A DNA stretch of 64,000 bases from positions 2,978,019-3,042,018 of the forward strand of contig BCKC01000007.1 of NCBI GenBank assembly GCA_001600455.1, given 5' to 3'. The notes under the pieces are model-generated. The model saw only the letters and a list, made by a program, of their open reading frames with translations, did no database searches and had not been told where the DNA came from. The DNA comes from Endocalyx cinctus (Eukaryota; Ascomycota; Sordariomycetes; Amphisphaeriales; Apiosporaceae). Each line of letters starts with the position of its first letter. The stretch's first letter is position 1. Positions 1-64,000 of this stretch are shown here, piece after piece. The translations under genes were made by a program, and so were the position numbers.

Positions 1-784
1 TGGCGTTATGCCACTGGATTCGAAGCTGGTACTTGGGACCGATGCTGTCGCCCGTGGGATAACGGACATAACCGTTGGATAATGATGATGAGGAGGAGGG
101 GTAGTAGTCGGCATGAGCCGCTTGTGACGAGTTTGAGGAAGAAGATGTATCGGAATAGTTGCCGGACCGGAGGAAAGCCACGATGAAGATGAGAATAACG
201 AGTAACGAGACGCCGCGGAGAAGTCTTCCAGGGAGAGAAGAGTAAGGGCGATGCCGTAACGAAGACGATGATTCTAAGTCCGAGAGATTATTCACATCTG
301 AAAATCTTCCAAACACCGATCGAAGAGACCTATGCCTTGTTGGAAATTCTTCGCTGCGAGGGTCATTTGTATCCACGCGCTCCAGGCAGTCTGCGATGGC
401 TGGCTTAAGAAGGTTGACCACCAACAAATAAGATCTTTTAGACTCGCTTTCTATAAATGAAAGCATAAGTGGCTTTGGGTTTTCGTTGTTTGAAGACTCG
501 AGATGAAACTGCAAGGCCTCGGCAGCGTCTTCAAGATCCACGGCATCACATTTAGATATTCTAGAAACCCATACCAGCGCCGTCGTGGAGCTATTGTCGA
601 TACTCTCTATACGCAGAAGAGCAGTTCTTGTTTCTGTATTATTGGGGGAATCTACTGTATGTCTGAGAAAAGAGAACACGCTCTGCGATGCTCCGTATGG
701 CATCTGCGGCGTGCACCAGAGAATGGTGAGTATCGGCTTCTCGCCTTCAAAGGGGGAGTTTTCATGTCTCATCGTCATTTTCAT
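1..784 (-). CDS. Unknown single-pass membrane protein, C-terminus beyond the window
   Basis: An uninterrupted reading frame runs on the minus strand from ATG at 784 to the window edge, about 261 codons with no stop. The start begins MKMTMRHENS; two further in-frame ATGs lie within the first five codons, so the exact start is uncertain. About 190 soluble residues come first, then a hydrophobic segment (SLLVILIFIVAFL, around residue 200), then a Ser/Asn-rich stretch with possible N-glycosylation sites (NYS, NSS). This suggests a type II or tail-region membrane protein with a glycosylated far side. I do not recognise the family. No intron is needed in the visible part. Confidence 0.55.
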   Translation of the reverse strand, partial: MKMTMRHENSPFEGEKPILTILWCTPQMPYGASQSVFSFLRHTVDSPNNTETRTALLRIESIDNSSTTALVWVSRISKCDAVDLEDAAEALQFHLESSNNENPKPLMLSFIESESKRSYLLVVNLLKPAIADCLERVDTNDPRSEEFPTRHRSLRSVFGRFSDVNNLSDLESSSSLRHRPYSSLPGRLLRGVSLLVILIFIVAFLRSGNYSDTSSSSNSSQAAHADYYPSSSSSLSNGYVRYPTGDSIGPKYQLRIQWHNA

Positions 785-1549
785 TATCACTATAGAAGAA
801 GAACACACCCAAGGAGAATTTTCTTTGGTTTGAAGAAGTGCTGAGGACGAGGAGGAGACTTTGTGTGACTACTCGGAGTTTCACTAAGGGAAATTGTGAT
901 CCGCTGACAAGGGCCGAAAGGAGGTATTTGGTACGAGATACATTGAGAATCATGCGGATGGCTATAATTGGCTCTACAGACAATTAGAACGAGTATATCG
1001 TATTAATTTCTCCTTTATCTCGGCATTATCGGCTTATTAATGGTGTAGTATAATGTAGTAGCCAAGCAGAGCTGAATCAACCTTGACCATAGATCCTTCC
1101 GAAAATCCAGGAAATCATTTAAACACCCCAGTTATGCGGGCAGGTGGGCTGCATGGGAGAGCAAAAGATACGAGCAGGGGTCTGATCTTGAGAAATCTAG
1201 TGTAATAAGTTTAATCAAAGACTCCATAAAGATTTGCTTACCAAGTGGAGATCACAAAAACGGAAGGGAATACGGTGGACGTGGGTAATATTAACGTATT
1301 TTAGTATAGATTTGACCGTAATAGAGATAGACAACACATTCTTCGCATCATGCCATTTTATCATTTTTCTTTTTGGTTTATGCAAGTTCTTCCTAGTACC
1401 AATTCACAGTCAGTCAATCATTTCCATGTATATTTCCCCCATCTCATAGATCAAAAACATCAATTCGGGACTCATCCTACATTGGATAGTTGAACCAGTT
1501 CTACACGGCCCGCCCAACTCATGTTTCTTCCCCTTCGCACACTCTTGCG
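785..1549. other. Intergenic spacer, no gene seen
   Basis: Spacer between the edge gene and the small secreted-protein gene. Short open frames here (for example 1234-1449) have no recognisable domain, no sensible start context and AT-rich composition. Nothing supportable seen. Confidence 0.5.
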
Positions 1550-1861
1550 ATGAAGTCTGTTGCGATTCTCCTACTACTCACAGTTTGTGGCCATGTCCTG
1601 GCATCCCCTTATCCTTCAAAACGAGATGTAAGTGTAAGGCCGACATCTACATTTCACTGGGAAACGCGATTCACTGACCTGAATGTTTTCCTTCAGTTGA
1701 AGAAAGCCACTTTTCCGGTCGGGAACTGGGCTGATGAGCACAAATGGGAGACGGAAGATATTCCGGTAGAACATGATATATCAATAGCAAAGTGGTTTGA
1801 TCAAATCGATGTTCCGGAGCCTTGGGAGAAGGGGGAAATGATGGATCACGGTCACCACTGA
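1550..1861 (+). CDS. Small secreted protein with Kex2-like site
   Basis: ATG at 1550 opens a signal peptide (MKSVAILLLLTVCGHVLA) followed by SPYPSKR, a likely Kex2 dibasic site after a short pro-segment. The frame stays open without splicing, but 1628-1696 is a clean 69-nt intron: GTAAGT donor, CTGAC branch site, TTCAG acceptor. Spliced, the product is about 80 aa and acidic, ending in a His-rich tail (MMDHGHH). The longer in-frame start at 1490 would put the hydrophobic segment internally and is rejected. The family is unknown. Size, secretion and Kex2 site are those of small secreted or effector-like proteins; that role is inference. Confidence 0.6.
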   Translation: MKSVAILLLLTVCGHVLASPYPSKRDVSVRPTSTFHWETRFTDLNVFLQLKKATFPVGNWADEHKWETEDIPVEHDISIAKWFDQIDVPEPWEKGEMMDHGHH

Positions 1862-2261
1862 CGAATCACCATTCTATTCAATGAAAGTTTAATTCAAAAT
1901 AAAATATAATGAAACTGAATATTTTGAAAATCTGTGGCCACATTTGACGCCTAACCTCTTCTTCTACTTATTGGTGTCGCCCAAGATTTAAGCCTCTCTA
2001 TAAACTGGCAAGGTAGCCTCCTGTCTTTTTCTCGTTTTCTTTCTAGTCGTGTTAAGGGTCGGATATTCTATTTATGAGCGCTAGCCACAATACCATCGAT
2101 TATGTTATTGGTGCATGGGATGCAAACCTTGATAATTATATAAATACATAACAAAGGACAAAGCCTGGTATATGAGAGAAATAATTTATTCGGAAATATC
2201 TTAGTAGTAATAATCTGCCAGTAGATACCAAGCGCTGACTCAATGCTGTCTACTCATGGTT
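1862..2261. other. AT-rich spacer between convergent genes
   Basis: Lies between the stop codons of the small secreted-protein gene and the DOMON-cytochrome b561 gene. It must hold both 3' ends; no gene or repeat recognised. Confidence 0.5.
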
Positions 2262-3855
2262 TCACTCATCCTCTTGGAACGTCTGCATAAGATGTCCGCG
2301 CTCCTCTCCGGCCAACTGCTGTTTAGAAGGCGATTCTTCAAACTCTTGTTTTCTACGCATCAGTTCGGGCACGACAATTAAGAAAACGATTGCCTCGATG
2401 GCAGCTAGAATGCCCCATATCAGTTTCGCTGGTGCATGCTCCTTCGCAAATATAATTCCACTATTAAACGTTCACTGTTAGTTAATAGGCCTATTCCCGG
2501 TCATACCCGGAGCGCTTGTACTCACAATGCAGTATTCACAATGCCTAGGACAAGCAACAGTCGTCCATTCCATCGGTGGAGAAACGTAGGCACAGTTTTT
2601 CTTTGTAGCTTGACGAAATTTTTGTGGTGCCACCAACCGAGCCAGATTTGGGTACCGACTAGTACCATAAGAATGATACCGAAAAATGGATGGCCTTGTA
2701 AGAGTTGATCAAACTAGATATTCCATGTTAATCCCGGCGTACTCTAATAAAAAAAAAAGCATAACACTTGAATACTCACTCCGCCATTCCTCACAATGGG
2801 CCAGGCAATCAAACCCACGCCACCAAATGCGCTTAAAGTAGCCGTCACCTGGAGGGCAACGTGGGCCTTGAACGCCTTGGCGTAGCCGGTGCTGAATACG
2901 ACAGCCCCGGCCGGGAAAAACACCATGAATGCCAGCATAAGCAAAAGACCGTGGGCCCTCGCCGCGGTAAATCCAGGATCCGTGTCAGAGACTGAGTCGC
3001 CTGGGGCACCAAAGTCCGAAGTGCCAAACGAACCCTTACTTCTATCTAGTGCCGGTGCACCAGAAGCGTCCCCCGAAGCTGGCGCGCTTGAAGTCATGTC
3101 GGCCCAGAATAAACCTGTTTATTCCGTTAATGGAACTTGCGTTTCCGATTGGATCGTATGAGTGATAAAGAATTAAAAAAAAACCAAGTACTTACTGTAA
3201 TGATCGTGCTGCTGAATGCGAGCATCTACGGTGGCAACATCAAATTTCTGTTTTAACCCGCGCGCCCAAATCAAAGGATGACTTTTCTCGTTGGGATTAA
3301 ATGTGGCCCATTGGTCGCATGAGTAGCAGACCATGGAATACTCCTGCCAAGTATCGGTTTGGGAGTTGATCGATAAGATTTCAGCGACCGGTGTCTTGTC
3401 GGCAGCAAGTTGAGGTTGGAAGTGGCCGCTAGTTGATGAGGTCAGTTATTTAACTCTTCGGCAAAGTCAAACAACTCCGTTGTGAGAAATTTATGACTTA
3501 CGTTGTGGTGCGCACACTAACAACGACATCTGTGAACAGCACGAGTTAGAAGCATACTATCCAATATAAAAGCGACGACTCGCTTACCTTTTTGTTTGTC
3601 GGCAAACATGAGAAACATTAGGGAGCCAGCCATCTGTTCACCGATTCCCATGGCGAACCATCCAGTGGTAGAGGTTCCTTCAAACCCCAATGTCATGTAC
3701 AAATCTGTTCCGCTGCTAGTGTCATTTTTCGCAGTCACTATTCCGACGCACATGTTCACAAGCTCATCCTTGTGGCAGTACTGTATTGCAGCATTTGCCG
3801 AAGTACAGAAAAGGGCCAGCCAGAGAAGGCGGAGAACAGAGTGGAAGGAAGCCAT
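2262..3855 (-). CDS. Secreted DOMON domain plus cytochrome b561 membrane protein
   Basis: Six exons: 3855-3588, 3529-3502, 3428-3196, 3114-2780, 2713-2526 and 2460-2262. They join in phase to about 416 aa, all with GT-AG introns. The N-terminus is a signal peptide (MASFHSVLRLLWLALFCTSANA). A DOMON-type domain follows (TGWFAMGIGEQMAGSLMFL, residues about 20-170), then a Ser/Pro/Ala-rich linker, then a multi-helix cytochrome b561 domain. Histidines at RAHG, KAHV, QGHP and LHRW are at the usual spacing for two b hemes. Known members pass electrons across the plasma membrane or reduce extracellular metals and oxidases; the substrate here cannot be read. C-terminus is cytosolic and charged (FQEDE). 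The 28-nt second exon is notably small. Confidence 0.85.
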
Positions 3856-5229
3856 GTCACCGTCGGGTCCTTACTCTAAAGGAATCTAGAAGATAGGCAA
3901 ACTCAGTAATACAATGAACCCTTGATACCTGAATGTGTCTTGGAAAAAAAAAAGGTGGAAATTACAATAAATGAAGAGCTGCTGCACGTCGAGCTCGAAG
4001 TTATTCCTGGGGGTGATGGGCTTCAAGAATTAGCTAACTTAATCCAAATACGGTCAGCAACCGTAAATTACGGTTGGAGGCACTAACTTAGTAATAAGTC
4101 ATCTTTAAGTTTACCGTTATCCTTCCCTTCTCGAGATAAAAATAGAAAACAAGGATGATTCCCACCCACGTAGTGTATATTAGCATAGAAAGGTACTGTG
4201 GCTATAGGGTTAAGCGGTGAGGATTTCTCTCGTGTTGAGAAAGACAAGGGAAATGAACAGGCATGTTTTGCTGATGTAAACTACTAGTTGGATTACGAAA
4301 TAGCCTACAAGGTTTTGGGATGAAAGATAGGGTATAGTGGAGGTATCTGAGATAGGGTATCCGAGCTAGTGTAACTAGGCAGTCCTTGGCGAGATAGGGC
4401 AGTGGGGTGACGATTAGGCTATTGTGGAATATGCCGAGTTAACTGGGGTGGTAGGGTGGCTCACCCCTGACGATACACTAGGAATAGAGGAGTAAGCTCC
4501 GGAAGAGTGGGACTCGTCTAACCACGTAATCCTGATCGCTTACCAGCGCTGCGTTTTGATAGCATCCACGTGATAGCCCGGACAACAAATCAGTAATCGG
4601 GGAAATTCTGATTATATGCACCGTGAAAACACTAGAGATTTTGAATAGGATTCATTACAAATGCAACGGGAAGTCCGGGATGAACCGTTCGTAGACCTGG
4701 GCCAACCAGAAAACCTGTGCCACATAAGCACACAGAGTAAGAAATTCTAGACCACTACGATACATGAATCCCGATAGTACTAGATAACAAGCTGTAAACT
4801 TCCGGTGTACAGAAGGGCGGGATATTCTGGCATTAGAAATAGTGTTAACTCCGGGGGGGTTGAAAAGGGTGTGGTTAAACTATGAGCGTGACTACGTCTA
4901 GGGGAGCATAGTAGTGAGGGGAGTTTTTTTTTTTTTTTTTTTTTTTAAGGATTGAAGGTAAAATGCTCACTTGCGGAAGAATGAAACGAAAAAGATTGCA
5001 TAGCCATGGATTGTTTAGTTAACAAAGCCGGGAAATACATCCAAATGTACTAGTTATCCGGTAGCAATTCTAAGAGATTACAGATAGAAAATGACACACA
5101 AATAATCTAAGGACAAACTACGATGAAAAATGGTAACTGATGAAGAATCATCGCACTTAGCCAAGCCTAATAGAGAACATAACCATGTACTTGAAACCAC
5201 ACATTTAACGTTACATGAAATAAACCTTC
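3856..5229. other. Gene-free AT-rich spacer with G-rich degenerate sequence and poly-T
   Basis: No coding frame with family resemblance. Around 4300-4510 the + strand is rich in short GATAGGGTA/GGGGTGG-like words, which looks like decayed repeat sequence, but I cannot assign it to an element. A run of 23 T lies at 4924-4946. Confidence 0.4.
4924..4946. repeat. Poly-T homopolymer (23 nt)
   Basis: Uninterrupted run of 23 T in intergenic sequence; a slippage-prone tract without further support for function. Confidence 0.9.
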
Positions 5230-5949
5230 TCAAGCCTTTAAATCCCCCTCTTCAATCGGCTGTCTACACCATCCAAAGCCACCTCCAGAGGGTACTCGAG
5301 CGTAGATCTCGCCAACAGTGCTCCAATCCGTGGCCAGGAGCACGCTAGTACAGTGAGCGGTATGATGGTACTCTCCAGCCCAGATATTGGTCGCGATACG
5401 CCCCTCCATCGACTTATGCAGGCGTTTCCACCAGAGGATGCAATGGCCGGCATGGAACTCTTGCGTCGTCCAGATGTCCTTGCCGGCCATCTCGGACATC
5501 TCCTCGATCGTATCGATGTGCTGAGTGCCTTCCTTGTCGCGGAAGAAAGGCCAAGGGCGAACGCGCTGATCTGAGCGCAGCCAGTCTTCGAACTCCTTGG
5601 CCGTCGTCTGATCTTGACAAGCCGCCGGCCACCACGTCGCCGACAGGAGATCGTACGAGCATCCCAGAGCCCGTGCCTCGGCCGTCGTGTTTCCGCACTG
5701 AGACGAGTCCACAAATGGTCCTCGAGCCGCGGCAGAGGAGCCTGACGAGTGCTGCCCGGACGATAAGGGGGACCCGGTGGATGAGCCGACGCCTAGTCCC
5801 ACGACGAAGGTGAGAGTGGCCGCGAGACCGGCGAGTAGGACGGAGCGTAAGTGAGACTTGGGTCGGGGGCGGTAGTGATGGGACGAGTCGATGCTACTCG
5901 CGCCATCTTCACTACTGCGTAGCTTTTCGTAAGATGGAGGATTGTCCAT
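5230..5949 (-). CDS. Single-pass membrane protein with two HxxHC motifs (UstY-like oxidase candidate)
   Basis: Intronless, 239 aa. A cytosolic N-terminus is followed by one membrane segment (residues about 36-56) and a lumenal domain. That domain carries the signature CGNTTAEARALGCSYD (85-100), then W-P-x-x-C, then HAGHC (166-170) and HTAHC (196-200). Paired HxxHC motifs are the hallmark of UstYa-family (DUF3328) copper-dependent oxidases that crosslink fungal RiPP cores. This protein belongs to a divergent, widespread fungal family with the CG-EA-GC-FD signature; its chemistry is not established as far as I know. It is a paralogue of the protein at 11277-11960. It is divergently arranged from the repeat precursor, sharing the 5950-6855 spacer, which suggests co-regulation. 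Assignment to the cluster is inference. Confidence 0.75.
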   Translation of the reverse strand: MDNPPSYEKLRSSEDGASSIDSSHHYRPRPKSHLRSVLLAGLAATLTFVVGLGVGSSTGSPLSSGQHSSGSSAAARGPFVDSSQCGNTTAEARALGCSYDLLSATWWPAACQDQTTAKEFEDWLRSDQRVRPWPFFRDKEGTQHIDTIEEMSEMAGKDIWTTQEFHAGHCILWWKRLHKSMEGRIATNIWAGEYHHTAHCTSVLLATDWSTVGEIYARVPSGGGFGWCRQPIEEGDLKA

Positions 5950-6855
5950 GATTGAGAAGATGGTTGGGTGCTTTTTTTTTCACCAAGTAGAGTAGTGGTC
6001 AACTTAGAGATAGATTGAAAGAGAAAAGAGGTATGAAAAGAATTCAAAGAAGTAAAGCTTCAAATGAGAGAATCAGTCGAAAAAGAGAGAGAGGGAAGTA
6101 AGCCTCTGAAGCTCATCTAGACTTTTCGGCCTCAAGGTATCAAAAATGATGTGCTCGGGCCTAGAATGAGTCGTCAGCTTTCTTGAGCCGGGAGGTGGTA
6201 TTAACATGAAAAGAGACCCCCGAGGCACTTAATTATGTCCCAGGAAAAACTTTTCTTCACATGATACAATGGAATCTTTGTCATCTAGTTCTTTATTTAT
6301 TTATTCTACATTAATAATAGTATGCAAGGGTGTTGTCCCCTGCTAGGTTGTCGATTCGTGATGAAGAACTAGGATTCGAAAAAAAGGAGCGGTCATGCGG
6401 GGCCACCCTGATTCGTATCATGCCCGCGCAAATTCGACCTCCCAATAACTCTATATCAAACTCATTCATATTTTAGGTTACATTGACGATGCCAAGGAGT
6501 TATATTCGCAAAATATTCCCTCCACTATTAAGGAATCCTAGCATTCAGCTTCTTAGTAATAGTGTGCAACACCAAGAATGATTTTGTATTGCATTTGAAC
6601 ACGCCCTTTTTGTCAACGCTACCTAAACTCATAATTCGCTCCACATCGGCTTATTGTACTATCTAGTGGTTGAATGATGAAGCTCATATCTGCCATATAT
6701 AAGTTACAATACTTTCCCGCCGACAGACAGTTTTAGAAAATCTTGGAATTATCAAATCACAGAATTTCATACTCCTTTCACTAGCCTCGACAACGTCCTC
6801 GTTTACATAACTTCTTCTTAACTTACATCTCACGTTGCTAAACAAAAGAGTCAAA
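5950..6855. promoter_or_regulatory. Divergent promoter region between HxxHC gene and repeat precursor
   Basis: A 906-nt spacer between two divergently transcribed genes. A TATA-like CATATATAAG lies at about 6694-6703, roughly 155 nt upstream of the precursor start. A CT/GA-rich stretch lies just upstream of the 5949 start. No clear palindromic activator site was recognised by eye. Confidence 0.4.
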
Positions 6856-7235
6856 ATGAAGACCTCCGTCGTTCTGTCCTTCGCCTCCCTTATTGTGGCT
6901 GCCTTTGCTGCCCCGGCTCTCAGCCCTGGTGAGATTCTAAAATCACATTTCCTCCAATAATATATATTGACATCCCCGTAGCCGAACTCGAAGCACGTCA
7001 ATACCAGCTGGTCGTAACTGAACACGGAGCAGAGGAACCTGAACCAGAAGTGTCAAAGCGCCAGTATCAGCTAGTTGTCTCCCAGCATGGAGCAGAAGAG
7101 CCCGAGCCTGAGGTCTCCAAGAGACAGTACCAGCTCGTCGTTACTGAGCACGGAGCGGAGGAGCCCGAACCTGAGGTCTCGAAGCGCCAGTATCAGCTAG
7201 TTGTTTCTCAGCACGGAGAGGAGGAGGAGTCGTAG
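6856..7235 (+). CDS. Secreted repeat precursor peptide, dikaritin-like RiPP precursor candidate
   Basis: Exons 6856-6928 and 6982-7235 (53-nt intron, GTGAG to CGTAG) encode 108 aa. Residues 1-19 form a signal peptide ending in AFAA. After a short leader ending LEAR come three complete 21-residue repeats (31-51, 52-72, 73-93) and a shortened fourth (94-108). Each begins QYQLVV and each complete one ends SKR, a Kex2 site. The repeats alternate strictly: TEHG in 1 and 3, SQHG in 2 and 4, showing duplication of a two-repeat block. A glutamate/proline-rich spacer fills the rest of each unit. Kex2-cut repeats with a tyrosine near the core start are known from ustiloxin, phomopsin and asperipin precursors. 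Neighbouring HxxHC proteins support a post-translationally modified peptide. The true core and its modification cannot be read from sequence. Confidence 0.8.
6999..7235 (+). repeat. Four tandem 63-nt coding repeats (last one truncated)
   Basis: Units at 6999-7061, 7062-7124, 7125-7187 and 7188-7235 inside the precursor gene. Protein-level identity is higher than DNA-level identity: many synonymous differences separate the copies, as expected for selection on the peptide. Units 2 and 4 share more DNA sequence with each other than with 1 and 3. Confidence 0.9.
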
Positions 7236-8969
7236 GCTAAGGGCAAACAAGCATTTCACTGTGTACTGTAACTACTTTATTTGCACGACAATTCCAGAAT
7301 TCAGGAGGACTAGATTTTGTTGATTAGTTCAAAATTCACGACATTATTTTTCTCCCCACATCGATCCTTGGTGTTCTGTACTTTGTGTTTAAATTGATGC
7401 GCGTATGAAAATGAATTTTCTTCATCTCGTTGCTCAATGCAGTATGTATTTTGAAAGCTAGTTTATAAATCCCCATTGGATAAACTCTGTTAGTTCAAGG
7501 ACTACTTACTCAGAAAATTTGCTATCTCAGCATGACGATGATCTGGAAAGGGTTTAATTTAGAGTCACTTAATTGAAGACTACATGTATAACTAGTTCCT
7601 AGCTTTAAGAAATTTAAAAATTTAAATTTTTTTCATTGAGTCAAGACCCTTGACGGCAAAACTTCCTCTGCCTCATATGCTAGATGGTTTCATTTAGCCA
7701 GGGCTTGTTAAAATAAAATACCTTAAAAATATCGTATTTATTATGCCATTCCCGCCTTTACTATTTCTGGGGCTTAGGCTTTTTTGCGGGCCGGCAAGTA
7801 TACTTTCTACTTTAGTTATCACGTATTACAACCTATCGGCAATACCCTTTATGTTTACCGGTATCCGTAGATTACCGGTGGAGTATCGGTCTATGGAGGG
7901 GTTTCAGACTCCATTTCCTTGGCGCATAATATAATTTGATAATGATGAACAGAACAGAACACCCTGAGCTCCGGTCCCCTGTGTTATGGTTGCAGGCCAA
8001 AAAAATTGCCACTGACTATCTACTATATGTAATGTAAGTTGGATGTGTATGGTAAGCCTTAACTAGATAAGACAAATTTAGGTATAGTATCTACCAAGAC
8101 CTCAACAGTTTTACTCCATACAGTATTTATCTACTCCTATAATCCCTGTAGATGGATTGATGGGTCTCGGCCTTATCTTTGCTCATATAATTTTATGGGG
8201 TGGTTACACAAAAATATACATCAACGAGTGTACGTATAGCCTTTTTAGCATGGGTCCCTGAACGTAGGTAAGCATTTTATTAAGTTTAAATGTAGAGCTT
8301 AATACAAGTGTATAGCTGACCGGGGGCCGAGAAAGCTCCTATTCCGTCCTGGTCACATTTTCCGCGTTTGGTTGTAATTACCAACGCCCTAGCGTTTGTT
8401 GCCAAAAATAGAAACAACCCACTATTACAGACTCCTCCTCCATGGCGCCGGGAAGAGGACGACAAGGGATGATCTACACTACACTATTAACTCCGTCTGA
8501 CCAACGACACCAGATTGAGTTCCATCCACCAAGCTGACTGACCAAGCAAGGGACGCGTTCCACAATTATTGTGATAGCCTTTATAATCACCATCTCGCGG
8601 TTTTCCCCTTGTGGCTTCTAAATAATATCTTGGCTTCCCTTTCGTGCTAATTTCAAAAGTGCCGTCACTTGGCGGGCCGCTGACTAACTAACAGAATTCG
8701 TTATGGATGGCGTATCCAAAAAAAAAAAAAAAAAAATTAGAACAGCCTATACACAGTATAGGTTGCAATACATACTTCCTTGCCTAATGATTTTCCTTCG
8801 AGGTATAGCCTATCTGCCGTTCAACGCCCCGTTGGTGCTCTCGATCGCTTACCATTTTTTTTCTATCATTCACCGGATTCTGTTTGCCATCATTATTAAA
8901 CTTAGAGCATTCTGACTCCCTGGACACCACAGGCACGAACTGCATGCGAATTTCACCATATTGTTCACT
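7236..8969. other. AT-rich spacer within the putative RiPP locus
   Basis: No gene seen. The stretch is strongly AT-rich with TAG/TAT words and scattered stops in all frames. An A-homopolymer of about 18 nt sits near 8719-8736. The short frames at 7743-7934 and 8703-8915 have no recognisable domain and are not called. It separates the precursor from the UstYa-type gene. Confidence 0.45.
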
Positions 8970-10092
8970 ATGTCAGGATATCTCCCAGAAAAACCGCTCG
9001 CCGACGACTATGAAGACGACGGGTCCTCTGTCGAGATAGGTCTGCTAGAGGCAAAAGTTGGCGAAAAGTACGCCGACTCCTCTAGGTCTAGCCGAAGCAA
9101 GAAGTCGTGGCTCGTACCAGTCCTATTTCATGGCGGTCTCATTATCATCTACACATCACTGTTTTTCTTTGCCCTATGGAGCCTAAAGAAAGATTCTAAG
9201 TATCGGCGGCCAGATATCATTGATTGTAAGCTATATTAAGAAATATTACTGGTTTAAGTTACCGTTAGGCTTAACTAACTTGGCGTAGCATCCGCGACGT
9301 CGGCGATCGAGTACGGAACTCGTGCTTTCGACGAGATCGACGAATTGGACAATTACTTTGGGAAACCAACTCCTGAGTTGGACGCGAGATGGAAGGAGCT
9401 TCTTAAGAGTATATTCCCCCCTCCTTGCGTGTTTACACTTAGCAGGATTACGTGGTTTGCTAAACTACTTGCAGATCAATGGCTTCAGCTTCCCGAGTCC
9501 GATATGCGGAAATTAGGGCGAGTTGAAGAGGGAGTCAAACTGCCTGGAGGTGGTTATTTCGGAACTTTGTCTGTATTTCACGATCTTCATTGTCTGGTAA
9601 GAAAACTCCTCCCTACCAGCAAATGGGCAACTTTCGCACCCGTTATACATGGAATTCTAACTGGATTCAGCGCCGCATTCACCACGCATTTTACAGAGAT
9701 CACTATTTCCCTAATTTAACCGCCGACGAAATCGAGCTAGATATTCGCCATGCAGGTAAGACATTCTTTTCTCTAACTCATGCAATAAGATGAATTTTTC
9801 ACCCCTGATGACTAATGCGTCCCAATAAATAGGTCACTGTCTCGATAGTCTACGACAGTCTATTCAGTGCGCAGGGGATGTCTCACTGCTGACAATGCGA
9901 TGGGGAGTACACACCAAGGTACCACTTGGTAATTTTACAAGCCGTCACGAATGTGTCAACTGGGATCTTATTCAAGACTGGGCGCAGGATCACGTCTACG
10001 ATGTAATGGCGCCAGGTGTCCTGGTGCATCCAACACTAGGACCGTCATATCCCGACGGAGACCCGGGATTGGGGGTTGGGAGAGAGGACTAA
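8970..10092 (+). CDS. UstYa-like (DUF3328) membrane oxidase of the RiPP-type locus
   Basis: Five exons: 8970-9225, 9289-9408, 9475-9596, 9671-9755 and 9833-10092. They join in phase to 280 aa, the usual length of UstYa-family proteins. The start is ATG 8970 (MSGYLPEKP); the frame upstream only offers TTG. A charged cytosolic N-terminus is followed by a membrane helix (SWLVPVLFHGGLIIIYTSLF, about 47-70). The lumenal domain has GGGYFGTLSVFHDLHCL with HDLHC at 161-165, then RDHYFPN, then HAGHCLDSLRQSIQC with HAGHC at 193-197, all standard DUF3328 features. Known relatives (UstYa/UstYb in ustiloxin, homologues in phomopsin and asperipin) oxidatively cyclise Kex2-released peptides. It lies 1.7 kb downstream of the repeat precursor on the same strand, so a role in modifying that peptide is the simplest inference. 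Confidence 0.88.
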
Positions 10093-11276
10093 GATGTGAT
10101 ACATAGCTTACACTAGTTCGATCAATTTCCGTAGCATTTTCGGCGTTGTAGAGCAAGAATTCGCATGTATTAGTCATATTTTACTCTATATGTTTAATTT
10201 AACACAGTCAATTCAACTTCGGAACACCGGAAATAGTTCGCAATGAATGTATATTCGAGATTAGTCGGTGTCAGAGCAACTCGAGGGTTCAGATGGCGCA
10301 ATAAGACTCCCATTATTTGACATTGTGAGTCCTTGCATTGAGAACAGTGCCGTGATAAAATTCGAAATGGAGTCCACTAGTATCCTTGGACTGAAATCAA
10401 ATGATTCCGTTCTCACTCTTTGGGCAGGGCCTAGACCAACGACGAGTGCCATGTGATATATCACGCATTGAATAACACCTCCAACTGAATAACGATATGG
10501 CTAGCACATCCTCAAATTGATGCTAAGCAGGATCCTAAAGTCAAAGACCCTTGCATATAGTCCGCTAAGTAGGGCTACATCTTACTCATCCTATGAGGAT
10601 GACTCACCCTGCTCTTCGTCATAGATAAATGACCTTCCCTTCTTACGCCTTCCCCAGGATCCACCGTTAATAGTTAGATTAGTTTGTCTCTGGTTCCTCT
10701 TAAGCACGGAATGCGGATTTTCTAGTCTAGCGTACGGCAGGGGTTCTCAGCTCGCAGGGGTCGTGGGCCGACAAGCCGGCAGGCGGGGCCCCGTTATTTA
10801 GTTTCTTCATAAAAAGGAATATACCGTCTACGCTATATTCCCAGTAGGAAGATAACTTATCCGTTTCATATTTTCCACTTTTTTTTTTGCCATGCCATAT
10901 CCTCATGTGTTCACTCAGATCTGTACCGGGTATCTATCTACGGTTTGTTCTAAGAGGTTACCCTTGAAAATTGATATGAAAACGGAAAAATGACCGTAAT
11001 AAAGTTTTCTTTTCTGGGGTCCAAAAATGATTAACATGCATTGCTCAGCATGTCGTACGATCTCGACTTTACAGTCAAGTTCCTTTCGCTATCTTACTGC
11101 ATGACCATAGTTTTCCGTATCATTCAGGTCCTACCTAGGGAGACGTGAAAATTCATGGTATACGTTCAAAGCTCATTTTCTTTCATCTCCTGGTAGTAGC
11201 AATCTTCTGTACAATCATATCACACTCATACACTCCACAAATTTTAGTATTGATCATCAGTCACTACTGACCCATC
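10093..11276. other. Spacer between two HxxHC-protein genes
   Basis: No gene seen. A short GC-rich patch at about 10735-10795 stands out from AT-rich surroundings. The short frame at 10261-10464 shows no domain. The 11277 gene's promoter must lie in the last few hundred bases. Confidence 0.4.
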
Positions 11277-11960
11277 ATGCATTTCTTCGGTTCTCTAAAA
11301 ATCCCCCAAATCCAGTACCATAGAATTCGACAATCAGACGAAAAGTACGTTATCGATGATCCGAACCATCTACCAACGAGAACGCCGTCAAACCGCCGAG
11401 CATACCTCACCAATGTCTTTCTTTCCGCCACGATAGTCACGCTAGTGGTCACCCTCGCGGTCGTAGCTGTATCCTACGTGCGACTACTACACGAGCACGC
11501 GCCCCGGCCGCTCCTCACGTGCGGAACATCGATAGCCGAAGCACGGGAAGCTGGTTGTTCGTTCGACCGGCTGACCAAGGCCTGGCTGCCGGCGCAGTGT
11601 CCGCGGTATTACGAAGAGGAATTCGTGCAGTTCCCGGCCGAGAAGCTGAACCGCACGAGCTGGCAGTACTGGGAGGACCTGTCGGGCACCAAGGAGGTGT
11701 CGGACGACGAGATGGCGCTCTTCGCCGAATCGAGGCCGCCACACGAGACTTCCTGGGTCTCCACTACCCGAATGCACCTGGCCCACTGCGCCTTCGTCTT
11801 GATGAGGCGGGCTGATTCGGGAGGTGGGAGGATGGATGCCACGACCGAAGATGTTCCCCATGCGAAGCACTGCTTGAAGATGTTGCTGAAAGCCGCTATG
11901 AAATCGCCGGGGATAGATACGCCATGGGCTGAGGGAGAGGTAGGATTCGGAGCTTGTTAG
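11277..11960 (+). CDS. Single-pass membrane protein with two HxxHC motifs, paralogue of the 5230 gene
   Basis: Intronless, 227 aa. One membrane helix (about 43-68) follows a 42-residue N-terminus. The lumenal part has TCGTSIAEAREAGCSFD (81-97), W-L-P-A-x-C, then HLAHC (167-171) and HAKHC (195-199). The same signature and spacing appear in the 5949-5230 protein, so the two are paralogues, although identity outside the motifs is low. Paired HxxHC motifs relate them functionally to the DUF3328 protein between them. A good candidate third enzyme of the putative peptide pathway; what it acts on is unknown. It is the last gene of the compact group 5.2-12 kb. Confidence 0.72.
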   Translation: MHFFGSLKIPQIQYHRIRQSDEKYVIDDPNHLPTRTPSNRRAYLTNVFLSATIVTLVVTLAVVAVSYVRLLHEHAPRPLLTCGTSIAEAREAGCSFDRLTKAWLPAQCPRYYEEEFVQFPAEKLNRTSWQYWEDLSGTKEVSDDEMALFAESRPPHETSWVSTTRMHLAHCAFVLMRRADSGGGRMDATTEDVPHAKHCLKMLLKAAMKSPGIDTPWAEGEVGFGAC

Positions 11961-13536
11961 AAACGATATGGCTCAATCACGAGGAGGCATTATATTTAAC
12001 GGCTTCATGTAAATATCAATATCAGTGTTTTATATACGCAGGGTATTTCTGTCTTTTCATATTCATATCCTGAAGGTCTGATGTGCGCCGGTGCGCAATT
12101 TCGTATTTCCTAGTCTCAAATTTCTCTACTAAATTTCTGGTATGTCTCAAAACCTTAAAAAATAACAGGCCGTTCCATAGCTCTATGGCACTGAATCCCT
12201 TTCAATGTTAGACATAGTAAAAGTAATCGTCCAGTCGTCTGTTATACTTCAGATAAATTTATAAGTCATAACGTATGAAAAAAAAAAAAAAAAGACTTGC
12301 GGCAACATAGTAACAGCATTCTGTCCCGAGACTTATTCATCCGCAAAATGACACACCGATGAGAGGGAGTATGTATGAGAGCAATGCCTTTTTGGCACTC
12401 CTCGCGTTCTCTCTGGTCCTCCACTGCATATACTTGGAGGCCGAGGATATACGAGCCCGTGTGGTAGGTTTCTTAAATTTTCACCTAACCGAAATACAGG
12501 AAAACCTTATTTCATCTACGTAAACGGTGGCCAGTAAGGTGGTTGTGTTACACGCGCTGCATGATTCCAAGATCGTCATCACTGGCGTTGTTCGCTAGGG
12601 GTCAAATCCACATTACAGAACAGGGTGTGAAGGAGACCGAGCCAACAAATTTTGAGATTATATTTACGATATTGAAGCTCTACTAATTTTTAGATCCATA
12701 TAGTATAATATATACTATAAGAATTCTCGATTGCGTTGCCTAGACGCACCGGTGCCCCTCATTCGGGTGGCAGGAAGCATCTCAAGATCTCCTCCTATTT
12801 TCTTTCGCAAGCTTAGCCACCCTCATAAGGATTCTGAATAGATACTGATTCATTCTTCTATTTCTCCTTTCAATAGACCAATATGTGAGATATCGTAAAA
12901 ACTACATTGTGCGGCGAACCTCAAGCCCTGTGTCTCGCCGTTGAACTTGAAAGAGGATAAGTCTATCGCTGAATTAGATTCTACCACCAATGATTGCTAT
13001 GCTATTAAATGTATACCTAACTCGACCTATAGCCTATATTATACCATCATGTCTCTGGTATAGTGATGCCTATACAACTACCGTAAGTTCTCACTGGTGA
13101 GAGTCAGTTAACTACTCGTGAGTTTTTCGGTCCTAGGAGTCGTTGAGTGGTTGGAAACCCCATGCACAAACCCGAATAGAACTGAGTAATGTTTATCTTA
13201 ACACCAGGTTTAAGATCAAGAGCGCCGAAATTGGTTTGTAATTTTTATTACCATCGCGCCACTTGGCTATGAATATGAACTTATTTATAAACTATACTGG
13301 TAGGCGAAGACTCTCAATGTATTCCATAAAAATCAAAATAATAAATAAAATGAAATAAGGAATGTATATAGTTAATTCACACATACATATATAAGTGGAA
13401 AAGAATGTTCAAATAGCACACTTCGTACATCTAGTTAGTCCATTGTCATCTTCTTCCGTCTCCCCATTGTAAACCCTCCCTTCTCGTATCACTCTTTAAC
13501 ATATTATATCATGTTAAATAAATATTATTGATCGAT
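11961..13536. other. Gene-free spacer
   Basis: AT-rich sequence with an A-homopolymer of about 15 nt near 12279-12293. No open frame of interest, no recognisable repeat. Confidence 0.45.
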
Positions 13537-14182
13537 CTAAGCGCAGAAAGTCTGGGTCTGTGAACAGCACTTGACGGCACTGATGCGGCCCTGCCAGTCT
13601 TCCACATCACCGAGACTGGTTGTGATGTCATCGGAGGACTTCCCGTCGCAGTTGTAGTTACTAGATTGCGGAAAACATTTATTAGTCAATCATCGTCATG
13701 TCCATGACAGTTTCACCAATAATAATAACTAGAATCTAAGCTGTGTTCTTTGTTTTTTCTTGATATTAAATATCTGGAATCACTGCGGCGGAGGGAAGGT
13801 TATGAAAGATGACGAGGACGACAAATAGAAAAAGGACTGCCCTACTCCCAAAATCTGCACAAATCCCTTTCTTCCAGCTTGATGGACTTGATTTTATCAT
13901 TGTATTGGAACGGGATATTGTCTGTGATGGTAGCATAGTTAGTTAGATAGAGATCGCTGAAACAGGAAAAGTGTCAAGATTCGTAAAAGGTAGATATGTG
14001 ATTAAGAAAGATCATCTCTTTCTTAACCATAAGTACGCACAGCACTCTCCGCTAGGCACCGAAGAAACGGCATTGTCACCACCATAGTTGACTTCCGTCC
14101 AGTAACTCAGTTTGACGAAAGCTCCGGCGTTGGCTACGGATGCCGTCGCGGCAAGGAATATTATAGAAATGACAGACTTCAT
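13537..14182 (-). CDS. Small secreted Cys-containing protein, possibly beta/gamma-crystallin-like
   Basis: Three exons: 14182-14037, 13956-13861 and 13660-13537, giving 121 aa. The signal peptide ends ASVANA. The mature part has two similar halves. The first has Y-W-T-E-V-N-Y-G-G-D, then S-G-E-C-C, then D-K-I-K-S-I-K-L. The second has N-Y-N-C-D-G-K, then G-R-I-S-A-V-K-C-C. This pattern of aromatic/GG turn, then Ser-Gly-x-Cys, then I-x-S-[IV]-[KR] resembles the Greek-key motif of secreted beta/gamma-crystallin folds, which include small fungal killer-type and structural proteins. That match is by eye only. Splicing is the weak point: the second intron is 200 nt with a non-standard GTGCAG donor, although the joined frame is open and ends with a plausible Cys-rich tail. 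Confidence 0.55.
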
Positions 14183-15159
14183 TTTTGCGTTGGGTAGAAT
14201 AAATTAAAAGATAGTATATAATTTGGAAAGGAGCAAAGATGTGTTGGTGGTTTGCAGTTGTGCATATTAGATGATGGTTTATTGTTCCATATATTTGTAG
14301 TTCAGTAGATTGTAGCAGCATACAGCCGGAAAGACCATGTCTTTATATACTTTGAACTTCTAACTTAAAATAAATGGCTATTTTGAGACATGTAAGTCTC
14401 TGAGGTTAATGCCTTAACTATTTCTCGATGTGATCACCTATGTCTTCATCTCACACCGCATCTCATTCAACTAATAGTCCATGTGGCGAGGTGAATGAAA
14501 ACTCTTATTATCATCATGATGGTATGAATTTCTTCATTTGGCAAGAAATAAAAGGTCCCCACTAAGAACCAAAGCTTCAGCCTTACTCTAGGATCGTCAA
14601 TAACGTAGGTAAGATGACGATATAACGGTCACTTCACCTCACTGGCAAAAGTATTACATAGTTAGAATTGGTGGCCGAAGCAGCCAAATAAGCACATTTT
14701 TTATTGAATATATTATCTCATTTATTCGGTTCCTCCAGTTTTATAGGTCCACTTTCCTCTAGTAGCATGAATGTTGCGTTCCTGTCAGCTTAGTAGCAAA
14801 TCTTATGGGACCTGTCGATCTCCAACGAGAAATATAAAGGTTTATACATTTTGGTTATCATTCACCGAATTTTCCATTTGCTTATAGACGAAACTTCGAA
14901 TATGATTACGTTGCATGTCTGAATTAGAATAGTATTGTCCTAAAAACGAGGCTGTAAACTTTGTGGTCAAAGGATGTGAGAATTAGATATAGCAATGTTC
15001 CGTGTATAAAAGCCACAAGATACCACAAACACCGGATCTTTCAAATTCAAATTTCATACAATCTTAATCATCAATCGCATTTGAATCCATAATCCATAAT
15101 CCATACTTCTCAATACGTTATATTCCAACTCCTTGACGAAATTATCAAATATATAAATC
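14183..15159. other. Spacer between divergent secreted-protein genes
   Basis: Divergent intergenic region. A TATA-like GTATAAAAG lies at about 15004-15012, 150 nt upstream of the 15160 gene. The last 100 nt are a CA/AT-rich leader. No other gene seen. Confidence 0.45.
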
Positions 15160-15645
15160 ATGCATCCAGCATTTCCCTTCCTCCTCCTATGCGGATTCGG
15201 ATCCGCGTCGCCGACGGGTTCCCGCGACATCTCCTCTCATGACTCGGCACTTGTCGAACGAGTGGATAGATCGGGCTGGATCAATACCAATAATGGCTGG
15301 AGAGTGTTCTGGACCCTAGCTGGAGCCGCTTACCACGCCACGGTGGACGACCTTCACGAGGCCTTGGATGACATCGACGCACAAGTGGAGAAAAGTCCGG
15401 ATCTAGGCACGCAGCCGGAGAATTTCGCGACGGCTCAGATTTACGACGGCTTCGGCGAGATGGACGTCACGTATCAGTGGACGACTAAAGCCAACCCGAC
15501 TAAAATCATGGATTACATTTACTCGCTTAACGGCGAGCTCACCGAAGCCTGGAAGCAGGTCACTGGTGGCGCTTCGTGGGCATCCCTCGATCTTTACGCG
15601 GATCAGTCAACCAAGATCGGCACGGCTCAGTACGATCTGCACTAG
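15160..15645 (+). CDS. Putative secreted protein of unknown function
   Basis: Intronless, 161 aa. A short hydrophobic N-terminus (MHPAFPFLLLCGFGSASP) suggests a signal peptide. A possible processing region lies before SGWINTNNGWRVFWTLAG. The mature part has no cysteine and is rich in Asp, Trp and Tyr, with an internal DDLHEALDDIDAQVE helix and a C-terminal ASLDLYADQSTKIGTAQ. Codon use is GC-rich at third positions, unlike the flanking AT-rich DNA, which supports a real gene. The family is not recognised. Secreted cysteine-free proteins of this size are common in plant-associated ascomycetes; any role as effector is speculation. Confidence 0.6.
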   Translation: MHPAFPFLLLCGFGSASPTGSRDISSHDSALVERVDRSGWINTNNGWRVFWTLAGAAYHATVDDLHEALDDIDAQVEKSPDLGTQPENFATAQIYDGFGEMDVTYQWTTKANPTKIMDYIYSLNGELTEAWKQVTGGASWASLDLYADQSTKIGTAQYDLH

Positions 15646-16598
15646 GGAACTGATTAGGCTGAAAATCCGCGATTGATTCATTAACTTTATTTGAGCAGAA
15701 GTATAACTTGAAAGGGGTCACCGGAGGAATGCAGGATAAGGGGTATGGGGAAAATAAATTATTTCACATCATACTGGTGATATTGTAGTACCAGTAGTCT
15801 TTAGACAGACTACTTAGACAGACTACTTGTTGTTGGTTATTTTGTAAGCATACTTAAGTGTTTACGTTTCGATCGTTAACTACCTAGTCAGGTACCTACC
15901 TGCACTCATCAATCATTTGCTTATATACCGATAAAGCTTCATTTTTATTTAATCTTTCCGGCGGCAATCATGTCTCACCCGATATTGTAAAATAAAAGGA
16001 TACCGCGTCTACATAGATAAATAGTAAAGACGTTTCAACCACAGATAAATCGTAACCAGATGATTATCTTATTTTTGAAATGGAAATGGAAATAAGTATC
16101 AGATTTGGGGTACTAGTTAGTTGTAAGTAAAGGGGTAACTATAACTAGTGGGGTAGTTAGTTGAGAAATAAATAATAGACTTGATGTGGGTATACTGGCA
16201 CCTTCGTAAAAGAGTATGGTGATTATCGAGCTTGCTTTTCTAAAGGGATTCATTGTGCAGGCTGTTTTAAGATGGAAACCTAGCCTCCTCTAACCGTTAT
16301 ACGGTTTTCGTCGACGTTTAAGGCCAGAAACATTACCAACAAGACTAAAAGGGTTGAGCATTCAGATACAATGGAGTTTTTAAGGGTTGTTTTTAAGGAC
16401 AAGCAAATGGTGAACATATTTCTTTTACGTTTTAAATATGTCTACAGGGTTGTAGCTGAACGATCAACGCCTACAGGAAGTCCATCAGGAGATTTTGATA
16501 GTGTAGATGCAGGTAGTTTGAGATGGCATTGTTGAAAATGAGCTAGTTAAGTAAATATAACGATATGGCACCTCAATGTTTATGACTCCATTTCCCAG
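15646..16598. other. Gene-free spacer
   Basis: AT-rich sequence between convergent genes. A short direct repeat of ACAGACTACTT occurs near 15805-15829. Nothing else supportable. Confidence 0.4.
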
Positions 16599-17894
16599 CT
16601 ATCTAGATGTATAAAACGCAGTGGAAACAGCATGATAACCTCTTCTACCAACTTTTACGCCTAAATCGCTTCTCCACTCCTCTCCCTTAGCTATTTTTTC
16701 CAACGCGGCCTCAAGAGTAAATTGGGGCTTCCAATCAAGCTCCCTTTGGGCTTTCGTCGAATCATACACCCTATCGATATTGCTAAGGAACTTCCAATTC
16801 TGCTGCTGGAACACTATGGTACATCGTGGCAAAAGCTCCTTCACTACCTCCTCGGCATTTGAATTCAGTCGTTGCAATATGTGATCATCCCTCGGAAAAA
16901 TACTTGGCGCGCTGATGACAAACCGCCTCCAGCGAAGAGCTTCGGCCTTTTCCATAGCAGCAATGCAACTATCCACGACATCGCGTATGTCCACCCTACG
17001 ATAGCTCAGTTCAAGGACCTTGAGATTGTCGTTGGACATTGCATTCCTCCGCATTTCGTCATCATCTGGCTGCGGGAAAAATCGACTAACTCTGAGTACT
17101 ACAATAGGAAGACCCTTCTGCGCGTGATAAAGATAGCATATGTCCTCTGCGGCAATTTTCGACATGCCGTAGATGTTTTTCGGTACCGGCATTACATTAT
17201 CTGAAGACTCCTTTGTTAGTAAAGTGGTTTGAAAATCACGGAGCTGGTCTCTTTTTTTTTTTTGGCTTCCTTTTTTAATATCTTTTTCTCTCCTTGTATT
17301 CACTAGCCTCTGATACTAACGACTACAGGATATCGCTCTATAAACCAAGTTCAATGACTTACCATCAACCCAAATAGCACGTTCGCCTCTGACTGGGCTC
17401 AAAACTGAGCCAAATGCCGAAGTAGTGCTTATAAAAACGAAAGCGATTCGTTGTCTCTGTTTACTAACTTCGTCCAACAAAATCAATGTTCCAGTAACAT
17501 TTGTGTCAAGAAAGTCTTCTTTCGTGTGGGAAATGATATGCGGCTTATGTAATCCCCCGGCGTGGATTACGTATTTAATGCTAGGGGTGTTTGAAAGAAT
17601 ATGAGAAACAAAAGAACGGTTTGTGAATGACCCAACAAAAGTAGTTGTTGAGGAAGGTAATATATCAATACCGAGTGGCTGATATCCAAGTGATGGGAGG
17701 GAAAGCATAAGAGCATGGCCGAGATGGCTGTAAGGGCGTGGCCCTTGACACAGCTGTATATAATAGTGAATAAGCCCTAAAGTGCCAAGTGGATTGACAC
17801 TCGTAATCTTTTTGGATTATTGGCAGAGTGGTATTAGGGCACCATCCTTACAATGGCCTGCTGAGCCTGTAACGAGGACGTCGAAGCTTGGCAT
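16599..17894 (-). CDS. NAD-dependent epimerase/dehydratase (extended SDR), first exon out of phase
   Basis: The body is two exons, 17708-17363 and 17200-16599, joined in phase over a GTAAGT to CTTCAG intron (315 aa from the internal ATG). It shows an extended-SDR pattern: LGYQPLGIDIL, YVIHAGGLHKP, NVTGTLILLDEV, FISTTSAFG, then the catalytic Y-G-M-S-K and IAAEDICYLY, and a C-terminal NWKFLSNIDRVYDSTKAQRELDWKP block. The Rossmann glycine motif is missing from this start. A first exon at 17894-17852 encodes MPSFDVLVTGSAGH, and the frame upstream of 17708 reads SHLGHALM, together giving the expected VTGxxGHLG motif. However, the obvious donor (17851) and acceptor (17728) leave the join one nucleotide out of phase. 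So either an unusual splice, a sequence error or a frameshift is present. Confidence 0.65.
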
Positions 17895-20038
17895 TGGTGA
17901 AATGAAAATATTAAGATCAAAGGGTGAGGATATTGACCTTGGGTGCCGGAGTGATCAAGATATATATATATTTCTTTGTACAAGAAGACACCGCGTTTTA
18001 TGTAAGAAATGGGTGCCTACAGTGTCCTTGTAGCCGGAAGACCGGAAGACGGAGTTGTCACAAACCCGCCAATACGTCGGACAATACTGGTCTACCTGAC
18101 TCTGTCTGATTGGTCGGTTCGTGGTGGGTCTTGATTTGAAGGTAACAATAGGTCAAGAAGTCTGTTCTAACCCCTCTCTGCAGCTTAGTTATTTGAACCT
18201 GCCGTTCGACGCGGCTATCACCCCAACCAGCAGATTGCGGAGAATGTCGGGTCTTTTGGTGCGATTAGCCCTGAACCGCTGTGCTGACAGGGAAGAAGCT
18301 ATCCTCTATCTACTCAAAATGGCATTGATCTAGACCTAGATCCATTCAAGGACAGCCACACATTGGGTTGGGAATAAGACTGACCCAGCTGTTAAGCGCA
18401 ACAGTCTCAAGGTCGTCCAAGATACCTTAGCAATTTCAGTGGAGACGTGTAAAACCTACCTGTACGACGGCTACAAAAAAAAAAAAAAAAGAATAAGGAA
18501 AAAATTAAGGAAAAGGAAAAGCAAAAAGCAACATACATAGCCAGCCAGTGAAATCCTTGCCCATAATTATTTTTGGCAGCATCTTTAGAAATACTTACGA
18601 AGCGTCTGAGTTGTAGTATTACTTTTTATTTTCGCCTTTCGCCCTGGAGCTCTTTTCTTAATACAGCTGTGAATCACGCAGTTGATTAGTTGAATCTACA
18701 TATTTACCTGAAAATTCATTAACCCTACAAGTCTCTTAGTGTAATACTCTCAGTCTTGAGGTATGAGGAATCATTTTTTCTTCTTTGTTTTCCCATTTGA
18801 GTACCCTGTCCACGGACACTCAATAAGGCTCCGGCACCCGACAGATCCAGGAGCTCCGTTATACTAACTCTTAGTAGGACAAGATCCTACTCTACGAGGA
18901 ACATATAATACAAATTGGCATGAAATGAAACCTCGTTGCCTGTATATCTATATCCGGTCGCGTGGTCTATGATTGGCCCACATACTATTATTAACTAGTT
19001 AATGAAATCGTGCCTGTTTGGAGGACTAGGAGTGGATTAAGATATGTCAGATTGGCTGTATACACGGCCAACGCATTGTAGAACCGAATATACCGTCATC
19101 AGTTAGACCAACTCATCATTTGGGTCGACTAAGTTTTGAAATGCGGGTATCTTGTTCAGCCCGTACTCCGTATTATGTTGAACCCGAACGCCGTATTTTG
19201 CTAAGCGAGTGCGGGCTCAACCCGAGATAAAAACAGACGACTAGCGTCTTCGGGATCAGCCTTATGTAAATTTCTTATTGGCTCCCTCGTATGGGCAAAA
19301 TATAGACTATAAGATTATTGGGTAATTATCGGCCATATCGGACAATAAAATCTACGATTTAGGAAATTTATGGTTCTCAAATTGACTAAAAAAAGGATCT
19401 TCATCCTACCTAATGTATAAGCCGGTGGGAAAGAACTAATTACTTGAGAGCTTCACAGAGGCGGTGTATGTTAATACTGCCACATCATCCCACTGTATAC
19501 CGACTATTCCTAGACTCAAGTGCTAATTATCTGCCATGCTACGTAGCGTATCGTAAGACAAAGGAAGATGCTGTCAGTAGCAACAAACAAATCTTATTGG
19601 CAAAAACACCCTGTATTGAATTGTTGAAGTTATACTACTTTAAATACTAGTGCTTATATAAGTTTCCGACGGAGGTTGAGAGGGTGATGCTTGTGTAACT
19701 AAGTATCTACTCCGTACAATAACGTAGACTAACAAACAACTTTGTATATTACCGGTACTGAAAATTATATGGGATGGCATAAATGACCTATTAGCTAATG
19801 AAATCGATCATTAAATTGCATGGATGTCTGGATTCATTCTAGACCCCTGTTAGGTTGTAGCTATATAAATAGTCGTCAGAATCACCATTCTTCTGGATCA
19901 ACCTCAACAAAGTACAACATCAGAACAACTCACCACAACTCATTCTCTCACATCCTTAACCGACCTCTCCATATTCTCCAACTCTCTCACAGATCATTCA
20001 TCAACCCGATCTTCTCTCCTCTCCAAAAATCACACAAA
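17895..20038. other. Long gene-free spacer with A-tract
   Basis: No supported gene. An A-rich homopolymer lies near 18475-18491. Frames at 17782-18333 and 19444-19650 lack domains. A clear TATA box (TATATAAATAG) lies at about 19861-19871, 170 nt upstream of the next gene, followed by a CA/CT-rich leader. Confidence 0.45.
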
Positions 20039-20278
20039 ATGAAGTTCCTCTCTGTCTCCTCCGCCATGCTCGTCGCCTTGATGGCACCCGCCCTCACGTA
20101 CGCCCGCGTCAACCCTGGAGAGTCTTGCTCAGGTGCCAGCTACGACTGTGGTGGTGCCGACGGCACCAACTTTAACAAGATCTACACCTGCAATGGCAGC
20201 ATCTATGTCTTGTCAGCTGATTGCGGTTCCGAGCTTTGCATCTGGCCCTCCGGACAATCCGCTCCCTCGTGCGCGTAG
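20039..20278 (+). CDS. Small secreted cysteine-rich protein (six Cys)
   Basis: Intronless 79-aa protein starting at ATG 20039; the context AAAATG, a CT/CA-rich leader and an upstream TATA box (about 19861) favour this over the longer in-frame start. The signal peptide is MKFLSVSSAMLVALMAPALTYA. The mature part of about 57 aa holds six cysteines (in ESC, YDC, YTC, ADC, ELC, PSC), an even number fitting three disulfides. Small size, secretion and Cys content are typical of ascomycete effectors or antimicrobial-type secreted proteins. I do not recognise a named family, and no function is claimed. Confidence 0.75.
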   Translation: MKFLSVSSAMLVALMAPALTYARVNPGESCSGASYDCGGADGTNFNKIYTCNGSIYVLSADCGSELCIWPSGQSAPSCA

Positions 20279-21792
20279 ACGACTCCACGATAAAGACCCC
20301 GTCGCAGAACCAACAAAAATCCGAAACTATTAGCATTTGATCAACGTTTGGGAAGCCTGTGCTGGTCTCGGTCTATTTGGAGCCACTACATCAGTCCTAC
20401 CTCGCTAGTTACTTCATCGGTTCCCCTCTTACTATCAACTCTGCTATCGTGGAAAATATGGGGCATTGACCGGCGCGCTACTCCGGGCATGTTTCTTTCT
20501 TGGACGGAAGGGAGGATTAAACGAGTCCCTTTTGTCATTTATCTGTGCATTTTTTGGGTCTTCATAGGGAAACAAGGGGGAGGGAAGCATCTCTAAGTGG
20601 TGTTCTTTTTCAAGTTAGTAGCTTTTAGTAATAAAAGTTTGTTTAAAGGGAGCAACATATATATCATCTCGAGAACTCTATATATACGTACGACTTGAAT
20701 TTGTATCTGCTGTCTATCAAAACGTGAGGGTACTGTTAGAAATAGCCGGCGAGTCGTTACATGATATCTTGAAACTACTTAATGGACTTGAAAGTTACCT
20801 TGATCCACTCTCACCAATAACTTTATCAGGTGGGTCTATTCCAACTCCCACAGAATAGTATTTACTTACATATTGAATATACCCTGTCGAAGCCTATGTT
20901 CATACGTCAAGTTAAGACATAACTAATTGGGTGCAAGGAAAAACTACTTTTTATAATGGAGCCCCATAAGAGAATGGGTCACTTTGGGGGAGGGGAGGAT
21001 AGTGCAGTTACGTAGACAGAGCTTAGTAGTGGGACAGGGGTGTAGTCTAAGAGTCAAATGAAGATTGCCTTAACTCTTAACATTTTATTCTATCCTTTCG
21101 GGATAGGAGCGCCCCCTTATGTAGACGTATTCCAGTGGGGCCGCGTAGCCGTACGCACGCACCTTAGGTCCTATGAAAATCAGGTCCCCTGACACCCCAT
21201 CGCCTGCCCATGGGAGCTCCCACAAAAAGAAGAACAGTTCCGATAAATATCCAATGAAACTTTCTTATTTCCAACACCTGTAGGGTCTCCATGGGCGGGC
21301 CATACCCCATAGAATTCTCACGGGGGTGGGGGCTTAGCGCGGGATGGGAGTGTAAAACCCTAACTAAGTTAACTAGTTAAGCCTCGGCTGGGCTAATTGT
21401 GAATCTAACAAACCATGTGAGCGAAGTACCTAGGATTCCACTTTTTCGATCAGTATAAAACATGGTATTTCCTTAGTCTTTCACGTTGTTTATACAGAAG
21501 GACACAGTGGGGTAAGTGTTGGCAAGGGAGTGAAATGCCTGATATCTGAATCAAAGGTTGTTGCAGTCTCATGAATAGCTTATCACTTGTATGAAACTCA
21601 CCGGAGAGACACCATCATGATTATTTCACGTATCAGACCTTTTGGAATATTGTGGTACTAAAAGCATTTGGTGGCGTAACAAGGCATGACTACTTTGAAA
21701 TTCCTATTAATAGCTTTTATGGTAGTTCTCAGAATCTGGTTTAATACAGTGTCCTATGTAATTATAAAGTCAACGATGTTCTTCCTTAATTC
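20279..21792. other. Gene-free spacer, possibly decayed repeat
   Basis: No coding frame with resemblance to a family. The part at 21060-21360 has GC-richer patches with GGGG/CCCC words in otherwise AT-rich DNA and could be an old repeat. I cannot assign it. Confidence 0.35.
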
Positions 21793-23278
21793 TTACTTCA
21801 TCTTCTCGAAGACAAGTTCACCGGGCCCGTCGTTACAAAGGTTAATCCAAATAAAGCCCTCCAAATACCGCCTCGCACTCATCCATTCCAGCCCTTCCAG
21901 CAATGGCAATACGTCTGATCTCCACTTTTCGCGCAACCAATATTCTTCGTCATCGAAAAAAGCAATAGTGCCAATCATCAAAACCCAGAACATAAGGCGG
22001 CGCAACCGCTCATTAGAGATCTCGATAGCACGGCATAGATTCCGAAGCTGGTCGGCAGCAAATTTATATTCGATTCGCGAGCCTAGCACTTTGAATGTTG
22101 TTGTCAGAAATGCTAGCATAGCCACGCGAAAACACTCTTCGAGGATGTCGTGCATGCTGTCTCTTAACTGGAAGAGTCGGTATTGGGCCACCCATATTCC
22201 AGCATGAAGCTCAGACTCTTGCATGGTATGACGACCGGAAGAAGTGGCGTCATTAACACATCCAGAAAGATACCGAAGATCCAAGTAAATATCAACCAGT
22301 CTATTGTCTAGAAGATTTCCAAATGGTAGTTCCGATTGTGACGATGAGCATTTTGGCCTACAAGAAGGATTGATCAGATTATCTGGAGCGATGACTGGAC
22401 CAGAAACAATAAAAATAGGCGCCTGGTTGGAGCCGAGGGTTAAACAAAGATCAACACTAGTAAATGGAATATATAAGCTTTTAACCAGTCAACACTCTAC
22501 CAGAATAGAACTAACCGAGAGAGTACCACCAGTAGCTGAGGATTACCAAGAAAGCCACATACGCCACCACGTAGACGTATCATCTCCCGTAAGCCCGCCG
22601 CATGGGCAGACATAGCAGTAGAGTCACCGGAAACTACGGCTACAACACTCAGTGCGATAACAGCGGCCATAGTAGCATCCGTCAAAGACCGTGTACTGTC
22701 CGAAAGATTCTTGTTCAACTGAACGATTGCCTTTCTGAGATACAAGCACGTCATTTGTGCTTGATTTTGGCATAAAATAACTTCTTTAATAACCGAGTTA
22801 ACGGCAATTATCGAGTGAAAGTAAGCAATATCCAAAAAGAGCCAATCACTCCACTGAGATGATTGGATGTTGGCAGGCAGACCGAAAGCAGCTAAGGAGA
22901 AAGCCCTCATGGTGCCAGGGAAGACTAAGTACGAGTTAGTAATCAAGATGTATTTCCCATAATCAAATACAAAGACTCCTGACCAGTAGAGAGAAGTTCC
23001 AAAGACCTGGCGTCGGCTTTATCCGCGAAGTCGACCGATCGTGGGTTGGGAATTGGTCTTGGGGTTGTCTCATTACCTACGTCTTCCGGCCTTACGTGTT
23101 GTGTGTACGAAAAGATAATATCATAGGCCGATAGATCCCGAGCGTCTGGTAGTAATGACTCCTTTTGTTTGTTCTTCCCCCGCATGCAATGGCTGCGGAT
23201 TGATCTTCTGTCTCCTTTTTTCAGCTTGCCCCTGTATCCCGCGGACACAAATAAAAACTTCGACGGTGGCTCAGGCAT
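21793..23278 (-). CDS. Fungal-specific transcription factor domain protein lacking a Zn2Cys6 cluster
   Basis: Three exons: 23278-22984, 22924-22516 and 22456-21793. They join in phase to 455 aa (introns of 59 nt each; the first has an ACTAAC branch and CTTAG acceptor). The N-terminus MPEPPSKFLFVSAGYRGKL, then R-S-I-R-S-H-C-M-R-G-K, matches a subgroup of fungal regulators (PF11951-like). These begin with FxFV and IRSHxMR and have no DNA-binding zinc cluster. The middle has the helical region with GLREMIRLRGG, a hallmark of this family, and the end has repeated helices (YWLREKWRSDVLPLLEGL). Such proteins are often called transcriptional regulators, but without a zinc finger direct DNA binding is unproven. 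Its target is unknown. Confidence 0.75.
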
Positions 23279-24199
23279 TGTACGGTATTATCATATCAAC
23301 GCATAGCACAGCACCCAGATGAACATTTCTTTGCTTAATAGACAGTCTCTTAGATGTTTCCTAGATATCATATTCCGAGGGGTAACTACGTATGAGATAA
23401 CTGACAATGACGAAATTCATAATTCTTTGATAAAGAAATTAAACAGTGTACTTTTGTGTCATTCGGCCGACTAAGGAGTCTCCCAATCCTGTGAAGTCGC
23501 TATCCTCTAATTTGGGTTAACTAGAATTATTGAGCAATGCATTACTCGGATGACTGCGTGCTTGATTGGCTCTTTAACTTTACTTTAAGCTCCTGATGGG
23601 GATTAATTACTAGAAATCCTTCTATTATCTAACCTTTTTACCCCTTTCGGGACTGAGTAATTAGCGGTGTAGCTGAGTGGTGAAAGGCGACCTATCGTAA
23701 GGATGGTCACATGAATAAATGCAGCACACGATAAAGATAGGGAAAGAAACCCGGTCAGCTATCTTGTCGGTATAATTTTGGTCCGCTGCGCTGGAAAAGG
23801 ATACTTGACTATTTACCCTTTTTGGACAGGATCGTTCTGGTATTACTAAGCTATATTAGCCACGCTGCGATTATTTCTATCACAATGCACTGATGTAAGT
23901 CTGTAATTTGATCTTCTTTAGGAATGTTGGAACAATAGGAATTGATTAATCGGTATAACTCTCATCCGTTACAATTCAAAGAAACGCTTAATTGTTTACT
24001 CCTTTCAGAAAGGGCTACTACAGCTTCAGCATCATATGCTGCTTTCACGATGAGAGATAAACTTTTGACAATTATATAGACTGTTTAATCACAATACTCT
24101 AAGTATTAGAAAAGTATAAATATCGTGCAAAACTCCAGAAGTGACAAATTTTATTGTCTGTGTAAAGTTCTCTTGTTAAAATCCAACTGGTATTTTTCA
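23279..24199. other. Divergent spacer, no gene seen
   Basis: AT-rich region between the divergently transcribed transcription-factor-like gene and SDR gene; promoters of both must lie here. No clear motif recognised. Confidence 0.45.
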
Positions 24200-25183
24200 A
24201 TGTCCCTCACTATGGCAAGCTCTTCTAAACACAGTTGTCGGACAGGGAGCACTGATTTTGATCTACACAATGATATTCCTGACCTTAGCGAACGAGTTTG
24301 TCTCATCACGGGGGGCAATTCAGGCCTCGGGGAAGCCACGATCATAGCACTTTCTCAGCATAACCCTCAAAAGATCTTCCTTGCTGCCCGTTCCCGCACC
24401 AAGGCCGAAGCGGCGATTTCTCGAATCAGGGCGACATCGGAAGCAGCAAGCTGCGCGAACATAGACATCTTAGACTTGGACCTATCATCCCTCGATTCGG
24501 TTAAAGCTGCGGCGGCTCGTGTTAACAGCGACGCAGACCGCTTAGACTTAGTTCAACTCAACGCCGGTGTTGGAATGATACCTCATGGCACCACCGCGGA
24601 TGGCTATGAGATACAGTTCGGAACTAATTACGTAGGCCACGCACTCCTCATCCAGCTCTTGATGCCAAAGCTATTAGCAACTGCTGCCTTACCGGACGCC
24701 GACGTCAGAATTGTGTCTATTTCGTCCATCGGACACAAGCTGTTTGCCCCTAAAGAGGGTATCGTATTCGAAAAGTTGAAGACGGATATGAAAGACTCCA
24801 GTGCACCAGAGCTTTACGGCCAGGCCATGCTCGCTAAGACTTTATTTGCCAACGAGCTCGCGAAACGATATCCCCAGATCATTTCGTCATCCTTACACCC
24901 AGGCACCGTCAAATCAGGTGTCTGGGGAGGGGAAAAAGATGTCAACTGGTTGGTCAATAACCTTGTTGTGAAGCCATTGGTTGCTGCCACGGGGGTCTCA
25001 AACGAGGAGGGGTCCAAGACGCAGCTGTGGTGCAGCTTCAGCAAGAAGGTGGAGAGCGGAGCATATTACGAGCCAGTCGGAAAAGTTGGTAAGGAAGGAA
25101 AGCTCACGAGAGATGATAGCTTGTCGGAGAAGCTATGGGAATGGACTGAGAAAGAGTTACAGGTATACGGTACTCCTGGGTGA
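24200..25183 (+). CDS. Short-chain dehydrogenase/reductase with substituted catalytic lysine
   Basis: Intronless. The start at 24200 gives 327 aa; 24212 (MASSSKHSC) is an alternative. The more upstream in-frame ATG (24125) adds an AT-rich, unlikely N-terminus. The Rossmann motif TGGNSGLG is at 37-44, NAG at 121-123 and the catalytic Ser region SISS at 173-176. The tyrosine is Y206 in YGQAM. The family rule is YxxxK, with the usual form in this retinol-dehydrogenase-like group being YGQSK; here residue 210 is Met and a lysine comes only three residues later (K213). The rest follows the group: SLHPGTVKSG and a C-terminal WEWTEKEL. It may be inactive, altered, or use another residue. Substrate unknown. 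Confidence 0.8.
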   Translation: MSLTMASSSKHSCRTGSTDFDLHNDIPDLSERVCLITGGNSGLGEATIIALSQHNPQKIFLAARSRTKAEAAISRIRATSEAASCANIDILDLDLSSLDSVKAAAARVNSDADRLDLVQLNAGVGMIPHGTTADGYEIQFGTNYVGHALLIQLLMPKLLATAALPDADVRIVSISSIGHKLFAPKEGIVFEKLKTDMKDSSAPELYGQAMLAKTLFANELAKRYPQIISSSLHPGTVKSGVWGGEKDVNWLVNNLVVKPLVAATGVSNEEGSKTQLWCSFSKKVESGAYYEPVGKVGKEGKLTRDDSLSEKLWEWTEKELQVYGTPG

Positions 25184-26245
25184 TAACAGAGGTACAGTTG
25201 CTATGCTTATTAGTTAGGTATTACATGATAGTGAAGACTATGGAATATTCAACTATAACTGCAACACTTCAACAGGCCATTCTAGGAGTATAGAGAGCAG
25301 GTAAAATATATATATATATTTTTTTTTTAAAAAAAAAACGCAAGAATGAAGTTTACGTAGTAATGCTTGAGTCTCTACTCGTGCTACGCCCCACTTATAA
25401 GGGATTCGTTTGGGACTCACCACTATAAGTGGTGAGCTCAAGCGAACTGGTGATAAGTGGGGCGTAGCACGGGTAGCTATTGAAAAATATCGACCTGCCA
25501 AATGCTTCAAATACTGTATGTAAGAGTATTGGCACTGTATAGATACTGTATAATATGCCCCTTTTTCCCCTCCCCCTTTTTTCCTTCTCAGTTTGAACAT
25601 TTCGTTGTAAATCTATCACGAAGCAATTGGCACTTTTGCGACTTATTGTAAGCATATCAGCTCATAATTTACCCCTTTTCGCCGACAGTATTCAATTGGA
25701 CACATGCAATACTACGCTTTAAAATTTCTAATTATTGCTAATTCATTAGGCTCAGGCCCCTCTGCAGGCGGCTTACAACTATTATAACACTGTAGGGAAT
25801 ACCGAGCAGTATATAGGCTACAGTTGACTGAGGTTACAGCTGACCAGGGGGTATAAAGTTGTCCAAGGAGGGGGAAATGTCAATGGCGGCCTGCGGAAAC
25901 TAGCTGAGCGGGTGTACCCCCCACCCCCAGCATCTTTTTATCCCACCCCTAGTCAGCTGCGATTCCTACAGAGTATAAGAGGTGAAATAAATCTGCAAAC
26001 TGCTTACAACTTGAAAAACAAAGCCCACAAGTATTCGCAGCATATTACCATATTAAGTATGTCACCATTTCATTATTAATACTTTGCAGTATATTCTCGA
26101 AATAACAATGTAACGCTTTCAATCATCAGGTATCACATTATTTGTGTATTGTACCAAAGTGATGTCCAAATGAACGGCTGAATCCTACCCAAATATATAT
26201 TATTATGCTATACTATATACCCTTGGAATACACCATACAAGCTAT
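25184..26245. other. Spacer containing a MITE-like hairpin and AT-rich DNA
   Basis: Carries the inverted-repeat element at 25375-25476, a TA/T/A microsatellite at about 25307-25338, and otherwise AT-rich sequence with GGGG/CCCC patches at 25850-25950. Short minus-strand frames over the hairpin are not believed to be genes. Confidence 0.5.
25375..25476. mobile_element. MITE-like element with 24-bp terminal inverted repeats and inner palindrome
   Basis: Left arm 25375-25398 and right arm 25453-25476 are inverted copies with 23 of 24 positions matching (18 consecutive perfect pairs at 25381-25398 / 25453-25470). Inside lies a second palindrome, CTCACCACT-ATA-AGTGGTGAG at 25416-25436. Total 102 bp. 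Structure and size fit a miniature inverted-repeat element or a fold-back remnant. No target-site duplication is obvious, so mobility is an inference. Confidence 0.6.
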
Positions 26246-28481
26246 CTATGAAAAACCTCTCATTTGTTCACGAATTGTCGCAAAACTCACTCCACTCTCA
26301 AGCGTTGGGATCTGCGCCATATGTAGCAACTCACCAGGCTCTTGATCAAACACCTGCCGGACCTCAGTTGTCGGTCGCGGACTCATGAGCAACAGTTTGA
26401 ACTGTGCTCTTCGGGGAAGAGCATTGCCATTTACCAATCCGATCAGCGCCAAGACGACAGCATCCATGCTATGCAGATACTCTTCTGTCTCGTAGTGATT
26501 AATGCCATCTACGATGCAAAAGATCGACATATTCGCTGGCAGCTGTCGTACCAGGTACACGAATAACCTACATAACTGCCCTATACCCCCCCTTTCCACC
26601 CCCTGTATCATCATCCCTGCTTCCGGTCCCAAATTCGATGTAGGGTATTGCCTTAGCAGCTGCCCAATAAACGACCGTATCATGGCTACTCCACCTGAGG
26701 ATTCGTCATAGATCAGGTGGCATCCGCAGAAGAAGACTAGGCTGATAACGTTTTTCCCCGGCGAGGATAACCGCAAAGCTTTAACTATAGTTGCGCATAG
26801 GACGGAAAACGGCGATACCGGTCGATTCGCAGTGGCGGCGACGTCGAAGTCGCCGTGTACGAGCAGCTTGGCGGAGCTAGGACTGGAGATCCATCTGCGG
26901 AAGTGGGGCGTAGCGATCACTTGCTCCGCACGACCGCGATCTTCTAGGATGACCTCCCCTGCGTTTTGTAAAATACGCCGCAGGTCGTCGTCGTCTACAT
27001 TGAGAATCTGAAGGTGCAACAATAGGTCGCGTGGTGCCCAGAGTGGTTGGTGTGTCTCCCGTAAGCCCAGTGGAGTAGTTGAGCGGGAGGACATGGGGGA
27101 GCGAGGGGGCCAGTCATCTATAGTGTATTGATATGGTATGATAAGCATAACACAGACCAGGATAGATTAAGGTTAGGGATTGCATACTTTCTCGGTCGCG
27201 AAGAACTCCAAGTATTTGATTCAGTAGATTATACATCCAAGCCGTCTCGACTCTTCCTGCTTTGCTATCTTGCATGATTTCCCCGAGGACCTGATGAGTT
27301 GCCCAGTTATCATGCATGATGGTAGCGTGAGATTTACGCGCTTCGTCGGCATCTAGAAAAGAGAGTAAGAATTGAGAGCAAGATCAGAAATGTGATGTAG
27401 CTTTACTTACCGGATATCATGCGATGCTCGAATGACATTTTCGCTTGCGCATTTAATTTTCCAACGCGCGCGCTTATTTCATTCAGGCTCTTTAGCAAGC
27501 TCTGCTGATATTGTTCGCCGTTTAATATCGCAAGACCCATACGCTTAGCTTTGAGTTCTGAAAGTCAGATAACCTGGCAACCCCAAATGGTGGACTATTA
27601 TCAAATACCGAAGTCGTTTACCTACCTTGAGCGCTGGTGAAAAATCCAATGGCCTCCTCAATCGCTCGGAAAATGGCAATAATAAGGCCCACAGATGCCG
27701 TAAAGATGTTCTCATCCTTGGGGTACGTTTTAAGATAAAAGTCCGTCGCTGCAAACGCCTCTGGTAGGTCGTCGAACCCAGAATAAACTGTCTCGCGGAC
27801 TTCGGCTGCTTGACGATATGCCTATACTGAAGTCAGCTACTTGGAATTTTCTTGCACACTCCAGTTGATATAAAAACTCACGTCGAGCACAAGTTCAATC
27901 ACGCTAATTACAGGTTTTGCTAGCTCCATGTCGGGAATCAACTTCGAACCTTGCTGTAGTGGTACAGCCACTTTGTCCATAGTAGAGCGCAGCTTCCTCC
28001 TAAACTTCCCAACGCGCTGCTGTCCGTTATAAAAATCGTAGTCCCTTTGCGCTCTATCTAGCCGTGACTGGACGTCAGACCACGTCGAAAGCTTTCGGAT
28101 CCCCCACTTTGTTTGAAATTCTACCGTATACCGGTGGGGTAATGGTTCTTGAATCAGCCGACTCATTACCTCCGGAAACACTTCAGACCAGAAATCCATG
28201 TCGTTGACGGGTCCGGGAGACGCTCGTGGCTGCGGCATCGCAGGGACAGCAGGTGGGGGGGCCAAGTTACAGGGCATAACGCTCTGATCGATATGCTCCT
28301 GACTCAGGTGAGGGACAAACTGACTCTGTGTAGGGCTATAGCGGAAACTGGTCGTGTCGAAGGCTGGGTGATAGGTAGACATCCTGTTTTCAACGAAATC
28401 CACCGCCGGCGTGTGGAGGACGAAGACTGGGGAATTCTCGCTAGGAAGGGAGTTATGATATACATGTTTTTTGTCTGACAT
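26246..28481 (-). CDS. STAND/NLR-like fungal protein with degenerate nucleotide-binding loop
   Basis: Five exons: 28481-27882, 27821-27626, 27557-27411, 27352-27188 and 27117-26246. They join in phase to 659 aa. After a disordered Pro-rich N-terminus of about 100 residues comes a helical domain with RLDRAQRDYDFYNGQQRVGK, KVAVPLQQGSKLIPD and VRETVYSGFDDLPEAF. This is conserved in a family of fungal proteins usually placed with NACHT/STAND architectures. The C-terminal half contains SSAKLLVHGDF, VFFCGCHL and a Walker B-like IFCIVDGINHYE. The Walker A position reads LLVHGDFDVAATAN with no GKS/GKT, so ATP binding of the normal kind is doubtful. No repeat domain follows. It is divergent from the AAA+ ATPase gene at 29473. 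A signalling or self-defence role is inference from the architecture. Confidence 0.6.
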
Positions 28482-28659
28482 TTGATACTATTCTAGGCTT
28501 ATAACTTTTAGTATCACAGTGATGTTGTAAAATGCATACGCTTAGATAATTGCGTATCACGATGCTTCATGCCAACTACTCCTCATATGTAATGCTAGTA
28601 CCATAGGTTGTCTTTTACAGTAATCAAAGGTACGTATGAGACAATCTAATCGAAATTGA

Positions 28660-28696
<37 letters not shown>

Positions 28697-29472
28697 AAAA
28701 AAAAAATCGTTGTGTTTTTTCATTCGAAGGACACTTCACTTTCAGGGATCTTCACTTTTAGCGTAATCAAAGGGGTCAAGGTGCGCATTCTCTCCGGGAT
28801 AATTAGTTTTAGGCAGCCGTATGCAAAGAGATCTTCTTGAAATTACGAATTCTTGGCACCCTGTAAGGCTATGCCAAGTTCATTGCTGTTTCAATAAAAT
28901 CTGACTGTACTGTGGCGTGATGTGGTTGCGTTGTATTGGTCACTCCTTTGGCCGCCGATACTGAGAGAAGGGGTCCCATTAAACTACTCCACTTCCCAAT
29001 ATATACATCAACATCTCTAGAACATTATGGGTAATTACGAATAACCATCATTTTGCATTCATGCAGACTCAAAACATTCTCTGCAACCTTAGGGTTACAT
29101 CCACCCATGAAGGCTGACTGACTGGAGGGCTCCCTGAGTGTACAAGGATCTTATGTACTTAACAGTGTCGTATTAGGACTTTTTTGTGGGCTAAGTCTTG
29201 TTATGGCAATCGATCAATTCAGCTTCTACTTATTCCAATTTCCAATAGTAAATTTAGACTAGTATGTGATTGATGTGAAATTCAGGAAGGGGAAATACAT
29301 TATAACATTTTATAAATATATGGACTTGTTTTCACATCTAGAAGAATAAAGCTAGTTTTCTCTCAACTTGCTTATTCTTTTTAAAGTTAAAACATCTCAC
29401 TTGTCCTTGAGGCGACTCGTGTAAACTGTGCACTCGGAATACCCACAAGCCACTTGTTACTTTTTTGATAAC
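28482..29472. promoter_or_regulatory. Divergent spacer between STAND-like and AAA+ ATPase genes
   Basis: 991 nt between divergent starts. It holds a T34 tract followed by GA10 (28662-28706) and AT-rich DNA. Regulatory motifs for both genes must lie here, but none could be named. Confidence 0.4.
28662..28706. repeat. T34-G-A10 homopolymer tract
   Basis: Thirty-four T, one G and ten A in a row. The longest homopolymer of the window; assembly length may be unreliable here. Confidence 0.9.
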
Positions 29473-32400
29473 ATGGATCCTGATCAGCAAGATACATTAG
29501 CGAATGCCCAAGATGGCGACGTGCTGAATCAATCCATCGAATCAAGTCTGGTTAATGTTCCTGTCGAAAGGAAAGCCATAGAGATCCAGGAACTCCGTGA
29601 ACGGTTCGCCGCGTTAGAGTCGAAGCTCACGACGGTCGATCATATCTTTGGTCTTCAACAAGAGGCTATGGAAGAACCACCCGAAGATTCAGAAACTGAA
29701 TCCAACGGAATGAATGATGCTGTTTATTATGCCAATTCACAATTCTACACAGATTTCCGCTGGTTCGTTGGACATACTCGGCAGGAACATCGGCGTAATA
29801 TACGCCGCTTAAAAGCTCTCGAAGCGGCGAAGGGTGAAAGAGCGGAAAATGAAGAGATCGAAGAGGTCAAACAAGAACCAGTATGCCAGATTAGCACAGC
29901 TGCATTCCTTGAAGGCGAGCCAGTCACTGTTGAGTGGTTAGATTGGGAAAGATTTATCTTCAGGAAAAGAGAGTTCGAGCAATCCCTCTTCACCCCAATT
30001 CAAGTAGTGATCGGAGAGCCAGAACCCAAGATAATTCTCGAACTCGGCCGGAGAAAGTCAACGTTAACAACAAAAGGCACATCTGCTGGTACCAGTAACC
30101 TGGACAGAGATGCTAATGCTAAGAAGCGAGCACAGGATTCGCTTCCTGAGAGAGTCAAGATCCACTCAGCCGCTCTCAATGCCATCCTGATGAATAAAAT
30201 CGCCAAAGGTCATGATTGGAAAATCGCAGAGAACGGAGCGATGGTGTTCCTGCGTCCATTTAAGGAGTTCATATACTACGAAGGAAGGCTTCGGGAGCAT
30301 TTGAACTGGCTAGAAGAGCGTTTCGAGAATTGGGATGGGGCTGAAGATTCATCTGAAAAAGATGGGAAAAGTGTTCAAATCGAAAACGAAACTGGCATCG
30401 AAAATGAAATCAGCATCGGACATGAAATTGGCGTCGAAAATGGAATTGAGGAGAGTGGAGACTCTAAGACAGATTTTCCAACTGAAATCAACCCTTATGA
30501 AGATGGGACTGATAGGGAAGTTGAAGAAGATGAATTTGAAGAAAAGGAGCAGCTTGAGCAAGAAGATACCTATAAGATTGAGAGCGAAAAACTGGAAAAC
30601 TCTATCACCGCTCTCGTTCACTTGCGCTGTCTAATGGGCTTTATCGATGACGAGATCAAACCCAAGCTCAATTATATTGAGAGCGACCAATGTGACAAGA
30701 TTCTATTTCACGACCTGTGGCATTTATACAAGCCGGGTATTGAGATCGTTGACCAATCGGAGAAACAAGCGTACCGCATTACCAGCGTCCAAATTCCTCG
30801 ACACAAGGTCCAAGACCCATATCTACGGTGGTCGCGTAGATACCCAAACGGGTATGGAGAGGACTCAGAATCAGAAAACGGAAATCCCGTGATAGTAGAC
30901 TGCAGTTATATCGATTTCGACGGATATCAGTTCGGTCCGGTTTCGGTCTCGTTTCACATCCCGCCTTTCGGCGGATACAAGGATATCAGGTCGCTGCCGA
31001 CTTACCCACTCCGGCTTGCTAAGCGTGAAAACCTGCGAGAAGAACTTGTTGCACGTGGTAAGAAGCTGCTCGATGTCGCCGAGTTTAAGCCTATGTATTA
31101 CACGGGTTTCGCTCTCGACACTCGCGACGAAATCGACAGTCAGGTTGTTGTCGACTTTAGCGAGGCTCTTGTTTACGAGGAACGCAACGAATGGAAACCT
31201 GCCATTGAGTCACTGCGTACTGTGGAACAAAATACAGAGGACTTCTATTGCTCCGCACCTTGCTGTAATATTCAATGCGTACAATCTGACCAGTATATCG
31301 ACACAATTATGACCGAAGAGTTTGTCAAGAGTTTGATTCCCGACGCGGCTTTTCGCGCCCCGTCTTTAATTCTTGCACCTCGTCCGATAGGAGAAACTAT
31401 GCCTGGTACGGAGGATGAGCCAATGGACGATGAGTTTGTCGTTATGACATATCGAGTATTCGCCTTTGTCTTGCGCAATCGGAAATGGGGTGAGTTCGCA
31501 CATCTTTAATGGCAAGTCATGCTGCTCTCTAACGAATTTCATAGCCAAACTCGATCTCACGTATTTGAAATATGAAAACGCCGATGCGCGTGCTTCAGCC
31601 CTTAGCGCTTTTGAGCGACTCGAGCTTCCTGATGGCCATCGCTATATGGTTAAGTCACTCGTCACGCAGCACTTCTGTGACAAAGATGCTGCGTTAACAA
31701 AAGATATCCAAACGGACTTAGTCAAAGGAAAAGGTGAGTTTCTTTTGGAGTATAAAATATTTGTGGTGCCATTATTACTAAGTGTATTATATTCTAATTA
31801 GGCAAGGGACTTATCCTGCTCTTACATGGTGCTCCTGGCGTTGGAAAGACTACAACCGCCGGTTAGTAATACTGCATAATCTACACCAAGAGATCAAAGA
31901 CTAACATTTCTATAGAGGGTGTAGCTGAACTTTTTCAAAAACCATTGTTTCAGATCACTTGCGGTAATGCAGCAAATTCCTGTTTATTATGCTTTGAAGC
32001 TAATTATTCGTAGGTGACCTTGGAACCACTGCTCGAGATGTAGAGTACGAGCTGGAGGTAAATTTTGCTTTAGCGAGCCGTTGGGGATGTATTTTGCTCC
32101 TCGATGAGGCTGATGTTTTCCTGTCAGCTCGTGAGCGTAAGGACTTTGAACGAAATGGCCTAGTCGCAGGTAAGTGTCACAACACAAACAACTTTACGAC
32201 ATTAGCTAATACTAATGTCATTATAGTATTCCTCCGAGTGCTAGAGTACTACGCCGGTATTCTATTTCTCACCACCAACCGTATCGGGGACTTTGACGAA
32301 GCTTTTGCATCTCGTATCAACATAAGTCTTCATTATCCTGAGCTGGACATGGCCAAGACAATAAAGATATTTCAGCTCAACCTCGAACTTATTCAGGAAC

Positions 32401-32852
32401 GGTTCGACCAACAAGGGCGTAAGATCGTGTACAAGCCATCTTCTATCGAGGACTTTGCCGAACAGCACTACCGCAGAAATCGATACGGCCGCTGGAACGG
32501 ACGGCAAATACGCAACCTGTGCCAGACAGCGCTGGCCTTAGCAGAGTTCGATGCCCACGGCGGCAAGATCGAAGGCGATGTAGATAAGAGCATCGTTGTG
32601 GATCTGCAGATGAAGCATTTCAAACTTGTGCAGACGGCGTACCTCGACTTTGGACAATACCTTGGCGACATCCGTGGCACCCAGGGCGATCGGCGTGCCA
32701 TCGACTACGGCTTGCGCGCGATGTCCAACACGCCATATCAAACCACCCCCAGCCTCTTCTCAAAAGCAGCAACGTCTGGCATGCAAGACAGCCACCGCCG
32801 GCAGATTTTCATGCAAATTATGATGATCATTACGGACCGCAAGCTAGTCTAG
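29473..32852 (+). CDS. Large AAA+ ATPase with acidic N-terminal region
   Basis: Six exons: 29473-31489, 31545-31733, 31802-31861, 31916-31963, 32014-32169 and 32227-32852. They join in phase to about 1031 aa. ATG 29473 is the first ATG of the frame. Residues 1-120 include coiled-coil-like REL/ESKL stretches. A very acidic low-complexity region with ENE/IENE/GIE repeats lies around 310-390. A central domain (PPFGGYKDIRSLPTYPL, YTGFALDTRDEIDSQVVVDF) is that of a fungal AAA family (DUF7025-like). The ATPase core has Walker A HGAPGVGKTTTA, Walker B CILLLDEADVFL, sensor-like LTTNRIGDFDEAFASRI and an arginine finger region. Family members are widespread in Pezizomycotina with no settled function. 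The C-terminus is uncertain: see the P/G/Q-rich frame immediately downstream. Confidence 0.82.
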
Positions 32853-33370
32853 AAAGAGACAGGCTCCAACCATGGATGAATCACGGCGGACTCAGTGCTG
32901 GAGGTAATGGGCCAGATAGGATGTCTAGCCCCGGGATGGGACGCCAAGTATATGAGAAATTCGGTCCACAATATGGCCAAATGGGGCCGGGTGGTGAATA
33001 TGACAGGTTTGAGAGCCCGCAAGGTCGCGCTTACACTCGTCACTATTTCGAAAATCAGCCGGGATCGAGACATATGAGCCCAAGCCCTTCCCAGCAGCCT
33101 AATCAAGTTGGCCAGAACTGGGGAAACCCTAGCCCAGATATTAGTCAAGAGTATCTGTCTCCCAGGCCACCCCAACAGGCCCAAGGACAGGGACAGAACT
33201 ATCAAAGGGGAGATAGCCAAGGTCAGTACCACATGGTACAACCTCAGCAAGGGTTTGGAAACGTACAGCACAGTAGGGGAGCACAAGATCATATGAGGTT
33301 GGGAGCCGACACTGCCATACAAAATCAATATTCCCCTGGATTACGTACTGAATCTAGGACGGATAACTAA
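32792..33370 (+). CDS. Pro/Gly/Gln-rich C-terminal extension frame of the AAA+ gene
   Basis: This frame is open well upstream of its first ATG (32876) and overlaps the end of the AAA+ frame in another phase. It reads NYDDHYGPQASLERDRLQPW and then a disordered region rich in Gly, Pro, Gln and Ser up to the stop at 33370. Related AAA proteins often carry such low-complexity tails, so this is probably the true C-terminus of the ATPase, joined by a splice I could not resolve or split by a one-frame shift. An independent gene starting at 32876 (164 aa) is the alternative and less likely. Confidence 0.45.
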   Translation, partial: PPPADFHANYDDHYGPQASLERDRLQPWMNHGGLSAGGNGPDRMSSPGMGRQVYEKFGPQYGQMGPGGEYDRFESPQGRAYTRHYFENQPGSRHMSPSPSQQPNQVGQNWGNPSPDISQEYLSPRPPQQAQGQGQNYQRGDSQGQYHMVQPQQGFGNVQHSRGAQDHMRLGADTAIQNQYSPGLRTESRTDN

Positions 33371-33561
33371 GCGGAATAAGAGTATAGAAGGTTACTGACG
33401 CCTAATAAGCTTTTGATTGTTGATTTATTAATCAATTATATGTCAATATCTGATCGATTAGAACGGAAATCACAAGTTAGTTAATAAGTTACGAGGAGAT
33501 AGGATGCGTTAGGATGTAGGGAAGCGCAGTCACATTCATGGCATTTCTGCCACCTGTATTA

Positions 33562-34085
33562 CTACTTAGAAATACCCAGCTCTTCAATAATTATATCCGC
33601 AGCTTTTTCACCAATAGCCATGGCCGTATTATTCGTGTTCGCCGCCACGTTGCTAGGCACAATACTCAGATCCGCAATCTTCAGTCCCTAGAAGCCGTGC
33701 ACGTTGAGAAAGTGATCAACAACGCCCTTCTCCTCCCTCGGCGCCATCTTGCAGGTACTCACCGAATGCCAGGTCGTATCGACGTGCTCCCTAATCCACC
33801 GCAGGATGACCTCGTCGTCTTCGGCCGAATACCCGACCTCCGGGATCTCATCGGCGCCCGTGACCGTCTCCATACAAGCTGCTTTGGACCCGGCGGGGAA
33901 CTGAGGGTGCCACGATGCTACTTCTCCCCTGAAACTACTCAGGCGCCTGGTGACTTCGCGCTGCTTTTTGTACATCCATAGGTGGTTCTTAATATAGATC
34001 TGCTCGGGGTCGGAGAGAGAAAACCGACGTCAAAGTCGGGTTTGTCGTCGAGCTTCGGACCGGTAATATGAATATGACCTCTTGA
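33562..34085 (-). pseudogene. Broken 3' remnant of a GMC oxidoreductase
   Basis: The minus strand encodes the C-terminal part of a GMC flavoenzyme (aryl-alcohol oxidase/choline dehydrogenase type). Visible pieces are KLDDKPDFDVGF, then PEQIYIKNHLWMYKKQREV, WHPQFPAGSKA, the catalytic-His block DTTWHSVSTCKM, and the end KIADLSIVPSNVAANTNNTAMAIG. Two lesions are visible: a change of frame near 34005-34012, between the first and second pieces, and an in-frame TAG at 33688-33690 just before the KIADLS block. The N-terminal FAD-binding half is absent. The gene is therefore a remnant. The DNA upstream is an LTR-like sequence, which may have interrupted it. Confidence 0.8.
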
Positions 34086-34105
34086 GAAAGGATAGACACT
34101 AAAAG

Positions 34106-34300
34106 TGTTAGGGGTATTAGGTGGAGCAGTGGTTAGAGGGGTGGCTACGGCTACCCTCCCGGTAGCCCACGTAGAATAGGTCTATATAAGAAGGGGCTTC
34201 CTCCCCTCGAGAGAGATAGAAAGGTCAAGAATCAATAAGATATATTATTAGGCTCTTAGAATTACACTGCTAAGCTCTGGCTACGTAACTGCGCGACCCC
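34106..34300 (+). mobile_element. Solo-LTR-like sequence, copy 1
   Basis: Starts TGTTAGGGGTATTAG, contains a TATA box (TCTATATAAG) and the block CCCACGTAGAATAGGTCT, then GAGAGAGATAGAAAGGT and AATCAATAAGATATATTATT. The same order of blocks occurs inverted at about 60203-60407. Two dispersed copies with a promoter-like core suggest an LTR. The end is not well defined and no internal retroelement coding region is present. Confidence 0.55.
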
Positions 34301-34726
34301 ATATTCCAATGTGCCCCCTTTTTCTCACAGTTCTCGCATCTCCTAGTAGATTTCACTTCTAAGCTGCCTCTTAAAGTAATGCGTTTGATATTACGGAAGT
34401 CTTAGGGGAGATAGGTTTCTGCGTCGCGAGAATTGGAAGCACGTTATCGCGAGACTTGTGTTCTATTGTCAGTACAACGAATCTGTTAGGTAGCAATAAG
34501 ATGCGCAAACGAGAATTTATGTCAGAAAGTGCGGAATGGATGCATGAAAGGCAATTGCAGAATGTTTGTTTGACGCAAAGACTGTTGAGCTAGGTTAGAA
34601 TGATTGTGAGAAGATACAAACACGAAATCAAACTACAGGGCGGCTTGCTCTGGTATCAAAAGAATGTCTAGGATTTACATAACGTAAAAGGCTGCCGATA
34701 AGATATCGTAAAAAGATATCGATATT

Positions 34727-34925
34727 TCAGGGGTGCGGGGGATTCAGGGGATCGGTCACAAAAGGGGTGAGATGGGGGTGCCCGTAAAAGCTACCCTAGG
34801 GGTAATTAAAATAATATGCGTCTATATAAATAGCAACCTGCCCATCTTCAATAGGGAAAGATGATTGCTAAAGATCAATACTCATAGCTACCAGTCGAAC
34901 CATTACATTGTTTGCTAGGCTCCAT
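34727..34925 (+). repeat. Possible diverged relative of the LTR-like sequence
   Basis: Shares layout rather than close sequence with 34106-34300: CTACCCTAGGGGTA, then GCGTCTATATAAATAG, then an AAGATGATTGCTAAAGATCAATA block. Same orientation. Weak, by-eye similarity only. Confidence 0.3.
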
Positions 34926-37766
34926 CAAATTATATGATAGACTATCTTACACTTCAACGTGACCCATGCCAATTATCCGATGCCTTTATAAATGGTTTAT
35001 AGTTGACAACGCTCTCGTAGGATGTTAAGTATAGCTAGGACGAGTATCAAGGAATCAGTACACGTTCATATAATTACACTACATTCATCTAAAAACAGAC
35101 TCTATTTATGCCCAAGTCTTTCAAATCATCCCATCCACTCGGATGAAATTGATGAGACGTTTTAAGCCCTATGTTGCGAGTTCTGACTGTGTCTAGAGAC
35201 TCGGGTTCTTCTGCGAGCTGCAACCTTACCCGTACTTGAACAATATAATCAACTCTGTATATACCTCTTTCCTTCTAAAACTTATCAACGTGTCACTTGA
35301 TAACAAGCCCCCTTCTTCTAAACTGTTGAAGAACTATGACGGTAACGTATACTTTCGAAGAGTAGGGAGAGGAACTAGGCTGAGATAGAATTACTAAGTT
35401 GGGAATGGGAACCGGGTATAAATTGATATGACCCCAAAGATTTGGGGTTCAAATTTTGATCGTTATGTTTGTTCGAGTAGTGATGAACAAGCAACACCAT
35501 CATGCCGTATACGGGAAGGAACGCCACTGATTAATGATCGAGATTTATCGGATATGTGCTTCGAGAGCATATGACCATCATGGATCATCATGTGGTCGCA
35601 TTAATGTTAGACATAATCGTGAATACCGTGCATTACACATAAGTTAGCATAGGAACCGAGTGATCGTCGTCCGTATCGTAATTACTTAGTTTCAGCGCCT
35701 CTTTCAAAGTCAATTTTCGGGTAAACACATGCATGTCTTCGTACACAGAGGCGTCTAGATGGGGATTGTGGTCCGCAGTTTGCTTATAAATGCGATAAGT
35801 GTGGTCTAGGTTTCGATGTTGATTTAAATGCTTCAGGAGTAGTTAAACGCAGGCGTTGTTAACGGGCCATTTCAACAGCAAATGGCTTTAACAATGGTAA
35901 CAAGTAAGCAATTGTCTTGGATAGGAAAAAGAAAACATGTACGGTATTTCTGCCCCCAATAATAATCGGCTTCTTGCTGCCGCTGATGAATCCGCGTTTC
36001 GTTCGTTATTTGAATGAAGAATAGTTGGTGTTATCGAGTCACCGCAACTTCGCGGACATGGCATGCTGCGGGGAGACACATGACTCTTATATGATTGGGG
36101 GCTATATTGGTAGGCTACATTGTAATGTCATGCAACATGCAAGATACGGAGTGAATTGAAGCTGGGTTGTCAGCCTTCAACAGGAGAGATATAACTTAGA
36201 TAATGGCAAATGAGCAGCGGCCGCACGAGAATAATTCAGGATCGTATACGTATTAACGGGTTAACGGCATCATTCTTAAATCTGAACATGTTTCTGATCT
36301 GCATCATAAGTACCACATATTATCAGGGGTGGGAGCTGAAAGTATTGTTGTAGTGGTTGGGTTCTTTGCTCGACCTCGACACCCAATTTCTATAAAAATT
36401 CAAAGGAGTATATGTTTTGCATAGCCACAGTCATCTTCGATGGATATGTGGATATACAAGTGTAAGATAAACGGTCAACTAAGAGCGGTCCAATAGAAAG
36501 TTCCAATGGCTACGATAGATATTACAACAACAAAGCTCAAGCTGCCGAGCTGCAGGCTTACTGCAGATAATTTGTATAGCCCCCAAATGTTGAAGCGCGA
36601 CTTTACATAATAATGGATCCGGGTATATGCCGAGGTTGAATCTCCGAGCTAATCTTCCAAAGGATTTTAAATGAAATCATTTCTCGGGGAGTGTTTGACT
36701 ACTTCATGGGTTGATCAAGCCACAACCCTCGTGTAAAATAATGACATCCCATCTGGAGTTTGATGTAATCGGAAGCGGAACGTCCCGAGTCCGGGCATAA
36801 GGAAGGCAGGATATGATGGGGATGAGGATGAGGATGAAAACACCAGTTTCCTTGTGTTTAGGTTCAAAAGATGATCGAAACCTATATGGTAAGACTGGGA
36901 ATATCATTGTAACCGTCCAGATGTCTGAACTCCTTTACGACAAGCCTCGATGGGCAGTTCATCTCATGAACACGGACATGGTACCTCTCCTAGTTCAAAA
37001 GGGGTTAGGAGAGCACCACCATGCGACGATCTCTACGGGCTGTGGAGGTTCGTCGGTAACAGGGCACCGAAATATATGCTTAAGAGTGTATAATAATTGC
37101 GTAATAAGTCGTGGCAATAATTAGAGGCGTCCGATCATCACCATCCAAAGACTTCAGGCGAAACAAAACAAGACTCAGATTCTTTTTACTGGTATGAACA
37201 GTTGCAAGTTAAGCATGCGTGCTTTGAAACGCCTTTTCTTATTTCTCTTGTTCTTTTTTATCTCTCACGCATCATTATATGATGTAGGTAGACTGAATAG
37301 GCATCTAAAGACGGTGATAGGTGGACTGCACATGACATGATGAGGCTGTGCTGTATCGAAGACATGAGCGTACAGTAGCATCTCTGCAGCATGCAACTCT
37401 TTGGGCTATTTTTAGAAATTTCACGTAGTGTAGCATACAATACAATATTAATGGGCTGGCGTGACATCGGCTATGCCAACCCATCACATCACATTTCCGT
37501 ACTGCATCTTGGGACCACATGTTTGAAATATGCCTGTTCTTTAGAACATTATACATGAAGAGAAAGAAAGAAAAAAAAAGTGATGCAGAATATTATTCGG
37601 TAATGATACCCTATACACGGAGATAAAGATGCAAGAGAATATACATACACATATATATGTAAGTACATATATACGGTAGGGAGGGAATAATTGCCATATA
37701 CCTGGTCGAATGATCATCGCAGGGTTTCAAGAAGATTTAATTCTATTTATAAATCAATACAAAATT

Positions 37767-37824
37767 GTACTGCTGTACTACTGTACTTATATAGGTAGGT
37801 ACTTACAGTACAGTACAGCAGTAC
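37767..37824. repeat. 13-bp perfect inverted repeat (hairpin)
   Basis: GTACTGCTGTACT at 37767-37779 and its reverse complement at 37812-37824, spaced by 32 nt that themselves contain further TAC/GTA words. Intergenic; role unknown. Confidence 0.7.
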
Positions 37825-38552
37825 ATATGCCCGTGATGTAGGGGATTGGGACAAGATTGGGTTGGCTTAGGGTCACTTTATCGCCCTAATGCAGCCGAGA
37901 TAGGTACTTGTATCTACCCCTCTACCCCTCTAATCCAATCATGGTGGGGTCTGTTTTGGCGGGGGTGAATAAGGACCTGTGGGAATATTGTTTTTTTTTT
38001 TTTTTTCCTTCTACAGCTCTGATATCCACCTACACCGATACCTACAATATTACACCTGTACCTATACCGATTAGGCTTCGCCTCGTTTGTCTTACCTTAA
38101 GTATCTTGTCTGCTTGTTAGCTTTTCCTGTCTTGGAGAAGCTTTGCTTGTCGCGCTGTTGATCTTGTTTGCTTTTACACTTAATAAAATCCCCATCGCGT
38201 TCCGTCTTCCCTTCCCTTCTGCTCTTTGAGTCTTTGCACCTCAGGAGAGCAGGTAATAATTGACCAACCAGTCTTTCGATTCCCTTTCTGGTCTCTTGAT
38301 TACGTTCTCTTTACCGTGGCTGAGATCCCTTTTCGTCCCTTAAGATTTCCCACTTCTCCAAAGGCTCAATCAAGGGAACAGATCTAGAACCCCGCATACC
38401 AAAGTCTCGAACCGACCCCTACCCACCTCCCATAAAACCAGAAATATCATTTCCCCCCACCACCTTAAGACAACTCTCTTATCACCCATCCTTAAACGAT
38501 CCGAATCGTTCATTCCACTCTCTCTCCGACGAACCTCTCTCGACGGCACACG

Positions 38553-38945
38553 ATGGCAGGCGACAAGGACCCCATCTCGTGCCACATCCTGGACACCTCG
38601 GTAGGACGTCCGGCTCGGGGAGTACGGGTGAAGCTCGAGGGCGGCCACTCGCCTCTCAAAGTATTCGAATCGCAGACGGACGACGACGGCCGGATCAAGG
38701 CCTGGCTCCCCTACTCGAGCGCGCACGCCTCGGGCGACGTCCCCACCTACACCCTCGAAGACGTCCTGGGCGAGCTGGACGACAAGTCCACCTGGACCCT
38801 GCGCTTCGACACGGGCTCCTACTTCGGCCTGGACAAGACTTTCTTCCCCGAGGTCCTCGTTACCTTCACCGTTCAGAAGGGTCAGCACTACCACGTCCCT
38901 TTGCTGCTGTCGCCTTACAGCTACACGACGTACCGGGGCAGCTGA
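38553..38945 (+). CDS. 5-hydroxyisourate hydrolase (transthyretin-like)
   Basis: Intronless, 130 aa, the normal length. It hydrolyses 5-hydroxyisourate, the product of urate oxidase, in purine breakdown towards allantoin. Family landmarks are all present: N-terminal SCHILDTSVGRPARGV (with the catalytic His), the DDDGRIKAWL block with the active-site Arg, FFPEVLVTF, HYHVPLLLSPYSYTTYRGS. The C-terminal YRGS is the diagnostic HIU-hydrolase end that separates it from transthyretin. GC-rich third positions. No targeting signal was obvious. Its neighbour, an amidohydrolase, is convergent and not evidently in the same pathway. Confidence 0.93.
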   Translation: MAGDKDPISCHILDTSVGRPARGVRVKLEGGHSPLKVFESQTDDDGRIKAWLPYSSAHASGDVPTYTLEDVLGELDDKSTWTLRFDTGSYFGLDKTFFPEVLVTFTVQKGQHYHVPLLLSPYSYTTYRGS

Positions 38946-39952
38946 GAAACACCAAAACCCCCTCGGTTTAAAATACGCTTCTTAATTTTATTTCTAAAAG
39001 AAAAGAAAAGAAATACATGACGAAACGAATCAGTATGAGGATGACTTTGAATGGGCAAATGGAGAATATCAGATACATGAAGAAGGTAACAAGGGAAATG
39101 AGGCTTGCAAATTGAATTGAGAGGAGCGGAAAGATTAAGAAATTCATAAAAAAAAAGTTTTAAAGTACCTGCAGGTCAGAGAATAGCAAAATGTTCATAG
39201 TTAATAAGTACCCCCTATCATATAAAGAAGGAGGTATCGCTCAAGATTAACATCTAATTGAATTAAGGATTTTCTCTTCCGGATTCTTCCTTTAGTGGAT
39301 CAAGTTCAATACTCACTTTTATGCGTCGTTTTTCAGTGTTCGTCTGTATACAATTAGTCGCTGTCGTGTAAGACTTCTCTTTAAGCTCACGACGAATGTC
39401 TTTTTGGCCAACTTATAAAGAGGTATAAGGCTCTGGCTGGTGCCCGAAAAAAGAAATACGAGCCGAAAACGTCGTACTCGGTAACGCATCTTAGTTTCGG
39501 GAAACCTCCGGTAGCACTGCCTCTGCTGCTATGAAACGGACAAATAGGAGGTCGTACGGTGCGAAATCGAGATGGGGGGTGAAGATAGTGGATGGTCTCA
39601 TGTTGCGGTGATAGGGTAAAGAAATACAAGGATGAAATAGTTTCAATCAACGATTCGTCACATTGTGTATTGAGCTTGGAGTTTTTGGAGTTACATGTTG
39701 ATAGCCCTGGATGAAAAGGGGTGCTATTTTATATGAGCATGATTTACTGTACTTACGCATAGAAAGTGACAGCATTTGGTTTTACTTGAAAATGAATCAA
39801 AGTTTACTCTATGAATTATAACATCTTATGTACGTATTTCTGATAATAATGCACGGCCACTTAATTCCCTAGAGTTATTGGATATAAATTTTCATTTCTC
39901 GTAAATTAATCGACGTACTTAACCTCCCACTCACGAAGGATTAAATAAATAC
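38946..39952. other. Convergent spacer
   Basis: Carries the 3' ends of the HIU hydrolase and amidohydrolase genes. The minus-strand frame at 39387-39650 has no domain. Nothing else seen. Confidence 0.45.
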
Positions 39953-41777
39953 TCAGCCTTCACTCCTCTCGTAAACCTTCTTACCAGCGACCCAAGTTTC
40001 CCTCACCCTCAACGAGCGAAGCTCCTCGACATCCACATCCTCCAAGGGCTTATCGAGCACGACCCAATCCGCGTAAGCTCCCGGTCTGATCACGCCGGCC
40101 TTACCCTTCACAAACGCGCCGTACGCCGGCCCCTCGGTAAACCCGCGAACGGCTTCATCTAAAGTAAGAGCCTCTTCCGTGTGCCAACCGTCGGGGAAAT
40201 CCTTCGTGCCTCGTCCCGTGTGCGGGTTCTTCCTCGTCACGGCCGCGTAGATGCCTTGGAACGGGTTCGGGGGCTCGACGGGGAAGTCGCTCCCGAGGAT
40301 CGGATTCGCGTCTAGGAGCGAGCGCATCCTGTAGGCTTCCTTCTCGATTCGATCTTTTCCTAATCTCGTCTGGGCGTACGCCATGTCGGAGGTGGCGTGG
40401 GTCGGCTGGATGGACGGGATAATCCCGATGCTGTGCATTCGCGCTTGGTCGTCGGGATGGATGATTTGAGAGTGTTCTATGCGGAACCGATGCATAGACT
40501 GGCAATACGAAAGGGGCTGGTCGGGACAGACCATTCGTAAAGCGGCTGACATGGCATCGATAGCATTCCGATTCGCTAAGTCGCCAATGGCGTGGATATT
40601 GACTTGAAATCCGGCATTCGCCCAGGCAATTGCTTGGTAAGTAAGCTCTGATGCATTGACAAGCAATGATCCTGAAGTCTCCGGTCTATCCGTGTAGGGT
40701 TCAATCAAGGCACTACCCCAACTACCAAGAGCTCCATCTTATTTTCAAGTTAGCTGGGGATGTATGGGAAGTTCAAAGATTTGGGAGGACTTACCAGCAA
40801 ATATTTTCACACTTCCGATGTTAAGAAATCCATCTCGACTGATGTGGTGTTCTACCTGGTCGGGGCAAAATGTGTTTCTCTCGAAGCACTCAACCATAGC
40901 GTACACTCTAAGGGTCCAATCGTCGCCACCGGCCAACTCCCTGTATAACTTGAGGTTGCCAGGCGTAACACCTGCATCATGCATCCCGACAAGTCCGACC
41001 TCGTTCAATTTGCCCATCGCACTCTTCAAGAACCGCATTTTCTTTTCTTTATTCGGCTTAGGCCATAGAGCCATAACCATGTCCATAGCATTATCGCAAA
41101 ACACGCCCATACCCGGATCTCGAATTATATCACCACCCGGGATATCAGGGATCGAATCCGGCAAGAGATCTAATACCGGTTGAGAAACCCATATGCAGTG
41201 TACATCAACTCTGTCGAGCATAATATACAAGTTCTTCAACCTCTCGTTCAAAGCTAAATCGTCCTTTTTGTATCACAAAAGTCAGTTTTCCGTAGCGAAT
41301 TTAGTTCGCCGAAAAAAGAGGCTGGCTTACCGCGGTGGGCATTTTTCCAAGAGCCATCTGATCCCATCCAACACCTCTCACCCACTCCTCCTTCGTTCCT
41401 ACGCCGGGGTGCGCATCGACGTAGTCCAGGACTCGCGACCGGATATCATCCATGGATTCGGAGCCGAACAGATCGACCGAATTCAGGAACTCGCCGTACT
41501 GGAGCAGGTGTCCGTGGCCGTCCCACAGGCCCGGGATGACGTAGCCGGGGTCCGCATTCTTGGCGAGATCGGAGCCGGGATTCGCTTGGAAGACTTTGTT
41601 AAACACTCCGTCGGGCGTTACCGAGAAGCAGTTCGTCTCCTTTGTGTCGTTGACGGGGCCATTCGTCCTGACGGATTGGTAGCAGCGTGTCTCGGAATAC
41701 ACGTAATTGACCAGCCCTTGTTGGAACTTGACGAGCGTAGCTAATGCAACTACGACGGCTGAAACATATATCCACAT
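39953..41777 (-). CDS. YtcJ-type metal-dependent amidohydrolase with N-terminal membrane anchor
   Basis: Three exons: 41777-41331, 41263-40795 and 40737-39953. They join in phase to 566 aa (the acceptor of intron 1 at 41264 keeps the family sequence ADDLALNERLK). The first 20 residues (MWIYVSAVVVALATLVKF) form a signal anchor. Amidohydrolase_3 features are: VIPGLWDGHGHLLQYGEFL with the metal HxH; VGMHDAGVTP; SVKIFA-DGALGSWGSALIEPY; NIHAIGDLANRNAID; RIEHSQIIHPDD; and ILGSDFPVEPPNPFQG ending in the Asp ligand. The usual C-terminal YADWVVLDKP follows. The family hydrolyses amide, formamide or amidine-type substrates; the real substrate is unknown. Membrane anchoring suggests action in the secretory pathway or at the surface. 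Confidence 0.9.
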
Positions 41778-43024
41778 GCTATCACCGGTTTGGATCTTTC
41801 GTCGTGGGGAACAAAAGATATCAGTTGCGCCCCCGAATCAATGTTCCGAATCTGATTCCCTTTTACCACCGACGTGATAATATCCGCAATATCTATCCAA
41901 ATACTTAAAAATTTATTATACTTTAAGATATGAAAGATAGTAATACTAGAATATCGACAGGTAGATAAGTCGCAAGCGTGCGCTTTCTTTAAGACATATG
42001 AGGAAGAAAGAATTATATATAAAAAGAATAATTATATAGTGGGCGATATTCGGAATGTGAATCTGCAGGGTTAATGATAAGGTGTTGCGCCATTGTTACA
42101 TTATCCTCTTTCAGGCCATATTAAAATGCGATAGCGGCTCCATGTTTTTTATAGGTCGCATATTTAAACACTAATATAGAAAAAAAAAATAAAACATGAA
42201 AAGAAAAGATGGGATGAACACAGCGCCTGAGTAATATTGGCTTTGAACGAAAAAGATGGCGTTTGTAGTAGGTTAGGAAATATCCGTACATATAGTATTA
42301 GCCATTCAAAGCAAAGTTGATGATAAGCAGGCTGGTAGGTAAGGTAAGATTTATATGCATCCATGGATCTATGTATAAACTTAGCTTAGGTAGGTAGATG
42401 CATGCATATCTTCAGGAGCTCGAAGAGTTCAAGTATTATTATATCTAAGGTAAGCATTATACCTAATAGAATATTCAATGTTGGTATTTTGTACAGTACT
42501 CTACAGTCGTATACTCCCTACTACGTATGCTACAGAAATAGTCAAGAGTACATAGCGGGGGCGGGGTAATGCCGAACCCGCCTCCTTCTTTATCAGGTAG
42601 GTACTTATGTCAGCTCCCAATTACGTTACAATACGAGGTATTGACGTCGATACTGTATCAAAAACTCTGACCTCAGTGTCTATTTTACTTCGTCCTGTTT
42701 TTCTTATATTTTTAATTGTATTAGGATAGAATCAATCAAGCTTCCAATAAGAATTTCAAAAGACACGAAAACAGAAACCAATTCGTAATATCGGTGATGA
42801 GCATATAGATCAACTTACTTTACTACTTGCTGTATTTATTCTTTTTGTTTCAACTTACTTGGTTATGATTCTCCGTTGAATCTGTAGTTTTCATATATAC
42901 ACATATATAATAAACCGGAAGAGGCCTCGTATAGCTCTAAGTCACGAAAAAAGTAAACCAGGAAAAGGAAAAACGCACTCCAAACTTAGTTCAGTAAAAA
43001 TTATAACAGATAAATAAATAAACA
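41778..43024. other. Divergent gene-free spacer
   Basis: AT-rich region between divergent genes, with TA-rich runs and AGGTAGGTA words at about 42392 and 42594. No gene or clear motif. Confidence 0.45.
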
Positions 43025-43969
43025 ATGTCCGACAACGCCGCCGCCGACCTCCTCAAGCTCGCCGAAACCGACGTCACCGTCGAGATAACGAAGGAGGAAT
43101 ACGGCCCCGTGCTCATCAGCCCGCCCTTCATATACGTGGACGGGACCTTCAACACGCGGGACCTGGGGCTCCTACCTTCGAGCCCCCTACGCGCAAACTT
43201 CGCGTTCCGGTCGGGCGCGCTCTCCCGCCTGACCGATAACGGCGAGGCCGTGCTGACGGGGAAGCTGGGCGTTCGGCGGATCTTCGACCTGAGGTCGCCC
43301 GGGGAGCGCGAGGACGCGCCCGACCCGGTCTTAGACGGCGTCGAGAACACTTGGATCGAGAGCTCCGCGCCAGATTCGACCCCGGATTTGGATATGTTCG
43401 TGGCGGGCGAGGGCGAGGATGGGTACTTGCGCATGTATATGGAGGTCATTGATGTTTATAGACCGAGCTGGAAAGCTATCCTCGAACATGTGAGGGATAG
43501 GCCGGGTGATCCTTTCTTGGTTCATTGCACAGGTACGTAATTGTCTTTTTTCCATATACGTGTACTTACTGGTTATCAAACCGCCACGTAAAGAAAACGC
43601 CTTATCAAGATAGAGGCTAATCTTCTATTGTATATAGCTGGAAGAGACCGAACCGGAGTATTCGGGGGCCTCCTCCTCACCCTGGCGGGGGCATCCGACG
43701 ACACGATCGCGTTGGACTGGCTGTTGTCTCGAATCGGAACCGAGCCCGTACGGCAATTACTGATCCATTTCGCGATGGCCGGAACCCACGCGACGAGCCA
43801 CGAGCAGCCCGGTTTCTACAACCTCATCAGTCTGAAGAAGTCATGCTGGACTGCGTTTGTGGAGGGCGTGAAGAAGGAGTACGGCGGCTTCGACCAGTTC
43901 GTCAAGGACAAGCTCGGCTTCTCAGACGAGGATCTGGCTAAAATCAAAAAGAACTTAACCAGTCCTTAA
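43025..43969 (+). CDS. Tyrosine-phosphatase-family protein (Tyr_phosphatase_3-like)
   Basis: Two exons, 43025-43532 and 43638-43969, giving 279 aa. The N-terminal half has FNTRDLGLLP and FRSGALSRLTDNG, then a GVRRIFDLRSPGERE block typical of bacterial- and fungal-type tyrosine/serine phosphatases (PF13350). The phosphate loop HCTAGRDRTG (about 167-176; catalytic Cys168, Arg174) is rebuilt across the intron, so the catalytic motif is split between exons. A general acid is not assigned. The C-terminal half (LDWLLSRIGTEPVRQLLIHF, then a KKEYGGFDQFVKDKLGFSDEDLAKIKKNL block) matches the family. Substrate may be protein or phosphoinositide; unknown. Cytosolic by absence of signals. Confidence 0.9.
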
Positions 43970-45235
43970 AACAACTTAAAATCACTTCTGCCCTGTGTAA
44001 AACTTTCCTGTGGAGTTTCACGAGGTGTCGAAAAGGTCTTGATGAAGTATGTTTGGAAAAGGGCGTTATAAGGACGGAGTATTTTGAGGGTACCTTAATC
44101 GTCTCACCATGTAATGGGACATCAATAGTATCCTATAATTTTTCCTTTCATTTTCTCCGATTCACTCTCGCCATAGGTTTCATATTATGTAAGTAGCAAG
44201 ATCCTACATCTCGATCCCAAAGGTCGTGGTGAGCTCTTCGCCAATCCATGTTGTACACCATGCCTGCATGCGTAACATCATATAAAATTTGGAGTCACTT
44301 GAGTATCCATACTCAATCCAAAGGCATGCCCGTGGACATTCAAATTGATCAACTTCGTAATTATGTCATTCTTGTCACTGTGTAATCAATATTTTATCAA
44401 TAATCTAATGTAAACAAACTTGATAAAGTGCCACAACAGGAACCTGTTTTGATTTTGCTCCATGAACCCTCGTGGCTTTAGCGTACTATGATGTCACCTA
44501 GCCACACCTCATAAACTTCCCCACTCCACCATTGGAATCTTTGGTCCGCCTTCATGTCATCAGAGAAATAAGGGGTCTTCAGGGTCTTCAGGGTCTTCTC
44601 ATTTTCTTCCCTTTTGAATTCAGGGTCCTTTTTTGTAATGGGCTGTGCCAAGATGGCTGGCTGACTGGCTGATAGACTTGGCTGTATTATGTAGGTCTGA
44701 TACGTGCACCGCTAAGGCGTACGCACAGTAGTATACAGCAAAATCTTCATTATTTTCCTTTTTTACCTTAACATAGTTATAAATATTATTTCATTATAAT
44801 GGACTCCAAAAGTGGTTTGCTGCTCACTGCTATGGACGACGAGAAGACATACGTGTGGTAAACGTAGAAGGTACTTATATAACGGCCGCCCTAGGAGAAG
44901 TTGACAATGTCTCTGTTCACTATCGAAGTAGACCTTACAGGTTATTTTACTCGCCTTTTGATTTGGACTAATTGATAAGTGGTCTTACCGCTATTACTCT
45001 GTGCCATGAATGCTACCACAAGCGATTGTATCAAGTAGTCTATTTATTGTAATTTATCAAAGTTGCCACAGCCAAGGTTAACTTCTTGCATGGAATGATT
45101 GCGGAGCTACTATTCATATACTAGTGCTCTCTTCTCTGGCTTGGCTCAGTTCAGTCAAAGCATACTAGAAGGATATTCACGCAAGTTGTGCATAACATGA
45201 AGAAATCAGTCTATTTAAACCATACGAGGAGCTCA
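43970..45235. other. Convergent gene-free spacer with GGGTCTTCA repeat
   Basis: Holds a short tandem GGGTCTTCA repeat at about 44573-44600 (three copies). Otherwise AT-rich and without recognisable genes. Confidence 0.45.
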
Positions 45236-47871
45236 TCACTCCAATTCGATCGTGCCTACGATAGTTAGCATTACATGCGTACGAGGACATATAAAAAGAA
45301 AGGAGGAGGGCCGACTTACCAGGAGGTTTTGATGTCGTGTCGTAAACAACTCTCGCAATACCGTCGACTTCGTTGATGATCCGCCTACTAACGGCCTTGA
45401 GGAAACTCCACGAAAACTCGAACGGCTCGGCGCTCATCATGTCCAAGCTAGTCACAGCTCTCAGAACGCAGATATATCCGTAAACCCTGGAATCTCCCTG
45501 TACACCAACGGCTAAAGCACAAATTTCAGTCAGCAAACTACCCATGTACATGTGTGCTTGATATAGCAGCCATTTTCAAGTATAGGAGCACGACAAAAGA
45601 CATACATCGGTTCGAATCAAGCGCGGCGTAGGCTTGGGTGATCTAATCCTGCATTAGTGACTCGTCTCAGGAACGGTGGGGTATTAATGCGAACCTCGTT
45701 ATAAAGACCGGCCTCTTTGATCATGGACATGAAGATATGATCGGCTTTCCTTACGATCTCAACTCTTGCGGGTGTGACCTCCCCTATGATGCGCACTCCG
45801 AGCGCCGGTCCAGGAAACGGATGCCTCATAATAAGATCCTCGTGGATTCCCAATTGGCGACCGAAATTCCTCACCTCGTCCTTGAACCTTTGAAAAAAAA
45901 AAAGTTAGCGGACGTGAAGAGGGGCTTCGGTCATGGACTTACAGCTCTCGAAGGGGCTCAAGCAGCTTGAGTTGAGCTTCCTGTTGTTCACGTTAGCCTC
46001 CACCTCCACGAGCACCGCATCGTACAACTTACGCCGTTCTGCATTCGCGCTGGGAGACCTCCGGCGTTATGATGGGCTAAAAAGGCGTTAGTCATGATTA
46101 TCTAGGGAACATATAGGAAGCGCTTAGACGTACACTTAATCGTAGCCGAAGGACCCTTAAAGCTGAGACTCTCTATCAGATCGGCTGCGCGAAGGTTAGC
46201 TACTCTGATCCCATGAAGGGGTAGATAGATTTGATGACTAACCGTAAAGGGTACCTTGGAGAAACCATTCGACCTTTCCAGCGAGAGGTGTGTTCTCTGC
46301 TTCTTTCTCGATCCTAAGGGTATTATTTCTTAGTTCTCCACAGCTCTCTAAGCAAGTTTGATGAAGTGCGAGCCTACCGGAGTGCCTCAATCTCGAAGAG
46401 ATCGATAACTATTTAGGTTAGTATAATGAGTGAGGAGGACTCCTAGGTGATAACTTACAGGTCCCGCCGATAATCTTCCGCTTGGCCTCTGGTTCTAGGA
46501 CTCCGGCAAGCCTGCCAAGGAAGAGCTCGGACCCATCCACAACAGTAAGGTTTATGCCGAGATGGTGCTCCAGAGACTTTTTAACTTGGGCGCATTCATC
46601 CAGACGCATCAGACCTATGGTGGAGAATTAGAGGATTCACTTTATGCCTATTCGTCACATCGCCTACCGGTGTCTATAAGAATAGCATGGAATCTGTCGC
46701 CGATGGCTTCTTTCATCAGTTTAGCAGCCACCGTACTATCAACACCACCAGAGACAGCTCCAATCTGTAAGCTAGTGAGTAAGTAACCTTAGAGACTGGG
46801 GTAGGAAGAAACACATACGACTTGGGCGGTATTTCCGACAAGCTTTCGGATTCGAATAATCTCCTTCTCGGTAAAGTTTTCCATCTCCCAGTCTGCACGA
46901 GCATTACAAATCTTGAGAGCGAAATTACCAAGGACATCGGTTCCTCGTGCTGTATGAGAGATCTCGGGGTGGAACTGGATGCCTGTCACCAATACTATCA
47001 GCCTGTGCTTTACCAGTCTAGCACGACCGGGAACTACTAACCAAATATCGGCTTCGACGGATGGGCAATGCCAGCGAACTCGGCGTTCTTTGTGCTAGCA
47101 ATAGTCACGAAGCTCTCGGGAAGACGAACGAGCTTGTCGAAGTGGCTCATGAAAACTAGCGAGTAGTAAATATCAGATACACATAAGCTCTTCTCAAGAT
47201 TTACAGAGGCATAGACGAACCATTTAGGGAGTCTCCAAGTCCCTCGAACAGCCGGTCGACGTGGTTGGTGACCTTATGGATGAAAAGGTCCGTCTGGCCG
47301 TATTCTCTAGTAGAACCGCGAGCGACATTTTGTGCGTCGATGCGCCAAGCAAGCTCCTGGCAGCCGTAGCAGATACCCCTGGGAGTATCAGCGGACCTTG
47401 CACCCGTATCAGGCTCAAGTAGCAACTTACAGGATAGGGACCCCGAGATCGAAGATTGCAGGATCGACATCTGGTGGCTATTAGACAATTGACCGGGTTT
47501 TATTTAGTAATGCAAACCACTCACGGGGAGCTCCGTCATCGTAAACAGAGGATGGACCTAATAAGTGTTAGCAGGCTGTGCTTGCGTCTTATATGGGTTA
47601 GGGTTAACACCCACCTCCGCTGAGAATGATACCAACAGGTTTCCAGGTAAGATCCGCAAGCTTAGTAGTGCAACTAAGCATTTCCGCATACACTTTGAGG
47701 GACCGAAGACGGCGGAGGATAAGATGACTGGTTTGAGAACCGAAATCCAGCACCAAGATAGTCTAGATTTCGCCCGTTAGTGACAACTGGTTGGAAGGCG
47801 AACAATGGGGATTTTAATGTACATACGTCAAAGGTACTATGCGGCGCAGCCGCTTCAATGATGTCGCCCAT
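45236..47871 (-). CDS. GUA1: GMP synthase (glutamine-hydrolysing), 18 exons
   Basis: Converts XMP to GMP using glutamine and ATP, the last step of guanine nucleotide synthesis, in the cytosol. I rebuilt 18 exons (47871-47827, 47762-47615, 47557-47525, 47470-47431, 47378-47221, 47155-47042, 46982-46819, 46764-46668, 46614-46459, 46408-46378, 46313-46243, 46184-46134, 46076-46033, 45980-45943, 45887-45695, 45642-45606, 45511-45320, 45255-45236). They sum to 1632 nt, 543 aa, with consistent phase. The glutaminase domain has [32 protein letters not shown], the nucleophile in [10 protein letters not shown], and [11 protein letters not shown]. The synthetase domain has the PP-loop [13 protein letters not shown] and [27 protein letters not shown]. 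The C-terminus ends SKPPGTIELE, the conserved family end. Seventeen introns average about 59 nt; exons as small as 20-45 nt are common. Odd but internally consistent; no lesion seen. Confidence 0.95.
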
Positions 47872-49359
47872 CGTGAAAGGATAATTTTGCCAGAAGTACT
47901 AAAAGTGACCTGAAATTTATGCAGGCAATCTAGGCATAGCTTGATAAGAAAATGAGAATCTTTTCTAGTATCCTCAGCGTGTGCGCGCTAGTGGGGCAGA
48001 TATGGCACGTGCGCTAGCGTTTATTGCTGCTTAAGGATGATGGGTGGGGCTCCATCATTGGTGCACCTTCTACATATTCTTGTACAACACCCAAATGTTA
48101 CAAGATGCGCTCAACTGGTAGACGTCGTTATGTCATGTCTAACATATATCTATGGATACGCATAGTATACGGCCGTTAGTATTACGAACTCATAGCTCGT
48201 ACAGTTGAAAAATAAGCCTAATCAGAAATTTATTAAATTTAAAACATGGGTATAATGAATATATATATGATCATTTATGATGAAAAACGAGGGTTGGTGA
48301 AGAAGGGCGAGAACATCGCTGTGCGAAATAACGTGTTTCCAGCTGGGTGGCGTCCAGGTATAGAGGTAGCAATTTTGGCAAAAGTAATTCGTATTATCGA
48401 CCTAATGACCGTACTTCACAAAGTAGAGATATGGTGAAAATGGCCTGACAGCCGAATTATTATAGAACGAAAAGTGTTTATGAAATTTTCCTGAGCGATA
48501 ACGGTGATAATTTCTGAGAATGATGGGGAGTCCGCTGATATGAAGGATCAGAGTCGAAAATAATCTAGGTTACTTTATCCATATATATTTCCCCTTTCTC
48601 ATCATACAGAACCCGGTACACGTTTCGGGACCAAACCCACTATACCGGTAGCATACTTCCGAATACCTGCTCCTGACACAATGCTATTATTTACAAAATT
48701 GAAGTCCAATGCATTATACAGGAATTCATAATAAGTCCAGTTAATAACACGCCGGTAAAGGGGAAATTAAATGATATGAAACAATTAGTATGGTAATTTT
48801 CTATATAATTGCTCCCAAACATCCTATTGACTCACTTATCTATCTCTATCGCTACCAAAGTGGGGTTTGCCTGCTTACTTAGCATTTAGCTTACCACATT
48901 ATGACCTAAAACTATGCTGCCAAAAGAAAAGTGGAGTTTACGACATCGATAGCACCATCTTCAATAAATTGATCTGCCACACACACTTGACGTCATGCAA
49001 GGGTAAATTCAGGGTCTTTCTGTAGCCTCATTGGTAAGTATAGTCAAATGGCAAACAAGATAGAAACGGGAGCTACGTAACCTTACAGAACTCCACGCTT
49101 GATCGTCATAATCATATTTGACAACTTTGATCTCTCGATCTAAGATCTACTAGTACCAGCCTTAGGAAGGGCTCGGTTGAAGTCTTTGTGTATATAAAGA
49201 AGGTTATATTCCTCCATCGAGACCTAAACATGCCTGTAGATTTCACAATCATATCAATCAATACCTAAAGCAAACAAGACCTAAAATTCCAGACCTAAGA
49301 AACCAAACAAAACCATCTATATAATTTATTTACCGTATCAACTATAATTAAACGCCAAA
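47872..49359. other. Divergent spacer with TATA box
   Basis: Promoter region of GMP synthase at its left end. At its right end a TATA-like GTATATAAAG lies at about 49188-49197, then a CA-rich leader for the 49360 gene. The frame at 48246-48437 has no recognisable domain and is not called. Confidence 0.45.
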
Positions 49360-49694
49360 ATGCCTTTCGGTGTCAGTCGTACCAGTCGCCATCATCACAC
49401 TACCACTCACACACACGCCGCTCCCGTTCATCACCAGAAGCGCCACGCCTCTCTCGGCGACAAGATCAGCGGCGCCATGCTCAAGCTTAAGGGCACCTTG
49501 ACGCACCGTCCCGGCCAAAAGGTACATTTTCCCCTTACAACATCCTGAGCACAAGTAAATATTACAAAAGAACGAAAGAAAGAAGCTAACCATGATCAAT
49601 CACACAACAGGCCGCGGGTACTCGTCGCATGCGCGGAACCGACGGCCGTGGAAGCCACCGAAGTTCTCGATTCATGACACGCCGCCGTTATTAA
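49360..49694 (+). CDS. Small conserved basic, His-rich fungal protein
   Basis: Exons 49360-49521 and 49611-49694 (89-nt intron, GTACAT to AACAG with CTAAC branch) give 81 aa. The N-terminus MPFGVSRTS is followed by a His/Thr-rich stretch (RHHHTTTHTH), then SLGDKISGAMLKLKGTLTHRPGQK and, across the splice, AAGTRRMRGTDGRGSHR. The block LTxRPGQKAAGTRRMRGTDGRG is, to my knowledge, conserved in a family of very short Pezizomycotina proteins of unknown function. Highly basic, no signal peptide. A TATA box and long CA-rich leader suggest strong expression. Function not known. Confidence 0.8.
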
Positions 49695-51177
49695 TTTAAT
49701 GTAATACGATACTTATACATATCGACGCTTTGGAATGGAGGATAGCTTGAGAGATAATGTGATCGCGAGCTGTGTACAACTTGAGACAAACGATACCCTG
49801 AATATGTTTTTGTTGGCGATGGGGGGTTTACCAGTAGTTATATATCATGACCTGTACGAATAAGATTTTACGATTATATGTTTCATATTTTTTCCACGCT
49901 ATGACTTTTGAGTGACCCCCGACCTGGAATGATATACGGAGAGTTTGGCGTTACTCACAATGTCAGATTCTCTCCCACGCAAGTATCAAAAATGTGAAAA
50001 GAGCTTTCATAATGATAGAGAAAACGTCAAATGAATTACCAGGGAAAGGGTCTACAATATACGCTTAGAAATGGTATAAAATTATATATGTATCTGTGTA
50101 CCACTCTGGACCACATAGTCAGAAGCTATGGTGGCAAACATCGGTACAGCTCCGGTTCTACACCTATTGTCAGTGCTATCAATTGAGCAGAGAAATTATT
50201 CTGAATACCGTATTTTACAGGAGGATGGAAGGACACGAGTCTCTGGGCAAGTCAAAGTTCAAGTAGAGTAGTGACAGGACTTTTAAAGCATTTCATTGAC
50301 CGTGTTCGACTAAAATGGATAGGGGCATGGGAAAACTCGATCATGCATCTTATGAGTCCTTTCGAGGAAGAGACATTCTAGCCTCGAGGCGAAAACAGGA
50401 GAAACCCCATGTCATTGAGTTTCACCGAGCCTCTAGCTAGTCGAGGGAATGTACGACCAGTTAGGGAATATATACTAGGGTAGAAATCCTGTCCAAAACC
50501 GGAGGAGAATGCGACGTGGATAGTAAGTTCCTGTGCATGATCAATTAGGGAACCATTGCGATATCAGTCAAATGCCGGTCCCGGTATTTGGAACATTCAA
50601 GAGGCCATGAATATGTAGTATACCACAGGTACCCCCATAGTTTTCGTTTCTCCCTCGGAGGATGTTCGCTCTAAGGAGGCATAATAGAGTTGGGCAAGCG
50701 ACAACCAGTGATTTTCGAGTTTTCCCAAAGTTTACCGCAGCATAAGATACTTCGCGAAGAAGAACTTGAGCTCGCGCGCCGATAATTTCATGCGCTACAG
50801 GCGCGGCCGTGACATATCCGCCCGAGGCAGGAGTGAATGAGCTGCAGGAACACTCATTGTACCTGGCGATGAAGACGGCAAACCAGGCCATAAATCCTCG
50901 CTCCCGCCTGTTGACGGTGTGGTAAAGACGCCGGGCTCTCCCTACCGGCATGTCTTGTCATCGATGGTCTAGTTTGGGGTATGACTTACTTTCCTTTTTC
51001 TTTTCTCTTTACTCCGGATAGATCCGATCCATACCTCGTATCTCCAATAAAGATATTGAAGGGTTAAACAAAACTTTCCAATAACCCATTCATCGTATGC
51101 GTGGTAAATTATTTCCTTTTAGAACCCCTTAACTACTTTGTCAATAAGCCGACGTAAGTACGGCCACGTAATCGGGC
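49695..51177. other. Spacer with no supported gene
   Basis: A minus-strand frame at 50568-50951 includes a GC-richer patch (about 50740-50900) that might be an old gene fragment, but I could not place it in a family. The rest is AT-rich. Confidence 0.4.
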
Positions 51178-51590
51178 GCGTCCGTGCGCCCGCGTATTCC
51201 ACTTTACAGGCCTCCCCTTCTCCTACGGCGTGTTTCAGGCCAACCACGCACGAGCCGTTCGCCGGGGGGTTACCGCTGATCGTCGGCGTTCCGTCGCATC
51301 CTCTCACGATGGGAGGGTTCGTCCCGACCGCCGATCTTTTCCGGCCTTATTAACGGCTCGCCAACGTCTTCTACGGCCTCTTCGCCGGTTCCTTCGACTC
51401 GGCCTGGCCCGGGATCACGAAGGAGGCGGCCGTTCGCAACGGTAGCGGTGGCGGCGGGGGCTACGTTGACCAGAGTACGGTGTCGGCGTGGCTAGCCGCG
51501 GGCCGAGGCATCGGAAACGGGGTTGTTGGTTCCTTTAATGAAGTTCTGGTAAAGGGATCTCCGTGGAAGGAAAATACGAGAATGATATAG
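51178..51590 (+). pseudogene. Remnant of an MFS (MCT/MCH-type) transporter
   Basis: A GC-rich island in AT-rich DNA. It encodes two transporter pieces. The first, TGLPFSYGVFQANHA, continues as HEPFAGGLPLIVGV only after a one-base change of frame; it resembles the first membrane helix region of monocarboxylate-type MFS proteins. After a stop, the frame near 51357 reads LANVFYGLFAGSFDSAWPGITKEAA, then AAGRGIGNGVVGSFNEVLVKGSPW. This matches a late membrane-helix region of the same family (usual wording FAGSFSSxWPG and LLAAGRGIGN). The middle of the protein and the ends are missing, so this is a decayed, internally deleted copy. Surrounding AT-rich sequence fits repeat-induced point mutation or simple decay. 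Confidence 0.65.
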
Positions 51591-52747
51591 TGACGATAAC
51601 GAATACGGTAAATTAACCGTATTCACTGGTGTTACAGTCCTCTTTGGTGATGCAAACTTCATTTAGTACAAACTTGGATGTCTATAAAAAATATTATTAT
51701 TTTATATAGCCCATATGTTATCATACCTGGAAAGATTTTGAGATTTTCGATTTTTAAGAAACTACTAGAATCTTTGTCAAATTGGCGATACACTACGCAG
51801 CTACGGAGATGCAGAATCCCGAAATCCCCTTACTTGCAGTACGGAGTGCTTTGTTAGTATTTGATCCAACTTAAGCGAGCGAACTCGGGACACGGTACTC
51901 TGTACACGATGCATGTCAGCAAACTAACCTTTTTACAGGCGCACTACGATAAGATTTACCCGAGATTAAAGTGATTTTTCTAATATACTCAGCCTGATTG
52001 GTCGTCGGAGTAAGAATATATTTTTATCTCGATTTAGGAGGTGTAATCAGTGACTTAGTAGTATTGCCTTGGTAAGTATTGAATAGTAGTAAATGATATA
52101 CAAAAGTACATACAAAGTAACGGAGTAAATTACTTTCCCTTCTAAGAAAAAAAACCCTTACTCTGCTTACAGCGAATATCGCGTTAGTGAATGAAATATT
52201 TAGAGGGGCAGAGGGGCAGAGGGGCAAGAAACAGTTACAAACGCCAATTGAAACATCGCTAAAAACGAACACTTTGACTTAATAACTCAACTAAGCCCAT
52301 TCGATAAACACTCTTTGTATATTATTGGTCTTCTTCAACCTCTTCTACCATCCATTCTGATAAATTTCTCTTCACCTCGGTTGTCTTCTTATTGTGACTG
52401 TATAAGTAGCAAACGAACAGATCTACTTAGATCTGTCGAGTTTATACTTCTTCTTTGATTAACAGCCCTTAAGCCTTATCAAAATTGAGCTTACTGTCTA
52501 GTTTCTTCCACCTCATTCCCTCATTCGCGCAAAAGCGGACGTTAAAATATTTAGTAAAATATTTAAAAATAAAAATAAAAATAATCCATCCGTCCATCTT
52601 ACACCCTAGTGTCATCTTCTACTTTTTCGCTTTCTTTTTTTTTTCCTGCATACATTTTCATTGTAATCGTACAAAGAAAATTAAAAGACATAGACATTTA
52701 AAAAAAAAAAAAAAAAAAAAGCACGCCATAATACACACACATACACA
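51591..52747. other. Spacer and leader of the HEM2 gene
   Basis: AT-rich spacer. It holds a three-copy GAGGGGCA-type repeat at about 52203-52227, an A-tract of about 20 nt at 52701-52720 and an ACACAC run just before the HEM2 start. Confidence 0.5.
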
Positions 52748-54001
<1,254 letters not shown>

Positions 54002-55224
54002 GAAAAAGAGGGGATATTATTTATGAATTGATTAATGAGGTGATTAAACACAAAATCAAATGATTAGGTTGAACTTGGGTGCGAGGGAGGAAAACCGCTT
54101 TGCTTTCTTGCAAAAACAGGATATCATTACCGTCGCTTTTCTTATTTTTTATCCCTTACTGTCTGGGGTTACTAGTTAGATTCTTCATGAGGCGTTAAAA
54201 AACGGGGGACATTGTTTTTTCTAGTAGAGCATGGAACGAGAGCGGTTTTGCTCGTCTACATGCATGCATTCATATATATACTTATAAAATATACTACTTT
54301 CGTATTATTTCTAGAGCAAGAGAAGAGAGTGGTTAAACTAAAAATAAAAAACTATTACTACATTACAAACATCTCAGATTTTACGTTTACAGATGGATGA
54401 TGGACTGGACATGAAGTATACGATACATATTTCGAGAGTAAAATAACATGAAAAAAAGGTCATAAAACAAATGACCCTGTGTTCCTAGGACAAATCTGTG
54501 AAGCCGAAATACACATCGTTATTCGGAGATGCGACAACTAATAAATTAAGCAAGATTAAAAGCCATCGCCGTGACAGAACGTTTTTCTTGACCTACCCTT
54601 CTTCCATTTATAACTTGCCAGAATTATGGAAACGGTAGATACTGTGGAATGCACAAAAAAGATTCTAGTTTGTTTACTTGTTTGTTGTTCTGCTGCTTTT
54701 CCTGGCTTTAAATATCTGGTCATCCAGTCGTATGTGTCACTAATCCTGTGCGGATTTCGCGTAGCCAGCCTTGTTCGTTTCTCTCAAAGTAGACCCAAAA
54801 AGAAAAAAAAAGTTAAAAATCATCATTCAAGGTAGAGAACCTTGACTTATTTATTGACTGCAGCACGAAGTATCTAACTGTAATACAACCCGGTAGAACT
54901 CCTTTCCCTAGCCGGATGAGATATTTTGTGAATCCATCCCTGATCTATTATCATAAAACCCTATTCCATTCATATAAGGGAAATGAGAAGAATAGCACAG
55001 ACGCAAGCAGTCGGCATCTCTTCCGAGATCTCTCCTCCCACTTCAATTCTCGCCCTAATACGAAAGAAAAACAAAAATTACACCGCTAATGTACTAATTT
55101 TACCCTCCCTGCGAGAATACATGCATATTAATCATGGTACGAACGGTCGCAATTAAGCAGGTTTACTCGCTTCATCAAAGAATAAACACTTCATTCCGTA
55201 TCACTAGATAGCCGTTCAAACAGC
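54002..55224. other. Convergent spacer
   Basis: 3' regions of HEM2 and the ISWI gene. AT-rich with short frames lacking domains. Nothing else seen. Confidence 0.45.
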
Positions 55225-58200
55225 TTACTTCTTCTTTCCCTTGGCTTTTGACTTGGACGCCGGTGCTGAATTCGTAGATCCTACACTGGAAGCTCGCGAA
55301 GATGGTGCAGCCGAGGTAGCTTTGCTGCTACTCTTGACGTTGTCGATCGTCTTGTTCTACTATCGAGTTAGCATGGGACGATTTCGTTCAGGAACGGTAT
55401 GCATGCAACTTACCTTAGCACCATTCTTAGTCTTCTTTTTCGCAGGAGCCATGCCGAGGATACTATCTTCGTCATTCTCGTCATCGTCAGGTTCCCTCTT
55501 ACCCTTGCCGTTCACTCCATTGGGTTTGCTAGGATGTACCTCCTCGAATTCCTTCATAATAGTAGTGAGAAGGGTGGTACATCGGCGACTAATCTCGATA
55601 GGTGTGCGGCTAAGGAAGAACCAGTCAAAGCGAAACAGAGGGCTCTCCCGTATTTCGTCGCGAACTCGCTCAAAGATTCCTTCCGAATCAATACCAAATT
55701 TGTCCAGCATCACGAGAAGGAATCGATCCTCTTCTTCGGTGTAAACCTTCTTGTTGGTGGTTGATACAGAGTAGTTAATCTTCATCTGCTGAAGAGGTAC
55801 CCGGTATTGCTGCATCTTCTTGCGAAGCATCTTACGCTGGTGCTCCGTCTTGCGCATCCTCTCTTCGCCGGTTTCAATAACCTGAAGGTATTTGTTGTAG
55901 TCTGAAATTTCGGTGTACCGCTGCCAGAACACCTTAGCGTAGGCCTTGATCTCGGCGGTGTCCTTGCTGTCGACTTCGTCGGCAATCTTGTCGAAATCAC
56001 TGCGACCGTACTTGGCAGATCCGTTGATAAATTGTTGGAAATCACGCTTGTTCCAGTCGCTAAAACCTTGCATCGAGAGTTTCTGCTTTTCTTCCTGCTC
56101 CTCTTCGGTAAGAGCGGTAGCATTATCAATCTCCTGCTGATCCAGAGCTCGTTCCGCTTCTCGCTCCTCGAGGGTCTCATCATCTCCGTCAGCGAGAGGT
56201 ACTTTATATCCGATCTCCTTTCGATAGAATGCGGTCTCGCGGTCTTGAAGGTCTCGAAGTCTCGGCGGATAGAATTGGTAGTCATGAACAGCAATCTGTT
56301 TCGGAGCCCTGGGAGCTTTTGGTTTGGCCTCCGCCTTACTGGTTCCATAGATCGCCTGTCTATAAAACTTATCAACCGAGTATGACTGTTCCTTGCGTTC
56401 ACGTTTTGCAGGATTAATCCAGCTGATTCCAATCTCCTTCTTGCGTGTACCAAAGTTCTCGCCATTCCACTCGTATGCGGACTCTGAAGAGAACTTTTGA
56501 AGATCATCCAGACCCAACTTCTCATACTTCGCGTTGAGCTCTTTAGTTCGGTTTTCTCCCTTTGCTAGGATAGCCTCGATATCGTCGTCATTCAGGTCAC
56601 TACCATTAGCGCCCAATCCAGTAGTGCCCTTGCTCTGGAAGACCTTCTCTGCACCATGTTGGATCATACTGAGAAGTTCATCTCTACCAGCCGGGCCCTT
56701 AGCTCCGGGGTGAGCACGGCCTTGTTGGATAACGAGCTGATCAAGACGCAATTTCTGAGCCGCGCGCTCGAGGACTTTCTCCTCGATGGCATTTTCGGTG
56801 ACAAATCTATAAACGACGACCTGTTTCGTCTGGCCAATTCGGTGAGCACGGTCCATCGCTTGAAGATCAGCTTGCGGGTTCCAATCGCTGTCGTAAAGAA
56901 CGACTATGTCGGCGCTAGTCAGATTGATACCGAGACCTCCAGCTCTGGTGGTGAGAAGGAAGATGAATTTCTCCGAGCCCGGCTTGTTGTATTCATCGAT
57001 AGCAGCAACTCGATCTTCATGCGCGGTTCCTCCGTCAATACGACAATACTTGTACTCGCGGAATACGCAGTAGTCTTCCAGGATATCCAGCAGACGGCTC
57101 ATCTGAGAAAAGATCAGAACACGGCTGCCCTGCTGCTGCATCCTCTTCAACAGTCTATCCAGTAAAGCCATCTTTCCGGAGTTGAAAACCAGGTGCTCGT
57201 CCGTAGTGTAAGGCGGACCAGGCTCGGCTCCCTCGAACAAATACGGGTGGTTACAACATTTACGGAGTTGCATGACGATGTTAAGGAGCCGAGTTTTTGA
57301 TTCCTTCTTGCCGTTTGCACCATTCACGGCATCAATATCCTTCTCCAAGATCTTTTGGTACCATTTAATCTGCATCTCAGACATGCCGATGTAAAGATTG
57401 ACTTCCTTCTTCGGAAGTAAGCTCTTCTCGACATCAGCCTTAACACGACGCAGAAGAAAGGGTCGAAGGACTCGGTGGAGCTGCTGCACTACGGTGTCCT
57501 GGTCCTGATCTTGTCCCGAGAACCACTGATCGAAAGCCTCCGAGTCGCCGAAAACGTCTGGTAGTAAGAAGTTGAGGAGTGCCCATAGTTCGTGAAGGTT
57601 GTTTTGTAACGGGGTTCCAGTGATGAGTAGTCGGTTTCGGGAGTTAAACATGCGAATAACTTGGGCTAACGCGGATTCCTCGTTCTTGATACGGTGAGCC
57701 TCATCGATGATGATATACTCCCACGCAAACTTCTTGATGTGAGACTTTTCTCGTAAGATCATCTCATAACTGGTAATACAAACGTCGAACTTTTCATCGA
57801 TTAGTCGCTCGTTGATCAGGGCATGACGTTCGTCCTTATTACCCTGGAGGACAAGAACATTGACTTCGGGTGTCCACTTCTCGAATTCGCGCTTCCAGTT
57901 GTCGAGTGTCGACTTAGGTACCATGATGAGATGGGGACCCTTGATGTCCATAATATGTCGTAGGTAGCCTAGGAAGGAAATCGTCTGCAGAGTTTTTCCC
58001 AGACCCATCTCATCTGCCAGTATACCAGAGATACCATTTTCGTGCAAAGAGATCAACCAGTTCAAACCGGCAACCTGGTAATCTCTCATGGTGCCTTGGA
58101 TGAAGGAGGGTGACTCTCTGAAGACGGTTTCGGCAGAACCGCCATGCTTCTCGTCATCTAATAATTCAGCATCTTCCTCGGCCTCGGTTCGGCGGGCGCG

Positions 58201-58752
58201 TTCCGTAGCCGCGCCGCCTTGTCGAACATTCTTTTTCTTAGACTTAGCCGCATCTTCGTTTTGGCGATCGATCTCGTGCATAATTTCGCGAATCTTAGGA
58301 TTAGGATTGGTCTCGATGAAATGACGGAAAAGATCGGTTAGGCCCAAAAGGTAGCGAAATCTTCGGATGCTATCGTCATCCTTTGATTCACCTAACCGGT
58401 CGTGTTTCTTGCCAAATATACTTCTTCGTAGCTGGCTAGCTTCTGAGCGCTTCTTCCGGCCATCTATATGTTCGTCTACTATACTGTTGTTGTTTGTATC
58501 GGAGTCGGTGTAATCTGGGGTTTCATCGACTTCCTATTTCTCCAACATTAGCAAGCTTTGTAATAAAAAAAAGGAAGGGGAAAAAAGTCAACTGTTAGAA
58601 GCGCATATGTATGCATATACATCTGTTTGATCGGTTTTGTAAGAAGGAGCGAAACTTACCATTTCGTCGTGGTGATTTGATACATTTTCTTGAACATCTG
58701 ACATAGACGCGTCGGCGTCAACGGCGCTTGATCTGGGACGAGACGGTGCCAT
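55225..58752 (-). CDS. ISWI-type chromatin-remodelling ATPase
   Basis: Exons 58752-58660, 58533-55414 and 55356-55225 join in phase to 1114 aa. ATP-driven nucleosome sliding and spacing enzyme of the nucleus. After an acidic, disordered N-terminus come SNF2 helicase motifs: [19 protein letters not shown] (I), [12 protein letters not shown] (II), [21 protein letters not shown] (III), and the second lobe with [20 protein letters not shown] and [15 protein letters not shown] (V-VI). The HAND-SANT-SLIDE part follows: [52 protein letters not shown]. The tail is a Lys/Ser-rich basic extension in the last small exon, ending KAKGKKK. The last acceptor is taken at TAGTAG|AAC so the frame stays open. 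Whether ISW1 or ISW2 in yeast terms is not decided. Confidence 0.94.
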
Positions 58753-59136
58753 GTTGAGTGGTAAATGCACTCGTTTTCAACGCGACTTTGACGCGACGAT
58801 TCTTTATGTGGGGTGAAATTTGAAGAGAGAAGGGGAAAAAGAGAGAGATGACAGGATATCAGTTAAACGCGCCCTTGTTCATATCTCAATTAAAAGTTAT
58901 AAAATGAAAATTACCCTAAGCAGCAGAGATATGGTGGAAATGTTGGTTCCAGGTGTTTGAGATGAAGGTGCATAGGTTTATATAAGAAGTATGGAGTGAT
59001 GTGAATATTTGAAGATGTAGAGAGTGTGAATATTAATTAATCAATGGAATTAAAAATGCCCGAATAAAGTTGCTTGCTTAAAGGTAAGGATATATGCCTT
59101 TAAAGGGGCACTAGTATATATCTATTCATTCCCTAC

Positions 59137-59173
59137 CTTATCAGCTTATCAGCTTATCAGCTTATCAGCTTAT
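59137..59173. repeat. CTTATCAG tandem repeat
   Basis: Four complete copies of an 8-bp unit and a partial fifth; simple intergenic repeat. Confidence 0.85.
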
Positions 59174-60202
59174 CCACATTTCTGGTTTTAATATCCGAAT
59201 ATATCTTGACATCTTTGACCTGGCATATTGTGGGCAAATATGACTATCTCCCAACTTGGGATATTACCTAGGTGGTTATAATGGGATACTTTGAAAGTTT
59301 TATCATCTAATGCCTCATTGATGACGGTAATAATAGTAATAGTACAGTAGCAGTAGTAGTAGCCATTCCATACAACATAAACCCATAAGCCGTCAAGCAG
59401 TACGTATTCTCCTAGGTTACTTAATTACCCCAAACAAAAACAGATTCCCACATTCCTTCAGCCAGCTGCCAACATCTGGGTCGTTTCTCACTTGAAATAT
59501 CAACCAACATTAAAATCATAACGAAGCGTCGTAGGTTAAATAAGAAGGTAGGTTCCCAGATCTGTTGGAAATGCTGGAAACAGTCTGCATCTTTCCTGTT
59601 TTCCCTTTTCGGAAGTCACCTTCTGATTAGTAACGAGATAATATACAATAACCATTGCTTCTTTTGGGCTCTGTTATGGCTGCTTTACTCTGTCTCCTTT
59701 CTTCTTATAGATAGGCAGTGTTATCAGTATCTCTGCCCTGTCCATTTGGGATAACGAAGAATCACCGGGGAATCATTGCCATATTCTGAATATACCCGAT
59801 AAGATGGAACGGGAGTTAAGACAGCTCAATGAGAAACCAGACCAAGTAAAAGCTGAACTTGCCATTTTACCAGCTAGTAGTCTATAAGATAAAGACATTG
59901 ACTATCCGGCCCTGGGCAACTTAACCATGTATGCTTACTCTCTATTTACGCCCTCGTATGTCTCGATGATTCATTTCCACTACGGGCATCTAACTACTAA
60001 TTATTCCAAGATTACGTTCTCCTTGCCTCCCTGCCTCCCTATCTAGCCTCCATAAAATAATTCCAGATTACTCATATAGTAAATTAGATTTAGAAAACCT
60101 TCTTTCTGTATTAAAGCAAAGGTAAGCCCATCTGCGTCTTCGAAGAATCTTACGCATATTTCACTGCGTCTATGAGAAATAAGGGGTTGCGTTAAAATAT
60201 AG

Positions 60203-60407
60203 TATCGCGTAGTTATATAGTTAAAGCTCAGTTAGAGTATATTAATATAAATCTAAGAGCCTAGTAAATAACTTTATTAATTCTTAACCTTTCTATCTCT
60301 CTCGAGGGGCGGAAGCCCCTCCTTATAGAGACCTATTCTACGTGGGCGACCCGGAGGGTCGCCATAGCCACGCTTCTAACTAAGTGCCCTACCTGATATC
60401 CTTAACA
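60203..60407 (-). mobile_element. Solo-LTR-like sequence, copy 2 (AT-shifted)
   Basis: Read on the minus strand, it begins TGTTAAGGATATCAGG and follows copy 1 (34106-34300) block by block: GTGGCTATGGCGACCC, GCCCACGTAGAATAGGTCT, CTCGAGAGAGATAGAAAGGT, AGGCTCTTAGA. Many differences are C to T or G to A relative to copy 1 (for example AATCAATAAG against AATTAATAAA). This is the pattern left by repeat-induced point mutation, though by-eye counting is limited. Confidence 0.6.
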
Positions 60408-60767
60408 ACGTCACAAATTTTCGAGAGGTGGGTTACCCATCAGGGGCACCATTTTTAACAGGTGCTGTTCATCATCAAGATAGACATCTTTCTCGGCGAA
60501 GAATATCTGTTAGAAGGTCGGGGTGAGAGATATATCAGCGACACGAGACGTATACACCCCCTTGGTTACTATTAGAGCACAGGTGCTAATAATGACACAG
60601 CCATATGGTAGACAATGTAGCATCTAAAAACATATATGGTATCCTTTTAGAGTGGAGTTTTCCCCGGTTATCATAGTCTAGATTGGGGGTGGAATTGAGG
60701 TATACAGAAGGGGCTAGGTTAGGTGTTTAGGTAAGTTAAAGCTAAAAGGAGCAGCGAGGGTTTTGCA

Positions 60768-60857
60768 GCATTGTGTCTTGAAGCATTGCGTCTTGAAGCA
60801 TTGTGTCTTGAAGCATTGTGTCCTGCAGCATTGTGTTTTGCGGCATTGTTTCGGACT
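60768..60857. repeat. Degenerate 15-bp tandem array, six units
   Basis: Units begin GCATTG at 60768, 60783, 60798, 60813, 60828 and 60843. The first and third are identical and the last is most diverged. Intergenic. Confidence 0.85.
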
Positions 60858-61084
60858 GGATAGGACGAGCTAAGAGACTTAGGGCTCCAACAAGAATATC
60901 AAGCAAGGAGTCATACGTTGGTCAGAAGACTTACCATAATATGCATTCACTGTCACGATTGTTAACTGAGGTTCTACCCCCGACTAAGCTAAAGCTCCAT
61001 TGTCTGCGTATAGATGCTGTAGTGCTGTAGAAAATAGAAATATTCACTTCTCGGTAATGAATGTAATTGTTTGCCATTCATGGA

Positions 61085-61152
61085 GAATGAACAATGGATT
61101 TTATAACAATGCGCTTTAGAATGAACAATGGATTTTATGATACTGCGCTTTA
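61085..61152. repeat. 34-bp direct tandem duplication upstream of the Rad3-like gene
   Basis: Two 34-bp units (61085-61118, 61119-61152) share GAATGAACAATGGATTTTAT and GCGCTTTA, differing only in a 6-bp middle. It lies about 280 nt upstream of the helicase start and could touch its promoter. Confidence 0.85.
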
Positions 61153-61431
61153 GAAAGTGTTCAAATGAAACTGTATTTATTGACTAGATTACCCTTCTAC
61201 TTTCATGGGCACTTTTCAAACTTAACACTCAACAGACAATACATAGTTAGTGTGCAAGTGTTAACTATAGCTTTGACCCTCTCGTGAGACGAAGAATAAT
61301 ACAATTCTAGTTATTAACAGAGTCCTCACGATTCTACTATCAATCTACTACTTACACATTAAAACAAGTTTTCATCTGAATCTCTACTCTGTGATCTCTA
61401 GTCTCCTCACAGACCCCTTACTCTTTTCACG

Positions 61432-64000
61432 ATGCAGTTTAAGATAGAAGATCTCCCTGTTATCTTCCCCTACCCCAAGATCTATCCAGAGCAATATGCC
61501 TACATGCGTGATGTCAAACGTGAGTCGACCTACCTAATACTTCCTTCATGTTTTCAATATAATTACTGACTTACAATGTGCAGACACGCTCGATGCCGGT
61601 GGCAATTGCGTCTTAGAGATGCCGTCTAGCTCAGGCAGGACAATCGCACTACTCTCCCTCATTGTCTCCTACCAACAGCATCACGGAAGCCACCGAAAGC
61701 TTATTTTCTGTCCTCGTCAGTTTAGACTCTATAACCCGTTTCCCTACCTTCGAAGCTGACTTTTAATTTAGGTACGATGTTCGGGGTCGAGAAGGCGTTG
61801 GCGGAATTGAAGGGTCTGATGAAATACCGAGCGAAGGTCCTCGGATATCAAGAAGAATTCCGCGCACTTGGCCACACAAGCCAGAAGAACCTCTGTGTAC
61901 ATCATGCGTCTCCCGAAAAAAGTGAACCGGGAAGCGTGGCCAATGCTAATTGTCAGCTCTTAACTGCCGGCTTTAATAAAAAAAGAAAAGCCTCTGGGGA
62001 AATAGTTGGGGACTGTAAATACCACGAGGTACGCGATCCCTAAATGTTCACCTACTCAGTAACCCTAAAACTTGTGCTGACACCGTGATTAGAACTTAGA
62101 TCTTCTCAAGCCGCATAACCTACTTCCTAACGGCGTGTGGGCCCGAGATGATCTGCTTCGTTTTGGGGAGCAACATAAACAATGCCCATATTTCACCTCC
62201 AAGCGCATGGTATATATCTTACCCCGAAATCACACAGGCTATATGCTAACTTGATTCCTCCGTGTATAGATGCAATACTGCAACGTCGTCATTTGCTCTC
62301 ATCACTATCTTCTTGACCCCAAGATTGCTGGGCCAGCTACCAGAGGACTGTCTCGAGACTCTATCGTAGTCTTTGACGAAGCGCATAATATCGACAATTT
62401 GTGCCTGGAGTCACTTAGCACCGATATTACCTGTGATGCGTTGGCAACAGCAACGATAGAAATAGAGAATCTTAGACAAGCAATCGCTAACATGAAGAAA
62501 ACTAAACCCGAAATTTTGGAGAATGAATACCGATTGTTAGTCGAAGGTCTGCATAATCCACAAGATGTGGTTCAAGACGAAGTGATCGCCAACCCAGGTG
62601 AGTTAATATCGAAGGAGATTCCTTGCGGCTTGCTGACTTTACATAGTACTCCCAGACGACATGTTAGAGGAGGAAGTCTCAGGAAATATCAGAAGACCAG
62701 AACATTTTCTGAGTCTTCTGAAGAGATTTGTTGGGTACTTGAAGGTATGCTCATCGGCCTTCTTTTTTTTTCCCTCTTCGCCACTCGGAGAACATCCCCT
62801 ACAGCGAAAAATCGTGGTGCTTCTGGCTAACAATTTGATACATCATAGGTTCGAATGACGGCCCGACAGTCAAACTCGGAGACCACCTCGTCATTCTTGA
62901 CGCATCTCAAAGAGCATACTTTAATCGAGCGGAAACCGTTATATTTCTGCGCCGAGCGCCTCGCCTCTCTGATAAGAACCCTTGAGCTTCCTAGCGCCAG
63001 CCGAGGAGGCTATAAGCGCCTAGAAGAGATCGCCGTCTTCGCAACGCTCGTGGCCACTTACGACGAGGGATTCGTGCTCATTTTCGAGCCGTCCTCCTCA
63101 GAAACGGCGGACCCAACTCCAGAGACCGACCAAGTGTTACATTTCGTCTGCCTTGATCCTGCCATGGCGATCCAGCCTATTTTTAAAAAGTTTTCGTCGG
63201 TAATTCTCACGTCGGGGACACTTTCACCGTTGAGTATGTATCCGAGAATTCTGAATTTCACGGCCATTCTGCAGAAATCCTACACCATATCCTCACCCCG
63301 TCGAAGATTTCTGCCGATGATCGTCAACCGTGGAAGTGATCAGACAGCTCTCGCGACTAACCCCCGAATACGAAGCGAGCAAGGACTCATGCGAAACTAC
63401 GGGAACCTCGTGGTCGATTTCGTGAAGAATACGCCTGACGGCGTAGTGGTGTTTTTCCCATCTTACCTTTACATGGAATCAATTCTCACCGAGTGGCAGA
63501 GTCTGGGAATTCTAGACGAGATGTGGAAATACAAGTATATTCTTGCCGAAACAGCGGACGCGGGCGAAACGTCGCGGGCTCTCAAATTATATCGAACGGC
63601 CTGTTCGAACAGCAAAGGCGGTCTGTTCTTCTGCGTGGCTCGCGGCAAAATCCCCGAGGGAATCGACTTCGACCATCAATACGGACGCTGCGTTTTGTTC
63701 ATCGGAATGCCTTTCCCGTATACGAAATCTCCGATCCTGAAAGCTCGGCTCGAATTCCTACGGGATAGATACGGTGTTCGCGCAAAGGACTTTCTGTCGT
63801 TCGACGCAACACGCAACGCATCGCAATGTCTGGATCGCGTTCTGCGTGGGAAAGACGATTATGGCGTCATGGTCCTAGCCGATCGTCGTTTCGAGATGAA
63901 AAAAGACCAGCTTCCAGAATGGTTCAGAAATTGCCTCACGAAAGAAGATACCAACCTGACCCCTGATACCGCAGTGGGAAAAGCAAGAAAATTTCTAAGA
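61432..64000 (+). CDS. XPD/Rad3-family helicase with Arg in place of the Walker A lysine; 3' end beyond window
   Basis: Seven exons seen: 61432-61519, 61584-61715, 61772-62028, 62093-62209, 62270-62597, 62647-62744 and 62849 to the edge. They join in phase; the last is open to 64000. Family wording is clear: IEDLPVIFPYPKIYPEQYAYM at the start, DCKYHE-NLDLLKPHNLLPNGVW, RFGEQHKQCPYFTSKRMMQYCNVVI, VVFDEAHNID (DEAH box), RKPLYFCAERLASLIRTLEL, LTSGTLSPLSMYPRIL, VFFPSYLYMESI, ARGKIPEGIDFDHQYGR and ILKARLEFLRDRYGVR. Four cysteines for the 4Fe-4S cluster can be aligned. Divergent points: motif I reads MPSSSGRT instead of MPSGTGKT, so residue 48 is Arg (61637-61639), and motif VI reads QCLDRVLRG where QCxGRxxRG is usual. 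True Rad3/XPD is extremely conserved, so this is probably a diverged paralogue. Its frame is intact. Confidence 0.88.

What the first reader, a model, noticed from the sequence alone, without database searches (positions are those of the whole stretch)
5230..11960. Candidate dikaritin-like RiPP cluster: repeat precursor with three HxxHC membrane proteins
Seen: a secreted precursor with four QYQLVV-type repeats, the first three each closed by a KR site, lies between three single-pass membrane proteins, each with exactly two HxxHC motifs; one is a clear DUF3328/UstYa protein. Known: ustiloxin, phomopsin, asperipin and related fungal RiPPs are made from Kex2-cut repeat precursors by UstYa-family oxidases. 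Inferred: these four genes make a modified (probably Tyr-crosslinked) peptide based on a QYQLVV-containing core, unlike the core sequences I know from this class. No tyrosinase, methyltransferase or dedicated peptidase was found nearby, so the pathway may be minimal.
Basis: partly seen in the sequence, partly recalled or inferred. Interest (0 to 1): 0.92.

Follow-up and report, generated by a model that had tools for sequence, protein, structure and literature searches.

The report
Fungal RiPP cluster, possible electron donor
A fungus carries a compact gene cluster that very probably makes an oxidatively modified small peptide from a repeated precursor, using copper-type HxxHC enzymes, and a membrane electron-carrier gene lying among those enzyme genes is a candidate for the still unidentified partner that powers this enzyme class.

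Summary
The precursor (6856-7235, one intron) carries four QYQLVV repeats, three closed by KR, between three single-pass proteins with two HxxHC motifs each: A (5230-5949), B (8970-10092), C (11277-11960). Only B is clearly UstYa/DUF3328 (E=6e-53). A and C are related to each other but divergent; C hits UstYa below the cut-off, A not at all. A fourth HxxHC gene (D) crosses the window's left edge. A-B-C is co-located in other fungi (shared contig lengths, near-consecutive gene numbers, two gene models fusing B to C). The repeats differ mostly synonymously, so the peptide is under selection. Best reading: a KEP/UstYa (dikaritin-type) RiPP cluster with a new core; product and cross-link are inferred. 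Unexpected: a DOMON-cytochrome b561 gene (2262-3855) lies between D and A. The DUF3328 enzyme CctR needs Cu(I), and its authors postulate an unknown electron-delivery partner; this gene is a candidate. That b561 gene is the only one found so placed in this genome, and the pairing could not be tested in other species. No homologue of the precursor was found elsewhere.

The parts
6856..7235 (+). Precursor gene (108 aa): N-terminal hydrophobic secretion signal, four QYQLVV[TE/SQ]HG repeats, three KR sites; intron 6929-6981
   Evidence: only one significant match in the genome, itself; no homologue among 3543 candidates in the protein collection
5230..5949 (-). Gene A: 239 aa, single pass, HAGHC and HTAHC; divergent HxxHC subfamily, no Pfam match
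   Evidence: (10 homologues); divergently oriented to the precursor with a 906-bp gap
8970..10092 (+). Gene B: UstYa/DUF3328 protein, 280 aa, HDLHC and HAGHC; exons 8970-9225, 9289-9408, 9475-9596, 9671-9755, 9833-10092
   Evidence: PF11807 E=6e-53; splice model; homologues
11277..11960 (+). Gene C: 227 aa, single pass, HLAHC and HAKHC; same divergent subfamily as A
   Evidence: PF11807 E=2.6e-4, 21.4 bits, below the 25-bit cut-off; A vs C profiles 98.3%
1..784 (-). Gene D: window part of a fourth HxxHC protein (407 aa from the ATG at 784; the gene runs about 440 bases beyond the window's left edge); one TM segment, HDAHC and HIKHC 30 residues apart (both motifs lie outside the window)
   Evidence: no significant Pfam match; hhalign to the gene C profile 89.9% over the HxxHC region
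2262..3855 (-). DOMON-cytochrome b561 (CYBDOM) gene, 416 aa, six exons: candidate trans-membrane electron donor
   Evidence: PF16010 E=2.5e-19 and PF03188 E=1.4e-5, both over cut-off (on a copy with one letter mistyped); splice model; hydrophobic segments and histidines; nearest paralogue exons 29-37% identical
1550..1861 (+). Small secreted protein, 80 aa, one KR after the signal region; membership in the cluster uncertain
   Evidence: splice model (intron 1628-1696); no Pfam match for the unspliced reading

Best explanation
This is a fungal RiPP gene cluster of the KEP/UstYa (dikaritin) kind. Shown: a secreted-type precursor with four near-identical units separated by KR, adjacent to a canonical UstYa gene and to three further HxxHC proteins, with A, B and C co-located in other genomes. 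Inferred: the precursor enters the ER and Golgi; Kex2 cuts after KR, and trimming of K and R (general knowledge, recalled) leaves QYQLVV[TE/SQ]HGAEEPEPEVS, whose N-terminal Gln may close to pyroglutamate. The lumenal HxxHC domains form binuclear copper centres like CctR, use O2 and electrons, and so cross-link the Tyr, most likely to a Leu/Val side chain in QYQLVV. The acidic AEEPEPEVS tail would act as a removable recognition sequence. B would be the cyclase; A and C would be partner or second-step oxidases. Less certain: the DOMON-b561 protein passes electrons from the cytosol to reduce the lumenal copper.
For: Precursor structure and selection on the repeats; UstYa identity of B. Co-location elsewhere, for the 7 named organisms among the 10 hits: A shares a contig length (hence very probably a contig) with B and/or C in 5. 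These are Xylariaceae AK1471 (A 477309, B 477306, C 477303), Nemania FL0916 (A, B, C), Lasiodiplodia mahajangana (A g3269, C g3272, leaving two genes between, as here), Stachybotrys elegans (A; B+C) and Xylariaceae FL1272 (A, B). An unnamed pair, P0023 (B type) and P0040 (C type), also shares a contig length. Two gene models fuse B to C, which shows adjacency there (P0011, P0012). In this genome the A/C family lies within 15 kb of a PF11807 match at 4 of 6 loci (binomial p about 3e-6; 3 of 5 without this locus, p about 9e-5). One of those loci has its own repeat precursor (IYYQKYI), UstYa matches and a tyrosinase. Literature: 1758 of 7878 KEP genes have DUF3328 neighbours; 65.6% of the repeat sequences of those have Tyr against 38.2% of the rest (PMC7329392); HxxHC(x)nHxxHC is a binuclear copper site needing O2 and electrons in CctR (PMC12435403).
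Against: No homologue of the precursor at E<=10 among 3543 candidates, although gene A has 46-81% identical homologues; so it is not shown that the other A-B-C loci carry the same or any precursor. Co-location is not universal: Nemania serpens has A, B-type and C-type proteins with three different contig lengths (and different strain prefixes), Hypoxylon argillaceum has A but no B or C in the list, and Xylariaceae FL1651 has a 70% identical B and a C-type protein with different contig lengths and no A hit. A profile comparison finds no relation of A (2.4%) and little of C (9.5%) to UstYa. The AlphaFold model of A is poor (pLDDT 45.5), that of B's orthologue P0013 middling (60.9), with no PDB match at E<=0.001. 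Expression and product are unknown. The promoter comparison was inconclusive. No tyrosinase was found in the cluster; no peptidase or transporter was recognised there, but the transporter search scored only 9 of 579 candidates and no peptidase search was run.
Confidence: 0.8

Rival explanations
1. The precursor releases linear, unmodified Kex2 peptides (a signalling peptide or effector), and the HxxHC genes act on something else.
For: Most KEP genes (6120 of 7878) have no DUF3328 neighbour (PMC7329392); no precursor homologue was found although A-B-C is conserved.
Against: Precursor and A share a divergent 906-bp gap and B is the next recognised gene; a second cluster in the genome repeats the combination; every repeat carries Tyr. 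The mating-pheromone form is not met: no XA/XP dipeptides follow the KR sites (sequence).
Confidence: 0.12
2. The HxxHC proteins modify a non-ribosomal or other metabolite, as CctR does in the cyclochlorotine pathway.
For: DUF3328 proteins also serve non-ribosomal pathways (PMC12435403); an SDR lies about 1.3-2.0 kb left of the window.
Against: No synthase or synthetase was recognised among the ORFs read in the 30 kb upstream (95 aa or more) or in the window (160 aa or more) (by eye; not a domain scan).
Confidence: 0.05
3. The DOMON-b561 gene is an unrelated neighbour, for example a plasma-membrane metal reductase.
For: Of the other b561-type loci found (C3:3259475, C7:1854026, C1:7623442, C4:3218651; weaker C3:4886093 and C2:4830740) none lies within 20 kb of a PF11807 match (coordinates compared). 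No such gene was noticed among the ORFs of 110 aa or more in three other HxxHC clusters (small exons would be missed).
Against: It lies between two HxxHC genes, about 1.4 kb from gene A. With about five to seven b561-type loci in 44.8 Mb a chance placement here is about 0.2-0.3% (my arithmetic, post hoc, and a lower bound: the PF03188 search missed this very gene, so the count is incomplete). A CDH-cyt (PF16010) match without a b561 match lies about 18 kb from UstYa matches at C2:5557033, a weak hint of another association.
Confidence: 0.65

Closest known systems
Asperipin-2a cluster (Aspergillus flavus; AprY)
   Same: KEP precursor plus UstYa oxidase without a tyrosinase, and Tyr-based cross-links (passages in PMC12048977; PMC9233826; AprY as copper- and O2-dependent cyclase, PMC12435403)
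   Different: One UstYa gene plus a reductase and a transporter there; here four HxxHC genes, three of them outside PF11807, a different core and a DOMON-b561 neighbour
Ustiloxin B and phomopsin clusters
   Same: Multi-core Kex2 precursor, several UstYa-type genes, Tyr-x-Ile-type core (YAIG, YVIP; PMC7329392) comparable to Tyr-Gln-Leu-Val-Val
   Different: Both need a tyrosinase; none here from 30 kb left of the window to its right end
Epichloecyclins (gigA) and victorin
   Same: Repeat precursor with side-chain cross-link (PMC9233826)
   Different: Other core sequences; victorin links Phe to Leu and is chlorinated
CctR, cyclochlorotine hydroxylase
   Same: Single-pass lumenal HxxHC(x)nHxxHC protein; binuclear copper, O2, needs electrons (PMC12435403)
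   Different: Acts on a non-ribosomal peptide; its electron source is unknown
CYBDOM proteins (e.g. Arabidopsis HYP1) and chromaffin-granule cytochrome b561
   Same: DOMON plus b561 moving electrons across a membrane; HYP1 reduces ferric and cupric substrates (PMC10784544); chromaffin b561 is thought to regenerate the ascorbate used by the hydroxylase DBH (PMC10691727)
   Different: No paper of the library holds b561 together with DUF3328, and the one with b561 and UstYa is unrelated by its title (listings)

Membership tests
KEP (Kex2-processed repeat protein) | Secretion signal | tested here: inconclusive
   Hydrophobic segment around residues 4-22; no signal-peptide program was available
KEP (Kex2-processed repeat protein) | At least 3 tandem repeats of at least 8 aa between Kex2 sites (criterion in PMC7329392) | tested here: met
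   Four units, three KR sites
Dikaritin (KEP-derived RiPP cyclised by UstYa homologues) | UstYa/DUF3328 gene beside the precursor | tested here: met
   Gene B, PF11807 E=6e-53, next recognised gene downstream
Dikaritin (KEP-derived RiPP cyclised by UstYa homologues) | Two HxxHC motifs in the oxidase | tested here: met
   A, B, C and D
Dikaritin (KEP-derived RiPP cyclised by UstYa homologues) | Cross-linked (cyclised) mature peptide | not testable with these tools
   Needs mass spectrometry
Dikaritin (KEP-derived RiPP cyclised by UstYa homologues) | Tyrosinase (present in ustiloxin and phomopsin, absent in asperipin-2a; not defining) | tested here: not met
   None on C7 2.948-3.042 Mb
UstYa/DUF3328 (PF11807), gene A | Score over the Pfam cut-off | tested here: not met
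   No match; 2.4% in profile comparison
UstYa/DUF3328 (PF11807), gene C | Score over the Pfam cut-off | tested here: not met
   21.4 bits against 25, residues 35-208 aligned to 2-178 of 220; two paralogues score 17.3 and 14.5, a third none
UstYa/DUF3328 (PF11807), gene D | Score over the Pfam cut-off | tested here: not met
   No UstYa match; related to gene C over the HxxHC region
Alpha-type pheromone precursor | XA/XP dipeptides after the Kex2 site (PMC7329392) | tested here: not met
   Units begin QYQLVV directly after KR
CYBDOM (DOMON-b561) | DOMON/CDH-cyt plus cytochrome b561 domain in one protein | tested here: met
   PF16010 70.1 bits (cut-off 27), PF03188 25.8 bits (cut-off 23); the DOMON model PF03351 itself only 14 bits (cut-off 32.7)
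CYBDOM (DOMON-b561) | Met/His haem ligands of the DOMON domain | tested here: inconclusive
   No solved structure matched by sequence; candidate residues only by eye

The most novel reading that the evidence does not exclude
The cluster encodes its own redox partner: a Golgi-type DOMON-cytochrome b561 carries cytosolic electrons across the membrane to keep the binuclear copper of four co-clustered HxxHC oxidases reduced. That would be the missing 'P450-reductase-like' partner of the DUF3328 family. Within this set, canonical UstYa (B) and the divergent HxxHC proteins (A, C, D) would work as mixed dimers on the peptide.
Probability: 0.25. Interest if true: 0.8.

Novelty: new variant of a known kind. 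Interest (0 to 1): 0.52.

Why it matters
Thousands of KEP precursors are predicted, but a 2022 review counts only five reported dikaritins (passage in PMC10512285), so a clean cluster with a new core is a useful target. Two points go further. First, a divergent HxxHC group that Pfam's UstYa model does not pick up travels with UstYa genes, so searches based on PF11807 would undercount these enzymes. Second, the electron source of DUF3328 copper enzymes is an open question stated in PMC12435403, and the DOMON-b561 gene lying between HxxHC genes D and A gives one concrete, deletable candidate.

Tried and rejected
Mating pheromone: rejected, no XA/XP dipeptides after KR. Precursor homologues: phmmer over the protein collection, 3543 candidates, none at E<=10; by the tool's description only proteins of about 60-190 aa that share exact 5-mers are seen, so longer or unannotated precursors would be missed. 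In the own genome only the window copy; the two weak hits (E 0.22 and 7.1) were dropped. Structure route: model of A pLDDT 45.5, model of P0013 (B's orthologue, not B itself) 60.9; Foldseek of the latter against PDB gave 52 matches at E<=10, none at E<=0.001; not used, beyond noting that both HxxHC motifs fall in predicted helices in both models. PDB by sequence: B has one chance-level hit (E 0.024), the DOMON part none. Shared promoter words: a 10-mer was found in 4 of 7 promoter windows and in none of 60 shuffles, but those windows overlap in pairs (A with precursor, D with the small secreted gene) so the same sites count twice; other word lengths were reached by some shuffles; inconclusive. 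Transporter search: uninformative, 9 of 579 candidates scored. General b561-UstYa association: not supported in this genome, apart from one CDH-cyt match 18 kb away. Dropped as non-significant from the A/C family count: C1:2362071 (E 0.78) and C3:3208945 (E 0.17). Literature: 'QYQLVV' occurs in one unrelated peptide-synthesis paper of the library (listing only); b561 with DUF3328 in 0 papers, b561 with UstYa in 1 unrelated paper (listings only). Papers: PMC12435403 whole main text (no supplement); PMC7329392 abstract, sections 3, 7 and 13 and passages; PMC12048977, PMC8403587, PMC10691727, PMC10784544, PMC9233826, PMC10512285 passages only; all others listing only.
Full report
WHAT IS THERE. 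The window lies at G000:C7:2978019-3042018 of a 44.76-Mb genome in 15 contigs; it is fungal by its introns and homologues. The precursor reads MKTSVVLSFASLIVAAFAAPALSPAELEAR followed by four QYQLVV units, three ending in KR. The units alternate TEHG and SQHG. Summed over the six pairs of units there are 51 synonymous and 10 non-synonymous differences (pS 0.79, pN 0.047; pairs are not independent): the DNA has drifted while the peptide, QYQLVV and HG above all, has been kept. Two or more HxxHC motifs arise in at most 1 of 20,000 shuffled versions of A, B or C.

THE ENZYMES. B is a textbook UstYa/DUF3328 protein (PF11807, E=6e-53). A has no Pfam match; C scores 21.4 bits against a 25-bit cut-off. 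A and C are clearly related to each other (hhalign 98.3%) through a shared CG-x(4)-EAR-x(2)-GC-x-[YF]-D-x-L-x(3)-W-x-P-A-x-C block (read from the sequences) and the two HxxHC motifs, but not detectably (A, 2.4%) or barely (C, 9.5%) to the UstYa profile built from B and its relatives. I therefore treat A and C as a divergent HxxHC group, linked to UstYa only through C. A fourth HxxHC protein, D, crosses the left edge of the window; its HDAHC and HIKHC lie outside the window, 30 residues apart, and its HxxHC region matches the gene C profile at 89.9%.

CO-LOCATION IN OTHER FUNGI. Gene A has 10 homologues at E<=0.001 in the protein collection, 7 from named organisms. A profile of B plus C found 39 proteins at E<=1e-10. 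In 5 of the 7 named organisms A shares a contig length with B and/or C: Xylariaceae AK1471 (gene numbers 477309, 477306, 477303), Nemania FL0916 (all three), L. mahajangana (g3269 and g3272, so two genes between A and C, as here with the precursor and B), S. elegans and Xylariaceae FL1272. In the other two the link is not seen: N. serpens has A, B-type and C-type proteins with three different contig lengths and strain prefixes, and H. argillaceum has A alone. Xylariaceae FL1651, which has no A hit, has a B orthologue (70% identical to the window's B) and a C-type protein with different contig lengths. Contig lengths are a proxy, since the records themselves could not be opened. Two gene models, in Nemania FL0031 and S. 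elegans, run straight from a B half into a C half with four HxxHC motifs, which shows B-C adjacency there. No precursor homologue turned up.

THE SAME COMBINATION ELSEWHERE IN THIS GENOME. The A/C family has members at six loci; four lie within 15 kb of a PF11807 match (binomial p about 3e-6; 3 of 5 and p about 9e-5 without this locus). One of them, C2:5.578-5.588 Mb, has a repeat precursor with six IYYQKYI units, an HxxHC protein of the A/C group, UstYa matches and a tyrosinase. So divergent HxxHC proteins sit with repeat precursors at least twice here.

HOW IT PROBABLY WORKS. Shown: anatomy, selection on the repeats, co-location. From established work: the DUF3328 protein CctR is a membrane-anchored, dimeric, binuclear-copper, O2-dependent enzyme whose HxxHC(x)nHxxHC residues are essential (PMC12435403); DUF3328 proteins are described as indispensable for cyclising the cores of ustiloxins, asperipin-2a and phomopsins (PMC7329392). 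Inferred: Kex2 frees the units, trimming removes K and R, and B with A, C and perhaps D oxidises the unit, most likely joining Tyr-2 to Leu-4, Val-5 or Val-6; His-9, equally conserved, is a possible second partner. Which residues are joined, and whether the acidic tail is removed, cannot be told from sequence.

AN UNEXPECTED NEIGHBOUR. Between D and A lies a DOMON-cytochrome b561 gene (2262-3855, six exons; PF16010 70.1 bits, PF03188 25.8 bits); a small secreted protein gene (1550-1861) lies between it and D. The CctR authors show that Cu(I) is essential, that ascorbate, NADH or NADPH boosts activity, and suggest an unknown accessory protein for electron or Cu(I) delivery in the lumen. The CYBDOM protein HYP1 moves electrons from cytosolic ascorbate across a membrane and can reduce cupric substrates (PMC10784544), and chromaffin-granule b561 is thought to serve the hydroxylase DBH in this way (PMC10691727). 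The topology fits. I put this at about one in four.

WHAT IS KNOWN. KEP genes with DUF3328 neighbours are common (1758 of 7878 KEPs in 1461 strains), clusters without tyrosinase are known (asperipin-2a), and ustiloxin-like RiPP clusters have been reported in Hypoxylaceae (PMC8403587). The cluster is thus a new variant of a known kind. What I did not find in the papers searched is the QYQLVV core or a b561 partner; most subscription papers are not in that library.

LIMITS. No expression, no mass data, no named organism, weak structure models, splice models by eye, and a post hoc chance estimate for the b561 gene.

Noticed in passing
L056:4223-4636 (+), G000:C2:5582223-5582636: A second repeat precursor, six AEEAVKEPDTIYYQKYI-KR type units, with UstYa matches, an A/C-type HxxHC protein and a tyrosinase within 10 kb: a more classical dikaritin-type cluster in the same genome.
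   Followed up: partly
L016:503-727 (+), G000:C6:30092-30316: A third repeat precursor (five SEIDVADAF-KR type units, no Tyr) beside two UstYa matches.
   Followed up: partly
L053:3860-5008 (-) and 5427-6380 (+), G000:C8:2.554-2.556 Mb: MurB-like (MurB_C E=1e-13) and MurA/EPSP-synthase-like (E=2.9e-32) genes, typical of bacterial cell-wall synthesis (recalled), in a fungal genome between a UstYa gene and a gene C paralogue; possibly acquired from bacteria.
   Followed up: partly
window 1550-1861 (+): Small secreted protein of 80 aa with one KR after its signal region and a His-rich end (HGHH), between gene D and the DOMON-b561 gene; could be a single-core precursor, an effector or unrelated.
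   Followed up: no
P0005/P0012 (Stachybotrys elegans) against window genes A, B and C: Gene A is 86% identical (over 194 aa) to the S. elegans copy but 79% to the Xylariaceae AK1471 copy, while B is closer to AK1471 (73% against 70%) and C is 68% (over 139 aa) against 65%; S. elegans belongs to another order as I recall, so lateral transfer is possible.
   Followed up: no
P0003 and P0029 (labelled Lasiodiplodia mahajangana): These proteins look like Nemania/Xylariaceae proteins, so the organism label of that assembly may be wrong.
   Followed up: no
G000:C10:1888658-1889392 and G000:C15:4060-4794: Tyrosinase matches with identical score and stop pattern at the end of C10 and near the start of C15 suggest that the two contigs overlap or share a duplicated end.
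   Followed up: no
G000:C2:5557033-5557683: A CDH-cyt (PF16010) match about 18 kb from the UstYa matches of the IYYQKYI cluster; whether it is an electron-transfer neighbour was not examined.
   Followed up: no
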